From Nitrospira sp. (GTDB lineage: Bacteria; Nitrospirota; Nitrospiria; Nitrospirales; Nitrospiraceae): a stretch of 64,000 nt of DNA. The DNA lies in NCBI GenBank assembly GCA_018242665.1, contig JAFEBL010000012.1, positions 124,001-188,000 on the forward strand, read 5' to 3'. Positions 1 to 64,000 of this stretch are shown piece by piece (positions within the stretch are counted from its first letter, which is position 1; every line of letters begins with the position of its first letter). A program made the position numbers and the translations under genes. The notes below the pieces were generated by a model. It ran no database searches. It was not told the origin of the DNA and saw nothing but the letters and a program-made list of their open reading frames with translations.

Positions 1-587
1 ATCCGCTTTTTTTCTTCATGCCCAGCTGTTCTTGCCCACGTATCGATTCTGGCCCGCATCCATTCCTGCACAGCCTCGAACTCCGGCGAGGCATAGAGCA
101 GCAGCCAGTCGCGGTAGGGGTGTTTTGCGGGCGGGCTGCCGTTCTTGAGCAAATGTTTGCCGACCACGCAGTAGATCCATGCACAGGGCAGGGCGACGAC
201 GGTGATCTCGGTGGCCGTGCCGCTCTGAGCGACGGCGAGCATGTGCCTGGTGTAGGCGTAATTGGTCGGGGACATCGGTTCGTTCAGCATCTCTTGTGGG
301 GAAAGTTTCCAGCGTTTGCCGTAGTTTTCGTGGAGGCTGCGTTCGACGGTGATGGTGTCTTCAGCCAGCTTGGCGAACCGCAGCGCCGATTCCGCATCCG
401 GCGCGCGCAGAGAGCCGGCGGCAAAGACCCTGGCGAGATCCGCGAGGAAGCGGGCGTCCTGCAGAATGTAGTACCGGAATTTCCGCTCCGACAACGTGCC
501 TTTCCCCAGCGCCAGCACAAAGGGATGGGTCAGTTGTGCATCCCAGACCGGTTGGGCCAATTTGCGAAGATGGGTTGAAAACGACAT
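1..587 (-). CDS. tenA: TenA family aminopyrimidine aminohydrolase (thiaminase II), 3' end outside window
   Basis: TenA proteins hydrolyse aminopyrimidine fragments of thiamine for salvage in the cytoplasm. About 195 codons are visible and the reading frame runs off the left edge without a stop, so the C-terminus is missing. The family pattern is clear. An early segment ends in YYILQD, where the Asp binds the pyrimidine; a middle segment PTNYAYTRH carries the conserved tyrosine; and LPCAWIYCVVG holds the family catalytic cysteine. The start is an ATG at 587 with a strong AAGGAGG sequence just upstream. It lies about 70 bases downstream of sthA on the same strand and may be cotranscribed. The final catalytic Glu lies near or beyond the edge and could not be checked. 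Confidence 0.85.
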   Translation of the reverse strand, partial: MSFSTHLRKLAQPVWDAQLTHPFVLALGKGTLSERKFRYYILQDARFLADLARVFAAGSLRAPDAESALRFAKLAEDTITVERSLHENYGKRWKLSPQEMLNEPMSPTNYAYTRHMLAVAQSGTATEITVVALPCAWIYCVVGKHLLKNGSPPAKHPYRDWLLLYASPEFEAVQEWMRARIDTWARTAGHEEKKR

Positions 588-660
588 CCGGGTCCTCCTT
601 GATGGCCTGAAAATGGATCGATTCAGTTGCGAGATACGTGTCAAGAGAGACGTGGCGGGT

Positions 661-2064
661 TCACGCTCTCGGGGTCCAGGGCCGGGGAAGCTGATTGATG
701 CCATCCAGCGCGGCGACGCGATAACATTCCGCGAGGGTGGGATAGTTGAATACCGCGTCCACGAAGTAGTCGATTTGCCCTTGATAGGCCATGACCGTCT
801 GGCCGATGTGGATGAGTTCCGTGGCGCCATCACCGATGGCATGGACGCCGAGCAATTGCCGAGTCTTGTTGTGGAACAGCAGTTTCAGCATCCCGATGTC
901 GTCGCCGATGATTTGTCCACGTGCAATCTCGCGGTATCGGGCGATGCCGATGGCGTAGGGGATGCCGTTTTTGGTCAGGTCGTCTTCATTGCGGCCGATC
1001 ATGGAGATTTCCGGAATTGAATAGATGCCGTACGGCATGAGATCCGACTGGGTCTGATAGGGAATGCCGAAGGCGTGACAGGCGGCCTGACGGCCCTGCT
1101 GCATGGAGGTTGATGCGAGCGCGGGAAACCCGATGATATCCCCGGCGGCATAGATATGGGGTACGGCGGTTTGATAGTGCTCATTGACGGAGAGGCGTCC
1201 GCGGTCATCCGCCGAGATCCCGATCGCCTCGAGGTTGAGCATGGCGCTGGCGCCGGTGCGACCCACGGAGTAGAGAACCGTGGAGGCACCGATCTCCTTA
1301 CCGCTTTTCAAACGGACGATGACCTGCTGCCCTGCCGTCCGTTCGACGGAGACCACCTCTTCGTTGAATCGGAGAACGACGCCGATGCTGCGCATGTGAT
1401 ATTGCAGCGCTTCGATGGTTTCCTGATCCACGAATTCCAACAGGCGTGGGCGGCGTTCGATCAGGGTGACAGGGATGCCCATGGTCGCGAGGATCGATGC
1501 GTATTCCGCTCCGATGACCCCGCCGCCGATGATCGTGATGGACTTGGGCAGGTCCTTCAACGCCAGGAGGCCGTCGGTGTCGATGATTGTGTGGTCGTCG
1601 AAGGGAATATGCGCGGGACGGGCCGGGATGGTTCCACAGGCAATGACGAAGAAGTCGGCCGTGTGTTCCACCCGGTCGTCCGCTCGTTCGATGAGCACAC
1701 GATGTTGATCGAGGAACGACGCCGTCCCGAAGCAGAGATCGACGTTGTTCCGCGTCATTTGATTTTGGATGATTTCGATCTCACGGGTGATGACATGGTT
1801 GGCGCGGAAGGTTAGGTCCGCCATGGTAATGTCTTGCTTGACGCGATAGCTGGCGCCATACAGCCCGCGCTGGTTAAATCCGGAGAGATAGAGGGCGGCT
1901 TCGCGAAGCGATTTACTGGGAATGGTGCCGGTGTTGGTGCAGACGCCGCCGACAACTCGTTTCCGCTCGACGATGCCGACTTTCTTGCCTAGTTTGGCCG
2001 CTTGAATGGCAGCCTTTTGTCCGGCCGGGCCGGTCCCGATCACCAGCAGATCATAATGCGCCAT
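661..2064 (-). CDS. sthA: Soluble pyridine nucleotide transhydrogenase (Si-specific NAD(P)+ transhydrogenase)
   Basis: A cytoplasmic FAD enzyme that moves reducing equivalents between NADPH and NADH. The 467 residues match the length of E. coli SthA. An N-terminal FAD-binding motif (GTGPAGQKAA) is followed by CTNTGTIPSKSLREA. This has the SthA pattern with a single cysteine, not the CxxxxC redox pair of dihydrolipoamide dehydrogenases. A second Rossmann motif (IIGGGVIGAEYAS) and the C-terminal dimerisation segment NYPTLAECYRVAALDG also agree with SthA. The missing disulfide partner argues against lipoamide dehydrogenase or mercuric reductase. Together with zwf elsewhere in the window it suggests active NADPH/NADH balancing. 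Confidence 0.93.
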   Translation of the reverse strand: MAHYDLLVIGTGPAGQKAAIQAAKLGKKVGIVERKRVVGGVCTNTGTIPSKSLREAALYLSGFNQRGLYGASYRVKQDITMADLTFRANHVITREIEIIQNQMTRNNVDLCFGTASFLDQHRVLIERADDRVEHTADFFVIACGTIPARPAHIPFDDHTIIDTDGLLALKDLPKSITIIGGGVIGAEYASILATMGIPVTLIERRPRLLEFVDQETIEALQYHMRSIGVVLRFNEEVVSVERTAGQQVIVRLKSGKEIGASTVLYSVGRTGASAMLNLEAIGISADDRGRLSVNEHYQTAVPHIYAAGDIIGFPALASTSMQQGRQAACHAFGIPYQTQSDLMPYGIYSIPEISMIGRNEDDLTKNGIPYAIGIARYREIARGQIIGDDIGMLKLLFHNKTRQLLGVHAIGDGATELIHIGQTVMAYQGQIDYFVDAVFNYPTLAECYRVAALDGINQLPRPWTPRA

Positions 2065-2143
2065 GATGCCTCGATTCGTCTCTGTATCTCGTGAAACGTG
2101 ACGCGTTTCTCGCCGGCAAACAAAGCCTGGGCCTTGGCGGTCC

Positions 2144-2830
2144 TCAGCTGGTCGTGACCAACTTGCGTGCGAACCGGAAGGCTTCTTCCAGATCCGGCAG
2201 TTGCGCCAGCCCGGGGGTAATCTGGAGATAGCGAACCTTGTTATCTTTGTCCACCACCAGCAGGGCGCGGCTGAGTAGGTGAAGATCTTTCAACAAGAGG
2301 CCGTGTGCTTTGCCGAAATCCGCCGCGCGGTAGTCGGATAAAAACGTGACGTTCGCGATTTTCGCCTCCTCCGCAAACCGCTTTTGCGCAAAGGGCGTAT
2401 CGATGCTGATTGTGATGAGTTCGACCATGCGGTCGAGGCCCATGTTTTTCTCGCTTAAATAATGGGTTTGCTGCTCGCACACCTTGGTGTCGAGCGACGG
2501 CACGATGCTGATGATACGGACCTTCCCTTTTCCCTTTGTCTCGTTGATGGGAATCATCGACAAGTCAGACTGGGCGAGTTTGACGTCGCGCAGCTTGTCA
2601 CCCACTTTCACGCCCATGCCTGTGAGCATCAGGGGTTTTCCTTGGAACAGAATGTTATTGCCTTCACCGGCCATGGCGCTGCCGTCGGCCACCGGCATGT
2701 CTTTGTATGAAAATTCAGTCTTGCCGTGACCAGACAAGGTGCCGCAGGCACTGAACCCGAGGCAGAGGAGCGTGACCAGCATGTGGGAGACACGCGTATC
2801 GTGACGGATCGAAGATGTAGAGGCGGACAT
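2144..2830 (-). CDS. tpx: Lipoprotein thiol peroxidase (Tpx family) without a visible resolving cysteine
   Basis: Tpx enzymes are peroxiredoxins that reduce peroxides through a peroxidatic cysteine. The 228-residue product starts with a signal sequence and lipobox (LGFSAC, Cys near residue 29), so it should be membrane anchored, unlike typical Tpx. The peroxidatic motif PSLDTKVC is intact, and TPFAQKRF and RALLVVDKDNKVRY match the family. The resolving cysteine expected shortly after the FAQxRF motif is absent: the sequence there reads AEEAKIANVTF. Only two cysteines remain, the lipidated one and the peroxidatic one. The enzyme would therefore work by a one-Cys mechanism with an external reductant (inference). 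A GGAGA ribosome site precedes the ATG. Confidence 0.85.
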   Translation of the reverse strand: MSASTSSIRHDTRVSHMLVTLLCLGFSACGTLSGHGKTEFSYKDMPVADGSAMAGEGNNILFQGKPLMLTGMGVKVGDKLRDVKLAQSDLSMIPINETKGKGKVRIISIVPSLDTKVCEQQTHYLSEKNMGLDRMVELITISIDTPFAQKRFAEEAKIANVTFLSDYRAADFGKAHGLLLKDLHLLSRALLVVDKDNKVRYLQITPGLAQLPDLEEAFRFARKLVTTS

Positions 2831-2903
2831 GGGACGTCTCCATGGGCAGGAAAAGGACTCGCAACGATTCAGTCTGTCACTCTATGGCCCGTTGCCGACT
2901 CTG

Positions 2904-3866
2904 TCAAGGCTGGAGGAATTCTGTGATATGCCGGTTGACCGTGCGCGGCTGTTCCCACTGCGGGATGTGACCGGCGTCGGGAATGAGCATGAAGCGCGCG
3001 CCCGGGATCATAGTCTGGAGATCGCGGCCGACCTGGGGGGGAAAGAGGCGATCTTGTTCGCCCCACAGAATCAATGTAGGGCGCCTGATCTCCGTGAGGC
3101 GCGGAGCGAACTGCTGTTCCCAGAGCGGTAGGCTGTCCCGGAGCGCAAGGAGCGGCGTCACCATGTCTTCCCTCTGCCGGTTGCGGTTGGAGCGGTCGAC
3201 CACCAGCGGGGTGATGAGGCGGTGATCGTAGACAATTTCTTTCAGCACGGCTTCCATGGCGCGAGTGCCAAACAAGGCTGCGCCCATACGCGCCAGCCAT
3301 GCCGGCGCATGGGTGTTGATGGCGCGTCGCATCAGCGGGCTGACGAGGCGCTCGCGCACGTGGTCCGGAAATCCATCGATCAACACCAGCCGGTCGACGC
3401 GGTCGGGGTAGTTCAGTGCCACGCCGAGCGCCACGCCGGCTCCCATAGAGTTGCCGACGAGCGTCGCGGTCGGCAAGTCCAAACTGTCCATCAGTCCGCG
3501 GATGCCGTCGATCAGGTCTTCGGGACGGTAGTCGATGTCTGGTTTCTCGGAGAGGCCGGAGCCGATCAGATCAGGGGTGATGACGCGGAACTGCTCCGTG
3601 AGGGGGCGTTGATACTCCCATTGCCACATGGAGCCGCCGTACCCATGGATGAGGATCAGCGGCGGTCCCTGGCCTTCGTCGAGATAGGCGATGCGGTGGC
3701 CGTTGACAGTGGCCGTGTGGACGGGGATTCGTTGGATAGCATCGAACCAGGGCGGGATGTCCGGCGCTGCCGCGCAACCATGCATCAGGAGACTCGCAAG
3801 GACCCAGGCCATGGCAGCGTGCGGCGTGATCCTCGTGAAGCGGAGGAGAGACGCCGCGCGCATCAC
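2904..3866 (-). CDS. Alpha/beta hydrolase fold lipoprotein
   Basis: A 320-residue alpha/beta hydrolase with an N-terminal signal ending in a lipobox (LMHGC), so probably anchored in the envelope. The oxyanion-hole motif HGYGGSMWQW, nucleophile elbow GNSMG (Ser), acid residue in WGEQDRLFP and catalytic His in DAGHIPQWEQP complete the triad. The fold covers esterases, haloperoxidase-like and C-C hydrolases, and the substrate cannot be named from sequence. The start codon lies two bases after the stop of pycB upstream, so the two genes are probably cotranscribed even though no functional link is apparent. Confidence 0.82.
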   Translation of the reverse strand: MMRAASLLRFTRITPHAAMAWVLASLLMHGCAAAPDIPPWFDAIQRIPVHTATVNGHRIAYLDEGQGPPLILIHGYGGSMWQWEYQRPLTEQFRVITPDLIGSGLSEKPDIDYRPEDLIDGIRGLMDSLDLPTATLVGNSMGAGVALGVALNYPDRVDRLVLIDGFPDHVRERLVSPLMRRAINTHAPAWLARMGAALFGTRAMEAVLKEIVYDHRLITPLVVDRSNRNRQREDMVTPLLALRDSLPLWEQQFAPRLTEIRRPTLILWGEQDRLFPPQVGRDLQTMIPGARFMLIPDAGHIPQWEQPRTVNRHITEFLQP

Positions 3867-3868
3867 CG

Positions 3869-5854
3869 CTAGTCCAGCTGGATGACGGTTTCGTCGATTT
3901 TGACGTTGTCCCCTTCGGCGGCCAGGATCGCCATGACTCGTCCATCCATCGGAGCCGGGACCTGACTCTCCATTTTCATGGCTTCGATGATCAGGAGCGG
4001 ATCACCCGTTTTGACTTGGGCGCCTTCAGTCACGAGGATCTTCACAACGCGACCGGGCATCGGCGGAGCCACATCGCCCGGCTTGGTCGGCCTGGGGCGT
4101 TTCGGCTTCGAGGTGCTACCGGCCTGGGGCGACTCCGGTACTCCGGCGAGGACTTCCTGGAGCGGCTCCAGTGACACTTCCTGCAATCGGTCGTTGACGC
4201 GAATGTAGTAAGGCTTGCGGCCATCGGTTGTGCGACCCGATCCAGACACGACGACATGGTAATTCTCGCCGTGCACGGTGATGTTGAATTCAGCCGGAGC
4301 GAGATGGAGATCGTGTGCCACGGCCGGGCCTTTCGCTTCGGCCGGTTCAAGGGGTTCGGGATGGAGATCCCCCCGTTCACGGGCTTCGAAGAAATCTCGG
4401 GCGATCGCCGGAAAGAGGGCAAAAGAGAGTTGGTCTTCCGCGGTGGTTGCCGTGGGGGGCATGTCCTTTTTCAGTTTTTCGAATTCCGGTTCCAGCCGGT
4501 CGGCCGGCCGGCCCTTGACCGGTTCTTCATCACCGACGGCGCGAGCCATGATGCCTTTGTCGAGCGGACCCGGCGCGCGACCATAGAGTCCCAGAAAATA
4601 GTTCTTCGTCTCGGTGGTGATGACCTTGTACCGTTCACCCTGCTCACCGGTCAGCACATTCAGGGTCGCCTGTGTGCCGACGATTTGGCTGGTCGGGGTG
4701 ACGAGTGGAGGATATCCCATTTCCTTCCGCACTCGCGGTACTTCGTCGAGCACCTCTTTCATGCGATCCAGGGCGTTTTGTTCGGCCAACTGGGCCGCCA
4801 GGTTCGACAGCATGCCGCCGGGGATCTGCGAGGTGAGAATTTCGGCGTCTACTCCGGTGAAGTCGCTTTCAAACTGTCGATATTTCCGGCGCACGTTGCG
4901 GAAATGTTCCGTAATTGGCTCGAATTGCCGGAGGTCGAGCCCGGTGTCGTAGGGGGTGTCGCGCAGGCTGGCGATCAAGGTTTCGGTCGGCGGATGCGAG
5001 GTGCCGCCCGCCAATGGAGACACTGACGTGTCCAACATATCCAGGCCGCCCATGATCGCCATCAAGGCCGACATGGACGCCATGCCGGACGTGTAGTGGC
5101 TATGGAGATGGATGGGCACCCGCACCGCTTTCTTGAGACGTCGGATCAGATGGTAGGCATCGAGCGGCGCCAGCAGTCCGGCCATGTCCTTGATGCAGAG
5201 CGTGTCGGTTCCGAGGTCTTCCAATTGCTTGGCCATGGACACGAAGCGATCGAGACTGTGGACCGGGCTTACGGTGTAACAAATTGTGGCTTCGACATGT
5301 TTGCCGCAGGCCTTGACCTCGCGGATGGCCCGATCCAGATTGCGCACATCGTTGAGCGCATCGAAAATACGGAAGACATCGATGCCGTTGGCCGCCGACC
5401 GTTCGATGAACTTGTCGAGCACGTCGTCGGCATAATGCCGGTAGCCTACGAGATTCTGTCCGCGTAGCAGCATCTGCAACTTGGTGTTCGGCATCGCCTC
5501 GCGGAGAGCGCGGAGGCGTTCCCAGGGATCTTCTTTCAGAAACCGGAGGCAGGTGTCAAAAGTCGCGCCGCCCCAGACCTCCAACGACCAGTAGCCGATG
5601 GCGTCGAGTTTCTGGGCGATGGGCAGCATGTCCTCCGTGCGCATTCTGGTGGCCAGGAGGGATTGGTGTCCGTCGCGGAAGGCGACATCGGTCAACAGGA
5701 GTTTCTTCCCCGGCGCCGCTTCTAACTGAAGCTCAGGGTTCGTCGGATGCAACGGGCGATCGCCGCGTGAAGCCGTCTTCCGGCTGGACTTTGCAGGGGC
5801 TTTCTTCGCGGGGCTTTTCTTCGGGGCGGCTTTCTTCGTCTTTTTCGTTGCCAT
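3869..5854 (-). CDS. pycB: Pyruvate carboxylase subunit B (carboxyltransferase plus biotin carrier) with basic N-terminal tail
   Basis: This subunit transfers the carboxyl group from biotin to pyruvate and carries the biotin. It works with the biotin carboxylase encoded just upstream to supply oxaloacetate. The product has 661 residues. The HMG-CoA-lyase-like TIM barrel begins at LLTDVAFRDGHQSLLATRMR and includes the metal-site HLHSHYTSG. The PYC_OADA conserved domain follows, and the C-terminal carrier has the biotinyl-lysine motif EAMKMESQ. The first 32 or so residues are almost entirely Lys, Ala, Pro and Ser, like a histone H1 tail, and precede the catalytic domain. A sodium-pumping oxaloacetate decarboxylase alpha subunit is the alternative, but no beta or gamma subunit is nearby. 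Confidence 0.9.
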   Translation of the reverse strand: MATKKTKKAAPKKSPAKKAPAKSSRKTASRGDRPLHPTNPELQLEAAPGKKLLLTDVAFRDGHQSLLATRMRTEDMLPIAQKLDAIGYWSLEVWGGATFDTCLRFLKEDPWERLRALREAMPNTKLQMLLRGQNLVGYRHYADDVLDKFIERSAANGIDVFRIFDALNDVRNLDRAIREVKACGKHVEATICYTVSPVHSLDRFVSMAKQLEDLGTDTLCIKDMAGLLAPLDAYHLIRRLKKAVRVPIHLHSHYTSGMASMSALMAIMGGLDMLDTSVSPLAGGTSHPPTETLIASLRDTPYDTGLDLRQFEPITEHFRNVRRKYRQFESDFTGVDAEILTSQIPGGMLSNLAAQLAEQNALDRMKEVLDEVPRVRKEMGYPPLVTPTSQIVGTQATLNVLTGEQGERYKVITTETKNYFLGLYGRAPGPLDKGIMARAVGDEEPVKGRPADRLEPEFEKLKKDMPPTATTAEDQLSFALFPAIARDFFEARERGDLHPEPLEPAEAKGPAVAHDLHLAPAEFNITVHGENYHVVVSGSGRTTDGRKPYYIRVNDRLQEVSLEPLQEVLAGVPESPQAGSTSKPKRPRPTKPGDVAPPMPGRVVKILVTEGAQVKTGDPLLIIEAMKMESQVPAPMDGRVMAILAAEGDNVKIDETVIQLD

Positions 5855-5924
5855 GCTGACGGCCTCGGGGCGGCGGAATCGCTCGCGTAACAGGTTGAGA
5901 TGGTACTGCCTGATGGCTGGGAGG

Positions 5925-7343
5925 TCAGAGCCCTTCGTAGGCGGCGATTGCTGCGGAGATCGCCAGCACCAGGTCCTCAGGCTCCTCGGATTCTTCGTAT
6001 TGATACAGGTCCGGATGTGTGTCCAGGTATGAGGTATCGAACCGTCCGGCCTGGAAGTCCTGCTCCATCATCACATTCTTCATAAACGGAATCGTCGTCT
6101 TCACTCCGCGCAGGACGTATTCTTCCAGCGAACGGCGCATGCGGCTCACGGCCTCTTCCCAGGTCCGCCCCCGCACGGTGAGCTTCGCCAGCAGCGCGTC
6201 GTAATAGGGGGGAATCGTGTAATCGCGGTAGACCGCGCCGTCGATGCGAACCCCGATGCCGCCGGGTGACAGATAGGCCGTCACCGTGCCGGTGCAGGGC
6301 ATGAAATTATTGCGCGGATCTTCCGCGTTAATGCGACATTGAATCGCGTGGCCCTGCAACGTGACGTCCTTCTGTCGGATCTCCAGCGGTTTCCCCGCTG
6401 CGATGGAAATTTGATTGCGGACAATGTCGATCGCGGTGATCTGTTCGGTCACGGTGTGTTCGACCTGCAGACGCGGATTCATTTCCATAAAGTAAAAATG
6501 CCCCTCGTGGTCGAGGAGGAACTCGACGGTCCCGGCATTGTCGTAGTTGACGGCTTTCGCGATGGCAATGGCGGCTTCACCCATTTGCGCGCGGAGTTTC
6601 GGCGTCAGGACCAGGGACGGGGCGATTTCGATCAATTTCTGATGGCGGCGCTGGATCGAGCAATCTCGTTCACCCAGGTGAATGATGTTGCCGTGCTTGT
6701 CACCCAGGATTTGGAACTCAATATGGTGGGGCCGCTCGATATATTTCTCGATGAAGATACTGCCATCGCCGAATGCTGCCAGGGCTTCCCGGGAAGCGAC
6801 TTCCATATTCTCGCGCAGTTCCTGGTCGGAACGGACCACGCGCAGGCCGCGACCGCCTCCCCCGGCGCTTGCTTTGATCATAACCGGGTAATGGATGCGA
6901 TGGGCGAACTCCAACGCCTCCTCGACGCTGGTCACGCCGCCTTCGGTGCCGGGGACAATCGGGAGACCGGCCTGTTCGGCGATCTGCCGGGCCTTGACCT
7001 TGCTGCCCATGAGATCGATCGTTTCGGGGGAGGGGCCGATAAACGTAATCCCGGACGCATGGCAGAGTCGCGCAAATTTGGCGTTTTCGGAAAGGAATCC
7101 GTAGCCGGGATGGACGGCATCGGCGCCGATGCGCTTCGCGATCTCGACTATCTGTTTGCCGTCTAGGAACCCTTTGACTGGGCCCGGTCCGACGAGATAG
7201 GACTCATCGGCTTTCTTGACGTAAATGCCGGAAGAGTCGGCTTCGGAATAGATCGCCGCCGTGGCGATATTGAGCTCGCGGCAGCCGCGGATGATGCGCA
7301 TGGCGATTTCGCCACGGTTGGCAACAAGGATCTTCCGGAACAT
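5925..7343 (-). CDS. pycA: Biotin carboxylase subunit, pyruvate carboxylase subunit A type
   Basis: A 472-residue ATP-grasp enzyme that carboxylates biotin using bicarbonate and ATP. Visible motifs are the N-terminal KILVANRGEIAMRIIR, the glycine-rich ATP loop KASAGGGGRGLRVV, the metal and catalytic segment FYFMEMNPRLQVEHTVTE, and CRINAEDP. Its sequence type is shared by AccC and PycA. The gene 70 bases downstream encodes a pyruvate carboxyltransferase with its own biotin domain, which supports the PycA role. It is the first gene of a minus-strand run that also includes the alpha/beta hydrolase. No strong ribosome site is evident before the ATG. Confidence 0.9.
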   Translation of the reverse strand: MFRKILVANRGEIAMRIIRGCRELNIATAAIYSEADSSGIYVKKADESYLVGPGPVKGFLDGKQIVEIAKRIGADAVHPGYGFLSENAKFARLCHASGITFIGPSPETIDLMGSKVKARQIAEQAGLPIVPGTEGGVTSVEEALEFAHRIHYPVMIKASAGGGGRGLRVVRSDQELRENMEVASREALAAFGDGSIFIEKYIERPHHIEFQILGDKHGNIIHLGERDCSIQRRHQKLIEIAPSLVLTPKLRAQMGEAAIAIAKAVNYDNAGTVEFLLDHEGHFYFMEMNPRLQVEHTVTEQITAIDIVRNQISIAAGKPLEIRQKDVTLQGHAIQCRINAEDPRNNFMPCTGTVTAYLSPGGIGVRIDGAVYRDYTIPPYYDALLAKLTVRGRTWEEAVSRMRRSLEEYVLRGVKTTIPFMKNVMMEQDFQAGRFDTSYLDTHPDLYQYEESEEPEDLVLAISAAIAAYEGL

Positions 7344-7479
7344 GATGGGATTACGAGAGGATTGGAGCCGCAGCTCACCTCCAGGTCGCCTCCAAAAAGA
7401 TCGCGTAACCTAGCATAGGGTCAAGAGAGTTGTCGAGACGAAGGAGCGCAAAAGGGTGAAGCCGAGCAGGGAGGGACGC

Positions 7480-7503
7480 GGGCAGGAGGATGGCCTCCTG
7501 CCC
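7480..7503 (-). terminator. Hairpin downstream of the IPT protein gene
   Basis: A perfect 10-bp stem (GGGCAGGAGG / CCTCCTGCCC) with a four-base loop lies 10 bases beyond the stop codon of the IPT-like gene. There is no clear T-run on the minus strand, so it may be a stabilising 3' hairpin or a weak terminator. Confidence 0.5.
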
Positions 7504-7513
7504 CAGGACGTGC

Positions 7514-7969
7514 TTACTTGGCTTGAATGAGCAGTGGCTTAGACTGGGCGCTGCCGCCGCCGGCCACCACGATGATGAAGGACATACCGGCTTTCGCCTC
7601 CGGCACGACGGCTTCGATCGTACTCTCGTTCACGAATTGATACTCGATCTTATCCTTGGGCGCGGCGCTGAAGGTCACGCCATGAAAACATTCCTTGCTG
7701 CCGAAATTTTCGCCCTTGATCGTCACTTTGTCGCCGGGTTTGGCCTCATCCGGCTCGACCTTCCCGATAGAGGGGCGCTTCGATCGATCACAAACCGGAT
7801 CCTTTTCTAGTTTGGTGGTATCGGACCCCTTGATCGATTCGGTGTTGAACATGGTATAGCCTGCGCCTTCCACCATGGCCCCTTCCTGGGTATGCCCCAA
7901 TTGAACGGTGGTGAAGCTGGCGCCGAAGGCCACAGCGAAACCGAAAAAAATGGGAAGAGAGATGCGCAT
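7514..7969 (-). CDS. Exported protein with IPT/TIG-like domain
   Basis: A 151-residue protein with a Sec-type signal peptide (hydrophobic residues 4-20). The C-terminal 85 residues resemble an IPT/TIG immunoglobulin-like fold: PSIGKVEPDEAKPGDKVTI, then KGENFG, and an alternating-strand ending with ADVxVVAGGGSAQSKPL-like spacing. Such domains bind other proteins or surfaces. Two cysteines (in DPVCDR and KECFHG) may form a disulfide. It begins 12 bases after the substrate-binding protein gene and has a GAGGAGG ribosome site, so the two are almost certainly cotranscribed. The function is unknown; periplasmic location is inferred. Confidence 0.72.
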   Translation of the reverse strand: MRISLPIFFGFAVAFGASFTTVQLGHTQEGAMVEGAGYTMFNTESIKGSDTTKLEKDPVCDRSKRPSIGKVEPDEAKPGDKVTIKGENFGSKECFHGVTFSAAPKDKIEYQFVNESTIEAVVPEAKAGMSFIIVVAGGGSAQSKPLLIQAK

Positions 7970-7981
7970 AAAAGCCTCCTC

Positions 7982-8806
7982 TTATGGAGATGATGTCTTG
8001 GGAAGCGGTGTATAGGATTCGCCGAGAATCTTTTGACCCTCGTCCGAGAGCGCGAATTGCTCGAATGCCTCCACGAGCGGGTCCGGTTCATTGTTCGAGA
8101 GCAATAGGATCGGCCGTCGCAATGGATATCGGCCATCTTTGACGGTCGGTGTTTCCGGTTCGACCTTGTCCACCGGCAAGAGGCGCACCGGGACGCCGGA
8201 GGCCACGGCTTCCAGCGCCTGCCCGAGCGACAGATAGGTCACGGCCGAGTTGGGCGGAAGCGTCCCGGCAACCGTCTTGATCACCTTTTCATCTTTCGCG
8301 ATGACTTTGGTCGTCTCGGGAATCTTGCCGGTGATACCGAGGAGTTGCTCGAAGGCGTCGCGGTTGTTTTCATTGCGTGGCCGGTCGAGGAGGAGGATCT
8401 TGGTGTCCGGCCCGCCCAGGTCGGCCCAGAACTTATATTTGCCTGAAAATAGTTCGGCGACTTCCTGTTTGCTGACTTCCTTCGTGAAGTTCGATCGATG
8501 GACCATGATGGCAATGCCATCCCAGGCGATCTGAACCGCGCGGTATCCGTTTTCGGAGGTCCCGGTCACAGCGATTTTCGCTTGTTTCGCTTTCAGCATT
8601 TCGAGGGGTTTTGAATTGTCGTCCCAGACGACGTCGAGATAGGCACGAGGATTGGCCTTTTCGAAGGCGTGGGCCAGGGACTCCATCACCTGTTGTTCGG
8701 GTCCGTGGCCGGCAATCACCATGGTCCCGGCCACCTCGGCCGAGGCCGGCAGTGCACCGAGGAGGACGAGAAACATTGAAACCAGTCCGCTGATACGGGA
8801 AACCAT
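7982..8806 (-). CDS. Periplasmic PstS-like phosphate/anion-binding protein
   Basis: A 274-residue exported protein with signal peptide (cleavage after PASA). The mature part resembles the PstS-like periplasmic binding protein superfamily: an early GTMVIAGHGPEQQV, an internal KEVSKQEVAELFSGKYKFW typical of PstS-like proteins, and GTLPPNSAVTYLSLGQAL. No permease or ATPase genes of a Pst transporter are adjacent, so it may act as a free-standing sensor or scavenger. A ribosome site AAGGAG precedes the ATG. It sits between an FmdB-type zinc-ribbon gene and an exported IPT protein, all on one strand. Ligand identity is unknown. Confidence 0.78.
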   Translation of the reverse strand: MVSRISGLVSMFLVLLGALPASAEVAGTMVIAGHGPEQQVMESLAHAFEKANPRAYLDVVWDDNSKPLEMLKAKQAKIAVTGTSENGYRAVQIAWDGIAIMVHRSNFTKEVSKQEVAELFSGKYKFWADLGGPDTKILLLDRPRNENNRDAFEQLLGITGKIPETTKVIAKDEKVIKTVAGTLPPNSAVTYLSLGQALEAVASGVPVRLLPVDKVEPETPTVKDGRYPLRRPILLLSNNEPDPLVEAFEQFALSDEGQKILGESYTPLPKTSSP

Positions 8807-8910
8807 GCTGAACGCTTCTCCTTGTGGCTCTCGGTGGTTTCTCTGGACCCCCGTTCGCCGGGCTTGGTGCTCGCGCGGCAGGTCGGGCGGGGCGGCGGGC
8901 GCGATGCACG

Positions 8911-9222
8911 TTACGGAGGGGGATTTTCGGTCGGCGTGACCGCCCCGGCCATCATTTCCGGCGACACATCCACGCGTTTACCCATGGCGGGAGGCAGTTT
9001 CGAGAACCGGTCCATGCGTTCATTCAGCATGTCGTACGCCTTGATCTCCTCAAACCCTGGCTTGTGGCTCCCCTTCACCTTCGAGGCGAAGGAGGACAAC
9101 ATCCGGGTCGCACCAAGCTTGTTGCACTGGGGGCAGACCGTATCTTCCGGCCGGGCGTGCATGGATTGGGTGGCTTCGAACTGGTGAGTACATTGTTCGC
9201 AGCGATATTCGTAGACCGGCAT
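8911..9222 (-). CDS. FmdB-family zinc-ribbon protein
   Basis: A 103-residue protein starting MPVYEYRCEQC, the hallmark of the FmdB regulatory zinc ribbon. The second Cys pair, in TVCPQC, follows about 22 residues later, giving CxxC-x21-CxxC for one zinc. The C-terminal 55 residues are charged and proline-rich and are not part of the domain. FmdB-type proteins are often called regulators, but a biochemical role is not established. A strong AAGGAG ribosome site precedes the start. It is the first gene of a three-gene minus-strand run with the PstS-like and IPT proteins. Confidence 0.85.
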   Translation of the reverse strand: MPVYEYRCEQCTHQFEATQSMHARPEDTVCPQCNKLGATRMLSSFASKVKGSHKPGFEEIKAYDMLNERMDRFSKLPPAMGKRVDVSPEMMAGAVTPTENPPP

Positions 9223-9300
9223 GGCCGACTCCTTGAATGACGTTCACTGACCCCACTGGGACAGGTGGTCGAGATGACGAGGCGCTCTGTGTGGAAACGC

Positions 9301-9330
9301 TTGACCCTACGCGTACCTTTGCACTATTGT
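9301..9330 (+). promoter_or_regulatory. Sigma-70-like promoter for the 58-residue protein gene
   Basis: TTGACC at 9301-9306 and TATTGT at 9325-9330 are separated by 18 bases. The predicted transcript starts near 9337, about 43 bases before the start codon. Confidence 0.5.
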
Positions 9331-9379
9331 ACCGAATCTGTGTGTCGAAACGCGAGCCACATTTAGAGGAGCGGTTGAA

Positions 9380-9556
9380 ATGCCCCTGTTAATTCGGAAG
9401 TACAAAGGAAGCGGCGGTGTGATGCAGGAAGAGCGCATCGACGATCCGGATCGGATCGAGCGGTATATGCGGCTGTTCGAGGATAAGGACGTGAAGAAGC
9501 TGGAAAGCGGCGTCAAGACGGTGATCGAGAAGGACGAGTGGCAGCTCCTGCCCTAA
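9380..9556 (+). CDS. Small hypothetical protein, 58 residues
   Basis: A short complete gene reading MPLLIRKYKGSGGVMQEERI onward and ending DEWQLLP. It has an ATG, a GAGGAG ribosome site at a suitable distance and its own TTGACC/TATTGT promoter. The composition is soluble and strongly charged (DDPDRIERYMRLFEDKDVKK), and the codon use matches the neighbours. It has no recognised domain, no signal and no cysteine. It stands divergent from the FmdB gene. I judge it real because start, ribosome site, promoter and coding composition agree. The function is unknown. Confidence 0.65.
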   Translation: MPLLIRKYKGSGGVMQEERIDDPDRIERYMRLFEDKDVKKLESGVKTVIEKDEWQLLP

Positions 9557-9705
9557 CGCGACCTCCTAGTTTGATCCCACAATCTCATGCTCATTGCCGT
9601 CACGGGGCCGTTGCGGTTCGGTGATGCCTGCGCGTTGCTCTCCCTACGAGATGCATGGTAGGGTTGCGCGGCGACGGTGAGGACGGCGGAATCCGACGGG
9701 GTACC

Positions 9706-9909
9706 ATGGTCTATTGGATTCACATTGCGCGAGCGATCGATCGAGTGACGCTGCACCGGGATCGGTGTTCGGAAGTGCCGTCCAGCGTCTCCAGTAGCGA
9801 TTTTTGGGAGGGCGGCTGGTTCGATTACCCGGACAAGGAGCGCGCGCTGGCGGCCATGGAATTGGCCGGGACCAGCGACGAACGGAAGTGTGCGCTCTGC
9901 AAGCCCTAA
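9706..9909 (+). CDS. Small hypothetical protein, 67 residues
   Basis: From the ATG at 9706 the product begins MVYWIHIARAIDRVTLHRDR and ends ERKCALCKP. An upstream in-frame start at 9655 would add 17 low-quality residues. One cysteine near the middle (HRDRC) and two at the end (CALC) could bind metal, but the number is too small to be sure. No family is recognised. It lies 150 bases after the 58-residue gene on the same strand. A weak TTGCTC-N18-TAGGGT promoter is visible at 9635-9664. Confidence 0.5.
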   Translation: MVYWIHIARAIDRVTLHRDRCSEVPSSVSSSDFWEGGWFDYPDKERALAAMELAGTSDERKCALCKP

Positions 9910-10013
9910 CATCAGGAATGATCATGCGTGAATGTTGATCGGTGAAGGGCGGCCTGTGGGAGACTCCTCCTTCACCGCCCGTCGGTCGTGCGCATTCCGC
10001 ATCTCCCTTCACC

Positions 10014-10916
10014 ATGCCTCAACTTGCGCTGCTCCTCACAACGATTGTGTGGGGAGCAACGTTTCCGGCCACCAAAGCCGCGCTTGCGCAAATCTCCCCG
10101 CTCTCGTTCCTCTTCCTGCGATTTCTGCTCGGCACGCTGGTCGTGTTCACCGTGCTCGTGCTCATGCGCCGTCGCGTCACGCGGCACGCCGGCATGTTGC
10201 GGATGAGTGTGATTGCCAGTAGCTGGCTCTTTCTCGGCTATGTGCTGCAAACGGTCGGACTGCATCTGACCACGGCGTCGAACTCGGCGTTCATCACGGT
10301 GCTGTATGTCGTGTTTGTTCCGCTCTACCTTCGGCGGCTCGGTGCGCACACGTGGATATCCAATGGAATCGCCCTGATCGGGCTCTGGTTCCTGGTCAAG
10401 CCAACGGCCTCTGCCAATCTCGGGGATCTGCTGACCCTGGGGAGTGCGGCCGCGTTCGCCGCCCACATGGTGTGTTTGGAGCGCTACACACGCGTCACTG
10501 ATGCGGTGTCCCTATTCGCCTGGCAACTGGTCATGATGACCGTGGCCATGTTGGGGGCGATGTGGTGGGAACATCCCACGCCGGCCATGTTCGAGCCGAG
10601 CCGAGTGCTGGTGGTGGGGCTCGTGGTCACCGGGGTGCTCGCGACCGGCGCATTCGCCGTACAGATGTGGGCGCAGCAACTTCTGCCGGCCCAGCAAGTC
10701 GCGTTATTATTTGCCGTGGAGCCGGCCGTGGCGGCCTGGCTGGCCTGGTATTTCCTGGGCGAAAACCTGGATGCTCAGGGCTGGCTGGGCAGCGTGATGA
10801 TTTTGGGCGGGGTGCTGTTGGGGTCATGGGTGACGGAGGAGCGGGCAGTGACCGGGCCGGAGCCTGGGGCTCTGCGTCAGGAGGGAGGGGAACGTGGCTC
10901 AAAAGTTCGGGAATAG
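10014..10916 (+). CDS. DMT-superfamily (EamA) membrane transporter
   Basis: A 300-residue inner-membrane protein with about ten hydrophobic segments arranged as two EamA repeats. The first repeat opens with LLLTTIVWGATFPATKAAL, a classic EamA start. The second repeat includes LLFAVEPAVAAWLAWYFLGE. These proteins usually export metabolites or amino acids, and the substrate cannot be predicted. The start at 10014 places the first membrane segment at the N-terminus. A GTG 72 bases upstream would add a non-conserved stretch. The 3' end overlaps the next gene by 23 bases. Confidence 0.85.
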   Translation: MPQLALLLTTIVWGATFPATKAALAQISPLSFLFLRFLLGTLVVFTVLVLMRRRVTRHAGMLRMSVIASSWLFLGYVLQTVGLHLTTASNSAFITVLYVVFVPLYLRRLGAHTWISNGIALIGLWFLVKPTASANLGDLLTLGSAAAFAAHMVCLERYTRVTDAVSLFAWQLVMMTVAMLGAMWWEHPTPAMFEPSRVLVVGLVVTGVLATGAFAVQMWAQQLLPAQQVALLFAVEPAVAAWLAWYFLGENLDAQGWLGSVMILGGVLLGSWVTEERAVTGPEPGALRQEGGERGSKVRE

Positions 10917-11364
10917 CCGGTGGGTGCAAGAGGGATTTCTCGACAACCGGGAGGAGGGGACGGTGGTCGGGCGAATCACATTTGCCGTGTTGGGACCGGT
11001 CGAGGTGTATTTGGTGGGAAATTGCCGCGGCGAAATTGCCGGCACAGTCATTCGATTCAAGAACAGCCGATTTGCTGATGAGGACCTCGCTGGCCAGGTG
11101 TTGGGGGATGTCGAGATCCCGCAGATCGGAGATGCCAGTCTGATTTCTTTCGATCCGCACCCGCATTTGGTGCCGCATCCGTACATCGAATGGTTCTCGA
11201 TGAAGAAAAATCACTATCGCATCGAACTGATACCTGAAGATGCTTGGATCGCGACCGAAGCCGAAGTGGCGGAGATCGATGCTGTGAGCCGTGGGATTCG
11301 GGAACGGCTCAAGGCGCTGTATGGGCGGAAGGCTGTGTCGGCGGAGGAGTCGGAGTGGGTGTAG
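10894..11364 (+). CDS. Hypothetical protein, 156 residues
   Basis: A soluble protein starting at a GTG behind a strong purine-rich ribosome site (AGGAGGGAGGGG). The first half is rich in beta-type segments (GTVVGRITFAVLGPVEVYLVG), followed by a motif HPHLVPHPYIEWF with three His residues and a helical, charged C-terminus. No family is recognised. It overlaps the transporter gene by 23 bases and so is probably translationally coupled to it. A bidirectional hairpin follows directly. Confidence 0.65.
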   Translation: MAQKFGNSRWVQEGFLDNREEGTVVGRITFAVLGPVEVYLVGNCRGEIAGTVIRFKNSRFADEDLAGQVLGDVEIPQIGDASLISFDPHPHLVPHPYIEWFSMKKNHYRIELIPEDAWIATEAEVAEIDAVSRGIRERLKALYGRKAVSAEESEWV

Positions 11365-11373
11365 GGCGGTAAC

Positions 11374-11399
11374 GGGGGCGGCCCTGACTGGCCGCCCCC
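11374..11399. terminator. Bidirectional terminator hairpin between convergent genes
   Basis: A 10-bp GC-only stem (GGGGGCGGCC / GGCCGCCCCC) with a six-base loop sits between the plus-strand hypothetical gene and the minus-strand desaturase gene. It could end transcription from both sides. Confidence 0.65.
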
Positions 11400-11410
11400 A
11401 TCGTATCTTC

Positions 11411-12427
11411 TCAGGCGAGTTTGCTCTTACCTTCCCGAACGTGCGCCGGGACTTCACGGATATCCCAAACCAACCCTACGGCCTGCATGGCGCGTAGCAT
11501 GTAATAGGTAATGTCGATCTCCCACCAGTAGAACCCCTGGCGGGTTGAGGCGGCGTAGTAGTGGTGATTGTTGTGCCACCCCTCGCCGAGGGTGATCATG
11601 GCGAGGATGAAGTTGTTCTTGCTATCGTCTCCCGTTTTGTAGCGCTGCGATCCATACACATGCGAGAGGGAGTTGATCGTGCAGGTGCCGTGGAGCAGCG
11701 CGACCGTAGAAACGAAGAAGCCCCAGATCAACATTTGCGGGCCATTCGTGCCAAGCCCCGGCGCATAGGCTTCCAGCAGTTTCCCCAATCCGAACATGCC
11801 GAACCCGCAGATGGTGGGCACCAGCGTGTCGAAGCGATCGAGGAAGCGCAGCTCAGGGAACTTGGCGAAGTCGCCGATGCTCTTCAGGCGCGGTGGAAAA
11901 AATTTCTTTGAGCTGATCCACCCGATATGGGCCCAGAGGAATCCTCCCTGGCGGACCGAATGGGTATCTTCGGGTTTATCTGAATAGATGTGGTGGTGGC
12001 GATGGTGGCCGGCCCACCAGAGGGGGCCGCGTTGGGCGCAGGATGATCCCAGCAGTGCGAAGGCAAATTGACAGGCTCGAGAGGTTTTGAAGGTGCGGTG
12101 TGAGAAATACCGGTGGTACCACCCGGTGATGGCGAACATGCGGATGAAGTAAAACGCGGCGCAGACCCCGACGGCGACCCAACTCCAGCCGACGATGAAC
12201 ACGCCGAGGCAGATGAGGTGCACGGTAATGAGGGGAATCGCGCGCAGCCAGTCGACGGTGGCGGGGGCAGCATCAGTCTTCATGTTTTCGATGCCGGCCC
12301 AGGAATCAAACCAATGCAGGATGGTGAGCCAGGGCGTCGGGCTCGTGGCCTGTTTTGCAGGCTGTTCGCCAGTTTTGGGGAGCTCACCGTTGTCGGGTAA
12401 GGTGAGCGGATGCAGGTCACTACTCAT
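11411..12427 (-). CDS. Acyl-CoA/acyl-lipid delta-9-type fatty acid desaturase
   Basis: An integral membrane di-iron enzyme that introduces a double bond into fatty acyl chains. The 338-residue product has the three histidine boxes of the family: HRYFSH, HRHHH and EGWHNNHHYY. Membrane segments lie around residues 70-105 and 190-230. The ATG has a TGGAGGT ribosome site. The N-terminal 60 residues are hydrophilic and not conserved. Electron donors such as ferredoxin or rubredoxin are not adjacent. Membrane fluidity control is the usual role of this family. Confidence 0.9.
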   Translation of the reverse strand: MSSDLHPLTLPDNGELPKTGEQPAKQATSPTPWLTILHWFDSWAGIENMKTDAAPATVDWLRAIPLITVHLICLGVFIVGWSWVAVGVCAAFYFIRMFAITGWYHRYFSHRTFKTSRACQFAFALLGSSCAQRGPLWWAGHHRHHHIYSDKPEDTHSVRQGGFLWAHIGWISSKKFFPPRLKSIGDFAKFPELRFLDRFDTLVPTICGFGMFGLGKLLEAYAPGLGTNGPQMLIWGFFVSTVALLHGTCTINSLSHVYGSQRYKTGDDSKNNFILAMITLGEGWHNNHHYYAASTRQGFYWWEIDITYYMLRAMQAVGLVWDIREVPAHVREGKSKLA

Positions 12428-12761
12428 GCCACCTCCACAGTTGTGCGAATCAAGGATGCGTGTACCGAGGGGTCGCGCCGCTCTTGCAGTCGCGGACGTT
12501 ATCGTTGCGGCGCTTGCGAGTGATACGATAGGCAGGCCGCTGAGTGCTCTAGATTGTGTCGATGAGTGAGTGAAGATACTCAGGCTTCAAGACACGTGCA
12601 GCCATTATACACGCATCGGGGAGGAAAAGTCGTGAGATTTTTGCGCCCGTACGTGGTGATTTTCGCCATGGACGGAGAGGCTTGCGCCCAATGCTACGCG
12701 GCGGTCCTGGCAGGCGTGGCGGTTCGGCCGGGTGAATCGCGTCGCTCCGGCGTGAGATTGT
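12428..12761. other. Intergenic region upstream of the desaturase and hemE
   Basis: No convincing gene was found. A 57-codon GTG frame at 12632-12805 has a GGGGAGGA ribosome-like site, but its protein resembles no family and it ends inside the hemE start. The desaturase promoter must lie here but no clear boxes were identified on the minus strand. Confidence 0.4.
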
Positions 12762-12791
12762 TTGACTCTGTTCCGACTGCCCCTCTACAAT
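12762..12791 (+). promoter_or_regulatory. Sigma-70-like promoter of hemE
   Basis: TTGACT at 12762-12767, an 18-base spacer and TACAAT at 12786-12791. The expected transcription start is about 12798, only a few bases before the ATG at 12802. This places the alternative ATG at 12790 inside the promoter and implies a very short or absent leader. Confidence 0.6.
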
Positions 12792-12801
12792 GCGCCCCAC
12801 C

Positions 12802-13827
12802 ATGAATGATCGATTTCTCAAAGCCTGCCGCCGCGAACCGGTTGATTATACGCCGGTCTGGTTCATGCGCCAGGCCGGCCGATACATGATCGAATATCGA
12901 CGCCTCCGGGAAAAGCACTCCATCCTGGAACTCTGTAAGACGCCGGAATTGGCGGCGCAGGTGACCCTGCAACCCATTGACCGGTTTGCCCTCGACGCGG
13001 CCATCATCTTCGCCGACATTCTGCTGCCGCTGGAGCCGATGGGCCTTTCGCTGGAATTTGCCGAAGGCGAAGGTCCGATCATTCACAATCCGGTGCGTGA
13101 TCGTGCCGCGGTGGACGCTCTCAAGGTGATTGAGGACGGCGGCCTTCAATACGTGATGGATGCCATCAGCCTTACCCGCAAGATGCTGGCCGGCCGGGTA
13201 CCGTTGATCGGCTTTGCCGGTGCGCCGTTCACGCTGGCGAGTTACGCCATTGAGGGCGGCAGCTCACGCAACTATATCCATACCAAACAGATGATGTATG
13301 GCGAGCCGGAAGTCTGGCACCGCCTGATGGACAAGTTTGCCCGGGTGATTACCGGTTATCTGCGTCGTCAAATCAAGGCGGGCGCTCAGGCCGTGCAGTT
13401 GTTCGATAGCTGGGTGGGTTGTCTGTCGGCCGGGGACTATGCGGAATATGTGATGCCGCATGTCCAACTGATTTTCGACGGCCTCAAACATGAAGGCGTG
13501 CCGCTCATTCATTTCGGGACCGGTACCACGGCCATCCTCAACTTGATGCGTCAGGCGGGCGGCGATGTGATCGGCATTGATTGGCGGATTCCGCTCGATG
13601 ATGCCTGGGCTATTGTGGGGCACGATCGGGCCGTGCAAGGAAATCTGGATCCGGTGACGCTGTTTGCGCCGATGCATGAGATCGAGCGGCGGGTGGTGGA
13701 CATTCTCCGGCGGGCCGGCGGGCGTCCGGGGCACATTTTTAATCTTGGGCACGGAATCCTTCCCAACACACCCGTGGAGCATGTCGCCGCGACCATCGAT
13801 CTTGTCCATCGATTGAGCAAGACATAA
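12802..13827 (+). CDS. hemE: Uroporphyrinogen decarboxylase
   Basis: Decarboxylates the four acetate side chains of uroporphyrinogen III to give coproporphyrinogen III in haem synthesis. The 341-residue product has the signature PVWFMRQAGRYMIEYR, with the catalytic Arg residues. It also has IIFADILLPLEPMG and the second signature GFAGAPFTLASYAIEGG, with HFGTGT and FNLGHGI later on. The ATG at 12802 is preferred over 12790 because the latter lies within the -10 box. There is no Shine-Dalgarno sequence, consistent with a near-leaderless transcript. Protoporphyrinogen oxidase follows about 150 bases downstream. Confidence 0.95.
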   Translation: MNDRFLKACRREPVDYTPVWFMRQAGRYMIEYRRLREKHSILELCKTPELAAQVTLQPIDRFALDAAIIFADILLPLEPMGLSLEFAEGEGPIIHNPVRDRAAVDALKVIEDGGLQYVMDAISLTRKMLAGRVPLIGFAGAPFTLASYAIEGGSSRNYIHTKQMMYGEPEVWHRLMDKFARVITGYLRRQIKAGAQAVQLFDSWVGCLSAGDYAEYVMPHVQLIFDGLKHEGVPLIHFGTGTTAILNLMRQAGGDVIGIDWRIPLDDAWAIVGHDRAVQGNLDPVTLFAPMHEIERRVVDILRRAGGRPGHIFNLGHGILPNTPVEHVAATIDLVHRLSKT

Positions 13828-13979
13828 TCTGACATCGGACAGGAGCGAAGAGGGCTCATCCTCGCGATCGGCCGCCGGCGCTGATGGCCACAGGACGCCC
13901 GGTTGCCTGAAGATTCTGGCGCTCGACTGGTTCAGCTAGCGTCACAGCCTTATTCCATTCCTTAGAAGCGGCACCACCT

Positions 13980-15449
13980 GTGGCGCGCACTCCAAAGTCA
14001 GTCATCATCATCGGCGGAGGCATCTCGGGCCTCTCTACGGCCCTGGCTCTTCAGGAGCAGGCGGCTTCCGCCGACCTCCCGCTTTCCTGTACCCTTCTCG
14101 ACGCCGCGCCGGTCTGGGGTGGCAAGATCGTCACCCATCGAGTCGGCCGGTGGGTGATGGAAGCAGGACCTGATTCCTTCCTCTCGCAGAAGCCTTGGGG
14201 CATGGACCTGTGCCGGCGCCTGGGGATTGCCGATCAACTCATCAACACGAATCCGGTGGAAAAGAAGGCGAGCGTCCTTCGGGGCGGGCAGTTACATGAG
14301 TTGCCTGAAGGGCTTGTGACCTTTACCCCGTCGCAGTTGGGCCCGTTTTTTCGCAGCGGGCTGTTATCCTGGATCGATCTGGCCCGTATGGGCTGCGATG
14401 TGCTGATTCCGCCGCGACGGTCGACGGATGATGAGTCGCTGGCGGCCTTTTTCCGCCGGCGGTTCGGGCAACATGCCTGTGAGCGGGTCATGGAGCCGTT
14501 GATGGCCGGTATCTATGCCGGTGATGCGGAACAGATGAGCCTGCGTGCGACCTTCCCTCGATTCTACGAGTTGGAGCAGACGCATGGCAGTGTGATTCGT
14601 GGCATGATGGCGGCCCGCCGCGCTCGCGCGCAGACTGCGTCCGGCGATCGCCCACGGCACACGATGTTTGTGACGTTGAAGAACGGTCTGGCAGATCTGG
14701 TGGCGGCAATGACCACGCGGATTCAACAGGGCGGCGGCGTACTGAAAACCGGCGTGCAAGCCGAGGCGCTGCGGGTCCGATCGCATCAGGCCGGCCGGTG
14801 GATGTACGATGTGATCTGCTCCGATGGAACCGCGCGGTCGGCGGAGGCGTTGGTCTTGGCGACCCCCGCCTATGTCAGCGCCGACCTCATCCGGCCCTTG
14901 AGTCCTCTGGCTGCTGGGCTGATGGAGACGATTCCGTATGCCTCGACGGCGACGATTTCTCTGATCTATCAGGCCGAGGCGGTTGGGACGACCTTGCAAG
15001 GGTTCGGTTTTGTGGTCCCGCGGATTGAAGGGCGCGACTTGATTGCCGCGACCTGGACCTCGCTCAAGTGGTCCCACCGTGCGCCTCCAGGCGAGGTCTC
15101 CGTGCGGTGTTACCTCGGTGGAGTGGGCCGCGAGGCGATCTTGCAGCAGGACGATGAAGCCTTGGTTCGATGCGTGCGAGACGAATTGGCATCAATCGTT
15201 GGGCTCCGGGCGACGCCTCAGTACGTCGAGGTGAACCGGTGGCATCGGGCCATGCCGCAGTACACGATCGGGCATCTCGACCGGCTGGGGCAGTTAGAGG
15301 CGGCGGTGTCCCGATTCGGCGGATTGGCAATCACGGGTGCCGGTTACCGGGGCGTCGGCTTGCCTGATTGCATCAGGGACGGCGCGGAGGCCGCCTTGGC
15401 GACCCTTCGATATCTGCAATCAGCCTCGACCAGCAGGCTGGAATCATGA
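13980..15449 (+). CDS. hemG: Protoporphyrinogen oxidase (FAD-dependent, HemY type)
   Basis: Oxidises protoporphyrinogen IX (or coproporphyrinogen III in the coproporphyrin branch) using FAD. The 489-residue product starts at a GTG with the dinucleotide motif VIIIGGGISGLSTALAL. It continues with GGKIVTHRVGRWVMEAGPDSFL, typical of the HemY family, and ends with the FAD-contact GAGYRGVGLPDCIRDG. This is the oxygen-dependent-type protein family and not the flavodoxin-like HemG of E. coli. It follows hemE on the same strand and completes a late haem module. Confidence in family is high. Which of the two haem branches it serves is not determined. Confidence 0.88.
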   Translation: MARTPKSVIIIGGGISGLSTALALQEQAASADLPLSCTLLDAAPVWGGKIVTHRVGRWVMEAGPDSFLSQKPWGMDLCRRLGIADQLINTNPVEKKASVLRGGQLHELPEGLVTFTPSQLGPFFRSGLLSWIDLARMGCDVLIPPRRSTDDESLAAFFRRRFGQHACERVMEPLMAGIYAGDAEQMSLRATFPRFYELEQTHGSVIRGMMAARRARAQTASGDRPRHTMFVTLKNGLADLVAAMTTRIQQGGGVLKTGVQAEALRVRSHQAGRWMYDVICSDGTARSAEALVLATPAYVSADLIRPLSPLAAGLMETIPYASTATISLIYQAEAVGTTLQGFGFVVPRIEGRDLIAATWTSLKWSHRAPPGEVSVRCYLGGVGREAILQQDDEALVRCVRDELASIVGLRATPQYVEVNRWHRAMPQYTIGHLDRLGQLEAAVSRFGGLAITGAGYRGVGLPDCIRDGAEAALATLRYLQSASTSRLES

Positions 15450-15480
15450 TGACGCGTGAGACGAGAGAAGGAATACTGTC

Positions 15481-15897
15481 ATGTTGAACGACCAGTTAGT
15501 GATCTCCACGGTAGCCGGTCCGTTTCGTGAGCCGCGCGAGCCGGTATTTTCCTTCGACTATTCCATTCAGCGGGCCACCTGGGCGGCGACCCATGCGGTC
15601 CGCGTGAAAATCGCCCTGGCGGAAGAGTTGGAGTATGTCAAAGACAAGCTGCTTGGCACGGTCACCGGAAGTCCGGGGCAACAACTCATGTTGAATAAAT
15701 TCCTGTCGCGCAAAATCGGGGATCAGAAGCTGCGGATTGCCGAGGCGGAAGGCTGGCTGAAGGAACGCGGTGACGTCTTGGTGCCTCCCTTCACCGGGCC
15801 ATTGGCGCATCATTTTCCGCAACTTGAGGCGTGGGTCCAGGCCGAGCAGGACGCGTTGCGGAGCGAGATCAGGCAGACGATCGGCCTCGGGACCTGA
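15481..15897 (+). CDS. Hypothetical protein, 138 residues
   Basis: A soluble, mostly helical protein beginning MLNDQLVISTVAGPFREP. It contains no cysteine, signal or membrane segment. A central charged region (KIALAEELEYVKDKLLGTV) is followed by FLSRKIGDQKLRIAEAEGWL. No family is recognised. It starts 31 bases after protoporphyrinogen oxidase and may be cotranscribed, which would make a haem-related role possible but unproven. Confidence 0.65.
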   Translation: MLNDQLVISTVAGPFREPREPVFSFDYSIQRATWAATHAVRVKIALAEELEYVKDKLLGTVTGSPGQQLMLNKFLSRKIGDQKLRIAEAEGWLKERGDVLVPPFTGPLAHHFPQLEAWVQAEQDALRSEIRQTIGLGT

Positions 15898-16462
15898 TCC
15901 TCTTCGTTGGGTTTGCCGTCGCGACTCCATCAACCACAGAATCTGTGGATAAGCATGTGCATATCGGCTTTCGAGCCGCCAAACGGCCTTAGTAGAACGG
16001 CCCTTGAGCGGCATGCACAAGTTTTAGGCATTGGGGTCGGCATGGCGAGGACCACAATAGGCAGTAGAGGATGAAAACCCCTAGGGGCAACTCTGACGGC
16101 TCCGAATAGGCTGGGGATAGCGAACAGGCCTTCAGCGCCGGTTGGCGGTGCTTCGGCCTGTGGCAGTGGTGGAATCGATGCGCGGTTCACCGGTCATGAT
16201 CCAAGGCATAAGGCGGTTCAGTGAGCTGGCTTGCGAACCAACGTTATGCGTGAATAGACCGCTCCAGGATTCAGCCTGACGAGTTCATACAGACAGATCA
16301 ACAGCACCGTCGGTCCTGGGAGGTGCTGACGATGTGTCGAACGGGCCGCCGCCTCTGTGAGGCCTTGCATTTTGTACCGGAAAGGCAGTATCCAGGTGAA
16401 GCTCCGCGGTCACTCGTGGAGCGAGAGATCACCATTTTTTGCATGAGGCTGCAACGGAACAC
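15898..16462. other. Long intergenic region before cysK
   Basis: 565 bases without a convincing gene. The region holds a perfect DnaA-box-like nonamer (TGTGGATAA, 15944-15952) overlapping a small palindrome CCACAGA-A-TCTGTGG at 15936-15950. The codon-like structure is poor on both strands and there are several short stem-loops. No riboswitch could be assigned from reading alone. It may be a decayed gene or a long leader of cysK. Confidence 0.4.
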
Positions 16463-17470
16463 ATGACGACGCGACGCTATCATGGAGTGGATCATCACGT
16501 CGGCAATACGCCGCTCATCCGCATCCGCTGTCTGTCGGAGTTGACGGGCTGCGACATCCTCGGCAAGGCGGAGTTCATGAACCCGGGCGGGTCGGTGAAG
16601 GACCGCGCCGCGTTGGGTATCATTCTCGACGCCGAGGCCAAAGGCCTCCTGCAACCTGGCGGGACCATCGTCGAGGGCACAGCGGGGAACACCGGCATTG
16701 GTCTCACCGTTATCGGCCACGCCAAGGGCTACCGATCGGTGATCGTCATTCCTGAAAACCAGTCACAGGCAAAATTCGACCTTCTTCGCGCATTGGGCGC
16801 TGAGCTTCACATTGTGCCGGAAAAGCCGTACTCCAATCCGGGGAACTACAACCACGTCGCCCGTAGGCTGGCGGAGGAAAAGGGGTGGTTCTGGGCCAAT
16901 CAGTTTGATAATACGGCGAACCGGCTGGCGCACTACCGCACCACCGGACCGGAGATCTGGGAGCAAACCGGCGGGGAAGTGACCGCGTTTGTGTCGGCGG
17001 TGGGCACCGGCGGCACGCTGGCAGGAACCTCGTTGTATCTCAGGGAGCGGAATCCAGGCATCACCATCGGCTGCGCGGATCCCTATGGCGCGGCCATGTG
17101 GTCGTGGTTCACGAACGGCAATACCGAGACCAACGACGGGGACTCCTTTGCCGAAGGGATCGGGCAGTCCCGTGTCACAAAAAACCTCGAAGGTCTTGCG
17201 GTAGACCACGCCTGGCGTATCACTGATCAGGTCGCCCTAACCATCCTGTACCACCTGTTGCGCGAGGAAGGTCTGTTTCTCGGCCTGTCGTCAGGCATCA
17301 ACCTCGCCGGGGCGGTACGAATGGCGCTGCAGCGCGGCCCGAAGCAGGTCATCGCGACCATCCTGTGCGACTCCGGCGGCAAATACCAATCAAAGTTGTT
17401 CAATCCGGAATGGCTCGCAGCCAACGGATTACAAACGGACTTGCCCCTCGAAACCCTGCGCGCGTCCTGA
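16463..17470 (+). CDS. cysK: Cysteine synthase (O-acetylserine sulfhydrylase)
   Basis: A PLP enzyme that makes cysteine from O-acetylserine and sulfide in the cytoplasm. The 335-residue product has the PLP-lysine motif NPGGSVKDRAA, the phosphate-binding loop EGTAGNTGIGL, and VSAVGTGGTLAGTS. Its middle carries an insertion (VPEKPYSNPGNYNHVAR) typical of one cysteine synthase A subgroup. The ATG at 16463 is chosen; a TTG at 16439 would add eight residues without support. It converges with the serine acetyltransferase gene, so the two steps of cysteine synthesis are neighbours but in opposite orientation. Confidence 0.9.
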   Translation: MTTRRYHGVDHHVGNTPLIRIRCLSELTGCDILGKAEFMNPGGSVKDRAALGIILDAEAKGLLQPGGTIVEGTAGNTGIGLTVIGHAKGYRSVIVIPENQSQAKFDLLRALGAELHIVPEKPYSNPGNYNHVARRLAEEKGWFWANQFDNTANRLAHYRTTGPEIWEQTGGEVTAFVSAVGTGGTLAGTSLYLRERNPGITIGCADPYGAAMWSWFTNGNTETNDGDSFAEGIGQSRVTKNLEGLAVDHAWRITDQVALTILYHLLREEGLFLGLSSGINLAGAVRMALQRGPKQVIATILCDSGGKYQSKLFNPEWLAANGLQTDLPLETLRAS

Positions 17471-17536
17471 CGCGCCGGTCGCGTCTTCCCGAACGACAAG
17501 ATTTCACGATGAAAGCGGACAACCGTCGAGCAACCG

Positions 17537-18517
17537 CTAAGGTGTGCCCTTGGCGTCTGAGGCTTGAAGATCGGCTGGGTTGCGTTGAATGGTCGGGGAG
17601 GACCGCATCTGGGCCTGGATGACATGGCTCCGAGGCGGGACGCTTTTCGTCAGCCATACGTTGCCGCCGATCACGGACGCCTGACCGATGGTAATGCGCC
17701 CCAAGATCGTGGCTCCCGCATAGATCACCACGTCATCTTCCAAGATCGGATGGCGGGGTTCTCCCTTGATCAAGGCCCCCTCTTCGCCTTCCGGGAATCG
17801 CTTGGCTCCCAGCGTCACGGCTTGGTACAGGCGTACGTGCTTGCCGATGATGCTGGTTTCGCCGATCACGACCCCCGTTCCATGATCAATAAAGAAGTGA
17901 CTGCCGATCTGCGCCGCCGGATGAATATCAATGCCGGTTGAGGAATGCGCGATGTCCGAGATCAATCGCGGAATCAGCGGCGCCTGCAATCGGTGCAGGG
18001 CATGGGCGATACGGTAGTACATGACGGCCGTCAGGCCTGGGTAACATAGCAAGACCTCGGACATGCTCGTGGCTGCGGGATCACCCCGATAGGCGGCTTG
18101 TAAATCGGTGAACAACAAGCCCCGGATGGTCGGGAGCTCGGCGGCAAACGCGCTTGTAATTGCGCGGGCGCGGTGGGTGAGTGAGCGATCGTCCTGTCCG
18201 GTGGGATTCGCAGCGAACCCGAGCCCTCTCCGGATCTGGTCCTGCAACAGCGGCAGGGTCTGGTTGAGGGTGTGGCCCACAAAATAATCGATATTCGATT
18301 CGTTCAACTCTGCCCGGCCGTAATGCCGTGGGAACAACGCGGCACAGAGACCGTCCACAATGCCGTGCAAGGTTTTCCGTGACGGGAGTTTGTGAATCCG
18401 GCCTTGCTGGCCAATGTTGTGGGTGCGCTCTCGCGAGGCGCGCAGCTCCGCGACGATCTGATCCAGATTCCAGTTTGTCGAGGACAGTTCCCGATGTTGC
18501 GTTGCGTCGTCGTGCAT
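17537..18517 (-). CDS. cysE: Serine O-acetyltransferase
   Basis: Makes O-acetylserine from serine and acetyl-CoA, the substrate of CysK. The 326-residue product has an N-terminal helical domain and a C-terminal left-handed beta helix made of hexapeptide repeats. Motifs are DIHPAAQIGSHFFIDHGTGVVIGET (catalytic Asp and His) and LGAKRFP, then HPILEDDVVIYAGATILG. This is the long SATase type and not the 270-residue enterobacterial form. A GTG at 18550 would add 11 residues. The gene converges on cysK with a 66-base gap that includes a weak 6-bp stem-loop. Confidence 0.9.
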   Translation of the reverse strand: MHDDATQHRELSSTNWNLDQIVAELRASRERTHNIGQQGRIHKLPSRKTLHGIVDGLCAALFPRHYGRAELNESNIDYFVGHTLNQTLPLLQDQIRRGLGFAANPTGQDDRSLTHRARAITSAFAAELPTIRGLLFTDLQAAYRGDPAATSMSEVLLCYPGLTAVMYYRIAHALHRLQAPLIPRLISDIAHSSTGIDIHPAAQIGSHFFIDHGTGVVIGETSIIGKHVRLYQAVTLGAKRFPEGEEGALIKGEPRHPILEDDVVIYAGATILGRITIGQASVIGGNVWLTKSVPPRSHVIQAQMRSSPTIQRNPADLQASDAKGTP

Positions 18518-18799
18518 ACGATTGTCCGTGATACTACCGAATGGAGTCACCCTCTGCCGATGCGAACAGTACCACGCTCACCCCGGCAGATGCCACTGCG
18601 GGGCGTCTGCTCACTAAGCCCATTCGTGGTGCGAGGAGCAGACATGTCGTGGAGACGGAGATCAATGGCTCCGGTTCATCAGCAGCCTATCACGCTCGTA
18701 TCAGCCGACGCCACACGCTGAACCAGCGAGCGCCAGCAACCCGCCCATGTGTCTATAGCGAGGGCATGCATAAGGTACGAGGCCGTCACCCGCGTAGAC

Positions 18800-19414
18800 C
18801 TAGAAAATGCGCCGATATTGTTTGCTATGGACGCCGGATTCGTCGGCAAAGCCGATGGCGCCGGTGTCGGGGTTGCTCGTATCGTTGAGATCGATACGGT
18901 AGTGGCCCCGCACTTGTTCCATGGCCTCTTCGAACGAGATAGCCTGCGGGTAGAGATTGCCCGGAGCGTGGGCGCCGCGCGCCAATGTCCCGACGACGTC
19001 CGGCGTGGCATATTTGGGGTCTGAAAAAATGTAGAGATCGGCCACAGCCTGGTCGCCCAGTTTGTGGCCTGGGCTCGTGGCCGGGAGCATGGACAGCAGA
19101 CTTTGATCCAAGCGGGCTTGCTTGAATCGTTTCAACAGGCCGACGACTTGACTGGTCGTGACCTGTGGCGGCACCACGATGCTGACGGCATTAAACTCCG
19201 TCAACGTCGCCTGGACCTTGTACATCACCGGCGCGGCATCGGGATCTTCGTTCACCACCTGCGAAATTTCCGGGCCGGTGGCCTGTTTCTGTTTGCCGCT
19301 GGGCACGGCGAGATTGATGAGGAACCACATCAGCAGAATGGCGCCGAAGATGACGATCAAGGGATGGAGTCCCGCGCGTTTGCCTTCTTCGTATGGATTC
19401 TTCTCGGTGGTCAT
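18800..19414 (-). CDS. Membrane-anchored hypothetical protein
   Basis: A 204-residue protein with one N-terminal membrane segment (about residues 18-36, PLIVIFGAILLMWFLINLAV), which leaves the rest probably periplasmic. The soluble part has no recognised family and contains TEFNAVSIVVPPQVTTSQVVG and a pair of SDP motifs. There are no cysteines. It overlaps the mazG stop by four bases (ATGA) and is therefore translationally coupled to it. Confidence 0.7.
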   Translation of the reverse strand: MTTEKNPYEEGKRAGLHPLIVIFGAILLMWFLINLAVPSGKQKQATGPEISQVVNEDPDAAPVMYKVQATLTEFNAVSIVVPPQVTTSQVVGLLKRFKQARLDQSLLSMLPATSPGHKLGDQAVADLYIFSDPKYATPDVVGTLARGAHAPGNLYPQAISFEEAMEQVRGHYRIDLNDTSNPDTGAIGFADESGVHSKQYRRIF

Positions 19415-20316
19415 GACGAGGTATGAGTCGGTTTCTCGGAAGGAGGCGTGGAGGTTCCGTCCCGGCGCCCTTGTGGTTCCTGCTGCTTGGCGGCGTTCCA
19501 GTGGGCGTCCATTTCTTCCAGGGACAGGTCCTTCACGTCGCGCCCGTTGCGTGCGGCCGCCTGCTCAATGAACTGGAACCGGGAGGTGAACCGATTCGTT
19601 GCTAGGCGCAAGGACTCTTCCGGGTTCACCTTGAGGTGTCTCGCCACGTTGACCAGTGAAAAGAGCAGGTCGCCCAACTCGGCCGCCATGGCCGCGGTCG
19701 GCTCGACCGGAAGCCCGGAAGCGGCTTGCGGAGATGCCGACGCCTCATGGACGGCCTGGCGAAGTTCGCCGAGTTCCTCATCGACTTTGTCGAGCACGGC
19801 AGCCAGTCCCTGCGGGCTATCCGGCCAGTCGAAGCCCACTTGCGCGGCGCGAACCTGCGTCTGGTATGCACGGAGCAAAGCCGGCAGGGCTTTCGGAATG
19901 TCGTGCAGCACCGAATCCGGTTTGCCGGCTTGTTTGCGCTCGGCCCGTTTGATGTCTTCCCAGCGATGCACCACTTGATCGGAATTGAGGGCCGAGGATT
20001 CCGCGGCGCCATCGCCGAAGACGTGCGGATGGCGTCGCACGAGCTTGTCGGCGAGTTGTTGCAACACGTCCTCGACGGTGAAGGTTCCCGCCTCCGCGCC
20101 GATCTGACTGTGAAACAACACTTGAAGCAATACGTCTCCCAGCTCTTCCTTGAGCTTGCCAAAATCCTCTCGATCGATGGTGTCGAGCGCTTCGTAGGTT
20201 TCTTCGATCAGGTAGGGTTTGAGCGTTTCATGGGTCTGTTTGCGATCCCAGGGACAGCCCCCAGGCGCCCGCAGACGGGCCATGATGCGGACCACTTCAT
20301 CGAAACGTGCAGACAT
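19411..20316 (-). CDS. mazG: Nucleoside triphosphate pyrophosphohydrolase MazG
   Basis: Hydrolyses (d)NTPs to monophosphates and pyrophosphate, cleaning the nucleotide pool. The 301-residue product has two MazG modules. The first includes CPWDRKQTHETLKPYLIEE and EELGDVLLQVLFHSQIG (the EExxD metal motif). The second includes KVDEELGELR and AELGDLLFSLVNVARHL. The length exceeds E. coli MazG by about 38 residues, and the extra residues are mostly a hydrophilic C-terminal tail. It is followed by a coupled membrane-anchored protein of unknown role. Confidence 0.92.
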   Translation of the reverse strand: MSARFDEVVRIMARLRAPGGCPWDRKQTHETLKPYLIEETYEALDTIDREDFGKLKEELGDVLLQVLFHSQIGAEAGTFTVEDVLQQLADKLVRRHPHVFGDGAAESSALNSDQVVHRWEDIKRAERKQAGKPDSVLHDIPKALPALLRAYQTQVRAAQVGFDWPDSPQGLAAVLDKVDEELGELRQAVHEASASPQAASGLPVEPTAAMAAELGDLLFSLVNVARHLKVNPEESLRLATNRFTSRFQFIEQAAARNGRDVKDLSLEEMDAHWNAAKQQEPQGRRDGTSTPPSEKPTHTSS

Positions 20317-20449
20317 GCCGATTCCCTTCGTGGCGCCACTCTAACCGAGTTTGTTCCGGCCTTCAACGGGGCCTGCCGCCTTGCGTGCTCCCAAGGCCTA
20401 TGGTAGGGTACGCGCCTGCAATAATTGCCCGTTGACGGAGGACATGTGT

Positions 20450-20869
20450 ATGGGTGAGGAGAAGGATCAGGGATTTGTCATCCGAGATCGTCGAGGACGG
20501 GGCGAAGAAGCGCCTGCGGCGGCTTCGGCTCCCACGCCTTCTGCTCCCGAACCGGCGGCGGCCGAGTCCCATCATGCCGACGCACAGGGGCATGCGGGAC
20601 ACCTCCCGGTCAATTTTTCTTCTTTCGTGATTTCCATGGGCAGCTCGGCGTTGATGTTGATGGGGGAGCAACTGGATCCTCAGCAGCCGCCGATGCCGCT
20701 GAATCTTCCGCAGGCCAAGGAAATTATCGATCTGCTGTCGATGTTGGAAGAGAAAACGCGGGGCAACCTCACGCCGGATGAGCAGGTGGTCATGAAGGAC
20801 ATGCTCTATGCCTTGAGGATGAAATTTGTCAGCCTGACCGCCGGTAAACCATCGATCCATACCCCGTAG
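20450..20869 (+). CDS. DUF1844 domain protein
   Basis: A 139-residue cytoplasmic protein. The N-terminal 50 residues are low-complexity, rich in Ala, Pro, Glu and His (HHADAQGHAGH). The C-terminal half is the DUF1844 domain: VNFSSFVISMGSSALMLMGE, then NLPQAKEIIDLLSMLEEKT and a final helical segment. The ATG at 20450 sits nine bases after GGAGG, a better spacing than the ATG at 20444. The function of the domain is unknown. The gene is divergent from mazG. Confidence 0.8.
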   Translation: MGEEKDQGFVIRDRRGRGEEAPAAASAPTPSAPEPAAAESHHADAQGHAGHLPVNFSSFVISMGSSALMLMGEQLDPQQPPMPLNLPQAKEIIDLLSMLEEKTRGNLTPDEQVVMKDMLYALRMKFVSLTAGKPSIHTP

Positions 20870-20990
20870 CCTGTGCCCGCGTCCTCGGTGCGTCTCCCCC
20901 GTCCCGCTCGTCACTCATGGATTGCCCATCCGTATGCTGGTGCCTGTTCCCGAGCCTTGCTCGGAGCGACCAGCCAGGGCCATTCGACTT

Positions 20991-21019
20991 TTGAGACTCT
21001 TCGAGGAATTCGCTATAGT
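20991..21019 (+). promoter_or_regulatory. Sigma-70-like promoter of the ntrY-like gene
   Basis: TTGAGA at 20991-20996 and TATAGT at 21014-21019 with a 17-base spacer. Predicted start near 21026, about 38 bases before the ATG. Confidence 0.6.
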
Positions 21020-21063
21020 TGAGCCTGGCCTATGCAGGTCGGGAATGAGTCGGAGTCGTCACG

Positions 21064-23361
21064 ATGCCTGAGTCGACGGACATGACCAAGCTCCTCCCTC
21101 CGGGGGTATTGCCTAAACAGGAGCCGTCCACGCCCGCGTCGCTGGAACATGAACGGCGCAAGCGGCATGTCCGGCCCGTGTGGATCGTCCTGATTCTGCT
21201 GCTCCCGTGCCTCGCCCTGACGTTCTACTATGCGCAAATGGCCATTCCGGTCGGGGAGGAGTCGGACTCGTTCCTGCCCAGCACCGGGTATGCGTTTGTC
21301 TTGCTGCTGGTCAATCTCGACCTGATCGGCTTTGTCGTTCTCACGCTGCTCCTGTCGCGTAATCTGATCAAGGCGTATTTCGAACGCCGGCATCGACTGG
21401 TGGGGTCCGGCTTTCGGGCGAAACTGGTCGCGGCCTTCATCGGCTTTTCATTGATTCCGACGGTGTTGTTGGCATTAGTGGCCAGTGGGCTGGTCAACAA
21501 GGCGGTCGACGTCTGGTTCAACGATCAGATCGAGCATGTGATGAAAGACTCGTACGAGGTGGCGCGCATGCACCATGCCGGACATGTGTCCCTGGCGATC
21601 AACAGCGCCCGCGCCATCAGCCATGAAATTTTTCGCGAGGAATTGTTGTTGCCGGAACAGCGTGATTTGCTGGTTGCGGCGATTGCCAGAAAACGCGCGG
21701 AATATGCCACGGCCGGCATCGAGGTGTTCTCCTCGAAAATGGAGACGCTGACGAAGTCCCTGGATCCCGAGGTGCCGGTGACCGTGCTCGATCTGCCGAT
21801 CGGTCAGCTCGTCTTGCAGGTGATCAACGGCAAGCAGGAGTTGACGTCGGTCCAAGAGGCGCAGACCGGCCGGCTGGTGCGGGCCGGCGTGCCGATTGCC
21901 TCCAGCGTGCGGCGCGGAGAGATCGACGGCGTGGTGGTGGTGGATGCCTATGTGCCGGAATCGTTGCTCGGCAAGATGGAGAGCATCGGTCGGCAATACG
22001 CTGAGTACAAGCAAATGAAAGCGATGAAGAACCCCATCAAAGCCGGTGCCTATCTGCTGGTGGCGGTCATCACCGTCATGATTTTGTTCAGTGCCACCTG
22101 GTTCGGCTTCTACGTCGCGCGCGGCATTACCGTGCCGATTCAACGGTTAGCCGAGGCGACCGAGGCCATTGCGCAAGGGGATCTGTCCGTGCGCATCGAG
22201 GCGAAAGCGACGGACGAAATCGGCACGCTGGTCGAATCCTTCAACCGCATGACCGCCGACTTGCAAAGCAGCAAGAGCAAAGTGGAAGAAGCGAACGTGT
22301 CGCTCCGTCAATCCAACCTCGAACTGGACCGACGGCGCGCCTACATCGAAACGGTGGTCGATACGATCGCCGCGGGCGTGTTGTCCATCGACCGGCAGGG
22401 GATCATCACCACATTTAATCCGTCCGCCGAGCGGATGTTGGGCTTGTGGGCCGACCGGTTTCGTGGGCGTTCCGCCAACGAAGTGTTCAAAGAATATAAG
22501 CTCGATCTGTTTCAATCCGTGTACGACCGCATGCTGGCCGACCAGCGGGACAATATTGCGTTGGAAGGGCAATTGGACTTGCAGGGACGGTTCCTGACTA
22601 TGGGCGTGCATTGCTCGCGAATGCGGGACGAGTCGAACAAGGATCTGGGCTTCGTCGTGATTTTCGAAGACCTGTCGGAGTTGATCAAGGCGCAAAAGGC
22701 GGCGGCCTGGCGGGAAGTGGCGCAACGGATCGCCCATGAGATCAAAAACCCGTTGACGCCGATTCAACTCTCGGCTCAGCGCTTGCGAAAAAAATTCCAG
22801 GACAAGGCGCCGGACTTCGATCGGATTTGCGATGAATCCACTCAGGTGATCGTCAATGAGGTCGGCAGCCTCAAGCAAATGCTGGACGAGTTCTCAAAAT
22901 TTGCTCGAATGCCGGCGCCGCATATGACCGTGAACTCTCTCGACGATGTTGTGAAGGAAGTCGTCGCTTTGTATGAAAGCGCCCATCGAGAAATTCTCTG
23001 CGTCGTGTCGCTGGACCCCGATCTGCCGCCCTTCAATTTCGACCGTGAACAGATCAAGCGGGTGTTGGTCAATCTGTGCGATAACGGCATCCATGCCATG
23101 AATCAGAAGGGGCGGTTGTGGATGACCACCCGCTATGACACGAAACAGCGGCGCGCGGTGGTGACCGTGGCCGACGAAGGGACCGGTATCGCCCCCGAGG
23201 ATCAGGATAAGTTATTCATGCCCTATTTCTCGCGGAAGAAAACGGGAACCGGCTTGGGGTTGGCGATCGTACGCCGGATTGTGACGGACCACGACGGCCA
23301 GATTCACGCGGGCAATCATCAGCCGAAGGGTGCCTTGTTCACCTTCGAATTGCCGGTGTGA
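21064..23361 (+). CDS. ntrY: NtrY-like membrane sensor histidine kinase
   Basis: A 765-residue inner-membrane kinase. Three membrane segments occur near residues 40-60, 72-98 and 118-142. A periplasmic loop follows, then another membrane segment (AYLLVAVITVMILFSATWFG), a HAMP domain and a PAS domain (VVDTIAAGVLSIDRQGIITT). The phospho-acceptor segment is AHEIKNPLTPIQLSAQRLRK. The ATPase N-box is VLVNLCDNGIHAMN, with DEGTGIAPE and GTGLGLAIV. NtrY kinases usually respond to nitrogen or redox state and phosphorylate the adjacent NtrX. The partner gene starts 107 bases downstream. Confidence 0.88.
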   Translation: MPESTDMTKLLPPGVLPKQEPSTPASLEHERRKRHVRPVWIVLILLLPCLALTFYYAQMAIPVGEESDSFLPSTGYAFVLLLVNLDLIGFVVLTLLLSRNLIKAYFERRHRLVGSGFRAKLVAAFIGFSLIPTVLLALVASGLVNKAVDVWFNDQIEHVMKDSYEVARMHHAGHVSLAINSARAISHEIFREELLLPEQRDLLVAAIARKRAEYATAGIEVFSSKMETLTKSLDPEVPVTVLDLPIGQLVLQVINGKQELTSVQEAQTGRLVRAGVPIASSVRRGEIDGVVVVDAYVPESLLGKMESIGRQYAEYKQMKAMKNPIKAGAYLLVAVITVMILFSATWFGFYVARGITVPIQRLAEATEAIAQGDLSVRIEAKATDEIGTLVESFNRMTADLQSSKSKVEEANVSLRQSNLELDRRRAYIETVVDTIAAGVLSIDRQGIITTFNPSAERMLGLWADRFRGRSANEVFKEYKLDLFQSVYDRMLADQRDNIALEGQLDLQGRFLTMGVHCSRMRDESNKDLGFVVIFEDLSELIKAQKAAAWREVAQRIAHEIKNPLTPIQLSAQRLRKKFQDKAPDFDRICDESTQVIVNEVGSLKQMLDEFSKFARMPAPHMTVNSLDDVVKEVVALYESAHREILCVVSLDPDLPPFNFDREQIKRVLVNLCDNGIHAMNQKGRLWMTTRYDTKQRRAVVTVADEGTGIAPEDQDKLFMPYFSRKKTGTGLGLAIVRRIVTDHDGQIHAGNHQPKGALFTFELPV

Positions 23362-23467
23362 ACGCAACTAGCCGGTAGCCCGCGGTCAGCCGGCATCGAG
23401 TCTATTCGCGAATGATGAGCTGGCCGCTGAGGGCTGACTGCTGTCGGCTGAACAAGTTGGAGAAGAC

Positions 23468-24868
23468 ATGTCTGCCTCGATTCTCATTGTCGATGATGAA
23501 GTCTCCATCCTGAATTCCTTGAGTAGCATTCTGGAGGATGAAGGGTATGACGTGAGTGTGGCCAAGAGCGGCGTCGAGGCGCTGAGGTTGTGCGCCACAA
23601 GCCCGCCGGAGCTCATGATGTTGGATATCTGGATGCCCGAGATGGACGGATTGGAGACCTTGCGTCGGTTGCGGGAACTGGTGCCGAACACCCAGGTCAT
23701 GATGATGTCCGGGCACGGCTCGATCGAGACGGCTGTCAAAGCGATCAAGCTGGGAGCCTACGACTACATTGAGAAGCCGCTGTCCCTCGAAAACGTCACG
23801 CTGCGAGTAAAGCATGCGTTGGATCAGCACCGGCTTGAGCAGGAAAATCGCAACCTCCGCACGAAGGTCGAACGCAAGTTCGAACTGATCGGACACTCGC
23901 CCGCCATGCAGCAGTTGACACAGATCATTGAAACCGCCGGGCCGACCAATAGCCGCGTCTTGATCGGCGGTGAAAACGGCACTGGTAAGGAATTGGTGGC
24001 CAGGGCTATCCACCAGCACAGCGGGCGGGCCACTCGACCATTCGTGGCGGTGAACTGCGCGGCGATTCCCGAAACGCTGATCGAAAGCGAATTGTTCGGC
24101 CATGAGCGAGGCGCCTTCAGCGGGGCGACGACCATGAAGCGCGGGCAGTTCGAGCAGGCCGACGGCGGTACCCTGTTCCTCGACGAGATTGCCGATATGA
24201 GTTTGAGCACGCAGGCCAAGGTGTTGCGGGCGCTGCAGGAGCAGCAGTTCACGCGGGTTGGGGGTACCAAGCTCATCAAGGTCGACGTGCGTGTGCTGGC
24301 GGCGTCGAACAAAGATCTCTTGCAGGAGATCGACAAGGGGACGTTCCGTGAAGACTTGTTCTACCGCTTGAATGTGGTGCCGATTGTGGTACCGACCCTG
24401 CGCCATCGCCGCGAGGACATTCCCTTGCTGGTGAAACATTTTCTGCGTGTGCATGCGGAAGAGCAGGGATTGAAGCTGAAGCAGGTCTCGCCGGACGCCA
24501 TGGACGTGTTCATGCAGTATGAATGGCCGGGAAATATCCGAGAGTTGCGGAACTTGATCGAGCGGTTGATGATCATGGTGCCGGGCCCGGTGATCGAGGC
24601 GTCACACGCGTCCGTCGCCCTGCAGGTGCGCCCGCAAACGCTCGCCGCCCAATCGGCCGCCGGTGCACAACCGGCCACTACGTTGCTGACGAGACCGTAC
24701 GATTCTCTCCGTGACGCGCGGAATGCGTTTGAAAAAGAATTCATTGCACGGAAGTTGCGCGAACATCACTGGAACATTTCCCGAACGGCGGAAGATCTCA
24801 AAATCGAGCGCAGCCATTTGCATCGGAAGATTAAGTTGCTTGATGTGGAGATGCGCCCAGAAATCTAG
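23468..24868 (+). CDS. ntrX: NtrX-like sigma-54-dependent response regulator
   Basis: A 466-residue activator with REC, AAA+ and Fis-type DNA-binding domains. The receiver carries the phospho-Asp in LMMLDIWMPEMDG and the Lys in EKPLSL. The AAA+ domain has Walker A GGENGTGKELV and Walker B LFLDEI. The sigma-54 contact loop reads GAFSGA instead of GAFTGA. The C-terminus has a helix-turn-helix (ISRTAEDLKIERSHLHRKIK). It should activate sigma-54 promoters when phosphorylated by the NtrY-like kinase. A GGAGAAG ribosome site precedes the ATG. Confidence 0.9.
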   Translation: MSASILIVDDEVSILNSLSSILEDEGYDVSVAKSGVEALRLCATSPPELMMLDIWMPEMDGLETLRRLRELVPNTQVMMMSGHGSIETAVKAIKLGAYDYIEKPLSLENVTLRVKHALDQHRLEQENRNLRTKVERKFELIGHSPAMQQLTQIIETAGPTNSRVLIGGENGTGKELVARAIHQHSGRATRPFVAVNCAAIPETLIESELFGHERGAFSGATTMKRGQFEQADGGTLFLDEIADMSLSTQAKVLRALQEQQFTRVGGTKLIKVDVRVLAASNKDLLQEIDKGTFREDLFYRLNVVPIVVPTLRHRREDIPLLVKHFLRVHAEEQGLKLKQVSPDAMDVFMQYEWPGNIRELRNLIERLMIMVPGPVIEASHASVALQVRPQTLAAQSAAGAQPATTLLTRPYDSLRDARNAFEKEFIARKLREHHWNISRTAEDLKIERSHLHRKIKLLDVEMRPEI

Positions 24869-24870
24869 CC

Positions 24871-24993
24871 GGGCTGCTGAAACAGGTCCCCAACGTCGTT
24901 CTCGGCTCGAATCGATCCTCAACGTACCCCAGAGGGTACGCCTCCGGTTCTCTCTCGCCTGCGGCCTTGTTGGATGACCTGTTTGAGCAGCCC
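24871..24993. repeat. Palindromic intergenic element with 18-bp terminal inverted repeats
   Basis: Left arm GGGCTGCTGAAACAGGTC (24871-24888) pairs with right arm GACCTGTTTGAGCAGCCC (24976-24993) with one mismatch. The centre holds a perfect 7-bp palindrome CGTACCC/GGGTACG (24923-24929 and 24934-24940) around a four-base loop. The flanking halves also pair partially, so the whole 123 bases can fold into one long hairpin. It begins right after the ntrX stop. It may be a REP- or MITE-like repeat and could also act as terminator. Confidence 0.7.
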
Positions 24994-25045
24994 CTGTTGG
25001 CTAATCTTGAGAGTCAACGAAGGGAGTGAGCGCGTGAGACTATTG

Positions 25046-25075
25046 TTGACCGGCTATCAGTCCGCTCGTTAAGAT
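25046..25075 (+). promoter_or_regulatory. Sigma-70-like promoter of purM
   Basis: TTGACC at 25046-25051, 18-base spacer, TAAGAT at 25070-25075. Predicted start about 25082, three bases before the ATG at 25085, so the transcript would be nearly leaderless. Confidence 0.6.
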
Positions 25076-25084
25076 GCGACCCCA

Positions 25085-26122
25085 ATGACTACTTACCGTG
25101 ATGCCGGGGTCGATATCGATGCCGGGGATGAATTCGTCGAACGGATCAAGCCGCATGTGCGGGCCACGTTTCGTCCCGAAGTGATGACCGATCTGGGCGG
25201 CTTCGGCGGCCTCTTCCGGTTCCAGGCCAATCGTTATCAGGATCCCGTACTCGTGTCCGGCACGGACGGCGTCGGGACAAAACTCAAGATCGCGTTCCTG
25301 ATGGATAAACACGACACGGTCGGCATCGACCTGGTCGCGATGTGTGTCAATGATATTGTCGTGAGCGGCGCGGAGCCTCTCTTCTTTCTCGATTACTTTG
25401 CCACCGGCAAGCTGTCGATTGCGACGGCGGCGGCGGTGGTGAAAGGCATTTCCGATGGATGTCGCCAAGCCGGGTGCGCCTTGATCGGGGGCGAAACGGC
25501 TGAGATGCCCTCATTTTACGGTGAAGGTGAATACGACCTGGCGGGTTTTGCCGTGGGCGCGGTCGATAGGCCGAAGATCATCGACGGCAAGCAGATCGTG
25601 CCGGGTGATGTGATCATCGGGTTGGCATCGAGCGGCGTGCACAGCAATGGCTTTTCACTTGTCAGAAAGGTCCTGCTGGAACGCAGCCGGTTGACCGTCG
25701 AGACGGTCGTGCCGGAATTGGGCGGGCCGCTCGGAGAGACGTTGCTGACGCCCACGCGGATTTATGCCAAGCAGGTGCTGTCGCTGATGGAGTGTTGTCC
25801 CATCAAGGGCATCGCTCACATCACCGGCGGAGGGATCACTGACAATCTTCCACGAGTCTTTCCTGTCCGGTGCGGCGCGCGGATTCGCCGTGGATCATGG
25901 CCGGTGTTGCCGATTTTCGAGGTGATTCAGGCGCGCGGATCAGTGGCCGTGGATGAAATGTATCGAGTCTTCAACATGGGGATTGGTCTCATCCTGGTCG
26001 TGGCTCCCGACCATGCCGACCGGGTGATGGCGAGGGCTCGCGAATTAGGGGAGCAGGCCTACCACATCGGGGAGATGGTCGCACAGCAGGCCGATGAAGG
26101 GGTGGTCGATTATGTCGGGTAA
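25085..26122 (+). CDS. purM: Phosphoribosylformylglycinamidine cyclo-ligase (AIR synthetase)
   Basis: Closes the imidazole ring of AIR, the fifth step of de novo purine synthesis, with ATP. The 345-residue product has the family start [20 protein letters not shown]. It also has [13 protein letters not shown], the central [11 protein letters not shown] and the C-terminal glycine-rich [14 protein letters not shown]. No ribosome site precedes the ATG; the promoter ends nine bases upstream. It overlaps purN by 11 bases, forming a two-gene purine operon. Confidence 0.95.
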
Positions 26123-26783
26123 GGCGCCTCGGCTCGTGCGATTGGGTGTGTTGGCTTCCGGACGCGGCTCCAATCTGCAGGCGATCATCGAGACGATCGA
26201 GCAGCGTGCGCTCTCGGCCGAGATCGCGGTGGTGCTGAGCAACAAACAGGAGGCGGCGGCCCTCGAGCGAGCGCGCAAGCACGGCGCGCCGGCGGTCTGG
26301 CTCGATCCCAAGCCCTTTGCGGGACGACCGGATAGCCGTGAGGCCTACGACCGGGCCGTCCTGGAAGTGCTGCAAAAGCATGAAGTCGATCTGGTGCTGC
26401 TGGCCGGATACATGAAGATCGTCACGGCGGTGCTGGTTTCGGCCTATGAAAACCGGATGATGAATATCCATCCCTCGCTGCTCCCGTCTTTCCCGGGGCT
26501 GGATGTGCAGAAAAAAGCTATCGAACACGGTTGCAAGATTGCCGGATGCACCGTGCATTTCGTCACGGAAGGGGTGGACGAAGGACCGATCATCATTCAA
26601 GCTGCCGTGCCGATTGCGGAAGGGGACACACCTGAAACCTTGGCGGCTCGCATTCTCGAGCATGAACATCGCATCTATCCGCGAGCCATCCAGCTCTATG
26701 CCGAGGGACGGTTGCGAGTGGAGGGACGGCGGGTGGAGGTTGCGGAGCCTGCTGCGTCGGCGATTGGATTCCACTATCCGTAA
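26112..26783 (+). CDS. purN: Phosphoribosylglycinamide formyltransferase
   Basis: Transfers a formyl group from 10-formyltetrahydrofolate to GAR in purine synthesis. The 223-residue product begins with the phosphate loop [15 protein letters not shown]. Its catalytic segment is [14 protein letters not shown] (Asn and His), with the conserved Asp in [12 protein letters not shown]. The chosen ATG overlaps the purM stop by 11 bases; an upstream in-frame start at 26094 is possible but less likely. It is followed by tRNA-Ala. Confidence 0.95.
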
Positions 26784-26846
26784 TGAAATACCTCGCAGAC
26801 TGGCAGACTTTTTCCGTAGCCGCTGGAGACTGCGGCGCTGGTTGTG

Positions 26847-26852
26847 TATAAT
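26847..26852 (+). promoter_or_regulatory. Minus-10 box of the tRNA-Ala promoter
   Basis: A perfect TATAAT 14 bases before the mature tRNA 5' end. No convincing -35 box is visible at the usual spacing. Confidence 0.55.
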
Positions 26853-26866
26853 ACCGTTTCAGTTGT

Positions 26867-26942
26867 GGGGGGCTAGCTCAGTTGGGAGAGCACTACGTTC
26901 GCAACGTAGGGGTCGGGGGTTCAACTCCCCTGCCCTCCACCA
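26867..26942 (+). tRNA. tRNA-Ala (anticodon CGC)
   Basis: A full cloverleaf of 76 bases including encoded CCA. The acceptor stem GGGGGGC pairs with GCCCTCC and contains the G3-U70 pair that defines alanine tRNAs. The anticodon stem CTACG/CGTAG encloses the loop TTCGCAA, giving anticodon CGC for GCG codons. The T-arm carries GGTTCAACTCC. Confidence 0.95.
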
Positions 26943-27266
26943 AACCATCTTTCCTTCCGCCCTATCTATTACCCTCGATCCTGACGATCTTCAGTTCCCT
27001 CGTCATAGTCCTCACTGCTTCGTGAAAACAAGGACTTCGCCTGACTGTCCGATGACGTCCTGACGTTGGTGCGCAAGGCGATCAAGTTCCTGTGTGATAT
27101 TCCACTCAACGCGCGTTCCTGCACCGCGCGCACAGCGCAATTGCGCACGTGCTAAGCCTTCGGCAACAGCTTTCCCGATTGCGGCTCACCGCGCGCCTCG
27201 CGACCGCCTGTTCGTTGCGCCACAGATATCCGTGCTGAATCACATCAGCATCAACGTTTCTTCCTC
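26943..27266. other. Intergenic region between tRNA-Ala and zwf
   Basis: About 440 bases separate the tRNA from zwf. No credible gene, terminator with T-run or repeat was found in the first 320 bases; the remainder contains a sigma-54-like promoter. Short inverted repeats rich in GCGC occur near 27110-27145. Confidence 0.4.
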
Positions 27267-27282
27267 TGGTATCTGGCTTGCA
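27267..27282 (+). promoter_or_regulatory. Candidate sigma-54 promoter of zwf
   Basis: TGG at 27267-27269 and TTGCA at 27278-27282 place GG and GC exactly ten bases apart, the invariant spacing of -24/-12 promoters. The -24 element reads TGGTAT and so departs from TGGCAC. A transcript would start near 27293. Confidence 0.35.
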
Positions 27283-27383
27283 GATTCCGGAGGACAGAGG
27301 TACGTACCCATACCCGTCTGTGGGCCGGGAATGATTCGGCGGCATGGCGGCATGAAGGTGGGAGTGAACGACGAGAGGCCGAC

Positions 27384-28787
27384 ATGAGCAAGGGCAACGG
27401 CGACAGGTCAGACGCGCTTGTGCTCTTCGGCGCTTCCGGAGACCTCGCCGGCAAAATGATTTTTCCGGCTCTGTATGCGATGGCGAAACGAGACGCCCTG
27501 AGCGTTCCGGTCATCGGAGTGGCTTCGACGAAATGGAGTCTCGCCCAGCTGCGTGCGCATGTCGCGGACAGTATCAGGTGCGCGGACGGGATGGATGACC
27601 GGCGATCTTTAGACCATCTACTGTCTCTTCTGCGATATGTGAAAGGCGATTACGCAAATCGCGACACATTCAGAGCACTGAAGAAGACGTTGAAGCGTGC
27701 CAGGCGACCAATGCACTACCTGGCCATCCCGCCGGCGCTGTTCGGAACGGTGCTTGAGGAGCTTGGCGCCGCGGGCTTAGCCGATCATGCCCGCGTCGTC
27801 GTCGAAAAGCCGTTTGGCCGGGATCTGGCGTCCGCGCGGAAACTCAATCGCATTGCCCAGTCGACCTTCCCCGAAGACTCGATCTTTCGTATCGACCATT
27901 TCCTCGGGAAGGAAGCCATCCTGAATATTCTGTATGTACGCTTCGCCAATTCGTTTCTGGAACCCATCTGGAACCGCAACTATGTGGCCAGCGTGCAAAT
28001 CACCCTGGCGGAGAATTTCGGCGTGGCGCAGCGCGGGGCATTTTATGAAACCGCCGGTTGCCTTCGTGATGTGATTGAAAACCACTTGTTTCAAGTCGTC
28101 GCGCTGCTTGCGATGGAGCCGCCCATCTCCAGAGCCCCCAAGGCGGTGCAACATGAAAAATACAAGGTCTTTGCGTCGATGCGACCCCTCAAGCCTGACG
28201 ACCTGGTACGTGGCCAATATGCCGGCTATCGACAGGAACTGGGGGTGGACAGGAATTCCGATGTGGAGACATTTTGTGCCGCAAAATTGTTCATCGACTC
28301 CTGGCGCTGGGCTGGTGTGCCGTGGTATCTGCGCTCCGGCAAATATCTGGCTGAGACGGCGACCGAAGTCCTCGTGACACTCAAGTCTCCACCGCAGCGC
28401 CTCTTCGACGATGCTTCGCCTGAGCCGGGACAAAGTAACCACCTCCGCTTCCGGCTCTATCCCCAGTCCGCCATTGCTCTCGGGGCCCGGGTGAAACGCG
28501 CGGGCGAAGCATTCATCGGCGATCAGCGGGAACTCCGTTTGGTGGATCAGCAAGCGGGGGAGGAACAGCCCTACGAACGGCTGTTGGGCGATGCCATGGC
28601 CGGAGACGCCACATTGTTTGCCCGAGAAAATGCCGTGGAGGCGGCCTGGGCCGTGGTTGATCCGGTGCTGAATACTCATCACAGGGCCAGCATCTACAGG
28701 CGAGGCACGTGGGGACCGAAGGCGGCGGATCGACTTATCGCGGCGGACGGCGGATGGCAGAACCCGATGCCGTGGCCCGTCTCGTGA
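27384..28787 (+). CDS. zwf: Glucose-6-phosphate 1-dehydrogenase
   Basis: Oxidises glucose-6-phosphate to 6-phosphogluconolactone, giving NADPH at the entry of the oxidative pentose phosphate route. The 467-residue product has the nucleotide motif [17 protein letters not shown], the active-site RIDHFLGKE (Asp and His) and the conserved EKPFGRDL. The start ATG is preceded by GACGAGAGG. It lies directly upstream of the GH15 enzyme, so both may respond to stored alpha-glucan. 6-Phosphogluconolactonase and 6-phosphogluconate dehydrogenase are not in this window. Confidence 0.93.
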
Positions 28788-28847
28788 AAGGGCTTGGCAA
28801 CCGGAGATGCCTCGCCATCGAGACGCCAGGCGGCGGAAAGACGAAAT

Positions 28848-30686
28848 ATGGCCGGCAGGATTGAAGAGTACGCGATGATCGGCGATATGCGCACTGCCGC
28901 GCTGGTCGGCCGCGATGGATCGATCGATTGGTTCTGCGCGCCGCGGTTCGATTCCGCCGCCTGCTTTGCGGCGCTCCTGGGAAAGCGGGAACACGGTCGG
29001 TGGAAAATCAGCCCACGCAGGGCCTCCACCGTGAGCCGTCGGTATCAGGATGGCGGGCTGATTCTGGAAACCCGATTCGAACATGCCGGCGGCGTCGTCT
29101 CGATCGTGGATTTTATGCCGGTGGATGAGGCGCAACCGTCCATCGTGCGGCTCGTGATCGGCCGCGAAGGCCGGACGGCGATGAAGCTGGACCTGGTGAT
29201 ACGGTTCGACTACGGGGTGTCGGTGCCATGGGTCAATCGCCTGGACAAGGAACAATGGACTGCGGTCGCGGGCCCTTCGATGTTGGTGTTACGCACGCCC
29301 GTCGCCCTCTGCAATCACGACTTGCATACAGAGGCGCATTTTACGGTGAGGAAGGGGCAGACCATCCCGTTCGTCATGACCTACGTTCTTTCGCATCTGG
29401 AGCCTCCTCCGCCACCTCCCGATATCGAGGCGCTCCGCACACGTACCGCCGCGTTCTGGCGCGATTGGTCAAGCCGCTGCCAAATATCCGGCACATGGTC
29501 CGGCCCGGTGTGCCGCTCGCTCATTACGCTCAAAGGCCTGAGTTTTCGCCCCACTGGTGGCATCGTGGCCGCGCCGACCACCTCGCTGCCCGAATACATC
29601 GGCGGCCCTCGGAACTGGGACTATCGCTTCTGCTGGCTGCGTGATGCCGCCTTCACCCTCCTGGCCTTTCTGAACGCCGGCTACACGGAGGAGGCCGATG
29701 CGTGGCAGCAGTGGCTGCTGCGTGCCGTGGCGGGAAGCCCGCAACAACTTCAGATCATGTACGGCGTGGCCGGCGAGCGCGATCTGGGAGAATGGGAACT
29801 CGACTGGCTCCCAGGGTATGAAGGATCGCGGCCGGTGCGAGTGGGGAATGCCGCCTCGGACCAGACACAGCTCGACGTCTACGGAGAGTTCGCCGATGTG
29901 CTGGAACATGCCTCGCGCGGGGGACTGTCGGTTGCTCCGAGACGCAAGGAGGTGCGCATCGCCTTCTTGGAACATCTCGAGAAGATCTGGTATCTGCCCG
30001 ACGAAGGCATTTGGGAAGTGCGGGGTGCACCTCAGCAGTTTGTCCATTCCAAAGTGATGGCCTGGGTGGCGTTTGACCGCGCGTGGCGCGACCCGAACGC
30101 TGCTCGTAACAAGCGGCAACGGCAGCGATGGAAGAACATCGCCGCCGAGATTCACGCCGATGTCTGCCGGAAGGGTATCGATGCGCGGCGCGGATGCTTT
30201 GTGCAGGCGTATGGATCGCAGTGCCTTGATGCGGCGCTCCTCCAGTTGCCGATCGTCGGATTTCTTCCGGCGACCGACAGACGGATCCGAGCCACTATCG
30301 CCGAGATAGAGAAGCATCTCCTCGTCGGTGGGCTGGTGTTACGGTATGAAACGTCCAGTGGGGTGGATGGATTGCCTGAAGGAGAGGGCGTATTCCTGCC
30401 CTGCAGTTTTTGGCTTGTGGACAATTACGTGTTAGTGGGCCGCCTGGCCGATGCAGTGAAGCTGTTCACGCGTCTGCTCAAGTGTCGCAATGATGTGGGG
30501 CTGTTGTCGGAAGAATACGATCCCCGTGCCCGACGCATGCTGGGCAATTTTCCGCAGGCCTTCAGCCATGTCGCGCTGGTGAATTCGGCGCTGTCTCTCT
30601 TGCATGCGATGGGAAAGAGCGGACGCCCGCAACAGCGGCATCATCCTACGACGGGACGGCCCCGGAAAAAGCGCGGGAGCCGGTAA
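28848..30686 (+). CDS. Glycoside hydrolase family 15 protein (glucoamylase- or trehalase-like)
   Basis: A 612-residue cytoplasmic enzyme with the N-terminal beta-sandwich (IEEYAMIGDMRTAALVGRDG, DWFCAPRFDS) and an (alpha/alpha)6 barrel. The catalytic acid region RNWDYRFCWLRDAAFTLLA and the second glutamate in LLSEEYDPRARRMLGNFPQA are present. It has no signal peptide. GH15 members hydrolyse alpha-glucan ends or trehalose, and the substrate is not settled by sequence. The ATG at 28848 is chosen over a TTG at 28794 because family conservation starts there. It follows zwf at 60 bases. Confidence 0.87.
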   Translation: MAGRIEEYAMIGDMRTAALVGRDGSIDWFCAPRFDSAACFAALLGKREHGRWKISPRRASTVSRRYQDGGLILETRFEHAGGVVSIVDFMPVDEAQPSIVRLVIGREGRTAMKLDLVIRFDYGVSVPWVNRLDKEQWTAVAGPSMLVLRTPVALCNHDLHTEAHFTVRKGQTIPFVMTYVLSHLEPPPPPPDIEALRTRTAAFWRDWSSRCQISGTWSGPVCRSLITLKGLSFRPTGGIVAAPTTSLPEYIGGPRNWDYRFCWLRDAAFTLLAFLNAGYTEEADAWQQWLLRAVAGSPQQLQIMYGVAGERDLGEWELDWLPGYEGSRPVRVGNAASDQTQLDVYGEFADVLEHASRGGLSVAPRRKEVRIAFLEHLEKIWYLPDEGIWEVRGAPQQFVHSKVMAWVAFDRAWRDPNAARNKRQRQRWKNIAAEIHADVCRKGIDARRGCFVQAYGSQCLDAALLQLPIVGFLPATDRRIRATIAEIEKHLLVGGLVLRYETSSGVDGLPEGEGVFLPCSFWLVDNYVLVGRLADAVKLFTRLLKCRNDVGLLSEEYDPRARRMLGNFPQAFSHVALVNSALSLLHAMGKSGRPQQRHHPTTGRPRKKRGSR

Positions 30687-30844
30687 GTCAACGATACGAC
30701 AACGATACGGTCCCCTCTCATTCAGACGGCTTCTTATTGTGAAATGCGCTTCTTCATAGCCATCGGTGGAGCGCTCTGGAAGACGATGATCGATGCGCCG
30801 TTCTGGGTAACCGATGAGCCAGCCGTCAAGAAGAGGTCATCAGT

Positions 30845-31756
30845 ATGCGCAGCGAACCTAGGTTGATCACGCGGATCCTGTTCGCAACGGACTTGTCTCT
30901 CTGCGCTCGGCATGTGGAGCAGCATGTCGCTCTTCTCAGTCAAGCCTACGGAGCCGCCGTCGATGTGGTGCATGTGCTGGAATTCTATCCGGGAGTGTAC
31001 GTCGCGGTGGAGGATCATTCAGAAACAGATGGGCGGCTGGTTGAAGTCGTCGAGCGCCTTCGAGCACCGGGAGTCTCCGTGACGGCTCATCAGGAGACTG
31101 GCATTCCAAGCAGACAGATCTGTGAGTTCGCCATCGAGCATCATGCTGATTTGATTATGGTGGGCACTCATGGAAGGACCGGGCTCGACCACATGTTCTT
31201 AGGAAGCACTGCAGAGCAAGTCCTCACCATGGCGCCTTGCCCGGTGTTCACGGTTAGAGCGCCGAAAGGGCTTTCTCCGCGACATCATCACGAGCCACTC
31301 GCATTCAAACAGGTTGTCGTCCCGGTCGATTTTTCCGATTGTTCACTGAAAGCCCTGGAGTATGGAACTTTTATCGCGAAGGACTGTGACGCATCCTTGA
31401 CTCTCCTGCATGTCCTGGAGTCGGTCGCGTATGACGACGATGGTCTGTGGGTGCGACACGATCGAGTCAAGGATGGAATCGACTCGCAACTCAGGTCTTA
31501 TGCGAGGGCTCTCCAGTCGGTGGGTGTCTCCGTCCGACAGGTCATTCGTGCCGGCGTGCCGGCCGATACCATTCTTGAGTGTGGTCAATCCTTGGACTTC
31601 GACCTCATTGTGATGGGCACGCACGGCAGGCGTGGGATTTCGCATGCCATGTGGGGCAGTGTGGCCGAAGCCGTGTTGCGCCGCTCAACGTGTCCGGTTC
31701 TTGCTCTGAATAAGTTCTCCTATGCCTCTGGTCATCGCCGGATCGTGCAGGCGTGA
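30845..31756 (+). CDS. Tandem universal stress protein
   Basis: A 303-residue protein with two UspA domains. Each domain has an ATP-binding motif of the G-x2-G-x9-G(S/T) kind: MVGTHGRTGLDHMFLGSTAE in the first and MGTHGRRGISHAMWGSVAE in the second. Such proteins bind nucleotides and are linked to stress survival; the partner is unknown. It starts about 160 bases after the GH15 gene and has an AGAGG ribosome site. Confidence 0.9.
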   Translation: MRSEPRLITRILFATDLSLCARHVEQHVALLSQAYGAAVDVVHVLEFYPGVYVAVEDHSETDGRLVEVVERLRAPGVSVTAHQETGIPSRQICEFAIEHHADLIMVGTHGRTGLDHMFLGSTAEQVLTMAPCPVFTVRAPKGLSPRHHHEPLAFKQVVVPVDFSDCSLKALEYGTFIAKDCDASLTLLHVLESVAYDDDGLWVRHDRVKDGIDSQLRSYARALQSVGVSVRQVIRAGVPADTILECGQSLDFDLIVMGTHGRRGISHAMWGSVAEAVLRRSTCPVLALNKFSYASGHRRIVQA

Positions 31757-32121
31757 CCATCGTCGGATGTGTTGAGGCTCCGACGAAGTGTGTCGTGCAC
31801 TCAATGACGTCGGCGAACCCACGCTGATGATTGGGCGCTGAGCAGAACCCATCCAGGCTTTGAGACGGCCGGTGATTGAAATGAGGAGTCCCGCACCGAT
31901 CGCACGGTGCGAACACACCTCAATTCCACTCAGTCAGGTGGAGGTGGCGGAGGATCTTTCGCACTACACACGAGATCCCGACCGGCCCCTGAGGCTCCGG
32001 CGGTTGATGCTGATCACTGATAAGAAGCGGCCACACTTTTAGAGTCAGGGTTCCCGTTTTATATCGGACTGACCTTCGGCGGCCAACTGGACCTCGCGAA
32101 GGTTTACGAGGGAGGGAAGGG
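31757..32121. other. Intergenic region before the b561-molybdopterin gene
   Basis: 365 bases. A 60-codon frame at 31860-32042 lacks a ribosome site and resembles nothing known, so it is not called. An AT-rich box TTTTATAT lies near 32057, and a strong GGAGGGAAGGG ribosome site directly precedes the downstream gene. No terminator with a T-run is visible after the stress protein gene. Confidence 0.4.
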
Positions 32122-33600
32122 ATGGAGGAGACGTTAGGGTTCCCACTCTGGCTTCGGATCAACCATGCCATCAATCTGTTCTGCATGTTCCTGCTCATGC
32201 GCAGCGGCCTGCAGATCCTTGCGGACCATCCTAAACTCTATTGGAACGATGACACTACACCGGGGAGTGAATGGGCTCATTTCGGAAAAAAGGTGATGCC
32301 GAAGGATCGACTCTGGACATCCATGGACGAGGCGGAAGAGATCAACTCGATCGTGGCCCTGCCTGGGGGACATCACAATTTAGGAGCCGCAAGGAATTGG
32401 CACTTTCTCATTGTCCCCGTGTGGATTGTGAACGGACTCAGTTACGCGAGCTTCCTTCTTGTGACCGGCGAGTGGCGCAGGCTCATCCCGACAAGCTGGA
32501 CGATCGTTCCGCGAGCGTGGGAGAGCGCGTTGACCTTTGCGTCGTTCCACATCCCTCCGGACAGCGCCTTCACGCCCTATGATCCGTTGCAGCAACTGGC
32601 TTACGCGACCGTGGTGTTTCTCGTCGCTCCGCTCATGATCCTGACCGGCCTCTGCATGTCGCCGGCGCTCATCGCCCGGTTCCCCTGGTATCCGAAACTC
32701 TTCGGCGGGCGGCAAGCTGCGCGCAGCTTGCATTTTCTCGGTTTGATGACATTGGTCCTCTATACGCTTGTGCATATTACACTCGTGATTCTTGTGCATT
32801 TCCCCGACGATGTCAGCGACATGGTGCTGGGCTCGACGAATCCCAATGTGTCACTCGCCCTCTGGATCGCCTCCCTGGTGTTGGTTGGAATCGTGCTGTT
32901 TCATGTCTGGGCTACCATCTACACTCTTCACTACCAGCGGCGGTTTCAGTTACAGGCCACTGCCATCGTAGAACCACTGGTGCGTTTCTTCTTCGGCCGC
33001 CTGCGGTCGCGGCAGCACTATGCCAAAACCGATATTTCCCCGTACTTCCGGGTCAACGGCTATCCGCCGGAACAGGAGGGGTATCAACGGTTAGCCGAAA
33101 GGAATTTTGTCGATTGGAAATTGACGATCAGTGGACTCGTCGAACAACCGCTAGAACTTTCGCTGGAAGACCTTCGAGCTTTCCCCAAGCAGGAACAAAT
33201 TACCAAACACAATTGCATTCAGGGGTGGTCGGCGGTGGCCGAATGGGGCGGCGTTCGCGTGAGCGCGATCCTGGACCGATGTCGCCTGCTGCCACAGGCG
33301 CGGTATCTCGTCTTCCATGCGTTTCCTCAGGCGGAATATGCGCCCGACGCCTACTATGAAGTGTTGACGCTGGAGGACGTGCTCGACCCGCAAACCCTGC
33401 TGGCCTACGAGATGAATTGGAAGCCGCTACCGATTCCACATGGAGCGCCCTGCCGTCTGCGGGTCGAAATCAAAACCGGCTACAAGATGGTGAAGTACCT
33501 TCGCGCCATTGAAGTGGTCAGCAGTTTTGCGGCAATAGGGCAAGGCCATGGAGGATATCGAGAAGACCATCAATACTATGACAAGGTCGCTGCCATTTGA
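32122..33600 (+). CDS. Cytochrome b561-type membrane domain fused to a sulfite-oxidase-family molybdopterin domain
   Basis: A 492-residue fusion. The N-terminal 270 residues contain about five membrane segments (near 12-31, 92-115, 157-178, 198-222 and 243-265), with His residues in RINHAIN, RSLHFLG and LVHITLV as likely haem b ligands. Residues 320-480 resemble the SUOX/YedY fold: DWKLTISGLVEQPLELSLED, then NCIQGWSAVAEWGG with the cysteine that binds molybdenum. The arrangement looks like MsrQ and MsrP joined in one chain, but no Tat signal is present. The electron donor would be quinol through haem (inference), and the substrate is unknown. A 10-bp hairpin follows the stop. Confidence 0.82.
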   Translation: MEETLGFPLWLRINHAINLFCMFLLMRSGLQILADHPKLYWNDDTTPGSEWAHFGKKVMPKDRLWTSMDEAEEINSIVALPGGHHNLGAARNWHFLIVPVWIVNGLSYASFLLVTGEWRRLIPTSWTIVPRAWESALTFASFHIPPDSAFTPYDPLQQLAYATVVFLVAPLMILTGLCMSPALIARFPWYPKLFGGRQAARSLHFLGLMTLVLYTLVHITLVILVHFPDDVSDMVLGSTNPNVSLALWIASLVLVGIVLFHVWATIYTLHYQRRFQLQATAIVEPLVRFFFGRLRSRQHYAKTDISPYFRVNGYPPEQEGYQRLAERNFVDWKLTISGLVEQPLELSLEDLRAFPKQEQITKHNCIQGWSAVAEWGGVRVSAILDRCRLLPQARYLVFHAFPQAEYAPDAYYEVLTLEDVLDPQTLLAYEMNWKPLPIPHGAPCRLRVEIKTGYKMVKYLRAIEVVSSFAAIGQGHGGYREDHQYYDKVAAI

Positions 33601-33606
33601 CGCATC

Positions 33607-33630
33607 CACAGCGCTGTGTGCAGCGCTGTG
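33607..33630 (+). terminator. Terminator-like hairpin after the b561-molybdopterin gene
   Basis: A perfect 10-bp stem (CACAGCGCTG / CAGCGCTGTG) with loop TGTG begins six bases after the stop codon. No T-run follows. Confidence 0.5.
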
Positions 33631-33812
33631 ATCGGCTCGATCAGCTCCGCCTCTTCTCACCGAAGCTTCATCCCTTCTTCGATAAATCTTCATCTTGTCT
33701 GGACTATCCTTTCTCCTGCATAGAGGCATCGCCCGATGCGGCCACTGGAGCACGGCTGTCGGGTGGACAGCCAGGGAAGAACAGGCCATGTTGAGTAGGG
33801 TGGAGAGGGAGC

Positions 33813-34430
33813 ATGAACATCGCGCAGATCGGTCCGTTTCATGAAGCCGTGTCGTTGCAGAGCGAAGGTCCTGAGGGGCGAATGATTGCCTTGCTGACAC
33901 GTGAGTTACTCCGTCTGGGTCATGAGGTGACGGTGTTTGCCAGCGGCGATAGCCGAACGGCGGGACGATTGGTTTCTGTGGCGCCGTTGGCCATGCGAGC
34001 CTATCCCATGCCAAAGCGGCACCTGGCCGATGCCTTGGCCATGTTGGCGCTGGAGAAGGCCTTCGCGATGGCACCTGCCTTCGACATGATTCATGTCCAT
34101 GCCGGTTCGGTCGCCTTCCCCTTGATGCGGCGGAGCGCCATTCCCATCGTTGCCACGGTCTACGGCCCAGTCGATGCGCCGGAAGTGCTGCGACTCCATC
34201 GAGAGTTCCGTGAGTTGGTGCTCGTCGCCACTTCGGCCGAGCAGGTCCAGCAAGCCCCCGATCTGAACTGGCAGGCCGTCATTCCATCGGATTCGTCACG
34301 AGGAGAGGCGGTTCATCAGGATCTGTCTGCACGTATCACTCAGGCCTACGAATCAGTCTACGAATGGAGAACCCTTGGTCGCCCTGCCGACCGCCGGAAT
34401 CACGCGCTTGCGCTTTGTCAGGAGGCCTAG
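33813..34430 (+). CDS. N-terminal half of a family 4-type glycosyltransferase
   Basis: A 205-residue protein matching only the acceptor-binding Rossmann half of GT4 enzymes: NIAQIGPFHEAV, EGRMIALLTRELLRLGHEVTVFASGDS, and MIHVHAGSVAFPLMRRSAIP. The family C-terminal half, with the nucleotide-sugar site (E-x7-E), is absent. The last 60 residues are unrelated. A full GT4 enzyme has 350-400 residues, so this one is probably inactive alone, needs a partner, or is a relic. It has its own GAGAGGGAGC ribosome site and an intact frame. Confidence 0.7.
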   Translation: MNIAQIGPFHEAVSLQSEGPEGRMIALLTRELLRLGHEVTVFASGDSRTAGRLVSVAPLAMRAYPMPKRHLADALAMLALEKAFAMAPAFDMIHVHAGSVAFPLMRRSAIPIVATVYGPVDAPEVLRLHREFRELVLVATSAEQVQQAPDLNWQAVIPSDSSRGEAVHQDLSARITQAYESVYEWRTLGRPADRRNHALALCQEA

Positions 34431-34593
34431 GCGCTGGAGGTGAGGGCGAGAGATATTCTGTCAGCCTCCTGATCGAATCCAGTCCTCTGTTTGTATTAAG
34501 ATGAGTCTGACGCGCGCTCTGCGACCGGTCCAGGGATCGACTTGCAGGGCGTGTGCTGTTTTAGCCCCCATTATTCATGAGCACGTTTGCTGC

Positions 34594-34656
34594 AATCGCC
34601 GATTCACTGCTGCGACGAGCCTTTGGCCGCCGGTCTCGTCACGTGACTCGGCGATT
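34594..34656. repeat. Long imperfect hairpin in the leader of the OmpR-type regulator
   Basis: AATCGCCGATTCAC (34594-34607) pairs with GTGACTCGGCGATT (34643-34656) with one mismatch, and an inner GACGAG/CTCGTC pair extends the stem. The 63-base structure ends about 45 bases before the regulator start. It may be an operator, an mRNA structure or a terminator of the preceding gene. Confidence 0.45.
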
Positions 34657-34700
34657 TCGCGACGAACCGTCATGAACAATGTGAGCTAGGGAGGACTCGT

Positions 34701-35384
34701 ATGCGTATTCTTTTGGTCGAAGATGACGCCGATCTGGCCCAATTTCTGAGGAAGGGGCTCAGGGAGGAGCGGTACGCAGTGGATGTGGCGGTCGATGGCG
34801 AACAGGGGCTCCACTTCGGTACGGTGAATCCCTACGACCTGTTCATCCTCGATATCATGCTGCCACAGATCGATGGCTTGACGCTGTGCCGACGTCTGCG
34901 TGACGCAGGCGTCACGGCTCCGGTCTTTCTTCTCACTGCGCGCGACACGATTCAAGACAAGGTCTCGGGGCTGGATCTGGGCGCCGATGACTATCTGACG
35001 AAGCCCTTCGCCTTTGCGGAACTCCTCGCACGGGCGAGAGCCCTGCTTCGTCGTGGCGGGCCGTCGCTCCAGGCAAAGCTGAAGGCGGCGGATCTGGAAC
35101 TCGATCCCGCGACTCATCGTGTGTGGAGACAGGGCCATGAAATCGCCCTGACCAACAAGGAATATGCCTTGTTGGATTTCCTGCTGAGGAACAAGAACCG
35201 GGTGCTGACGCGGACCGCCATCATCGAACATGTGTGGGACATCAGTTATGACCCCATGACCAACATCGTCGATGCGCATATCCGGGCGCTGCGTGCCAAA
35301 GTCGATCGGGACTTTACCCCTGCGTTGATCACCACGGTCCGCGGCGCCGGCTATATGTTGGAAGACCAGGAGCCGCAATCGTGA
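34701..35384 (+). CDS. OmpR/CusR-type response regulator
   Basis: A 227-residue regulator. The receiver has the acidic pocket LLVEDDADLAQFL, phospho-Asp in LFILDIMLPQIDG and Lys in LTKPF. The winged helix has LTNKEYALLDFLLRNKNRVL and TTVRGAGYMLE. The sequence resembles the heavy-metal (CusR/CopR) subgroup, but no metal genes are near. It overlaps the kinase gene by four bases. A strong GGGAGGA ribosome site precedes the ATG. Confidence 0.92.
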   Translation: MRILLVEDDADLAQFLRKGLREERYAVDVAVDGEQGLHFGTVNPYDLFILDIMLPQIDGLTLCRRLRDAGVTAPVFLLTARDTIQDKVSGLDLGADDYLTKPFAFAELLARARALLRRGGPSLQAKLKAADLELDPATHRVWRQGHEIALTNKEYALLDFLLRNKNRVLTRTAIIEHVWDISYDPMTNIVDAHIRALRAKVDRDFTPALITTVRGAGYMLEDQEPQS

Positions 35385-36820
35385 ACTCGCTGGGCCGGCT
35401 GATTCGAAAAACGGCCTTGATGCTGGTCGGGGGACTGGTGCTCGCGTTTTCCCTGCTCATCTATGTCGGCGGCGAGACGTTGCTGAACCGCTACGTCGAC
35501 CAGCGGCTGCTGGAATTGGCTGAGACCTTGGGACGGATCATCGAGCAGCGTCCCGAGCTGATCCGCAATGCGGGGGGCGAGCTCGTCGCGTTGGGCCCAA
35601 GCGGACGGAGCCAGGAGGAACAGCATGAGCTGCGGGAGGCGTCACACACCGTGAGGATTTTCTCCGTAGACGGCCAATTGGTGTGGAAGGGGTCCGATGT
35701 CGTCCCTCGCCCTCCGGTGCTTCAGACGTTGCTTGATCGAGTGGCGCGTGGTGAGACCGTGTTTGACTTGGTGCATATGCAGGACGGCTCACCCATTCGG
35801 CGCGTGTCTATTCCTGTGTCCAAGGAAGGCGGGGTCCGATATGTGCTGCAGGCGGAGGAATCCTTGCACGATGCACAAAAGACCTTGCGAGGGCTGGCAC
35901 GACTCCTGATGCTCGGCTCCGTGGCCATTCTGTTGATCGCGTGGGCGGGCAGCCTCTGGATCGCCCGGATGGTGCAGACGCCCATCGAGCAGCTCAGCCG
36001 CCGCGCCGAAACGATGTCGGAGGCTGATCTCGGTGAACGGCTCGTGTTGGATTCACCCTTTCGAGAGTTCCATCGCTTGACCCATGCCTTCAATGCCATG
36101 ATGGATCGGTTTCAGAAAAGCTGCCAGAGCCAGCGGCGATTTGTCGACTATGCCGCGCATGAGATGCAGACGCCCTTGACCGTTCTCCAAGGCAACCTGG
36201 AGGTCACGCTGCAAAAGGCGAGAACGACTGCCGAGTATCGCGAGGCCCTCATCGGTAACCTGGAGCAGGTGGAAAAGCTCATCACGCTGGCCCGGTCGTT
36301 GCTGACCTTGACCAAGGTGACGGGGGACAGACCACCGGTACGCCTCGAGCCCTTGTTATTGCAGCCGCTAGTGGAAGACCTTCTCGCAGAACTTGCCCTA
36401 TTGGCCGAAGATCGGCGGATTGTCCTCAGGTGTGAGACGGTGCCGGTGCCGCCCATCTCAGGCGATGGGCAATGGCTGAAACAAGCCCTGATCAATTTGC
36501 TGGATAACAGCCTTCGGTATACGCCGCCGGGCGGCAAGGTCATCGTGCGATTGCTGCATGTGGAAGGGCATGTCGAGATGGCCGTGAGGGATACCGGTCA
36601 TGGCATCGAACCGGAGCACCTGCCGCATCTGTTTGATCACTTTTATCGCACCGACAAGGCGCGGGCGAGAGATTCCGGCGGCACCGGGCTTGGATTGGCA
36701 ATCGTGAAGGGCATTGTGGAAGCGCACGGTGGAACGGTTGTGGTTGAGACGAAGGTGGGTGTCGGGTCGGAGTTCACGCTGCGCCTTCCGGCCCTGAGCA
36801 AGGCGACAGTTTCCGTATGA
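35381..36820 (+). CDS. Membrane sensor histidine kinase of the OmpR-type pair
   Basis: A 479-residue kinase with two membrane segments (about 12-32 and 176-198) enclosing a periplasmic sensor of about 140 residues. A HAMP domain, phospho-acceptor segment YAAHEMQTPLTVLQGNLEV and ATPase motifs (LINLLDNSLRYTPPGG, VRDTGHGIEPE, GGTGLGLAIVKGIVEAHGG) follow. The sensor region has no recognised ligand fold. The gene is translationally coupled to the regulator upstream and converges on the HPt gene with a 24-base gap. Confidence 0.92.
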   Translation: MNSLGRLIRKTALMLVGGLVLAFSLLIYVGGETLLNRYVDQRLLELAETLGRIIEQRPELIRNAGGELVALGPSGRSQEEQHELREASHTVRIFSVDGQLVWKGSDVVPRPPVLQTLLDRVARGETVFDLVHMQDGSPIRRVSIPVSKEGGVRYVLQAEESLHDAQKTLRGLARLLMLGSVAILLIAWAGSLWIARMVQTPIEQLSRRAETMSEADLGERLVLDSPFREFHRLTHAFNAMMDRFQKSCQSQRRFVDYAAHEMQTPLTVLQGNLEVTLQKARTTAEYREALIGNLEQVEKLITLARSLLTLTKVTGDRPPVRLEPLLLQPLVEDLLAELALLAEDRRIVLRCETVPVPPISGDGQWLKQALINLLDNSLRYTPPGGKVIVRLLHVEGHVEMAVRDTGHGIEPEHLPHLFDHFYRTDKARARDSGGTGLGLAIVKGIVEAHGGTVVVETKVGVGSEFTLRLPALSKATVSV

Positions 36821-36844
36821 GGAAGGAGGAGGAACCTCGCCGAT

Positions 36845-37171
36845 TTAAGGGGTGTAGACCACTGTGACTTTCGCGAGGAAGTCGGCCAAGTGAGTGATCT
36901 GAGTGGCAATGGTCGCGGCATCGTGCGCGATGGCCGCCTGCTCAAGCCGGTCGCCGATCGCACTGATCTGATCGAAGCCGTATCCGCCGCCGTCGCCTTT
37001 CATGCGATGGCCCAGTATGCCGATGGTCTGGAGATCGCCCTGCTTCAGGCAGGCCTCGATCGTCGCCAGGTCTCGGCGACGGTTGGCGAGGAATCCCGGG
37101 ACGAGGGGCTCGAGGTCCTGGCTGATGGCGACACGGATGATGGCCTGACCGGCTTCAGGGTTGTGTGACAT
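36845..37171 (-). CDS. HPt phosphotransfer protein
   Basis: A 108-residue single-domain histidine phosphotransfer protein. The phospho-His lies in ILGHRMKGDGGGYGF, matching the HPt pattern H-x-x-K-G. The start ATG shares one base with the stop of the hybrid kinase (TAATG), so translation is coupled. It should carry phosphate from the receiver domains of that kinase to response regulators such as the two encoded upstream. No other domain is present. Confidence 0.88.
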   Translation of the reverse strand: MSHNPEAGQAIIRVAISQDLEPLVPGFLANRRRDLATIEACLKQGDLQTIGILGHRMKGDGGGYGFDQISAIGDRLEQAAIAHDAATIATQITHLADFLAKVTVVYTP

Positions 37172-38940
37172 TACTGGGCGCGGGTCTTTTCGTAGGCTGC
37201 GAGCAATTCGATCAGCGTCGTTCTCTTGAGCGGCTTGGTCATGTGGGCATTGCATCCCGCGTCAAAAATCCTGGCCGATTCCTCCTTCAGCGCCAGAGCG
37301 GTCAGGGCGACGATCTGTACCGCAGGAAGACCCTGTTCCTGTTCCAACCGCCGAATGGTCTTGGTGGCCGTGAGACCATCCATAACCGGCATCTGCATGT
37401 CCATCAGGATCAAGTCATAGTGCCCGTTTTGAAATTTTGCGACGCCGATTTGACCATTGTCGGCCAAGTCGATCCGATGATTGGTATTTTTCAGGTACGA
37501 CTGGATCAACACCTGGTTATCAGGTGAGTCCTCGACCAGCAGGATGCGCAAGGATCGTCCTGGTGGAGGGCCCGGAGCAGGTTCGGTTGACGGCGCGGCA
37601 GGCAGGCCCCGCTTGCTTCGGCCCAAGGCGATACTGATGGTTTGCTGAAGGTCGGATCGCCGGATGGGTTTGACCAGGTACCCGCCGAGGCCAAGGTCAT
37701 AGGTCTTGGCGATGTCGTCGGCCCAACGGTCCGAGGCCAACATAATAATGGTTAAGTCCTGCAGTCGGGGATCCGCATGGATGCGCTCGATCACTTCAAA
37801 CCCATCCATGCCGGGCATGCGGCAATCCAGCAACAGCAGATCAACATTCGATCCGGAGCTCAGAGCCGCCTCAAACGTGTCCATGGCTTGTTCGCCGCTT
37901 TCCGCCTCGACTACCTCTGCGCCCCAGGCAAACAGGGTTTCCCGCAAGATCAAGCGATTGGTCGGGTAGTCATCCACCACGAGACAACGGACGCCGCTGA
38001 GATTCAGCGCTCCCGCGGCTTTGGAGGGCGGAGGATCGGCCTGGACGCCGAGCTGCACGACGCAGTGGAAGGTGCTCCCTTTGCCGAGGGTGCTCTCGAC
38101 CCAAATTCGACCACCCATGAGTCCCGCCAGTTGCTGCGAGATCGACAGGCCGAGCCCCGTGCCTCCATACCGGCGGGCGATCGTACTGTGCGCCTGGGTG
38201 AAGGTATCGAAAATGGCGGTGATTTTATCGTGCGGGACTCCGATACCGGTATCGGTGACGGAAAACCGGATGGCGCCCGGTGTGCGGCGTTCCGAATCGT
38301 TGGTGATGGTCATCACCACCGAGCCCTTTTCCGTGAATTTGATGGCGTTGCCGAGCAGATTGAGCAGGATCTGATACAGGCGATTGGGATCGCCGATCAG
38401 ATGGCAGGGGACGTCACTCGCGAGATGACAGACGAGTTCCAAGCCCTTCTCGTTGGCGCGGAGCGCCAGCATTTCGCTCGCCTTGTCGATGAGCTCCGAC
38501 AGGTCGAAGTCGATGCTGTCCAAGTCGAGCCGCCCAGATTCGACTTTCGAGAGGTCCAGAATATCGTTGATCAAGCTCAACAGGCTGGCCCCTGCGCGTC
38601 GAAAAATGCGGAGATACTTGCGTTGCTCAGGCGTCAACGTCGTATCCCAGAGCAGATCGGCCATGCCGATGATGGCGTTCATGGGGGTACGGATTTCATG
38701 GCTCATGCTGGCCAGAAAGTCGCTCTTGGCGCGGTTGGCGACATCGGCGGCGTCCTTCGCGCGCTGCAATTCCTCGACGCGGTGCTGCAATTCTTTGGAC
38801 GCGCGTTCGAGTGCCCGTTCGGCGCGCCGGCGGGCGGCTTGCTCGCGTTGCAGTGCGGTGAGAGGGCGGGAAGCGGTGCGACGGGGGCGTTTCGGGTTGG
38901 TGCCGGTGGAGCGTCTGGTTTGTGGGATGCGTTTGGCCAT
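37171..38940 (-). CDS. Soluble hybrid histidine kinase with two receiver domains
   Basis: A 589-residue protein without membrane segments. A basic N-terminus (first 30 residues rich in Arg, Pro and Thr) leads to a coiled coil of about 50 residues. The phospho-acceptor segment [20 protein letters not shown] and ATPase motifs ([36 protein letters not shown]) follow. Receiver 1 has [13 protein letters not shown] and receiver 2 has [13 protein letters not shown], and both have the Lys after their last strand. No sensory domain is visible, so input must come through the coiled coil or a partner. It is coupled to the HPt gene. Confidence 0.9.
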
Positions 38941-39031
38941 GTCGTCGTTTGCTCGCCTGCAGGTCGATGATGACCGATTTCCGTCGTGGCCGGATGCAGA
39001 GCGAGGCGGCCGTCACGACGCCGAGGCGCCA

Positions 39032-40036
39032 TCAATCTTTATGGGTGTGGTGCACGAGGGTCAGCACTCCGGCCTGCTTAGCCCGGTTGCGCCCATCTTG
39101 TTTGGCCTGATAGAGCGCCTGATCGGCCGCTCGAATGAGGTCGGTCGGGGCTGCGACGCGACTCGGCACGGTGCACGCAAACCCTAGACTGATGGTTACG
39201 GGATCGCCGTTCGGATGTTTCATCTCCGCTTCGCACACTTTTCGCCTCAGCGTATCGGCAACCTGCGCCGCGCCGTCGACGGTGGTCCCTGGTAGCACGA
39301 TCACGAACTCATCGCCGCCATACCGAGCGACCAAGTCGCCGGGACGATTGACATGGCTGGAAATCAGTTGCGCGACCTGTCGGAGGCATTCATCGCCGGC
39401 CTGGTGGCCGTGGCTGTCGTTGTAGGTTTTGAAGTAGTCAATGTCGAGCATAATGAGGGACAGCGGAGTCGATTCACGCGCGGCGCGCCGCCATTCCTGA
39501 TCGAGGAAGTCGTCGAATTGCCGCCGATTGGTGATGCCGGTCAGGCCGTCGAGGCACGAGAGCCGCAGCAACATCTGGTTGGCTTCCTGCAACTGGCGCA
39601 TGACTTCCAGCAATTCCTGCTCGCGCGCCCGGCGCCGTTCGATTTCATGGACGAGCCGGAGGACGCAGCGTACGCGGGTCAGCAGCTCAATTTTGCTGAT
39701 GGGTTTGGCGACGTAGTCGATGGCGCCGGCCGCAAAGGCCAGCTGCAGATCCACGGGATCGGTTTTGACGGTGACCATGATGATCGGGATGTCCCGATAA
39801 CGCTCCACCGCCTTGATCTGCCGGCAGGCTTCGATTCCGTTGGTGGAGGGCATGACGATATCCATCAAGATCAAATCCACCCGGCCGGTCATTTGCCGCA
39901 TCCCGTCGAGGCCCAAGAGGCGGAAGGCAGCCGCAGCGGATTCCGCGACGAACGTTTCTTCGTATCCGGCGTTGGCGAGGATGGATTGGATCAACAGACG
40001 ATCGTCTGTCGAATCATCGACGATCAGGATACCCAT
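39032..40036 (-). CDS. Response regulator with diguanylate cyclase output
   Basis: A 334-residue protein. The receiver (phospho-Asp in [13 protein letters not shown]) is joined by a coiled coil to a GGDEF domain with the intact motif [13 protein letters not shown]. An RxxD inhibitory site (RPGD) sits five residues before the motif, indicating product inhibition by c-di-GMP. It makes c-di-GMP when activated, probably by phosphorelay from the hybrid kinase in the same run. An analogous receiver protein lies directly upstream. Confidence 0.92.
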
Positions 40037-40079
40037 GGTCAGTCTCCCTGAAAGTAATGTCGTACGCCGATGCTAGCAG

Positions 40080-40733
40080 CTAGTCTGGGTAAACACCAGG
40101 GTAATGCTTTTTGATGCAGGGAGTGCAGAGGCCGTGGCTGAACTCGGCCTCGGAGTGTTGCTGGATATATTCTTCCAATTGCTGCCAGAAACCCTGGTCG
40201 TTGCGAATCTTCTTGCAGGATGCGCAGATGGGCACGAGCCCCTTGAGGACCTTCACTTCCCGCAACGCCTGTTGGAGTTCGTCGTTACTGCGGCGCAGCT
40301 CGGCCTCGCGGGCCTTGCGACAATCCATTTCCTGTTTCAGCATGAGGGCGGAGCCGACCCGAGCGAGTAATTCCGTGCTGGTGACCGGCTTGGTGATGAA
40401 GTCCATCGCCCCGGCGGCAAAGGCCGCTTGAAGATCTCCCATCGCGGTTTTTGCGGTGACCACGATGATGGGAATGTCTCGCAACGGCTCCAGGCTCTTG
40501 ATGTGCCGGGTGGCGTCGACGCCATTGATGCCCGGCATCAGAAAATCCATCAAGATCAAATCGACGGCGTGGGGATTGTTCTGCGGCTGGTCGATGCCGA
40601 GATGCGCATAGGCCGCCATGGCGGAATCGGCAATGAGCAGGTCTTGGTGGCCTGCCTTAGACAGGATGGTTTTCAGCAGCAGTTGCTGGTCCGGAGAGTC
40701 ATCGACGATCAGAATGCTCATGGGGCGCCTCAT
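40080..40733 (-). CDS. Response regulator with C-terminal Cys-pair (zinc-ribbon-like) module
   Basis: A 217-residue protein. The receiver has phospho-Asp in LILMDFLMPGINGVD and the Lys in FITKPVTSTELLARV. A coiled coil is followed by a short module with two Cys pairs (ICASCKKIR and GLCTPCIKKHYP) that probably binds zinc and is often found at the end of receiver or PAS proteins. Its output is unknown. It is the first gene of the four-gene phosphorelay run. The receiver closely resembles that of the GGDEF protein downstream, suggesting duplication. Confidence 0.88.
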   Translation of the reverse strand: MRRPMSILIVDDSPDQQLLLKTILSKAGHQDLLIADSAMAAYAHLGIDQPQNNPHAVDLILMDFLMPGINGVDATRHIKSLEPLRDIPIIVVTAKTAMGDLQAAFAAGAMDFITKPVTSTELLARVGSALMLKQEMDCRKAREAELRRSNDELQQALREVKVLKGLVPICASCKKIRNDQGFWQQLEEYIQQHSEAEFSHGLCTPCIKKHYPGVYPD

Positions 40734-40860
40734 CCGGCCGAAGTGTGGTGGCGGCCTCCGACCTTCGGCTCACGGCTCAGCGGGGTGCCGGTGCCGCCGC
40801 CCAAGCCAGATTCAGTATCGGCCGAACAGGCGCAGAGGTTGAGCGCGGGCGGCCGCGGGA

Positions 40861-41310
40861 CTACCGTTGGAGGGCGGCTTTGACGAGATCGCTCACCACC
40901 TTGCCGTCGACGGATTGGCCGGCGAGGCGGGCCATGACGGCCTTCATAACCTGTCCCATGTCCTTGAGGGATGAGGCGCCAGACTCTTTGATGACCAGCG
41001 CGACGATGTTTGCCAGCTCATCCGAAGAGAGGGCAGCCGGGAGATATCCTTCGATGATGGTGATTTCCTGCCGTTCCTTGTCGGCGAGGTCTTGGCGATT
41101 GCCCTTTTCAAACTGCTCGGCGGCTTCCTTGCGCTGCTTGATGAGCGTCGTCATGATGCGGCTCATTCCGGCATCGTCGAGATCCTGCTTGAGTTCCACT
41201 TCTTTGTATTGCACCGCGGCTTTGATCATGCGAATCACGTCGATACGCAGTTGATCCCGCGACTTCATCGCTGACTTGAGGTCGTCGCTGAGACGGTCAT
41301 GGAGTGACAT
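40861..41310 (-). CDS. yqeY: YqeY/GatB-like domain protein
   Basis: A 149-residue helical protein of the YqeY family, related to the tail domain of GatB, which contacts tRNA in the amidotransferase. Conserved features are SLHDRLSDDLKSAMKSRD, LRIDVIRMIKAAVQYKEVE, and the C-terminal KDMGQVMKAVMARLAGQSVDGK. Stand-alone members are common and their role is not well defined. The ATG at 41310 is preferred because an AAAGGA ribosome site lies just upstream. Confidence 0.9.
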   Translation of the reverse strand: MSLHDRLSDDLKSAMKSRDQLRIDVIRMIKAAVQYKEVELKQDLDDAGMSRIMTTLIKQRKEAAEQFEKGNRQDLADKERQEITIIEGYLPAALSSDELANIVALVIKESGASSLKDMGQVMKAVMARLAGQSVDGKVVSDLVKAALQR

Positions 41311-41402
41311 CGCATTCCTTTCAGATGGGGACAAGCGTTGCCGCGGAGAATAGCGCCTTTGGAAAAGGCAGTCAACGTGGTGGGCCCGGTCTCGTTTTCA
41401 GG

Positions 41403-41431
41403 TTGAGCGGGGAAGGGGACTACCCCATAAT
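41403..41431 (+). promoter_or_regulatory. Sigma-70-like promoter of the small lipoprotein gene
   Basis: TTGAGC at 41403-41408 and CATAAT at 41426-41431 with a 17-base spacer, about 50 bases before the ATG at 41482. Confidence 0.5.
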
Positions 41432-41481
41432 GCAGTGTCGAGGGTCAGGGGCGCGGGGGTATTGATCGAAAGGGGGACGGA

Positions 41482-41694
41482 ATGGATCAAACACGGAGCA
41501 AGGGGGCTGCATGGTCTCTGGGTGTTGGGATGGCTGGATGTTTGGCCGTTGCGCTGGTGCTGTTGGCTGGCTGTGCGAGTGACAAGCCCAAGCCGATGGC
41601 CCAACCGTCTTCAGAGCAGGTCAAAGGGAGTGCGGATCGTGCGTTCGACCGCCTGAAACAGGAAGAGGGGGAACGCCGACCGGCAGGGATGTAG
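41482..41694 (+). CDS. Small lipoprotein, 70 residues
   Basis: A short exported protein with a long signal sequence ending in the lipobox LLAGC (Cys about residue 31). The remaining 39 residues are charged and end in RPAGM, with no recognised domain. An AAAGGGGGACGG ribosome region and a sigma-70-like promoter precede it. It converges on the MFS transporter gene with a 42-base gap. The function is unknown. Confidence 0.72.
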   Translation: MDQTRSKGAAWSLGVGMAGCLAVALVLLAGCASDKPKPMAQPSSEQVKGSADRAFDRLKQEEGERRPAGM

Positions 41695-41736
41695 GGTGGG
41701 ATTGCAATCCGCCTATGGCGTGACGCGCGGGTTCCT

Positions 41737-43140
41737 TCAGGGCATCCACGTCGCGATGGACTTCAGAAGAGGCAGTTCCCAGATCAGATGTCCTTGTGGC
41801 GGAGACATAATGCGCCTGGGCTCGGCGAAGGTGCGCAGCAGACTCACGGCGATCATGAGCCGCAGTCCCCCGGAGAGGCAAAAGAGAAACGGGAGGTTCG
41901 ATGCCGGCGTGAGCTGCCATGTGCCGATCGAGAGTTCGGCGGGCATCAGCGTGGCCAGCCAACTGCCGGTGAGCGCGCCGAGCCCCCACCCCACCGCATT
42001 CATGGCGTTCGCCAGCGCCACCCCTCTCGTGCGCTCTTCCTGGCGCAACGAATCGAAGACATAATTTTGCAAGCCGAGCGAGAGCCCCGCCCAGATCACC
42101 CCGCCGAAAAAGTTGACGGTCAGCAGAAAGAGATACTGTTCGCTGAGCAGGTAACCCATCGGCAGGAAAGGGACAGCCGAGGCGGTCAGCGCCAGCAAGG
42201 CTTTATTGCCATACCGGTCGCCGATCTGGCCCCAGGGCCCCAGCGTGAGAAACTGGGCTGAGATGCTACTGGCCATCCAACCGGCATACTGCAGGTACGA
42301 CCAGTGGAGATCCCGCAACAGATAGATCACAAAAAACGGCCCCGACAGCAGGACGGCGAAATGCATCAGCCCTGAGAACACCAGGAAGCGTCGAAAATCG
42401 CCGCTGGCGGCATTGGCGAGAAAATGCCTGAATCCATGCGGGGCTTCGAGCCGGTGTCCCGGGATCAAGCGGGAGACGTGGGTTTGGCACGTGGTGGCGC
42501 CGATACGGGCTGCGGCGGCGCCGAGAAAGATCACGAGGAAGCCGATCCAACTCAAATCCCATCGTTGCCCCAACGTCAGGATCGCTCCTGCCAATCCCAA
42601 GGCGGCAAAACTGGTCAGTGCCGTCGTGCGCGCTCGCCTGGCAAAATACGCGCCGCGACTGTCGGCGTCCGCCACATCGACTAAGAGGCTATTCCAGATC
42701 GGAGCGGTCACGTGACCGAAGCCAAAATAGAGCATGGCGCAGCCGATCAACAGCCATGGGCCGTGATCCGGAGCGATCAGTGGCAGCGACAGGATCGGAA
42801 GCCAGCAAAACGCCTGGGCCCGCCCTCCGGCAATAAGGAGACGGCCGGGGAGCCGGAGAAGCTGCAGCACTTTCACTGAGGCGAGTTGCGCCACCACGCC
42901 GACCAGTTGCGGCAGGGCCGATAGGATGGCGATGTGAAACGGGGAGGCATGCAGGAGCAGAGCAAATGCCGAGAAGTACGTCTCTCCGCCGCCCTGCGCC
43001 GCGGCTTGGAAGGCCGCATCGCGGACGCCGTAGTGCCGGCTCTTTACCTTCGCGTCTTGTTCGGGTGTCTTCGTCTCGTCCGCCGAAGGGGGCTGCTGTG
43101 GAGCCGAGGGCGGATTGCCGCGAGTCGTGGTGTGATTCAT
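41737..43140 (-). CDS. MFS transporter
   Basis: A 467-residue inner-membrane protein with about 12 hydrophobic segments preceded by a 35-residue hydrophilic, Pro- and Lys-rich N-terminus. Conserved MFS loop features include the basic RARTTALTSFAALGL region and GDRYGNKALLAL near the loop between helices 8 and 9. No substrate-specific signature is seen. Drug or metabolite export is a possible but unproven role. The gene is divergent from an exported hypothetical protein. Confidence 0.85.
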   Translation of the reverse strand: MNHTTTRGNPPSAPQQPPSADETKTPEQDAKVKSRHYGVRDAAFQAAAQGGGETYFSAFALLLHASPFHIAILSALPQLVGVVAQLASVKVLQLLRLPGRLLIAGGRAQAFCWLPILSLPLIAPDHGPWLLIGCAMLYFGFGHVTAPIWNSLLVDVADADSRGAYFARRARTTALTSFAALGLAGAILTLGQRWDLSWIGFLVIFLGAAAARIGATTCQTHVSRLIPGHRLEAPHGFRHFLANAASGDFRRFLVFSGLMHFAVLLSGPFFVIYLLRDLHWSYLQYAGWMASSISAQFLTLGPWGQIGDRYGNKALLALTASAVPFLPMGYLLSEQYLFLLTVNFFGGVIWAGLSLGLQNYVFDSLRQEERTRGVALANAMNAVGWGLGALTGSWLATLMPAELSIGTWQLTPASNLPFLFCLSGGLRLMIAVSLLRTFAEPRRIMSPPQGHLIWELPLLKSIATWMP

Positions 43141-43252
43141 GAGGCTTTGGATGGCGACGAGGGCCCGGTACAGCGATGTGTGTAGTGAATGAGTGGCATT
43201 ATATCAGAGCCGGCTGAGTTGCCCTTGTTTCCGTCACATCCCTGCAGGCCGG

Positions 43253-43282
43253 TTGACCCTTCCTTCCCGCAGTGAGTACCAT
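43253..43282 (+). promoter_or_regulatory. Sigma-70-like promoter of the exported 228-residue protein
   Basis: TTGACC at 43253-43258, 18-base spacer and TACCAT at 43277-43282. The predicted start falls on or next to the ATG at 43288. Confidence 0.5.
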
Positions 43283-43287
43283 ATTCT

Positions 43288-43974
43288 ATGGAGACCATGC
43301 GGCGACAAGCTTTTCCGGACTGGGGGGGATGGGCGCGATTCTCCCCCGCGCTGGCAATCGCCTTCTGTGTCCTCTCGATTGTGGTATGGCTGGAACCAGC
43401 CGCCCAGGGCCGCGATCTGATGGTGCCAAAAGAACAGGTCACCACGGAGTTCGAGCCAACCGAAACGCCGTCGCTGGATGTGCAGCAGAAGGGCGTGCCG
43501 CAGTCGCTGTTCACCTGGATCAAGATGGCGCGCGGCTATGAAGTTGAATGGGACACGTTCGGTCGCAAAGGCTGGTTTACGCAGGACCCGCGTCTTAAGC
43601 CGATTGCTCCAGGGACGACGGTGTTCCCGCCTGATACGCCGGCGGTCTACATTGTGTTCGAAGTCGCGCCACTCGAAGACCCGGCACAGTTTGCCGCACA
43701 GGTATTTGCCATTGGGGCGGACGGCAAAGCAAGCGATGTGGTACTTGTGCAGGATAGTCTTGAAGTGCCGGGCCATGAGCGGTATGGGTTTCTGGAGTTG
43801 AAGAAGCCGTCGCCGCACTGGCCGAAGGGCACGTATCTTGTCAAGATCTATATCACGTCACTCGGACAGCAACCATTCCATGCCGTGAACCAAGTCGGTA
43901 CCATGCGGTTTGCCGTGACCGATCAGCCGACTGCGGATGTCCTCCCTTCTGCCACCGAGCCCATCTCCCGTTGA
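43288..43974 (+). CDS. Exported hypothetical protein, 228 residues
   Basis: A protein with an N-terminal signal peptide (hydrophobic core about 20-36, cleavage likely after AAQG). The mature part is rich in beta strands (PAVYIVFEVAPLEDPAQFAAQ, DVVLVQDSLEVPGHERYGF, GTYLVKIYITSLGQQPF) and ends in a disordered tail. The fold may be immunoglobulin-like. No cysteine is present after the signal. An internal ATG at 43297 has a GGAG four bases upstream and could be the start instead. No family is recognised. Confidence 0.72.
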   Translation: METMRRQAFPDWGGWARFSPALAIAFCVLSIVVWLEPAAQGRDLMVPKEQVTTEFEPTETPSLDVQQKGVPQSLFTWIKMARGYEVEWDTFGRKGWFTQDPRLKPIAPGTTVFPPDTPAVYIVFEVAPLEDPAQFAAQVFAIGADGKASDVVLVQDSLEVPGHERYGFLELKKPSPHWPKGTYLVKIYITSLGQQPFHAVNQVGTMRFAVTDQPTADVLPSATEPISR

Positions 43975-44059
43975 AAATTTTCCCTCGCTTGGTCTAACGT
44001 GCTCCCACCGCGCGCTCCCAGATGTGTGGGGCGTTGATCGTGATGACTGGAGCAGAGGT

Positions 44060-44335
44060 ATGAAGGAAACTGATGCAGAAAAGTTGGCGCTGTTATACGA
44101 GCGCCTGTGCGATGTCTGTTTGGTCGAGAAGGAGGTCTGGACGGAGATCTATATGCCCCGTACGTTCAAGGACGGCACAGCCGTGCGGACCAACATTCAG
44201 GACCGGTATCACGTGGTGATCGACGATCGGGGAGTGGAAGATGCGTTGGAGGCGAACATCCCTCTTGGGAAGGCCGCATTGGCTGCGGCCATCCAAGAGT
44301 ATCGCGCGCACATCAGCTTCGAGAAACAGACCTAA
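44060..44335 (+). CDS. Hypothetical protein, 91 residues
   Basis: A small soluble acidic protein (MKETDAEKLALLYERLCDVC onward) with two cysteines near the N-terminus. The central region reads EVWTEIYMPRTFKDGTAVRT and the end is helical. The ATG at 44060 has AGAGG just upstream; a longer frame starting at 43937 would overlap the previous gene and is not supported. No family is recognised. It converges on the GPx gene with a six-base gap. Confidence 0.65.
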   Translation: MKETDAEKLALLYERLCDVCLVEKEVWTEIYMPRTFKDGTAVRTNIQDRYHVVIDDRGVEDALEANIPLGKAALAAAIQEYRAHISFEKQT

Positions 44336-44341
44336 CGGCGA

Positions 44342-44965
44342 TCAGTTTTTCGCCAGAAATCGTTCGACGTCCTTGACGATCTCCTGGGCGAGCGGTTTCG
44401 TGCGATGGTGATAGCGGGCGACGACGTTACCCGACCGATCGACTAAGTACTTCTGGAAATTCCATTCCACTTCCCCGGGGAAGGGACTCTGTTCCGTGAG
44501 GTAGTGATAGAGCGGATGTTTGTCGTCGCCCTTCACACTGATTTTGCTGAAGAGTGGGAATCCGACGCTGTACTTCGTCAGGCAGAATCCCTTGATCTCC
44601 TCATTGCTTCCCGGTTCTTGCTGGCCGAAATTATTGGCCGGGAAGGCCAGGATCTCAAACCCCTTGTCCTTATAGGTTTCGTACATCTGCTCAAGGTCGG
44701 CATATTGCGGAGTGTTGCCACAGAAGCTGGCCGTATTGACCAGCATGACGACTTTCCCCTTGTATTGGCTCAGTGAGACTGGTTTTCCGTCGATATCGTT
44801 CAACGTGAAGTCATAGACGGTAGAGGCTTTTGCTGCCATGCGTGTCTCTCCTTGTTGTGCCGCATTCACCGACCCCAGGCCCATCGCCACCGCGCAAAGC
44901 CCGACACTCACTGCAAGGCCAAGGCCCAGCACCTTCCACGAGCATGTCGGTCGAGAGATCGGCAT
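44342..44965 (-). CDS. Exported glutathione-peroxidase-family thiol peroxidase
   Basis: A 207-residue enzyme with a Sec signal (cleavage probably after VNA), so the mature protein is periplasmic. It is a cysteine-type GPx: NTASFCGNTPQYADLEQMY holds the peroxidatic Cys, FPANNFGQQEPGSNEEI holds the conserved Gln, and WNFQKYLVD holds the Trp and Asn of the active site. A second Cys in GFCLTKY may act as resolving residue. These enzymes usually use thioredoxin-like donors and not glutathione. The gene lies 17 bases after htpX and has an AAGGAG ribosome site. Confidence 0.9.
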   Translation of the reverse strand: MPISRPTCSWKVLGLGLAVSVGLCAVAMGLGSVNAAQQGETRMAAKASTVYDFTLNDIDGKPVSLSQYKGKVVMLVNTASFCGNTPQYADLEQMYETYKDKGFEILAFPANNFGQQEPGSNEEIKGFCLTKYSVGFPLFSKISVKGDDKHPLYHYLTEQSPFPGEVEWNFQKYLVDRSGNVVARYHHRTKPLAQEIVKDVERFLAKN

Positions 44966-44982
44966 GATATGTACTCCTTCGG

Positions 44983-45900
44983 TTAGAGACGTTCCAGGGC
45001 GGCGACACGCTCCTCAATCGGAGGATGAGTCGCCAGCAAGTGCATGAACGCCGATGTGTTGCCGGAAATCTTCATCGTGGCCAAGGCATCTTGCGTCGAA
45101 TATTCAAATTGCGCACGATTGACCCATCGGTCGATGGCCTGCAGGGCCTTGATCATCGAATCCTTCCCGTACACCTTCGCGGAGAAGGCATCCGCGGCAT
45201 ATTCGCGTCGGCGGGAGTGCCAGCTGACCACCAGCATCGCGAGGATCGATAGCACGACCTGCAAGAATATGTAGACGACGAATCCTAAAATCGGACTCCC
45301 GCTCTGCCCCTCCTCACGATCGCCCCCCTGCGGTTGCGACACGATCTGGTACACGAAGTTACTGATGTAGTGCACAAACGTATTCATCAATCCGGCCAGC
45401 ACGGTCGTGGAAAACATATCGCCGTTGAACACGTGGCCCATTTCATGGGCCAGTACGGCCTTCACTTCATCCTCTCGCAGGTTCGCGAGCAGGCCGGTTG
45501 AGACGGCGACCATCGCGTTGTTCTTGCTGGGCCCCGTGGCAAACGCGTTGGGGTCCGGCGACTCATAGACCCACACTTCGGGCATGGTGATGTGGAGACG
45601 TTCTGCAATCTCTCGAACCGAGCCGTAGATCACGTGTTCCGCATGAGAGCGAGGTTCGGTAATCTGCGTGCAATCCAGCATGGCTCGCGCCATCTGTTTG
45701 GAGAACAGCAAGCTAATGAACGCGCCGCCGAACCCGATGACCAGCGACCAGACCAGCAACTCCTGACTGAACACGCCCCGGACGTCGATGCCGAACGCAG
45801 GCAGTACCATGTTCACCAGCACTCTGACGGTGATCGACAGGGTGAGGTAAATAAGAATGTTCGAAATAATCAGCAGCCCGATACCCTTCAACGACTTCAT
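44983..45900 (-). CDS. htpX: HtpX-type membrane metalloprotease
   Basis: An M48 zinc protease of the inner membrane that degrades misfolded membrane proteins. The 305-residue product has two membrane segments at the N-terminus (residues 8-28 and 37-58) and two more around 160-215. The zinc motif is VLAHEMGHVFNGD, with the third ligand in the following AADAFSAKVYG segment. The start at 45900 has a GGAGGAGAG ribosome site; an upstream extension is less likely. The exported GPx gene follows, so the pair may serve envelope stress. Confidence 0.93.
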   Translation of the reverse strand: MKSLKGIGLLIISNILIYLTLSITVRVLVNMVLPAFGIDVRGVFSQELLVWSLVIGFGGAFISLLFSKQMARAMLDCTQITEPRSHAEHVIYGSVREIAERLHITMPEVWVYESPDPNAFATGPSKNNAMVAVSTGLLANLREDEVKAVLAHEMGHVFNGDMFSTTVLAGLMNTFVHYISNFVYQIVSQPQGGDREEGQSGSPILGFVVYIFLQVVLSILAMLVVSWHSRRREYAADAFSAKVYGKDSMIKALQAIDRWVNRAQFEYSTQDALATMKISGNTSAFMHLLATHPPIEERVAALERL

Positions 45901-45965
45901 ATCTCTCCTCCTTGGAGGCCCGTGGTTCTGTCTTCTCCTACGGAACGCCACGAACCGTGGATGTC

Positions 45966-45971
45966 ATTATA
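45966..45971 (-). promoter_or_regulatory. Minus-10 box of the htpX promoter
   Basis: A perfect TATAAT on the minus strand, giving a predicted start about 60 bases before the htpX ATG. The -35 region is poor. The remaining bases up to the cupredoxin gene hold no gene that I can support. Confidence 0.45.
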
Positions 45972-46155
45972 CCGGATGCCGGGCTGTTTGTTGGCCCCTC
46001 AGGCAGCGGTAGTCGTTCCGTCCCGCCGTTGACAGATAATACCAGGTTTCCCGTCCGTCAAGTCTGAGGACCAGGGATTGGCCGGCACGCCTGAAGGCGG
46101 GCTGTCGAACAGCAACCGTACACTGGACGGGTTTTTCGACGGACCTGTAGTCTGG

Positions 46156-46185
46156 TTGACCGCTTCTGCGCGCTTCTGCTAGAAC
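46156..46185 (+). promoter_or_regulatory. Sigma-70-like promoter of the cupredoxin gene
   Basis: TTGACC at 46156-46161, an 18-base spacer and TAGAAC at 46180-46185. The ATG at 46193 is seven bases after the -10 box, so the transcript could begin at the start codon. Confidence 0.55.
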
Positions 46186-46192
46186 CTGCGCT

Positions 46193-46639
46193 ATGCGTCA
46201 ACGTTCATGGTCGCTTCGACTCGGTCTGCTGGTTCTGGCCGGACTCTGTAGCGTCGCAGGGACGTCTACGGTGATTGCTGCTGACCAGGCTCCGCAAGTC
46301 CCTCCGTTGCGAGTGCCGGTCGATCAAGTCGACGGCATGCAGCGGACCACCGTGGTTCTGGACAGCTACTCCTATACCCCGCAGCACCTGATCGTGCAGG
46401 CCGGCAAACCGGTTGAGCTGCTCCTGACCAGTATCACCACGATCACACCGCACAATTTTGTCTTGAAAGACGAGGTTGCCGGTCTTTCGATCGAACGGGA
46501 TGTCAGCGCCGGCAAAACGGTCACGGTGCAATTTACGCCGACGAAGCCAGGAACCTACACCTTCTACTGCGATAAGAAGCTTCTCTTTTTCCCCAGTCAC
46601 CGGGAGAAGGGCATGGAAGGGACACTCGAAGTCAGATAG
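46193..46639 (+). CDS. Exported cupredoxin-like copper protein
   Basis: A 148-residue protein with a Sec signal (cleavage after VIA or nearby). The mature part is a cupredoxin. The likely type 1 copper ligands are His in ITPHNFVLKD, Cys in GTYTFYCDKK, His in FPSHREKG and Met in KGMEGTLEV. The spacing between Cys and the last His is longer than in plastocyanin. It could carry electrons or copper in the periplasm. The next gene is in the same frame after a TAG stop. Confidence 0.82.
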   Translation: MRQRSWSLRLGLLVLAGLCSVAGTSTVIAADQAPQVPPLRVPVDQVDGMQRTTVVLDSYSYTPQHLIVQAGKPVELLLTSITTITPHNFVLKDEVAGLSIERDVSAGKTVTVQFTPTKPGTYTFYCDKKLLFFPSHREKGMEGTLEVR

Positions 46640-46657
46640 GCAGGGTGCGCCACGAGT

Positions 46658-47692
46658 ATTCAGCCTTCCACGCACGAACTCCTTCACGTCATTCTCAAGC
46701 AGGTTTCCCGTTCATTTTACCTGACCTTGAATGTCCTCCCCTCGGATGTGCGCGACGAGATGGGGTTGGCGTATCTGCTCGCGCGGGCGGCCGATACCAT
46801 CGCCGATACCGATCTGATCGGGCGCGACCAGCGCCTTCGGTATCTGAACATGTTTCGAGCGCAGTTCGCAGGCGACGAGGTTCAGCCGCAGGCCGTGCAG
46901 GCCATTCAGATCGGCCTTCTGCCCCATCAGACCGACTCGGCTGAACGAGTCCTTCTGGAGCGACTGCCAGAGTGTTTGGAGCTGTACCGTCAGTTCGATC
47001 GCGGGGATCGCGAACGCATTCGCTGGCTGATGGAGGTGCTGCCGAACGGCATGGAGATGGACCTGACCAGGTTTCCTGGCTCATCGTCCCAAGACCTGTC
47101 GGCGCTGGAGCGCCCGGAGGAGCTCGATCAGTATACGTACTACGTCGCAGGCTGCGTGGGCGAATTCTGGACGAGGATGGTCTGTGCGCATCGACCGGCC
47201 ATGAGGCAGTGGGATGTCGATCGAATGTCTGCGATCGGCGTTCGCTTCGGTAAGGGATTGCAGCTCACGAACATTGTGAAGGACCTCGCCCGCGACCTCC
47301 ACAACGGCCGCTGTTATGTGCCGACGCAGTGGCTGGATGAAGTCGAGTTGAAGCCGTCGGATTTGCTCAGGCCGGAAAGTCTTTCCACGTTTCGCCCCAT
47401 CCTGCTGCGGATTATCCGTCAGGCCGTGGAGCATTTGGATCAAGGGTGGCTCTATACCATGGCACTGCCGCGGCTCGAAATCCGGCAACGACTTGCCTGC
47501 ATGTGGCCGATTTTACTGGCCGGTGAAACGCTGAAACGGGTTGCCACTGCGCCCGATCTCCTCGACCCGACCGTCAACGTCAAGGCTCCGCGCTCGGTGG
47601 TCTATCGTGTAATGGCCCTCACCACCTTCACCGGGGCCTGTGGCTATGTCGGCACAGCCTACTGGGGGCGGCTCCGCAAACAGATCGTGTAG
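46658..47692 (+). CDS. Squalene/phytoene synthase family protein with unusual start
   Basis: Joins two prenyl diphosphates head to head. The two Asp-rich motifs are ARAADTIADTD and NIVKDLARDL, with the central YTYYVAGCVGEFW more like squalene synthase. The conserved N-terminus (HVILKQVSRSFYLTL) lies before the only ordinary start candidate, a TTG at 46727. Between the TAG of the cupredoxin gene (46637-46639) and that motif there is no ATG, GTG or TTG in frame; an ATT at 46658 is the best candidate. A start at 46727 would remove conserved residues. The family is certain; the start is not. Hopanoid, squalene or carotenoid products are possible. Confidence 0.8.
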   Translation: MQPSTHELLHVILKQVSRSFYLTLNVLPSDVRDEMGLAYLLARAADTIADTDLIGRDQRLRYLNMFRAQFAGDEVQPQAVQAIQIGLLPHQTDSAERVLLERLPECLELYRQFDRGDRERIRWLMEVLPNGMEMDLTRFPGSSSQDLSALERPEELDQYTYYVAGCVGEFWTRMVCAHRPAMRQWDVDRMSAIGVRFGKGLQLTNIVKDLARDLHNGRCYVPTQWLDEVELKPSDLLRPESLSTFRPILLRIIRQAVEHLDQGWLYTMALPRLEIRQRLACMWPILLAGETLKRVATAPDLLDPTVNVKAPRSVVYRVMALTTFTGACGYVGTAYWGRLRKQIV

Positions 47693-47782
47693 TCTATCGC
47701 TGTGCCCGCGAACCATTGGTGCCTGGATAGGACGGGAACCTCCTGGAGTGAGCGTGAGGTCGTGTTCCTACTCCACCACTTT

Positions 47783-47984
47783 CAGGGTGCGAACGCATCC
47801 ACGGGCGGCGGGGCAGACCCATGGCGCAACACTGCCGGACAATAGGAGTGTGAGAAAGCGGGCGGCGGCATGCTGCTGAAGGCAGCGTGTTAGAGCCGAC
47901 CGCGAGGATGGATCACGTGGTTGAAAGGTGCCGGGGCACAGAGCATGATGGGGCGCCCGCGTCTGTGGATGCGTTTGCACCCTG
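47783..47984. repeat. 202-bp element bounded by 20-bp inverted repeats
   Basis: CAGGGTGCGAACGCATCCAC (47783-47802) and GTGGATGCGTTTGCACCCTG (47965-47984) are inverted repeats with one mismatch, 162 bases apart. No open frame lies between them. The right arm ends four bases before the ferredoxin stop codon (minus strand). No target duplication is visible. The stretch between the synthase and the ferredoxin otherwise holds no gene that I can support. Confidence 0.55.
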
Positions 47985-47988
47985 CCGC

Positions 47989-48261
47989 TTACTTCTTCTG
48001 CGGCTCCAGCAGCTTGTCCCCCTTGCGATAGACGGCATAAATTGCTTGAGAGGGGCAGGCATCGAGACACAGCCGACAGCTTTCCAGGCAGCGTGAGGGA
48101 TCGAACTTATAGGGTGGCGTCGAGAGCCAGGCGCTCGTGGGGCAGACCGGCATACAGATGGCTTGGTGGGTGCAGCGGTCGGGATGGCGCACCAGGTGGT
48201 CACGAATCAGCATCATAGGTTTGACTCCTTCGAAGAGACCTTGCGAGAAGATCTCGAACAT
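47989..48261 (-). CDS. Ferredoxin-like iron-sulfur protein with atypical Cys spacing
   Basis: A 90-residue protein with seven cysteines in two groups. The first is CTHQAICMPVCP (C-x5-C-x3-CP) and the second CLESCRLCLDACP (C-x3-C-x2-C-x3-CP). Standard ferredoxins have C-x2-C-x2-C-x3-CP twice, so one cysteine is missing and spacing is altered in the first group. At least one [4Fe-4S] cluster is likely. A Trp and Pro insertion (SAWLSTPPYKF) separates the groups. It is last of four small genes on this strand. Confidence 0.75.
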   Translation of the reverse strand: MFEIFSQGLFEGVKPMMLIRDHLVRHPDRCTHQAICMPVCPTSAWLSTPPYKFDPSRCLESCRLCLDACPSQAIYAVYRKGDKLLEPQKK

Positions 48262-48281
48262 GTTCTTTTGTGGCAGACTGC

Positions 48282-48695
48282 TCACTTCCACTCCTTGATC
48301 AGCTCGGCGAGCCGGTCTTTCAATTCCGGGATCTGTTCCGCATTGTTGCGAATCGCGCCCAGGATGTTTTCGAGGCGCGCGGTGCGTTGCGCCTCTTTGT
48401 CTTTCTTCAGCAGTCGATCGTATCCGGCGTAGGCCTCGGGGTGTGCCGACTCGAGATGCGCTCGCCCAACCTGTAATGCTTCCCCCAGTTCGTACGGCTG
48501 ATGCCCCAGCGCCGATACCACCAAAAACGTTCCATCCGTGCAAATGAGCGCCGCGGACCCGGATTTGCTTGTGAGTGGCACCACCGTCTCCACAGTTTTC
48601 CCGATCAGTTGATCCCAGGCGTGCAACAGGCCGGGGAAGGCTTTCATGTAGGCCACCTTTTCCATGTTGGCCTTCCATTTTTCATCGGCGGGCAT
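48282..48695 (-). CDS. Hypothetical protein, 137 residues
   Basis: A soluble protein beginning MPADEKWKANMEKVAYMKAF. It has a central beta-rich part (SGSAALICTDGTFLVVSAL) and a long helical C-terminus (residues 95-137). Only one cysteine is present. No family is recognised. It is bracketed by two iron-sulfur protein genes with gaps of 20 and 29 bases, so it probably works with them. A GGAG ribosome site lies before the ATG. Confidence 0.68.
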   Translation of the reverse strand: MPADEKWKANMEKVAYMKAFPGLLHAWDQLIGKTVETVVPLTSKSGSAALICTDGTFLVVSALGHQPYELGEALQVGRAHLESAHPEAYAGYDRLLKKDKEAQRTARLENILGAIRNNAEQIPELKDRLAELIKEWK

Positions 48696-48724
48696 AACGT
48701 TCTCGACTCCGCAGGTGTGACGGC

Positions 48725-49075
48725 TCAGATCTTCAATGGAGAGAGCAGGGGGGAGGGGGCCTGGTCGGGCATCAGCAGTCGATCGACCAGTTCTCCCTTT
48801 ATGATGTGGCGCTCCATGATTTCCTTCACATCGGCTTCGGAGCGGACGCGGTACCACACCCCTTCCGGATAGACCACGACCGTGGGGCCTTGGGCACAAT
48901 AGTCGAGGCATCCCGCTTTATTGGCCCGCACGACTCCCTTCAAGTTGAGTCGCTTGGCTTCCTGCTTAAAACAGGCATGAAGCGCCTCGGAGCCGAGCTT
49001 GGAGCAGCTGCCGCGAGGATCATCCGGCTCGCGCTTGTTGGTGCAGACGAAAATGTGTCGTTGATAACCGGTCAT
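48725..49075 (-). CDS. Thioredoxin-like [2Fe-2S] ferredoxin
   Basis: A 116-residue protein of the thioredoxin-like ferredoxin family. The four cluster cysteines are in HIFVCTNKR, GSCSKLGSEAL and AGCLDYCAQGPTVVVYPEG. Such proteins donate electrons in several pathways. The C-terminus is a short hydrophilic tail. It belongs to a four-gene run with a 4Fe-4S protein and two unknowns. Confidence 0.9.
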   Translation of the reverse strand: MTGYQRHIFVCTNKREPDDPRGSCSKLGSEALHACFKQEAKRLNLKGVVRANKAGCLDYCAQGPTVVVYPEGVWYRVRSEADVKEIMERHIIKGELVDRLLMPDQAPSPLLSPLKI

Positions 49076-49120
49076 GGCAGCAATCCCGGGGCGGTGTCGG
49101 TTAGCGCGTGGGCCGCACGA

Positions 49121-49489
49121 TCAGGCGCGTGCGTGGAATTGGTCGATCAGTTGCGAGACTTCCGCGGCCTTCAGCAGCGACGAGCCGGCGGCCTGCGTGC
49201 CGGCGATGGCGGCAATTTCGCGGAGTCGCAATTGCGCGCGCTGCTTAGCCTCGGGTTCTGACAGGGCGGAAGCCTGGCCCTTGGCGAGCTTGTCGAATTC
49301 GACGCGGATATCGCGAAAGTCCCGCTGCAGATTTTTCATCATCGAGCAGGGCTCGCAATACCACTTCGGACTTTGATCCGAAGACGGGGACAAGCGGTCG
49401 TAAGTGCGTCCGAAGAAATCTTTGCCCAGTGAGAATTTCATCAACGGGGTGCCTGCGGCACTGCAGGCGTTACAGGATCCGGCATCCAT
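49121..49489 (-). CDS. Hypothetical protein with two CxxC pairs
   Basis: A 122-residue protein with Cys pairs at MDAGSCNACSAAG and WYCEPCSMM, separated by about 36 residues, fit to bind one zinc or iron. The rest is helical and charged and ends DQFHARA. A GAGGAG ribosome site precedes the ATG at 49489. It is the first gene of the four-gene run and divergent from the alanine dehydrogenase gene. No family is recognised. Confidence 0.68.
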   Translation of the reverse strand: MDAGSCNACSAAGTPLMKFSLGKDFFGRTYDRLSPSSDQSPKWYCEPCSMMKNLQRDFRDIRVEFDKLAKGQASALSEPEAKQRAQLRLREIAAIAGTQAAGSSLLKAAEVSQLIDQFHARA

Positions 49490-49582
49490 GCGCGAAATGC
49501 TCCTCTTCAGGGGGAACGATCGATAGAAGTCGAATCTTACCGCACTGGTCTTTCGACTGGCAAGGTGGGCCTGCGGCTTCCG

Positions 49583-49610
49583 TTGGCGCACGCGTCGGCC
49601 CATGTATAAT
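49583..49610 (+). promoter_or_regulatory. Sigma-70-like promoter of ald
   Basis: TTGGCG at 49583-49588, 16-base spacer and a perfect TATAAT at 49605-49610; about 42 bases before the ATG at 49653. Confidence 0.6.
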
Positions 49611-49652
49611 GCGGTATGCACCGAGATCGGTGTTGAGGGTAAGGAGGCGAGT

Positions 49653-50756
49653 ATGGTGATCGGGATTCCGAAGGAGATCAAAGACTACGAATTTCGAGTG
49701 AGTGTCACGCCAGACGGCGTTCGCCTCTTGCGGCAGGCCGGCCATCAGGTGCTGGTCGAGCCCTCTGCTGGTCAGGGCAGCGGATTTTCTGATGAGGCCT
49801 ATCGCCAGGCCGGAGCCGAAATCGCGCAGTCGAAGGAGGAGGTCTTTCATCGGGCGGAGCTCATTGTGAAGGTGAAGGAACCGCAATTGTCGGAATGCGC
49901 GCTCTTCCGGCCTGGCCAGGTGTTGTTTACCTACTTGCATTTGGCCTCCTTGCCGGAGCTGACGAAGGCCTTGATGGCGGCCGACATCACCGCAATTGCC
50001 TATGAAACGGTGGAGGCGAAGGACCGCAGTCTGCCGATGCTGCGGCCAATGAGTGAGATCGCCGGTCGGTTATCCGTACAAATCGGGGCGCACTACCTGG
50101 GAACTGTTCAAGGCGGTCGCGGGGTCCTGTTGGCCGGAGTGCCAGGGGTCCAGCCTGGTCATGTTGTGGTGATCGGGGCGGGTGTCGTGGGGACCTCGGC
50201 CGTGCGCGTCGCGGTAGGACTTGGCGCGCGAGTGACGGTGATCAATTTGGATTTGGATCGATTGCGATCCCTGGATGACCTCTACGGCGGCCGCATTGCG
50301 ACCTGTGCCGCGAGTGAAGCCGCCATCGAACGGGCGGTGGTGGAGGCGGATCTGGTGATCGGCGCCGTGTTGGTGCCCGGTGCGCGCGCCCCCAAAGTGA
50401 TTTCCCGGAGCCTGGTGGCCAAGATGCCGCAGGGTTCGGTGATTGTCGATGTGGCCGTGGATCAGGGGGGCTGCTGCGAAACCACTCGACCCACGACCCA
50501 TTCGAATCCCGTGTATATGGTGGACGGGGTGGTGCACTATTGTGTGACGAACATGCCCGGCATCGTTCCCCATACGTCGACGCGCGCCTTGACCAATGCG
50601 ACCCTGCCGTACCTGGCCCGACTTGCATCAGACGGGGTGGAGCAAGCCATCCGTTCGGACGCCGGATTGGCGAAGGGCGTCAATGTGAGGCATGGCAAAA
50701 TCACCTGCCAGGCAGTGGCTGAATCTCATGGCTTGCCTTTTACCCCTCTCTTGTAA
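49653..50756 (+). CDS. ald: Alanine dehydrogenase
   Basis: Interconverts alanine and pyruvate with NAD. The 367-residue product starts with [20 protein letters not shown], has KVKEPQ and the catalytic His in LFTYLHLA, and the NAD motif [20 protein letters not shown]. The length fits the family (about 370). The ATG at 49653 has a strong AAGGAGG site; an upstream frame extension lacks conservation. Its product can feed nitrogen and carbon into the pyruvate pool. tRNA-Pro follows. Confidence 0.94.
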
Positions 50757-50790
50757 GACAATCCGCTCTCCGTTTTCTGATCCGCCCGGT

Positions 50791-50867
<77 letters not shown>

Positions 50868-51092
50868 TGCCGTTTCTTCTTCCATCCAGTTTCCGCAATC
50901 CGCCTTCGATCAGCCACTCATTCTGCACACTCATGGTTTGCGCGATCCCTGCCGATAAGGAAGCAGCAAGAGCGTGGGTGCGCCGCGCAAACCACCAAAA
51001 CGCGTGACGGCCTCTAGCCACTGTGAGAGTATCCAGGGTAAGACGCGATTCTCGCTCTGCGCCGATGTCTGCGCCTCAAGAGGTTGTGCGTG

Positions 51093-51380
51093 ATGACGGA
51101 AACCAGTGAAGCCGTACGGGCAAAAATTTTGGTGAGTGGCCGTGTGCAGGGCGTGGGCTATCGCGCGTTCACCTGCCGGATGGCCGCTTCGCGCGGGCTC
51201 AGCGGCGGAGTGGAAAATCTGGATAGCGGGCAAGTGTTCGTGGATGTGGAGGGAAGCCGGAATGTCCTGGAAGAATTCCTGGCGGATCTCAAACGGGGGC
51301 CGGTCGGAGCGCGCGTGACTGAGGTGCAAGTCGAGTGGAGCACCGCCACGGGCCGGTATCACGACTTTACGATTCGCTAA
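51093..51380 (+). CDS. acyP: Acylphosphatase
   Basis: A 95-residue enzyme that hydrolyses acyl phosphates. The signature VSGRVQGVGYRAFTCRMA contains the phosphate loop and catalytic Arg; the conserved Asn is in GGVENLDSGQVFVDVEG. The ATG at 51093 is preferred to a GTG nine bases upstream. It lies just upstream of the sigma factor gene. Confidence 0.93.
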   Translation: MTETSEAVRAKILVSGRVQGVGYRAFTCRMAASRGLSGGVENLDSGQVFVDVEGSRNVLEEFLADLKRGPVGARVTEVQVEWSTATGRYHDFTIR

Positions 51381-51401
51381 TCGGCAACAGGTAACGACGT
51401 T

Positions 51402-52400
51402 ATGACTCGACGTGCAACGATGCGACAGGATACGGGAATGAATCCGCCGGTCTCGACTCGACGCCCGCGTGTGGCGCGGAGAGATGAGGACGAAGAGTCT
51501 GACTCGCCAAACCATACGGACGGGGAAGAATCGGGAGCCGAAAGTCGTCCGTCGGAGTCCGGGCGCGCGGAAGGACTCGATACGATCAAGAGTTATTTGC
51601 GTGAAGTCCGCAAGTCGACCCTGCTGAATTTCAAGCAGGAGCAAGCACTGGGCAAACGAGTCATGGCCGGCGATGAAGCGGCGCGTCAGGAGATGATCGA
51701 AGCGAATCTCCGGTTGGTCATCAGCATCGGGAAGCGATATATGAACCGGGGATTTCCGTTTGCCGACATCGTCGAAGAGGGCAATCTGGGCCTCATCAAG
51801 GCGGTCGAGAAGTTTAACTATAAGCGCGGCTTCCGCTTCAGCACCTATGCATCCTGGTGGATCCGCCAATTCATCGAACGGGCCATCATCAACCAGGGCA
51901 AGCTGGTCCGGCTGCCGGTGCATGTCGTCGAACGGTTGAATCGTTACTTGGCGAAAGTGGAGCAACTGGTTCATGAACACGGTCGGGAGCCGCTGGCCGA
52001 GGAAGTGGCGGCGAAACTGAAAATCAGCGTCGCGGAAGTGGACGACCTCAAGCAACTGGTCCGTACCACCTGCTCGCTGGATAGTCCCATCAGCGACCGG
52101 CAGGACACCTTCCTGCGGGATGTCATCGAGGACCCGCTCTGCCTCACCCCTGCCGACACGGCCGAAGGTGTGATGCGACGGGCCGAGCTGATGGCCTGGG
52201 TCAATGAGCTGCCGGAGAAGGAGCGCACGGTGATTTTGGCGCGGTTTGGACTTGACGGCGCCGAGTCGCGGACGTTAGAAGAGATCGGCCAAGAAATGGG
52301 GCTCACGCGAGAGCGGGTTCGCCAAATCGAAACTGCCGCGCTAGCCAGGCTCCGCGGCATCATTGAACGGAAAACCATGAAACGGGCGGATCTCCTATGA
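51402..52400 (+). CDS. rpoS: RpoS-like group 2 sigma-70 factor
   Basis: A 332-residue sigma factor with regions 1.2 to 4. Motifs are [20 protein letters not shown] (1.2) and the core-binding [18 protein letters not shown]. The -10 recognition segment is [14 protein letters not shown], and region 4.2 reads [19 protein letters not shown]. It lacks the long 1.1 region of RpoD, and the N-terminal 55 residues are acidic and disordered. The start could also be 51438, where AGGA is better spaced. Assigning it to stationary-phase RpoS is inference. Confidence 0.85.
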
Positions 52401-52424
52401 AGATCTCCCGGTGCGTCCTCATCC

Positions 52425-52940
52425 ATGAACTACAAGTCCCTCATCCGAGAAGTCCCCGACTTTCCTAAGCCCGGCATCCTGTTCTACGACATCACCACGC
52501 TCCTCAAGCACGCTCAAGCCTTCCGCACCATTGCCGATGAACTTGCCGCCCGTTATGAGGGCCAGGGCATCGCGAAGGTGATCGGCATTGAATCGCGCGG
52601 GTTCATCCTCGGCGGCACGTTGGCAGCCCGTCTGGGGGCTGGTTTTGTGCCGGTCCGAAAGCCGGGGAAGTTACCGGCCGACATTTATGAGGTCGAGTAC
52701 AACCTGGAGTATGGGTCCAGTGTATTGGCCATCCATCGGGACGCCGTCTCAGCCGGAGAGCGCGTGTTGATTGTGGACGATCTGCTCGCGACGGGCGGAA
52801 CCGCAGCCGCGACGGTGGATCTGGTACGGCAGCTCGGCGGGGAGATTGCGGGGCTGGATTTCCTCGTCGAACTGGAAGGGCTGAAGGGGCGTGACCGGCT
52901 GACTGGCTACAACGTGCACTCCCTGATCATCTACCCATAA
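52425..52940 (+). CDS. apt: Adenine phosphoribosyltransferase
   Basis: Salvages adenine to AMP with PRPP. The 171-residue product has the family start [30 protein letters not shown], and the PRPP loop [16 protein letters not shown]. No clear ribosome site is present; the gene starts 24 bases after the sigma factor stop and may depend on coupling. Confidence 0.95.
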
Positions 52941-52968
52941 GCACCCAAGATCTTGGGGAAGCGGGTAC

Positions 52969-52997
52969 TTGTCAAACGATCTATAGCGTGATATACC
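52969..52997 (+). promoter_or_regulatory. Sigma-70-like promoter of the DksA-like gene
   Basis: TTGTCA at 52969-52974, 17-base spacer and TATACC at 52992-52997, about 50 bases before the ATG. Confidence 0.5.
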
Positions 52998-53045
52998 TGC
53001 CAAACTTTTTCGCCTTGCACTCATCACGAAAGGGCATGAGACTCT

Positions 53046-53621
53046 ATGGCGACGAAAGTCGGCGCGAAGAAAAAAACACCAACCACGAAAGTCAAAGCCA
53101 TCGCTCCTGAGAAACCCGTGAAGAAAGAGCGTTCGGCTCCCATAACAGCTATGACGGAAAAAGATGAAGACAGCGTAGCCGCGCGTGTGGTGGCTGCGTT
53201 GACGCAGAAAGAGACGCCAAAAGAAAAAGAAGAGCGTCAGCGCCGGCGCGAGGTCCTGCAGCGGATGCTGCTGGGCAAGCGTCAGGAAATTATGCGAGAG
53301 ATCGAGGGCAACCTCGGACAATCGCTGACGGAAGATCAGCAGCGCCGGTTAGAATCCGCCCGCGACGTGGGCGATCAAGCCCTCATGGATCTGGATCGCG
53401 AGCTCGGCATCTCGCTCATGGAGATGCGAAACCGGAAGCGTCAAGCGATCGACGAGGCGTTGACCAGGCTGAGCGAAGGTACCTATGGCATTTGTGCGGA
53501 ATGCGGTATCGAGGTGAGCGAGAAGCGCTTGGAAGCCGTGCCCTTCGCGAAACTCTGTGTCCAGTGTCAGTCCCAACAGGAACTCCTCGAAAAGATCGAG
53601 AAGGAAGAGGATCGCGACTAG
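53046..53621 (+). CDS. TraR/DksA-family zinc-finger protein with basic N-terminus
   Basis: A 191-residue protein. The first 50 residues are rich in Lys, Pro and Ala. A coiled coil follows (REVLQRMLLGKRQEIMREIE), then a C-x2-C-x17-C-x2-C zinc finger (ICAECG, LCVQCQ). DksA-like proteins enter the secondary channel of RNA polymerase or act as envelope-stress factors. The acidic tip residues of the coiled coil are not obvious, so true DksA activity is uncertain. It has its own promoter. Confidence 0.87.
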   Translation: MATKVGAKKKTPTTKVKAIAPEKPVKKERSAPITAMTEKDEDSVAARVVAALTQKETPKEKEERQRRREVLQRMLLGKRQEIMREIEGNLGQSLTEDQQRRLESARDVGDQALMDLDRELGISLMEMRNRKRQAIDEALTRLSEGTYGICAECGIEVSEKRLEAVPFAKLCVQCQSQQELLEKIEKEEDRD

Positions 53622-53741
53622 CGCGCCAGCGCCGGCCCGGTTCTCTTTCGGTTTGGCTTCGGGTTTCGCGCCTGTGATTCCACGGGTGCTCCCCTATCCG
53701 GCACCCGGCCTCCACGTTCTCCGGCAGGTGTGCCTGCACTT

Positions 53742-54440
53742 ATGAAGCATCCCCAATCGAATGCGGTGGTGTTGCTGAGCGGTGGGTTGGATTCCACGGT
53801 CACGGCTGCCATCGCGCAGCAGGACGGGTATCGCATCTATTGCATGACCGTCGCCTACGGACAGCGTCATGGGATTGAGGTGCAGCGGGCCCAGGCGGTC
53901 GCGGCGGCATTGGGGGCGGCAGGCCATGTCATTGTGACGGTTGATCTTCGAGCGCTGGGCGGTTCTGCTCTCACCGCTGATGTGGCAGTACCGAAGGATC
54001 GCACGGAGCAGGAACGATCCGGATCGATCCCGGTGACCTATGTTCCGGCGCGCAATACCATCTTTCTCTCGTTGGCGCTGGCCTATGCCGAAACTCAGGC
54101 CGCGCAGGCTATCTACTTCGGGGCCAATGTGCTGGACTATTCCGGCTATCCGGATTGCCGTCCGGAGTTCATTCGGGCGTTTGAAGAGGTGGCCAGGCTT
54201 GGGACGAAGATAGGAGTCGAGGGGCGGGCGGTGGAGGTGCGCGCGCCGCTCCTGATGCTCTCCAAAGCAGAGATCGTGCGTCGGGGACAGGATCTCGGGG
54301 TGCCGTTCGCAGAGACACATAGTTGTTATGACCCGAGTGTCGAGGGCATCGCCTGCGGCCGTTGCGACAGTTGTCGAATCCGGCGTGAAGGGTTTCGCCA
54401 GGCGGGAGTTGAGGATCCCGTCCCCTATGCGATACTCTAG
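53742..54440 (+). CDS. queC: 7-cyano-7-deazaguanine synthase
   Basis: Converts 7-carboxy-7-deazaguanine to preQ0 with ATP and ammonia on the queuosine pathway. The 232-residue product has the ATP-pyrophosphatase loop LLSGGLDSTV, VPARNTIFLSLALAYAE, and the zinc-binding cysteines in HSCYDPS and CGRCDSCRIRREGF. An in-frame GTG at 53730 is possible. It heads a run with a small membrane protein and a cytochrome c that seem unrelated in function. Confidence 0.95.
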   Translation: MKHPQSNAVVLLSGGLDSTVTAAIAQQDGYRIYCMTVAYGQRHGIEVQRAQAVAAALGAAGHVIVTVDLRALGGSALTADVAVPKDRTEQERSGSIPVTYVPARNTIFLSLALAYAETQAAQAIYFGANVLDYSGYPDCRPEFIRAFEEVARLGTKIGVEGRAVEVRAPLLMLSKAEIVRRGQDLGVPFAETHSCYDPSVEGIACGRCDSCRIRREGFRQAGVEDPVPYAIL

Positions 54441-54484
54441 CAAACGATGAGGATGAGCGTGCCAGAGGCTGGAGACAGGGATCG

Positions 54485-54661
54485 ATGACGCCAGAAGAAT
54501 TTTTTATGTATCTGATCATCGCGCTGGTGATCGTGACCCCGATCGCGGCCCGGCTCTACCGACGTCTGACCCTGAACCGTACGACACAAATGCTACGCGA
54601 ACAAATGAACCAGTCGCAGCCCAATCAGTCGGCGACGACACCCCCGGAGCCACCGCGATGA
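54485..54661 (+). CDS. Small membrane protein, 58 residues
   Basis: A short complete gene beginning MTPEEFFMYLIIALVIVTPI, with one membrane segment at residues 6-24, a basic stretch after it (ARLYRRLTLNR) and a Gln- and Pro-rich tail. The stop overlaps the ATG of the cytochrome c gene (ATGA), so the two are translationally coupled. A GGAGACAGGG ribosome region precedes the ATG. It may help the cytochrome at the membrane (inference). Confidence 0.68.
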   Translation: MTPEEFFMYLIIALVIVTPIAARLYRRLTLNRTTQMLREQMNQSQPNQSATTPPEPPR

Positions 54662-55080
54662 GGCAGAAGGTGATGAGGAGTATGCGGATAACGGCTTGGA
54701 TGGTGGGAGCGAGTGTGGTGGTGATGCTGGCGGCGTTGGTCGCCTGTGAGTCGAATGCGACCAATCAAGAGCCCGCCAAGCCGGCTGCCGGCACCACGCC
54801 GGCCGATGTGCAGGTCGGCGAAGCGAAGTTCACCGCCAATTGTGCCGCCTGCCACGGTGCTCGCGGCGTTGGCACGAAGCAGGGCCCACCGCTGGTCCAC
54901 AAGATTTATGAACCGAATCATCATGCCGATATGGCGTTCCAGCGCGCCGCGGAGAACGGCGTGCGCGCGCACCATTGGGAGTTCGGGAACATGCCGAAGA
55001 TTGAGGGCGTGACTCCGGCGGATGTCGAGCAGATCATCCGGTATGTGCGCTGGTTACAACGTGAAGCGGGGATTTACTGA
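54658..55080 (+). CDS. Lipoprotein c-type cytochrome
   Basis: A 140-residue cytochrome with one haem site, NCAACHGARGVG (CxxCH), and a likely axial Met in FGNMPKIEGV. The N-terminal signal ends in a lipobox (ALVAC), so it should be tethered to the membrane in the periplasm. The sequence FGNMPKI and the final EQIIRYVRWLQ are typical of class I cytochromes. It overlaps the upstream small membrane protein gene by four bases. The electron partner is unknown. Confidence 0.88.
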   Translation: MRQKVMRSMRITAWMVGASVVVMLAALVACESNATNQEPAKPAAGTTPADVQVGEAKFTANCAACHGARGVGTKQGPPLVHKIYEPNHHADMAFQRAAENGVRAHHWEFGNMPKIEGVTPADVEQIIRYVRWLQREAGIY

Positions 55081-55153
55081 TCCGCTACTCACGGACTTCT
55101 CGCTGTCTTTCTTCCAGGTCTATTTCTTCAACGTCCTGCTTCAGATCCCCGGT

Positions 55154-55183
55154 TTGACAACTTGCGCATGCGGTTCGTAAGGT
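55154..55183 (+). promoter_or_regulatory. Sigma-70-like promoter of the SPFH lipoprotein gene
   Basis: TTGACA at 55154-55159, 18-base spacer and TAAGGT at 55178-55183. The predicted start is near 55190, which is also an in-frame ATG. Confidence 0.6.
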
Positions 55184-55270
55184 AGGTGCATGGCCACCGA
55201 GGCCGTTGATACCCGCCTGCACCGCAGGTCGGCTCGCTTCGTTGGCCAGGCCTTTTCACAGGAGGGACCT

Positions 55271-56107
55271 ATGCGACAGGGAGCCTGGTTCACGCTGGGA
55301 ATGGTGGGGATGCTCGGCGCCTCACTGGCGACCTCGGGCTGTGTGGCGATTGAAGCCGGTCACGAAGGCGTGATGGTGGAGCAGCCGTTTTTCTTCGGCC
55401 ACGGCGGGATCGATCCGTCGCCCTCCAAGACCGGCCGTGTCTGGGTGGCGCCGACCACGAAGGTCATCGAGGTCGATGTCCGGCCCCTGCAGTATTCGGA
55501 ACACTTCGACATTATCTCCGCAGAGAACGCGCCGGTGTCGTTTGACGCCTTCCTGATCGCCAACATGGTCGAAGGGCGTTCCCCTGAACTCATCGGTCGC
55601 TACGGAACCACCTGGTATCAAAACAACGTGAAGGAAGCGTTCCGGACCTTTGTCCGCGAAGAAGTGCAACGGTACCCGCTCTTTCAGTTGACGACCGATC
55701 CGACCACGAGGACGAAGCTGCAGGACGCGATCGCGCGCGAGGTGCAGAACAAACTCATCGACAAGCAAAACATGCCGATCCGCCTCAACCGGGTCGTGGT
55801 CGGGAGCATTCTTCCACCCAAAGGAGTGGTCGAGCAGACGACGCAGACGATCGTGCAAGAGCAGCGAAAAATTACGATGGTCGAATTTCAGAAAGCGGAA
55901 GAGGCGCGTGAAAAAGCGGAAAAGCAGCGCGGCATTGCCGACCGTGCCTATCGGGAATCATTGGGGCTGACCGCGCCGGAATTTGTCGATCTTCGCCGCA
56001 TCGAGGTGCAGAAGGAAATTGTGCAGCATGCCCCCACGGCGTTGACGGTCATCATGGGATTGGAACGAGTCGGCATCAACATGCCTTCGTCAACGGTAGA
56101 TCGGTAG
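55271..56107 (+). CDS. SPFH/Band 7 (prohibitin-like) lipoprotein
   Basis: A 278-residue protein with a lipoprotein signal (ATSGC, Cys about residue 24). It has an SPFH domain: EGVMVEQPFF, GRVWVAPTTKVIEVDVRPL, then YGTTWYQNNVKEAFRTFVRE. A charged coiled coil (QKAEEAREKAEKQRGIADRA) follows. SPFH proteins form large ring-like membrane assemblies. The start at 55271 has GGAGGG nearby; an upstream in-frame ATG at 55190 would add 27 residues before the signal. A hairpin follows. Confidence 0.87.
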   Translation: MRQGAWFTLGMVGMLGASLATSGCVAIEAGHEGVMVEQPFFFGHGGIDPSPSKTGRVWVAPTTKVIEVDVRPLQYSEHFDIISAENAPVSFDAFLIANMVEGRSPELIGRYGTTWYQNNVKEAFRTFVREEVQRYPLFQLTTDPTTRTKLQDAIAREVQNKLIDKQNMPIRLNRVVVGSILPPKGVVEQTTQTIVQEQRKITMVEFQKAEEAREKAEKQRGIADRAYRESLGLTAPEFVDLRRIEVQKEIVQHAPTALTVIMGLERVGINMPSSTVDR

Positions 56108-56145
56108 CGGAGCTCACGCAGAATTGGTGGACGGAGCCATCACAG

Positions 56146-56170
56146 CGAAGCCGGATCTGGTCCGGCTTCG
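56146..56170. terminator. Bidirectional terminator hairpin
   Basis: A perfect 10-bp stem (CGAAGCCGGA / TCCGGCTTCG) with a five-base loop between the convergent SPFH and exported-protein genes. Confidence 0.6.
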
Positions 56171-56187
56171 CATCCACAGAGGGCACG

Positions 56188-56919
56188 TTATTTCACGACC
56201 CACACCCGGTAGCTTTTCGCGTTCAGAGGTTTGGTAATCTTCAGCGTGCCCACTTCACCGGGATTCATCACATCATCGCCTGTCGCGGTTTTTCTTGCCG
56301 GATGTCGGCTGCTCCGGACCAGCACCCCCTGTTCATCGTAAAAATCCACCATCACGTCAGCTGATTCGCGAAGCCCCCCTTGATAGGCGGTTCCTAGCCA
56401 GTCGAGGCGCTTGAGTGCTTGATACGTGATGACCAAAGTGCCGTCCGTGTCTTCTCTGGCGCTGAGGATCTTGAGCGCCCGATTCTGATCCAGGGCCTGG
56501 TCGGCGTCGCTCACGGTTTGCGCCAGGAGTACCCGATCGACGGCTTCTGCATGGAAAAGCGCCTTGACCTTGCAATAGACCGTGCGGCCTTGCTCGCTGT
56601 GTTGCACAATTTGTTGGTCCGAGACATGTTGCGTGGCCAGTGTGTGAACCAGCCGATGAAAGACCGTTGAATCGACCAGCGCCGCGGTGCGTTCCTTCAC
56701 CGCCGCCGAGTTGCTGACGGCCTGATGCAGCGCTTGCGTACAGGCATGCTGCTTGGCCTCGGCGAGCGTTTCCGGCTGATGCAGCGCGTAGCGATAGTCT
56801 CCGGTGATTTCGACCGGATCCTTGTCGACGGAGGCTTGGGCCGGTGCGAGCATTGCGAGGGAGTGCAGCGTCAAGGCGAACAGCGTGCCGCCACCTGTGA
56901 TAGCCAGCCATGGAGTCAT
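56188..56919 (-). CDS. Exported hypothetical protein, 243 residues
   Basis: A protein with a Sec signal (cleavage about APAQA). The N-terminal half contains ITGDYRYALHQPETLAEAKQ, typical of proteins with an outer-membrane or lipoprotein-associated repeat. The C-terminal half is beta-rich (ADVMVDFYDEQGVLVRSSRH). Two Cys residues (HACTQ and VYCKV) could pair. A GAGGAGGT ribosome site supports the start at 56919. No confident family is recognised. Confidence 0.7.
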   Translation of the reverse strand: MTPWLAITGGGTLFALTLHSLAMLAPAQASVDKDPVEITGDYRYALHQPETLAEAKQHACTQALHQAVSNSAAVKERTAALVDSTVFHRLVHTLATQHVSDQQIVQHSEQGRTVYCKVKALFHAEAVDRVLLAQTVSDADQALDQNRALKILSAREDTDGTLVITYQALKRLDWLGTAYQGGLRESADVMVDFYDEQGVLVRSSRHPARKTATGDDVMNPGEVGTLKITKPLNAKSYRVWVVK

Positions 56920-57021
56920 CTGAACCACCTCCTCGCAATCGCACGGCGTACCGGCGGAACACAGGCGCCGCATGTTCTGTGAAATTATGCTACCACGCGT
57001 AGGGAATGGCGGCAATGCGGC

Positions 57022-57809
57022 TTACCTGGGAAGGGCAGTCAATGCGGCGACAATGCCCTGAACGGTCAACGGGGCATTGCCCTCTGACCGGTTGTTGACC
57101 AACACGTACGGCACGGTGTGCTGCGAAACTGCGGTGTGGATGCGGGACGCGGCTTCCTGGCGCATCTGCGTTTGAGCGGTGACGATTTGGTTGTACGGGG
57201 CATAGCGTTGGACGGCCGACGCATACGGCAGCCCGAGGGGCGTCAGTAGGCGCATGACAAAAAATGAGGCGGTGAACCGTTCCTCCATGAGACGATGTTG
57301 CGTGAGCAGCGGAGTCATGCCGGTCCAATGATTGTAGGCATGCGCTATGCGGAATTGCCGCAGCATCTCCCGATAGCGCGGGCTGAGCATCGCGGGATTC
57401 CTTACCTCCACCGCATAGGGATATCCGGGAGGGAGTTTCGCGAGGAAGCCGTCCAGTACGTCAAGGAATGGCTCCGGTTCGAGCCCGCTGCGCTGAAACT
57501 CAAAGATGAACGGACCCATGCGGCCTGGGAGGCTTTCGATGAACGGCTGCAGCACCACGTCCTGACATATGCCGACGCCGAGAAATCGCGGATTCGCCTT
57601 GCCGGCTTTGCCGCTATAACGAGGTACGTTGGCATAGATCGGAATGGTGAGTTCATTCCACACTTTGGAGCAGAAGTGAAAATCGGCTGCAACCTGCGCG
57701 GCGTATTGCGCGAGTTGGGAGAAACGCTCGGCGGCGTAAGCGCGGTGGTAGACCTGCCCCTGCCATCCTTCATAAGCCTAAGAACTGGTTCCGAAACGGA
57801 CAGGCGCAT
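57022..57809 (-). pseudogene. DUF72 family gene interrupted by an in-frame TAG
   Basis: The C-terminal 213 residues from a GTG at 57663 read as an intact DUF72 domain: GPFIFEFQRSG, YPYAVEVRNPAM, and VPYVLVNNRSEGNAPLTVQG. The same frame continues upstream as RFGTSS-TAG-AYEGWQGQVY. Family members have Trp at the TAG position (57778-57780), so a TGG-to-TAG change is likely. No ordinary start is present in that frame near the AAGGAG site; the ATG at 57809 is in another frame, which suggests a one-base loss as well. A shorter protein from 57663 would lack the first strand of the TIM barrel. Confidence 0.75.
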
Positions 57810-57930
57810 GATCCGTGTGGAGCTCACTCCTTCGCGGTGCGGTGCATGTGCCGGATTGTATCGCAACCCTGCGGAAAAACGTAGGATGCCTTGACTTGAT
57901 GGAGGTCTTCACTCACACTCGCACGACACT

Positions 57931-60192
57931 ATGTACGACGGCACTGAGCAAGATCTGCTTCGCCTGCTCGCCTCACGAGCCGGTATCGCTGCTGACTATC
58001 ACGACATCGCCGGTACGCTGCACATCACGAGCGACGAGACCCGTCGCGCGATTCTCTCCTCCATGGGGTTTGATGTGGGCTCGCGCGAGTCGCTGGTGCA
58101 AGCCCTCGCCCAATGGGACGAAGCACCCTGGCAACAGGCCTGTGATCCCATTCTCATCCTTCAACAGGGCTATGGCCCCGCATCCTGGACCTGCCGCTTG
58201 ACGGTCGAGGCCGGTGAAGAACCGCTGGCAGGTGTGGCCTGGCAATTGACCGACGAAAAAGGCGTCACGATTCACCGCGGAGAGGCAGGGCCGGGCCTTC
58301 TCCCTCAGGAGGTGCGACTTGTATCGGAACAGCGGATGATTCGCGTTGAGCTGCCGCTGGTGCCCGATCTGGCGCTCGGCTATTACGATCTGTCGGTTGC
58401 GAGTACCGGATGTGCGGTATCGACAAAGGGCACTCTACGTATCGTCGTGGCGCCCGCCCATTGTTACGTGCCGGAGGGGCTTGCGCAGGGGCATCACGTC
58501 TGGGGCCTCGCCGTGCAACTCTACGCCGTGCGGTCTCGCACCAATTGGGGTGTCGGTGACTTCACGGACCTCGCCCGGTTGGTGGAATGGGCCGGTCGCG
58601 AGTTGGGTGCCGGCATCGTGGGGCTGAACCCGTTGCATGCCCTCAAGAATTCACGCCCGCATCATCTTAGTCCCTATTCGCCGACCAGTCGCCTGTTTCT
58701 CAACGAACTCTACATCGATCTTGACCGGCTGCCGGAATATCACGCGTCGGCTGAGGCGCAGCGATTGAGACAGAGCGCCGACTTCCAACAGACCCTGGAG
58801 CAGGCGCGCACATCCGATTTTGTGGATACCGAATCCGTGGCTCGCGCAAAACGGACGATGCTGGATCTGGCCTATCGCCAGTTCCTCACCGACAATTACG
58901 CGGGCACGGAGCCTTCGATCCAGCCTACGAGCGCCCGCGGGTGGCTGCTGGAACGGTTTATTCGCGATGAAGGGGAATCTCTGGAACGCTTTGCGGTGTT
59001 TCAAACGCTGGATGAAGACCGGCGCTTGATCGAACAAACCCAGAAACTGTGGCCTGAGTGGCCCGCCCAGTATCGCCATGCCGAGTCTCCGGCGTTGCGG
59101 GAGTTTGCTCGACGCCATCGCAAGCGGGTCCGCTTTTTCCAGTACATGCAATGGATCGCCGCGGATCAGCTCAGGGCCGCCAATGCGCGAGCCGAACAGG
59201 TGCAGATGGCGGTCGGGCTGTATCCCGATCTGGCGTTGGGTAGCGACCGGAACGGAGCGGAGGCCTGGATGCTGCAGGATGTCCTGGCGCTAGGCACGGA
59301 TTGCGGGGCGCCGCCGGATGCGTTTGCCCCGCAGGGCCAGAATTGGGGATTTGCTCCCTTCAATCCGCTGCGCCTCAAGGCGACGGGGTACCGATCGTTT
59401 ATCGAATTGTTGCGGAAGACGTTCCGGCAGGGCGGAGCAATCCGGATCGACCATGTGATGACCCTGTTCCGCCTGTTTTGGGTCCCTCGCGGGATGACCG
59501 CCGCGGCGGGCGCGTATGTGCAGTATCCGGCAGAGGATCTGTTGCGGCTTCTCGCGCTGGAAAGTCTGCGCGCGCAGACGCTGGTGATCGGAGAAGATTT
59601 GGGGACGGTGCCTGACTATGTGCGTGAGCAGCTGGCGCGCTATAAAGTGCTCTCGTACCGGGTGTTGTACTTCGAACGAAACTGGGACGGGTCGTACAAG
59701 CATCCGTCGGCCTATCCCGATCAATCCCTCGCAGTTGTGACGACTCACGATTTGCCGACGCTGACCGGCTATTGGATCGGCGAAGACATTCGCTTGCGGG
59801 CCAGGCTCGGCATGTATGAGAGCGACCAGGCGGTGCAACAAGCGTTCGAGGACCGGGCCCGGGACAAACACCAGATTCTGGCTGCGCTCAGCGGAACGGG
59901 CCTCTTGCCGGCTGGCATCAGCGACCAGCCGGATCAGGTTCCGGCCATGACGCCGGATTTATGTCGGGCGATTCATCTGTATCTGGCGGGCTCACCGGCC
60001 TGGGTCGTGATGGCGAACCTGGATGATCTGATCGGCGAAGTGGCCCAAATGAATCTCCCAGGGACCGTTGATGCCTATCCCAACTGGTCGCGCAAACTGT
60101 CACTGTCGCTGGAGGACCTCCAACGGGATGAACGGATACACTCTCTCGCTGCAGCGGTACGAACGCTTCGGCCCCCTGCCGCCGCGAGCTAG
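57931..60192 (+). CDS. malQ: 4-alpha-glucanotransferase
   Basis: Transfers alpha-1,4-glucan chains in glycogen and maltodextrin metabolism. The 753-residue GH77 enzyme has the N-terminal helical and beta domain of long bacterial MalQ. Its catalytic regions include NWGVGDFTDLARLVEWAG, HHLSPYSPTSRLFLNELYID, AIRIDHVMTLFRLFWVPRGM (nucleophile Asp) and GEDLGTVPDYVREQL (acid Glu). The final Asp is in TTHDLPTLTGYW. With the GH15 protein and zwf it suggests use of stored glucan. No clear ribosome site is visible before the ATG. Confidence 0.94.
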   Translation: MYDGTEQDLLRLLASRAGIAADYHDIAGTLHITSDETRRAILSSMGFDVGSRESLVQALAQWDEAPWQQACDPILILQQGYGPASWTCRLTVEAGEEPLAGVAWQLTDEKGVTIHRGEAGPGLLPQEVRLVSEQRMIRVELPLVPDLALGYYDLSVASTGCAVSTKGTLRIVVAPAHCYVPEGLAQGHHVWGLAVQLYAVRSRTNWGVGDFTDLARLVEWAGRELGAGIVGLNPLHALKNSRPHHLSPYSPTSRLFLNELYIDLDRLPEYHASAEAQRLRQSADFQQTLEQARTSDFVDTESVARAKRTMLDLAYRQFLTDNYAGTEPSIQPTSARGWLLERFIRDEGESLERFAVFQTLDEDRRLIEQTQKLWPEWPAQYRHAESPALREFARRHRKRVRFFQYMQWIAADQLRAANARAEQVQMAVGLYPDLALGSDRNGAEAWMLQDVLALGTDCGAPPDAFAPQGQNWGFAPFNPLRLKATGYRSFIELLRKTFRQGGAIRIDHVMTLFRLFWVPRGMTAAAGAYVQYPAEDLLRLLALESLRAQTLVIGEDLGTVPDYVREQLARYKVLSYRVLYFERNWDGSYKHPSAYPDQSLAVVTTHDLPTLTGYWIGEDIRLRARLGMYESDQAVQQAFEDRARDKHQILAALSGTGLLPAGISDQPDQVPAMTPDLCRAIHLYLAGSPAWVVMANLDDLIGEVAQMNLPGTVDAYPNWSRKLSLSLEDLQRDERIHSLAAAVRTLRPPAAAS

Positions 60193-60353
60193 CGGGGGCG
60201 CTGCTTCAGTCCCCGGCCGTCTCGCGAGGAGACTACTCGCTTCCCCGCACGAATGTCGCCTTCCAGGCCTGTGCGGCTCTTCCCACACAGGAACGGTGTG
60301 ATGCGCGTTGATCGGTCTCCAGAACGCCGTTCCCTGCCGGGTCGGGGGCATCC

Positions 60354-61505
60354 ATGAAGAATCGGAATCAGGTCGTGCTTGTCATCGCCGCGCTGCTGTT
60401 CCTCCTCGTCGCGGTGATGGAATGGATGTTCCCGTTGAATGTCGTCGGGGCGTTTGGGTTCGTGTTGCCCATTTTTTTGGTCGCCACGGTGCGACACCGC
60501 GGGCTCATGGTCGTGACCCTGGCCCTGTGCATCCTGGTCACGTTTATGGGCCTGGTTCAGCCGGCGAAAAAAAAAGAACGGTTCACGACGGTGGTGTTCA
60601 ATCGCATCCTGGTGGTGTGTGTCTTGACCGGCGTCGGGTATCTGGGCGTGACATGGGAGGAGCGCAAGGCCCGCGAAGAGGCGGCTCAAGCCGCATTGGC
60701 AACGCAGACGGAACATCTATTGCGGGCCAATACTCAACTCGGAGAGATCAAGGACAAGCTCGCGCGATCGGAACGATTAGCGACGGTGGGCCAGTTGGTG
60801 GCTTCGGTCGCACACGAGGTCGGCACTCCCTTGCACTCGATTGCCTGGCACGTCGAAGCGTTGGCCGAGGAGTCAGGCGTTACGCCCGAGATGCAGAAGC
60901 GTATCGGCATTATCGAGGAGCAGTTGAATCGGGTGGTGCGGATCATTCAAGATTTGCTGTCCTCCACCAGGCAGCGCAGGCCTGAGCCGACCTGGTATCC
61001 GGCTGAACGCCTGATCGATCCGGTCATGGTCTTGATGGAGCCTGGGTATCATGCCAAAGGCGTGGCGCTTCATTCGGAGGTGGCTCCATCCCTGTTGGTC
61101 TGGGCTGATGCCGAGAAGATTCATCAAGTGTTGGTCAATCTGCTCACCAACGCGCTGGCCGCCACCGGGCCGGATGGCCGGGTGACGGTGACCGTGGCCA
61201 TGCGGCCCGCGTCGGGGGAAGACCGTGAACGAGCCGCCTGCACGGGCCGATCCGATCTCGACACCATGGTCGCGCTCGTCGTCTCCGATTCGGGATGCGG
61301 CATGCCGCGAGAAGATGTGGAACGGGCCTGTCAGCCGTTTTTTACAACGAAGGCGATCGGCCAGGGGACCGGATTGGGGTTGTTTCTCAGTCGAGACATT
61401 GTCGTCGCCCATGGCGGGCGGTTAACGCTGGAGAGTGAGTTGGGAACCGGGACGACGGTGACGGTGCTGTTGCCCGGTATGCCGTCGGAGCCGGCTGCAA
61501 CCTAG
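60354..61505 (+). CDS. Membrane histidine kinase with four-helix N-terminal domain
   Basis: A 383-residue kinase. Four short membrane segments at residues 6-27, 31-47, 50-67 and 80-98 are linked by tight loops, leaving little periplasmic part. A coiled coil leads to the phospho-acceptor VASVAHEVGTPLHSIAWH and the ATPase motifs LVNLLTNALAATGPDG, DSGCGMPRED and GTGLGLFLSRDIV. The signal may be sensed in the membrane. It is paired with the sigma-54 activator 13 bases downstream. Confidence 0.88.
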   Translation: MKNRNQVVLVIAALLFLLVAVMEWMFPLNVVGAFGFVLPIFLVATVRHRGLMVVTLALCILVTFMGLVQPAKKKERFTTVVFNRILVVCVLTGVGYLGVTWEERKAREEAAQAALATQTEHLLRANTQLGEIKDKLARSERLATVGQLVASVAHEVGTPLHSIAWHVEALAEESGVTPEMQKRIGIIEEQLNRVVRIIQDLLSSTRQRRPEPTWYPAERLIDPVMVLMEPGYHAKGVALHSEVAPSLLVWADAEKIHQVLVNLLTNALAATGPDGRVTVTVAMRPASGEDRERAACTGRSDLDTMVALVVSDSGCGMPREDVERACQPFFTTKAIGQGTGLGLFLSRDIVVAHGGRLTLESELGTGTTVTVLLPGMPSEPAAT

Positions 61506-61518
61506 GAGCAGAACGCCA

Positions 61519-62913
61519 ATGAGTCAGGCAAGGCTGTTTGTGGTTGACGATGATGAGGCCGCGCGCACGTTGCTGGCCGAAGCGCTGGTGAAAGAAGGGT
61601 ACGAGGTCGAGGCGTTTGCCAGCGGGCAGGCCGCCGTCGAACGTGGACGGCAGGTCTTACCGGACGTCGTGCTGACCGACATCCGCATGGAACAGGGCGA
61701 CGGGTTTCTGGTGCTGAAGGAATTCAAGCGCTTCAGCCCCGATACGTCGATTGTGCTGCTGACCGCATTTGGTTCGTTGGAAGGGGCCATCGAAGCCATC
61801 AAACAGGGCGCCTACGATTACCTTGCGAAACCATTCAAACGCGAAGATATTCGCCTGGTGGTTCAGCGAAGTTTGGAGCATTGCCGGCTGGTACGGGAGA
61901 ATGCCCGCTTTCGCGAGGATGCGCGTGTGCGGGAGCCCTGGTCACACCTGGTGGGAAGCAGCCCCGCCATGCTGGAAGTGTATAAGCTCGTGGCGCGGGT
62001 GTCGGACGGGCGGAGTACGGTGTTGATTGAGGGAGAAAGCGGAACGGGAAAAGAATTGATTGCGCGGGCGGTCCATCTGAATAGCTCGCGTCGCGACAAA
62101 CCGTTCATTCCCGTGAATTGCGGGGCCTTGCCCGATCATCTCTTGGAATCGGAAATGTTCGGATACGAAAAAGGGGCGTTCACGGGCGCGGTCGGCGCCA
62201 AGGCCGGGTTGTTTGAGGCGGCCAATGGCGGCACGCTGTTCCTTGATGAAATCGGAGATCTGGGTCAGGCGCTCCAGGTCAAATTGCTGCGCGTGATGCA
62301 GGAACACGAAGTTCGTCGTGTGGGGAGTACGTCGTCGGTGAAAGTCGATGTGCGCATTATCGCCGCCACGAATCGAGACCTGGCCGCTCAGGTGAAAGAC
62401 GGAAAGTTTCGCGACGATTTGTATTACCGTTTGAACGTGGTACGGATTGCGCTGCCGTCATTGGCCGAGCGGCAGGACGACATCCCGATGCTGGCGCACC
62501 ATTTTCTGCAGAAATATGCCAAGCAAGGATCGCACGTGCGAGGGTTTACGCCGGAAACCCTAGGATTGCTCAAGCGGTACCATTGGCCGGGCAATGTGCG
62601 TGAGTTGGAAAATGCCGTTGAGCGGGCGGTGTCCCTCAGTCACGGGCCGCTGTTGCTGCCCGAAGACTTGCCGGAATCGATTCGTGCCGAGCCTGATTCG
62701 TCGAGCGGGCACAAGGAGAATCTCGGCGAGAGTGACTCCGAAGCATTACTGACCTTGGATGAAGTCGAGAAGCGGCATCTCTCCCGCGTGCTCAAGGAGA
62801 CGCGAGGGAACAAGGTGAAGGCGGCGAAGATTCTTGGGATTGATCGGCGGACGTTATACCGGATGGCGGAGCGGTTCGGACTGGACTTCGGGGATGAGGC
62901 CGAGGACAAATGA
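61519..62913 (+). CDS. Sigma-54-dependent response regulator
   Basis: A 464-residue activator with receiver (phospho-Asp in [13 protein letters not shown], Lys in LAKPF) and AAA+ domain. Motifs are Walker [16 protein letters not shown] intact and Walker B LFLDEI. The Fis-type helix-turn-helix is [19 protein letters not shown]. It should activate sigma-54 promoters for an unknown regulon in response to the adjacent kinase. It differs from the NtrX-like protein in having the standard GAFTGA loop. Confidence 0.92.
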
Positions 62914-62920
62914 TGCGAGC

Positions 62921-63367
62921 CTACAAGAGGCGCAGGGCATTCTTGATTCGGCGAACTTCATTGGCGGCGCTTTGCGGCAGCGGCGTGTCCGCCTCCTCCC
63001 ACGTGTCGAACAGTCCGTCCTTCCCGCGATGAAACACTTGCAGCCGAAGTCGCGTCGTTGACTCGTCCTGTGGAACAACGCGTGCTTCCACGCGACTCTT
63101 TCCGACACCGAATCTCCACCGCAACAACCAGTTCCACGGGCTTTTGATTTCCTGCCGCATTCCGGTCGTCACATTGCCGGACTCGTCCTGATCGACCGCG
63201 TAGCCGTCCTGTGTCAGCACATCGGACACGATGGCTTTGACCCGCTCGGCAGGAACTTGGAGGGTGACTTCCATCACGTCCGGTTCCGGCGCGGGAGGGC
63301 CACCCGCACAGCCGGCTGTGACCGCGACCAGCAAGATGGCTGCGCGGTATAGCCGAACCTGTCTCAT
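62921..63367 (-). CDS. Hypothetical lipoprotein, 148 residues
   Basis: A protein with a lipobox (TAGC, Cys about residue 20), then a proline-rich linker and a mixed alpha/beta domain (VMEVTLQVPAERVKAIVSDV, GYAVDQDESGNVTTG, SRVEARVVPQDESTTRLRLQ). The fold resembles small outer-membrane-associated domains, but no family is named. It overlaps the stop of the downstream-facing Lrp-type gene by four bases and is coupled to it. Confidence 0.72.
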   Translation of the reverse strand: MRQVRLYRAAILLVAVTAGCAGGPPAPEPDVMEVTLQVPAERVKAIVSDVLTQDGYAVDQDESGNVTTGMRQEIKSPWNWLLRWRFGVGKSRVEARVVPQDESTTRLRLQVFHRGKDGLFDTWEEADTPLPQSAANEVRRIKNALRLL

Positions 63368-63618
63368 TTCGGCTTGCCTTCCTGCAGGCGATAGACCATG
63401 TGTGTGTCGGTCTGATCAACACCGGGGATGGCGTGAATTTTTGCCAACACCAGTTGGGTTAAGGCGTCTTGATGAGGAATCTCGACGATCGTGAAAATGT
63501 CGGGTTTGCCCCAGCAGGGATCGATTTGTTTGATCTCTTTGATGTCCGACAGGGCCTTCACGACGTCGGCGGTTTGGCCGGGATGGACGTTGATCAAGAC
63601 GTAGGCTCGGTCCGGCAT
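63364..63618 (-). CDS. Stand-alone Lrp/AsnC ligand-binding (RAM) domain protein
   Basis: An 84-residue protein that corresponds only to the C-terminal RAM domain of Lrp/AsnC regulators: AYVLINVHPGQTADVVKALS, WGKPDIFTIVEIPHQDALTQ, and a final IPGVDQTDTHMVY. It has no helix-turn-helix and cannot bind DNA alone. Stand-alone RAM proteins may sense metabolites and modify partner regulators. It is followed by a coupled lipoprotein. Confidence 0.83.
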   Translation of the reverse strand: MPDRAYVLINVHPGQTADVVKALSDIKEIKQIDPCWGKPDIFTIVEIPHQDALTQLVLAKIHAIPGVDQTDTHMVYRLQEGKPK

Positions 63619-63739
63619 GGGGGGAATTCTCCCTTGAAATGGTGTGAGCCAGCAGCGACCCGTTCCACGCAGCGAAACCTATCGGATTGCTCCGGATGAA
63701 GTCAACAAAGTGCGAGTGAATGGTAGGCGGCGCCGCGGA

Positions 63740-64000
63740 TTATTTGGGCGCGACAATGACCTCGACTCGGTACGGTCCGTCCGTGGAACTCAGATCGGCC
63801 TCCAAGCCACGGGGGTTTCCCACTCGGCCCTCCGGGTCATAAATGAAGCATACTAACGTGGCACCATTCGGTCGAGCCGCATAGTGGGCCTTGTCTGCCG
63901 CAATCTGCTCGGCGAGGTCCTTGGCCGTCAATCCAGAGCGGGTTTGTTTGACGACCACGGCAGTCTTCTCCCAGTCGAGGAGATAGCTGGTCCGCCGCAT
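63740..64000 (-). CDS. C-terminal part of a protein resembling the DpnII/MboI-type PD-(D/E)XK domain, 5' end outside window
   Basis: The visible 86 residues match the end of the REase_DpnII-MboI-like domain: SGLTAKDLAEQIAADKAHYA, then ATLVCFIYDPEGRVGNPRGL and YRVEVIVAPK. In active members a VEVK-type motif provides the catalytic Glu and Lys; here it reads VVVK, so the Glu appears lost. The reading frame continues beyond the right edge, so the true start and the N-terminal half cannot be seen. It may be a degenerate nuclease or a binding module. The assignment rests on recall of the family and was not searched. Confidence 0.5.
   Translation of the reverse strand: MRRTSYLLDWEKTAVVVKQTRSGLTAKDLAEQIAADKAHYAARPNGATLVCFIYDPEGRVGNPRGLEADLSSTDGPYRVEVIVAPK

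Follow-up and report, generated by a model that had tools for sequence, protein, structure and literature searches.

A probable recently inactivated DUF72 gene beside malQ in a Nitrospira genome

The locus

The window, a stretch of 64,000 nucleotides of Nitrospira DNA, contains a DUF72 gene that sits on the chromosome, flanked by malQ and a conserved 275-aa gene. The host genome assembly is a draft (4.06 Mb, 57 contigs, 99.9% complete), and the DUF72 site lies in the interior of a 195-kb contig. The features of the locus are as follows.

57931..60192, plus strand: malQ, 4-alpha-glucanotransferase (GH77), intact (Pfam E 3e-117), a genus-conserved neighbour whose own stop is TAG
57814..57819, minus strand: lost start (lesion 2); in the DNA alignment the close relatives' ATGATG is CACACG (or AC-ACG) here
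57781..57798, minus strand: N-terminal codons CGT TTC GGA ACC AGT TCT (RFGTSS), match to relatives retained
57778..57780, minus strand: TAG (lesion 1) at the invariant Trp of RFGTSSWAYEGW
57717..57718, minus strand: junction of a 102-nt in-frame deletion (lesion 3), joining ...CGTTTCTCC to CAACTCGCG..., with 34 residues gone including FRTVGIDHTFYRPA
57022..57777, minus strand: residual DUF72 open frame, 251 codons and then TAA (stop at 57022)
56188..57015, minus strand: 275-aa ORF downstream of DUF72, intact, a genus-conserved neighbour

The order malQ, DUF72, 275-aa gene is common to genomes of the same genus. The 275-aa ORF, for which a Pfam search gave no match, is listed from a TTG codon, and its relatives suggest a later ATG start.

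DUF72 (PF01904) is a family of putative TIM-barrel proteins with no assigned function. The residual 251 codons match its profile with E = 1.2e-20 and 74.9 bits (gathering cut-off 25.3), and thus belong to the family by gathering score. The match covers only profile positions 28-212 of 217. A complete domain has an N-terminal GTSxW motif and a loop ending in (F/Y)Y; here the Trp is TAG and the loop is deleted. The window sequence is the remnant of a family member, not an intact member. It is also the sole DUF72 match in the genome, the whole assembly having been searched without finding a second, intact copy.

Three lesions in the DUF72 gene

We extracted 14 malQ-linked DUF72 loci of the same genus and aligned them with the window. 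In the minus-strand frame RFGTSS is followed by TAG and then by AYEGWQGQVYHR...; the frame after the TAG runs on through 251 codons to a TAA. The first-pass annotation, made from the letters of the window, had described an amber codon in an RFGTSS-TAG-AYEGWQGQVY frame, had proposed a TGG-to-TAG change at a conserved Trp, and had suggested alignment to DUF72 homologues of related genomes as a check. The codon is real (57778-57780), and that alignment bears out the change: the motif at the same locus in the relatives is (V/I)RFGTSSWAYEGW, with TGG where the window has TAG in all 14 Nitrospira relatives, which also possess 34 extra residues.

The annotation was likewise correct that the closest ATG (57809) is out of frame, but the one-base loss it offered as a second lesion does not stand. 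Close relatives begin ATG ATG GAC CTC GCC...GTC CGT TTC GGG; the remaining relatives begin ATG AGC AAC..., with an unchanged codon count up to RFGTSS. In the same frame the window reads CAC ACG GAT CAT GCG CCT GTC CGT TTC GGA, and both ATGs are absent. The ACG at 57814-57816 is in frame with RFGTSS and aligns to the second ATG of the close relatives, and a Shine-Dalgarno-like AAGGAG (57827-57832) is retained 10 nt ahead of it. A start at ATG 57809 followed by a frameshift ahead of RFGTSS is ruled out, since the relatives' start aligns to AC/ACG in the RFGTSS frame. No frameshift is required, because the start ATGs themselves have been lost while ACG remains in frame, and ATG 57809 is a chance out-of-frame codon, not the ancestral start.

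The third lesion, which the first-pass annotation did not mention, is a clean deletion of 102 nt (34 codons) that begins some 20 codons past the TAG and keeps the frame. The gap falls between ...AAERFS and QLAQYAA..., where a close relative has KDSLAEYAAYAPGGPPLFRTVGIDHTFYRPATPA. Of 155 columns invariant among 13 relatives, 19 lie in the deletion and 16 more, the Trp included, are changed.

These lesions bear on the possibility that the DUF72 gene is in truth intact and was misread or misassembled; the first-pass annotation had raised a sequencing error. In a draft of 57 contigs a lone TGG/TAG difference could be an error. However, the TAG is accompanied by the loss of both start ATGs and by the deletion, at a site well inside its contig and with intact genes on both sides. 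Error cannot account for three separate lesions that include a clean loss of 102 nt, and we regard it as extremely improbable.

The deleted segment

An AlphaFold model of an intact relative has low confidence (pLDDT 54) and was taken for the order of secondary-structure elements only. Its predicted secondary structure places helix 29-36 and strand 46-52 in the part removed by the deletion. The deleted VGIDHSFYRPAS segment aligns to VELNFTYYTQPS of TM1631 (PDB 1vpq, Thermotoga maritima) in a weak profile alignment (E 0.43), in which the TM1631 stretch opposite the deleted segment reads NFTYYTQPS. Both TM1631 and the window gene fall in Pfam DUF72, and the weak alignment extends over the N-terminal GTSxxxxxW motif and the xxYY/xFYR loop; TM1631 is distant, however, and the loop is missing entirely from the window copy. 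TM1631 has a predicted function only, namely endonuclease-IV-like DNA binding, and its Asn44-Ser52 loop with Tyr47 and Tyr48 is the proposed DNA-binding loop (PMC3828134). The deletion takes a predicted strand of the barrel and, to judge from this weak alignment, the counterpart of the TM1631 loop proposed to bind DNA. Families such as DUF724, which appear in literature results for DUF72, are unrelated.

Could the shortened gene still be translated?

If Trp or another residue were inserted at the TAG and translation began at ACG, the product would be a working DUF72 variant 34 residues shorter. The in-frame deletion, the AAGGAG kept upstream of ACG and the unchanged dN/dS (below) all agree with such a product. 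But TAG is a normal stop in the window, where it ends 13 of 43 long non-overlapping ORFs, malQ included, and the deletion takes out a highly conserved motif. None of the 40 tRNAs found in the genome carries a CTA anticodon, although this draft set has gaps and includes neither a Trp nor an Ile tRNA. Anticodon arms of the Trp type with CCA or CTA were also sought by pattern; the single 13-base match (contig C14, CTA) is not a tRNA. These results speak against amber suppression, though not finally, given the gaps in the tRNA set. Recoding would be marked by a suppressor tRNA or by a conserved in-frame stop; the TAG occurs in none of the 14 relatives, and the incomplete draft set holds no CTA tRNA. 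The earlier suggestion that the stop is read through is not supported, in view of the missing start, the deleted barrel strand and loop, the ordinary use of TAG and the lack of a CTA tRNA among those found. Readthrough of the window TAG is very unlikely, and the chance of a working variant made by readthrough and ACG initiation together is close to nil.

The tRNA-Trp and tRNA-Ile missing among the 40 tRNAs of the draft are probably in assembly gaps.

A shortened protein of 213 aa could instead begin inside the frame, for instance at GTG 57663, and be kept by selection; the downstream frame is open and its dN/dS is low. Against this, the product would be without the first two barrel strands and most of the third (in the low-confidence model of the intact relative, predicted strands 10-13, 46-52 and 76-81), and by eye no Shine-Dalgarno-like sequence lies ahead of GTG 57663. 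Long-term use of this GTG is unlikely because the codons from the TAG to the GTG are also well conserved; this conservation suits a recent lesion better than prolonged use of the internal start. We give a protein of this kind a very low probability. There is only a very slender chance that either route, ACG initiation with amber readthrough or an internal GTG, still yields a reduced DUF72 protein under selection from the shortened gene.

Selection and the age of the loss

We fitted a codon model to eight genomes and used malQ and the 275-aa gene, both intact, as controls. For the residual DUF72 codons, omega on the window branch was 0.117 compared with a background of 0.107; the corresponding values were 0.087 and 0.082 for malQ, and 0.132 and 0.113 for the 275-aa gene. 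The residual DUF72 sequence still bears the mark of selection, with normal constraint lasting until not long ago. A two-phase model, with constraint followed by neutrality, fitted best without a neutral phase. At 2 log-likelihood units (interpolated) it excludes a neutral phase longer than about 6-7% of the branch, which corresponds to about 35 neutral substitutions, a number that leaves sufficient room for the observed lesions. Unchanged dN/dS is compatible with recent loss and, taken alone, would also fit a still-working gene. A still-working gene is disfavoured because the lack of a standard start, the nonsense codon and the deleted core element occur together.

The neutral rate on the window DUF72 branch was 2.5-2.8 substitutions per codon, compared with 1.45 for malQ and 1.75 for the 275-aa gene, and the window DUF72 has no stable place in the gene tree. 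The window may carry an older allele that a more distant lineage contributed through recombination, although this is not needed.

We conclude, with a probability of about 0.93, that the sequence between malQ and the 275-aa gene is a recently inactivated DUF72 pseudogene produced by ordinary gene decay. Compared with intact orthologues it carries disabling mutations (start loss, nonsense codon and 102-nt deletion). The first-pass annotation had named a recent pseudogene among its readings; alignment to relatives supports that reading, and the branch dN/dS fits it. On the other side, the window branch shows no rise in dN/dS, so that substitutions alone cannot show decay, and the gene retains a 251-codon frame with no further stop, a deletion that is in frame, and AAGGAG. 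The locus probably yields no functional protein, and its lesions are probably young. On this reading an ancestral protein of roughly 300 residues lost its start through a change of ATG to ACG, the adjacent ATG having gone as well; the TAG arose at the invariant Trp, and the in-frame deletion cost 34 residues. The locus is probably now drifting toward the gene-absent state. Annotation of this genome should record no functional DUF72 protein and should not treat the amber codon as a case of recoding.

Recurrent loss in Nitrospira

DUF72 relatives in a named genome collection are nearly all from Nitrospira, and a plasmid search found none on plasmids. Among the matches listed in nine relatives, the residual frame shows 64-73% identity to malQ-linked copies over query residues 10/11-250. 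Two genomes, G006 (apparently the MAG Nitrospira sp. CR1.2, WIAG01000084) and G016 (apparently 'N. defluvii' NOB1, WYAX01000012), have copies in the same malQ/275-aa slot, with about 72-73% amino-acid identity to the window over the shared part. Unlike the window copy, the malQ-linked Nitrospira copies have an ATG start, the TGG codon and the 34 additional residues.

In 13 genomes of the genus, malQ and the 275-aa gene adjoin with no DUF72 between them, a gene-absent state seen at this site in about half of the Nitrospira species sequenced. G003, G007, G008 and G021, four genomes of the genus, gave no PF01904 match. The copy in G014, like that of the window, is a decayed malQ-linked DUF72; unlike the window copy it has an intact start and TGG, and a deletion within the C-terminal half shifts its frame. 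Because of the absence in 13 genus genomes and this independently frameshifted copy, DUF72 loss or decay is recurrent in Nitrospira, and the window is one more instance. Repeated loss of malQ-linked DUF72 suggests that many species of this genus of nitrite oxidisers can do without its function.

The independently broken copy of the other Nitrospira is located at G014:C44:26998-31130 (L077 / L024). Split, truncated or stop-bearing DUF72 copies occur at G020:C9:315723-316386 (L020, L025), G020:C32:146935-147294 and G022:C2:346903-347394.
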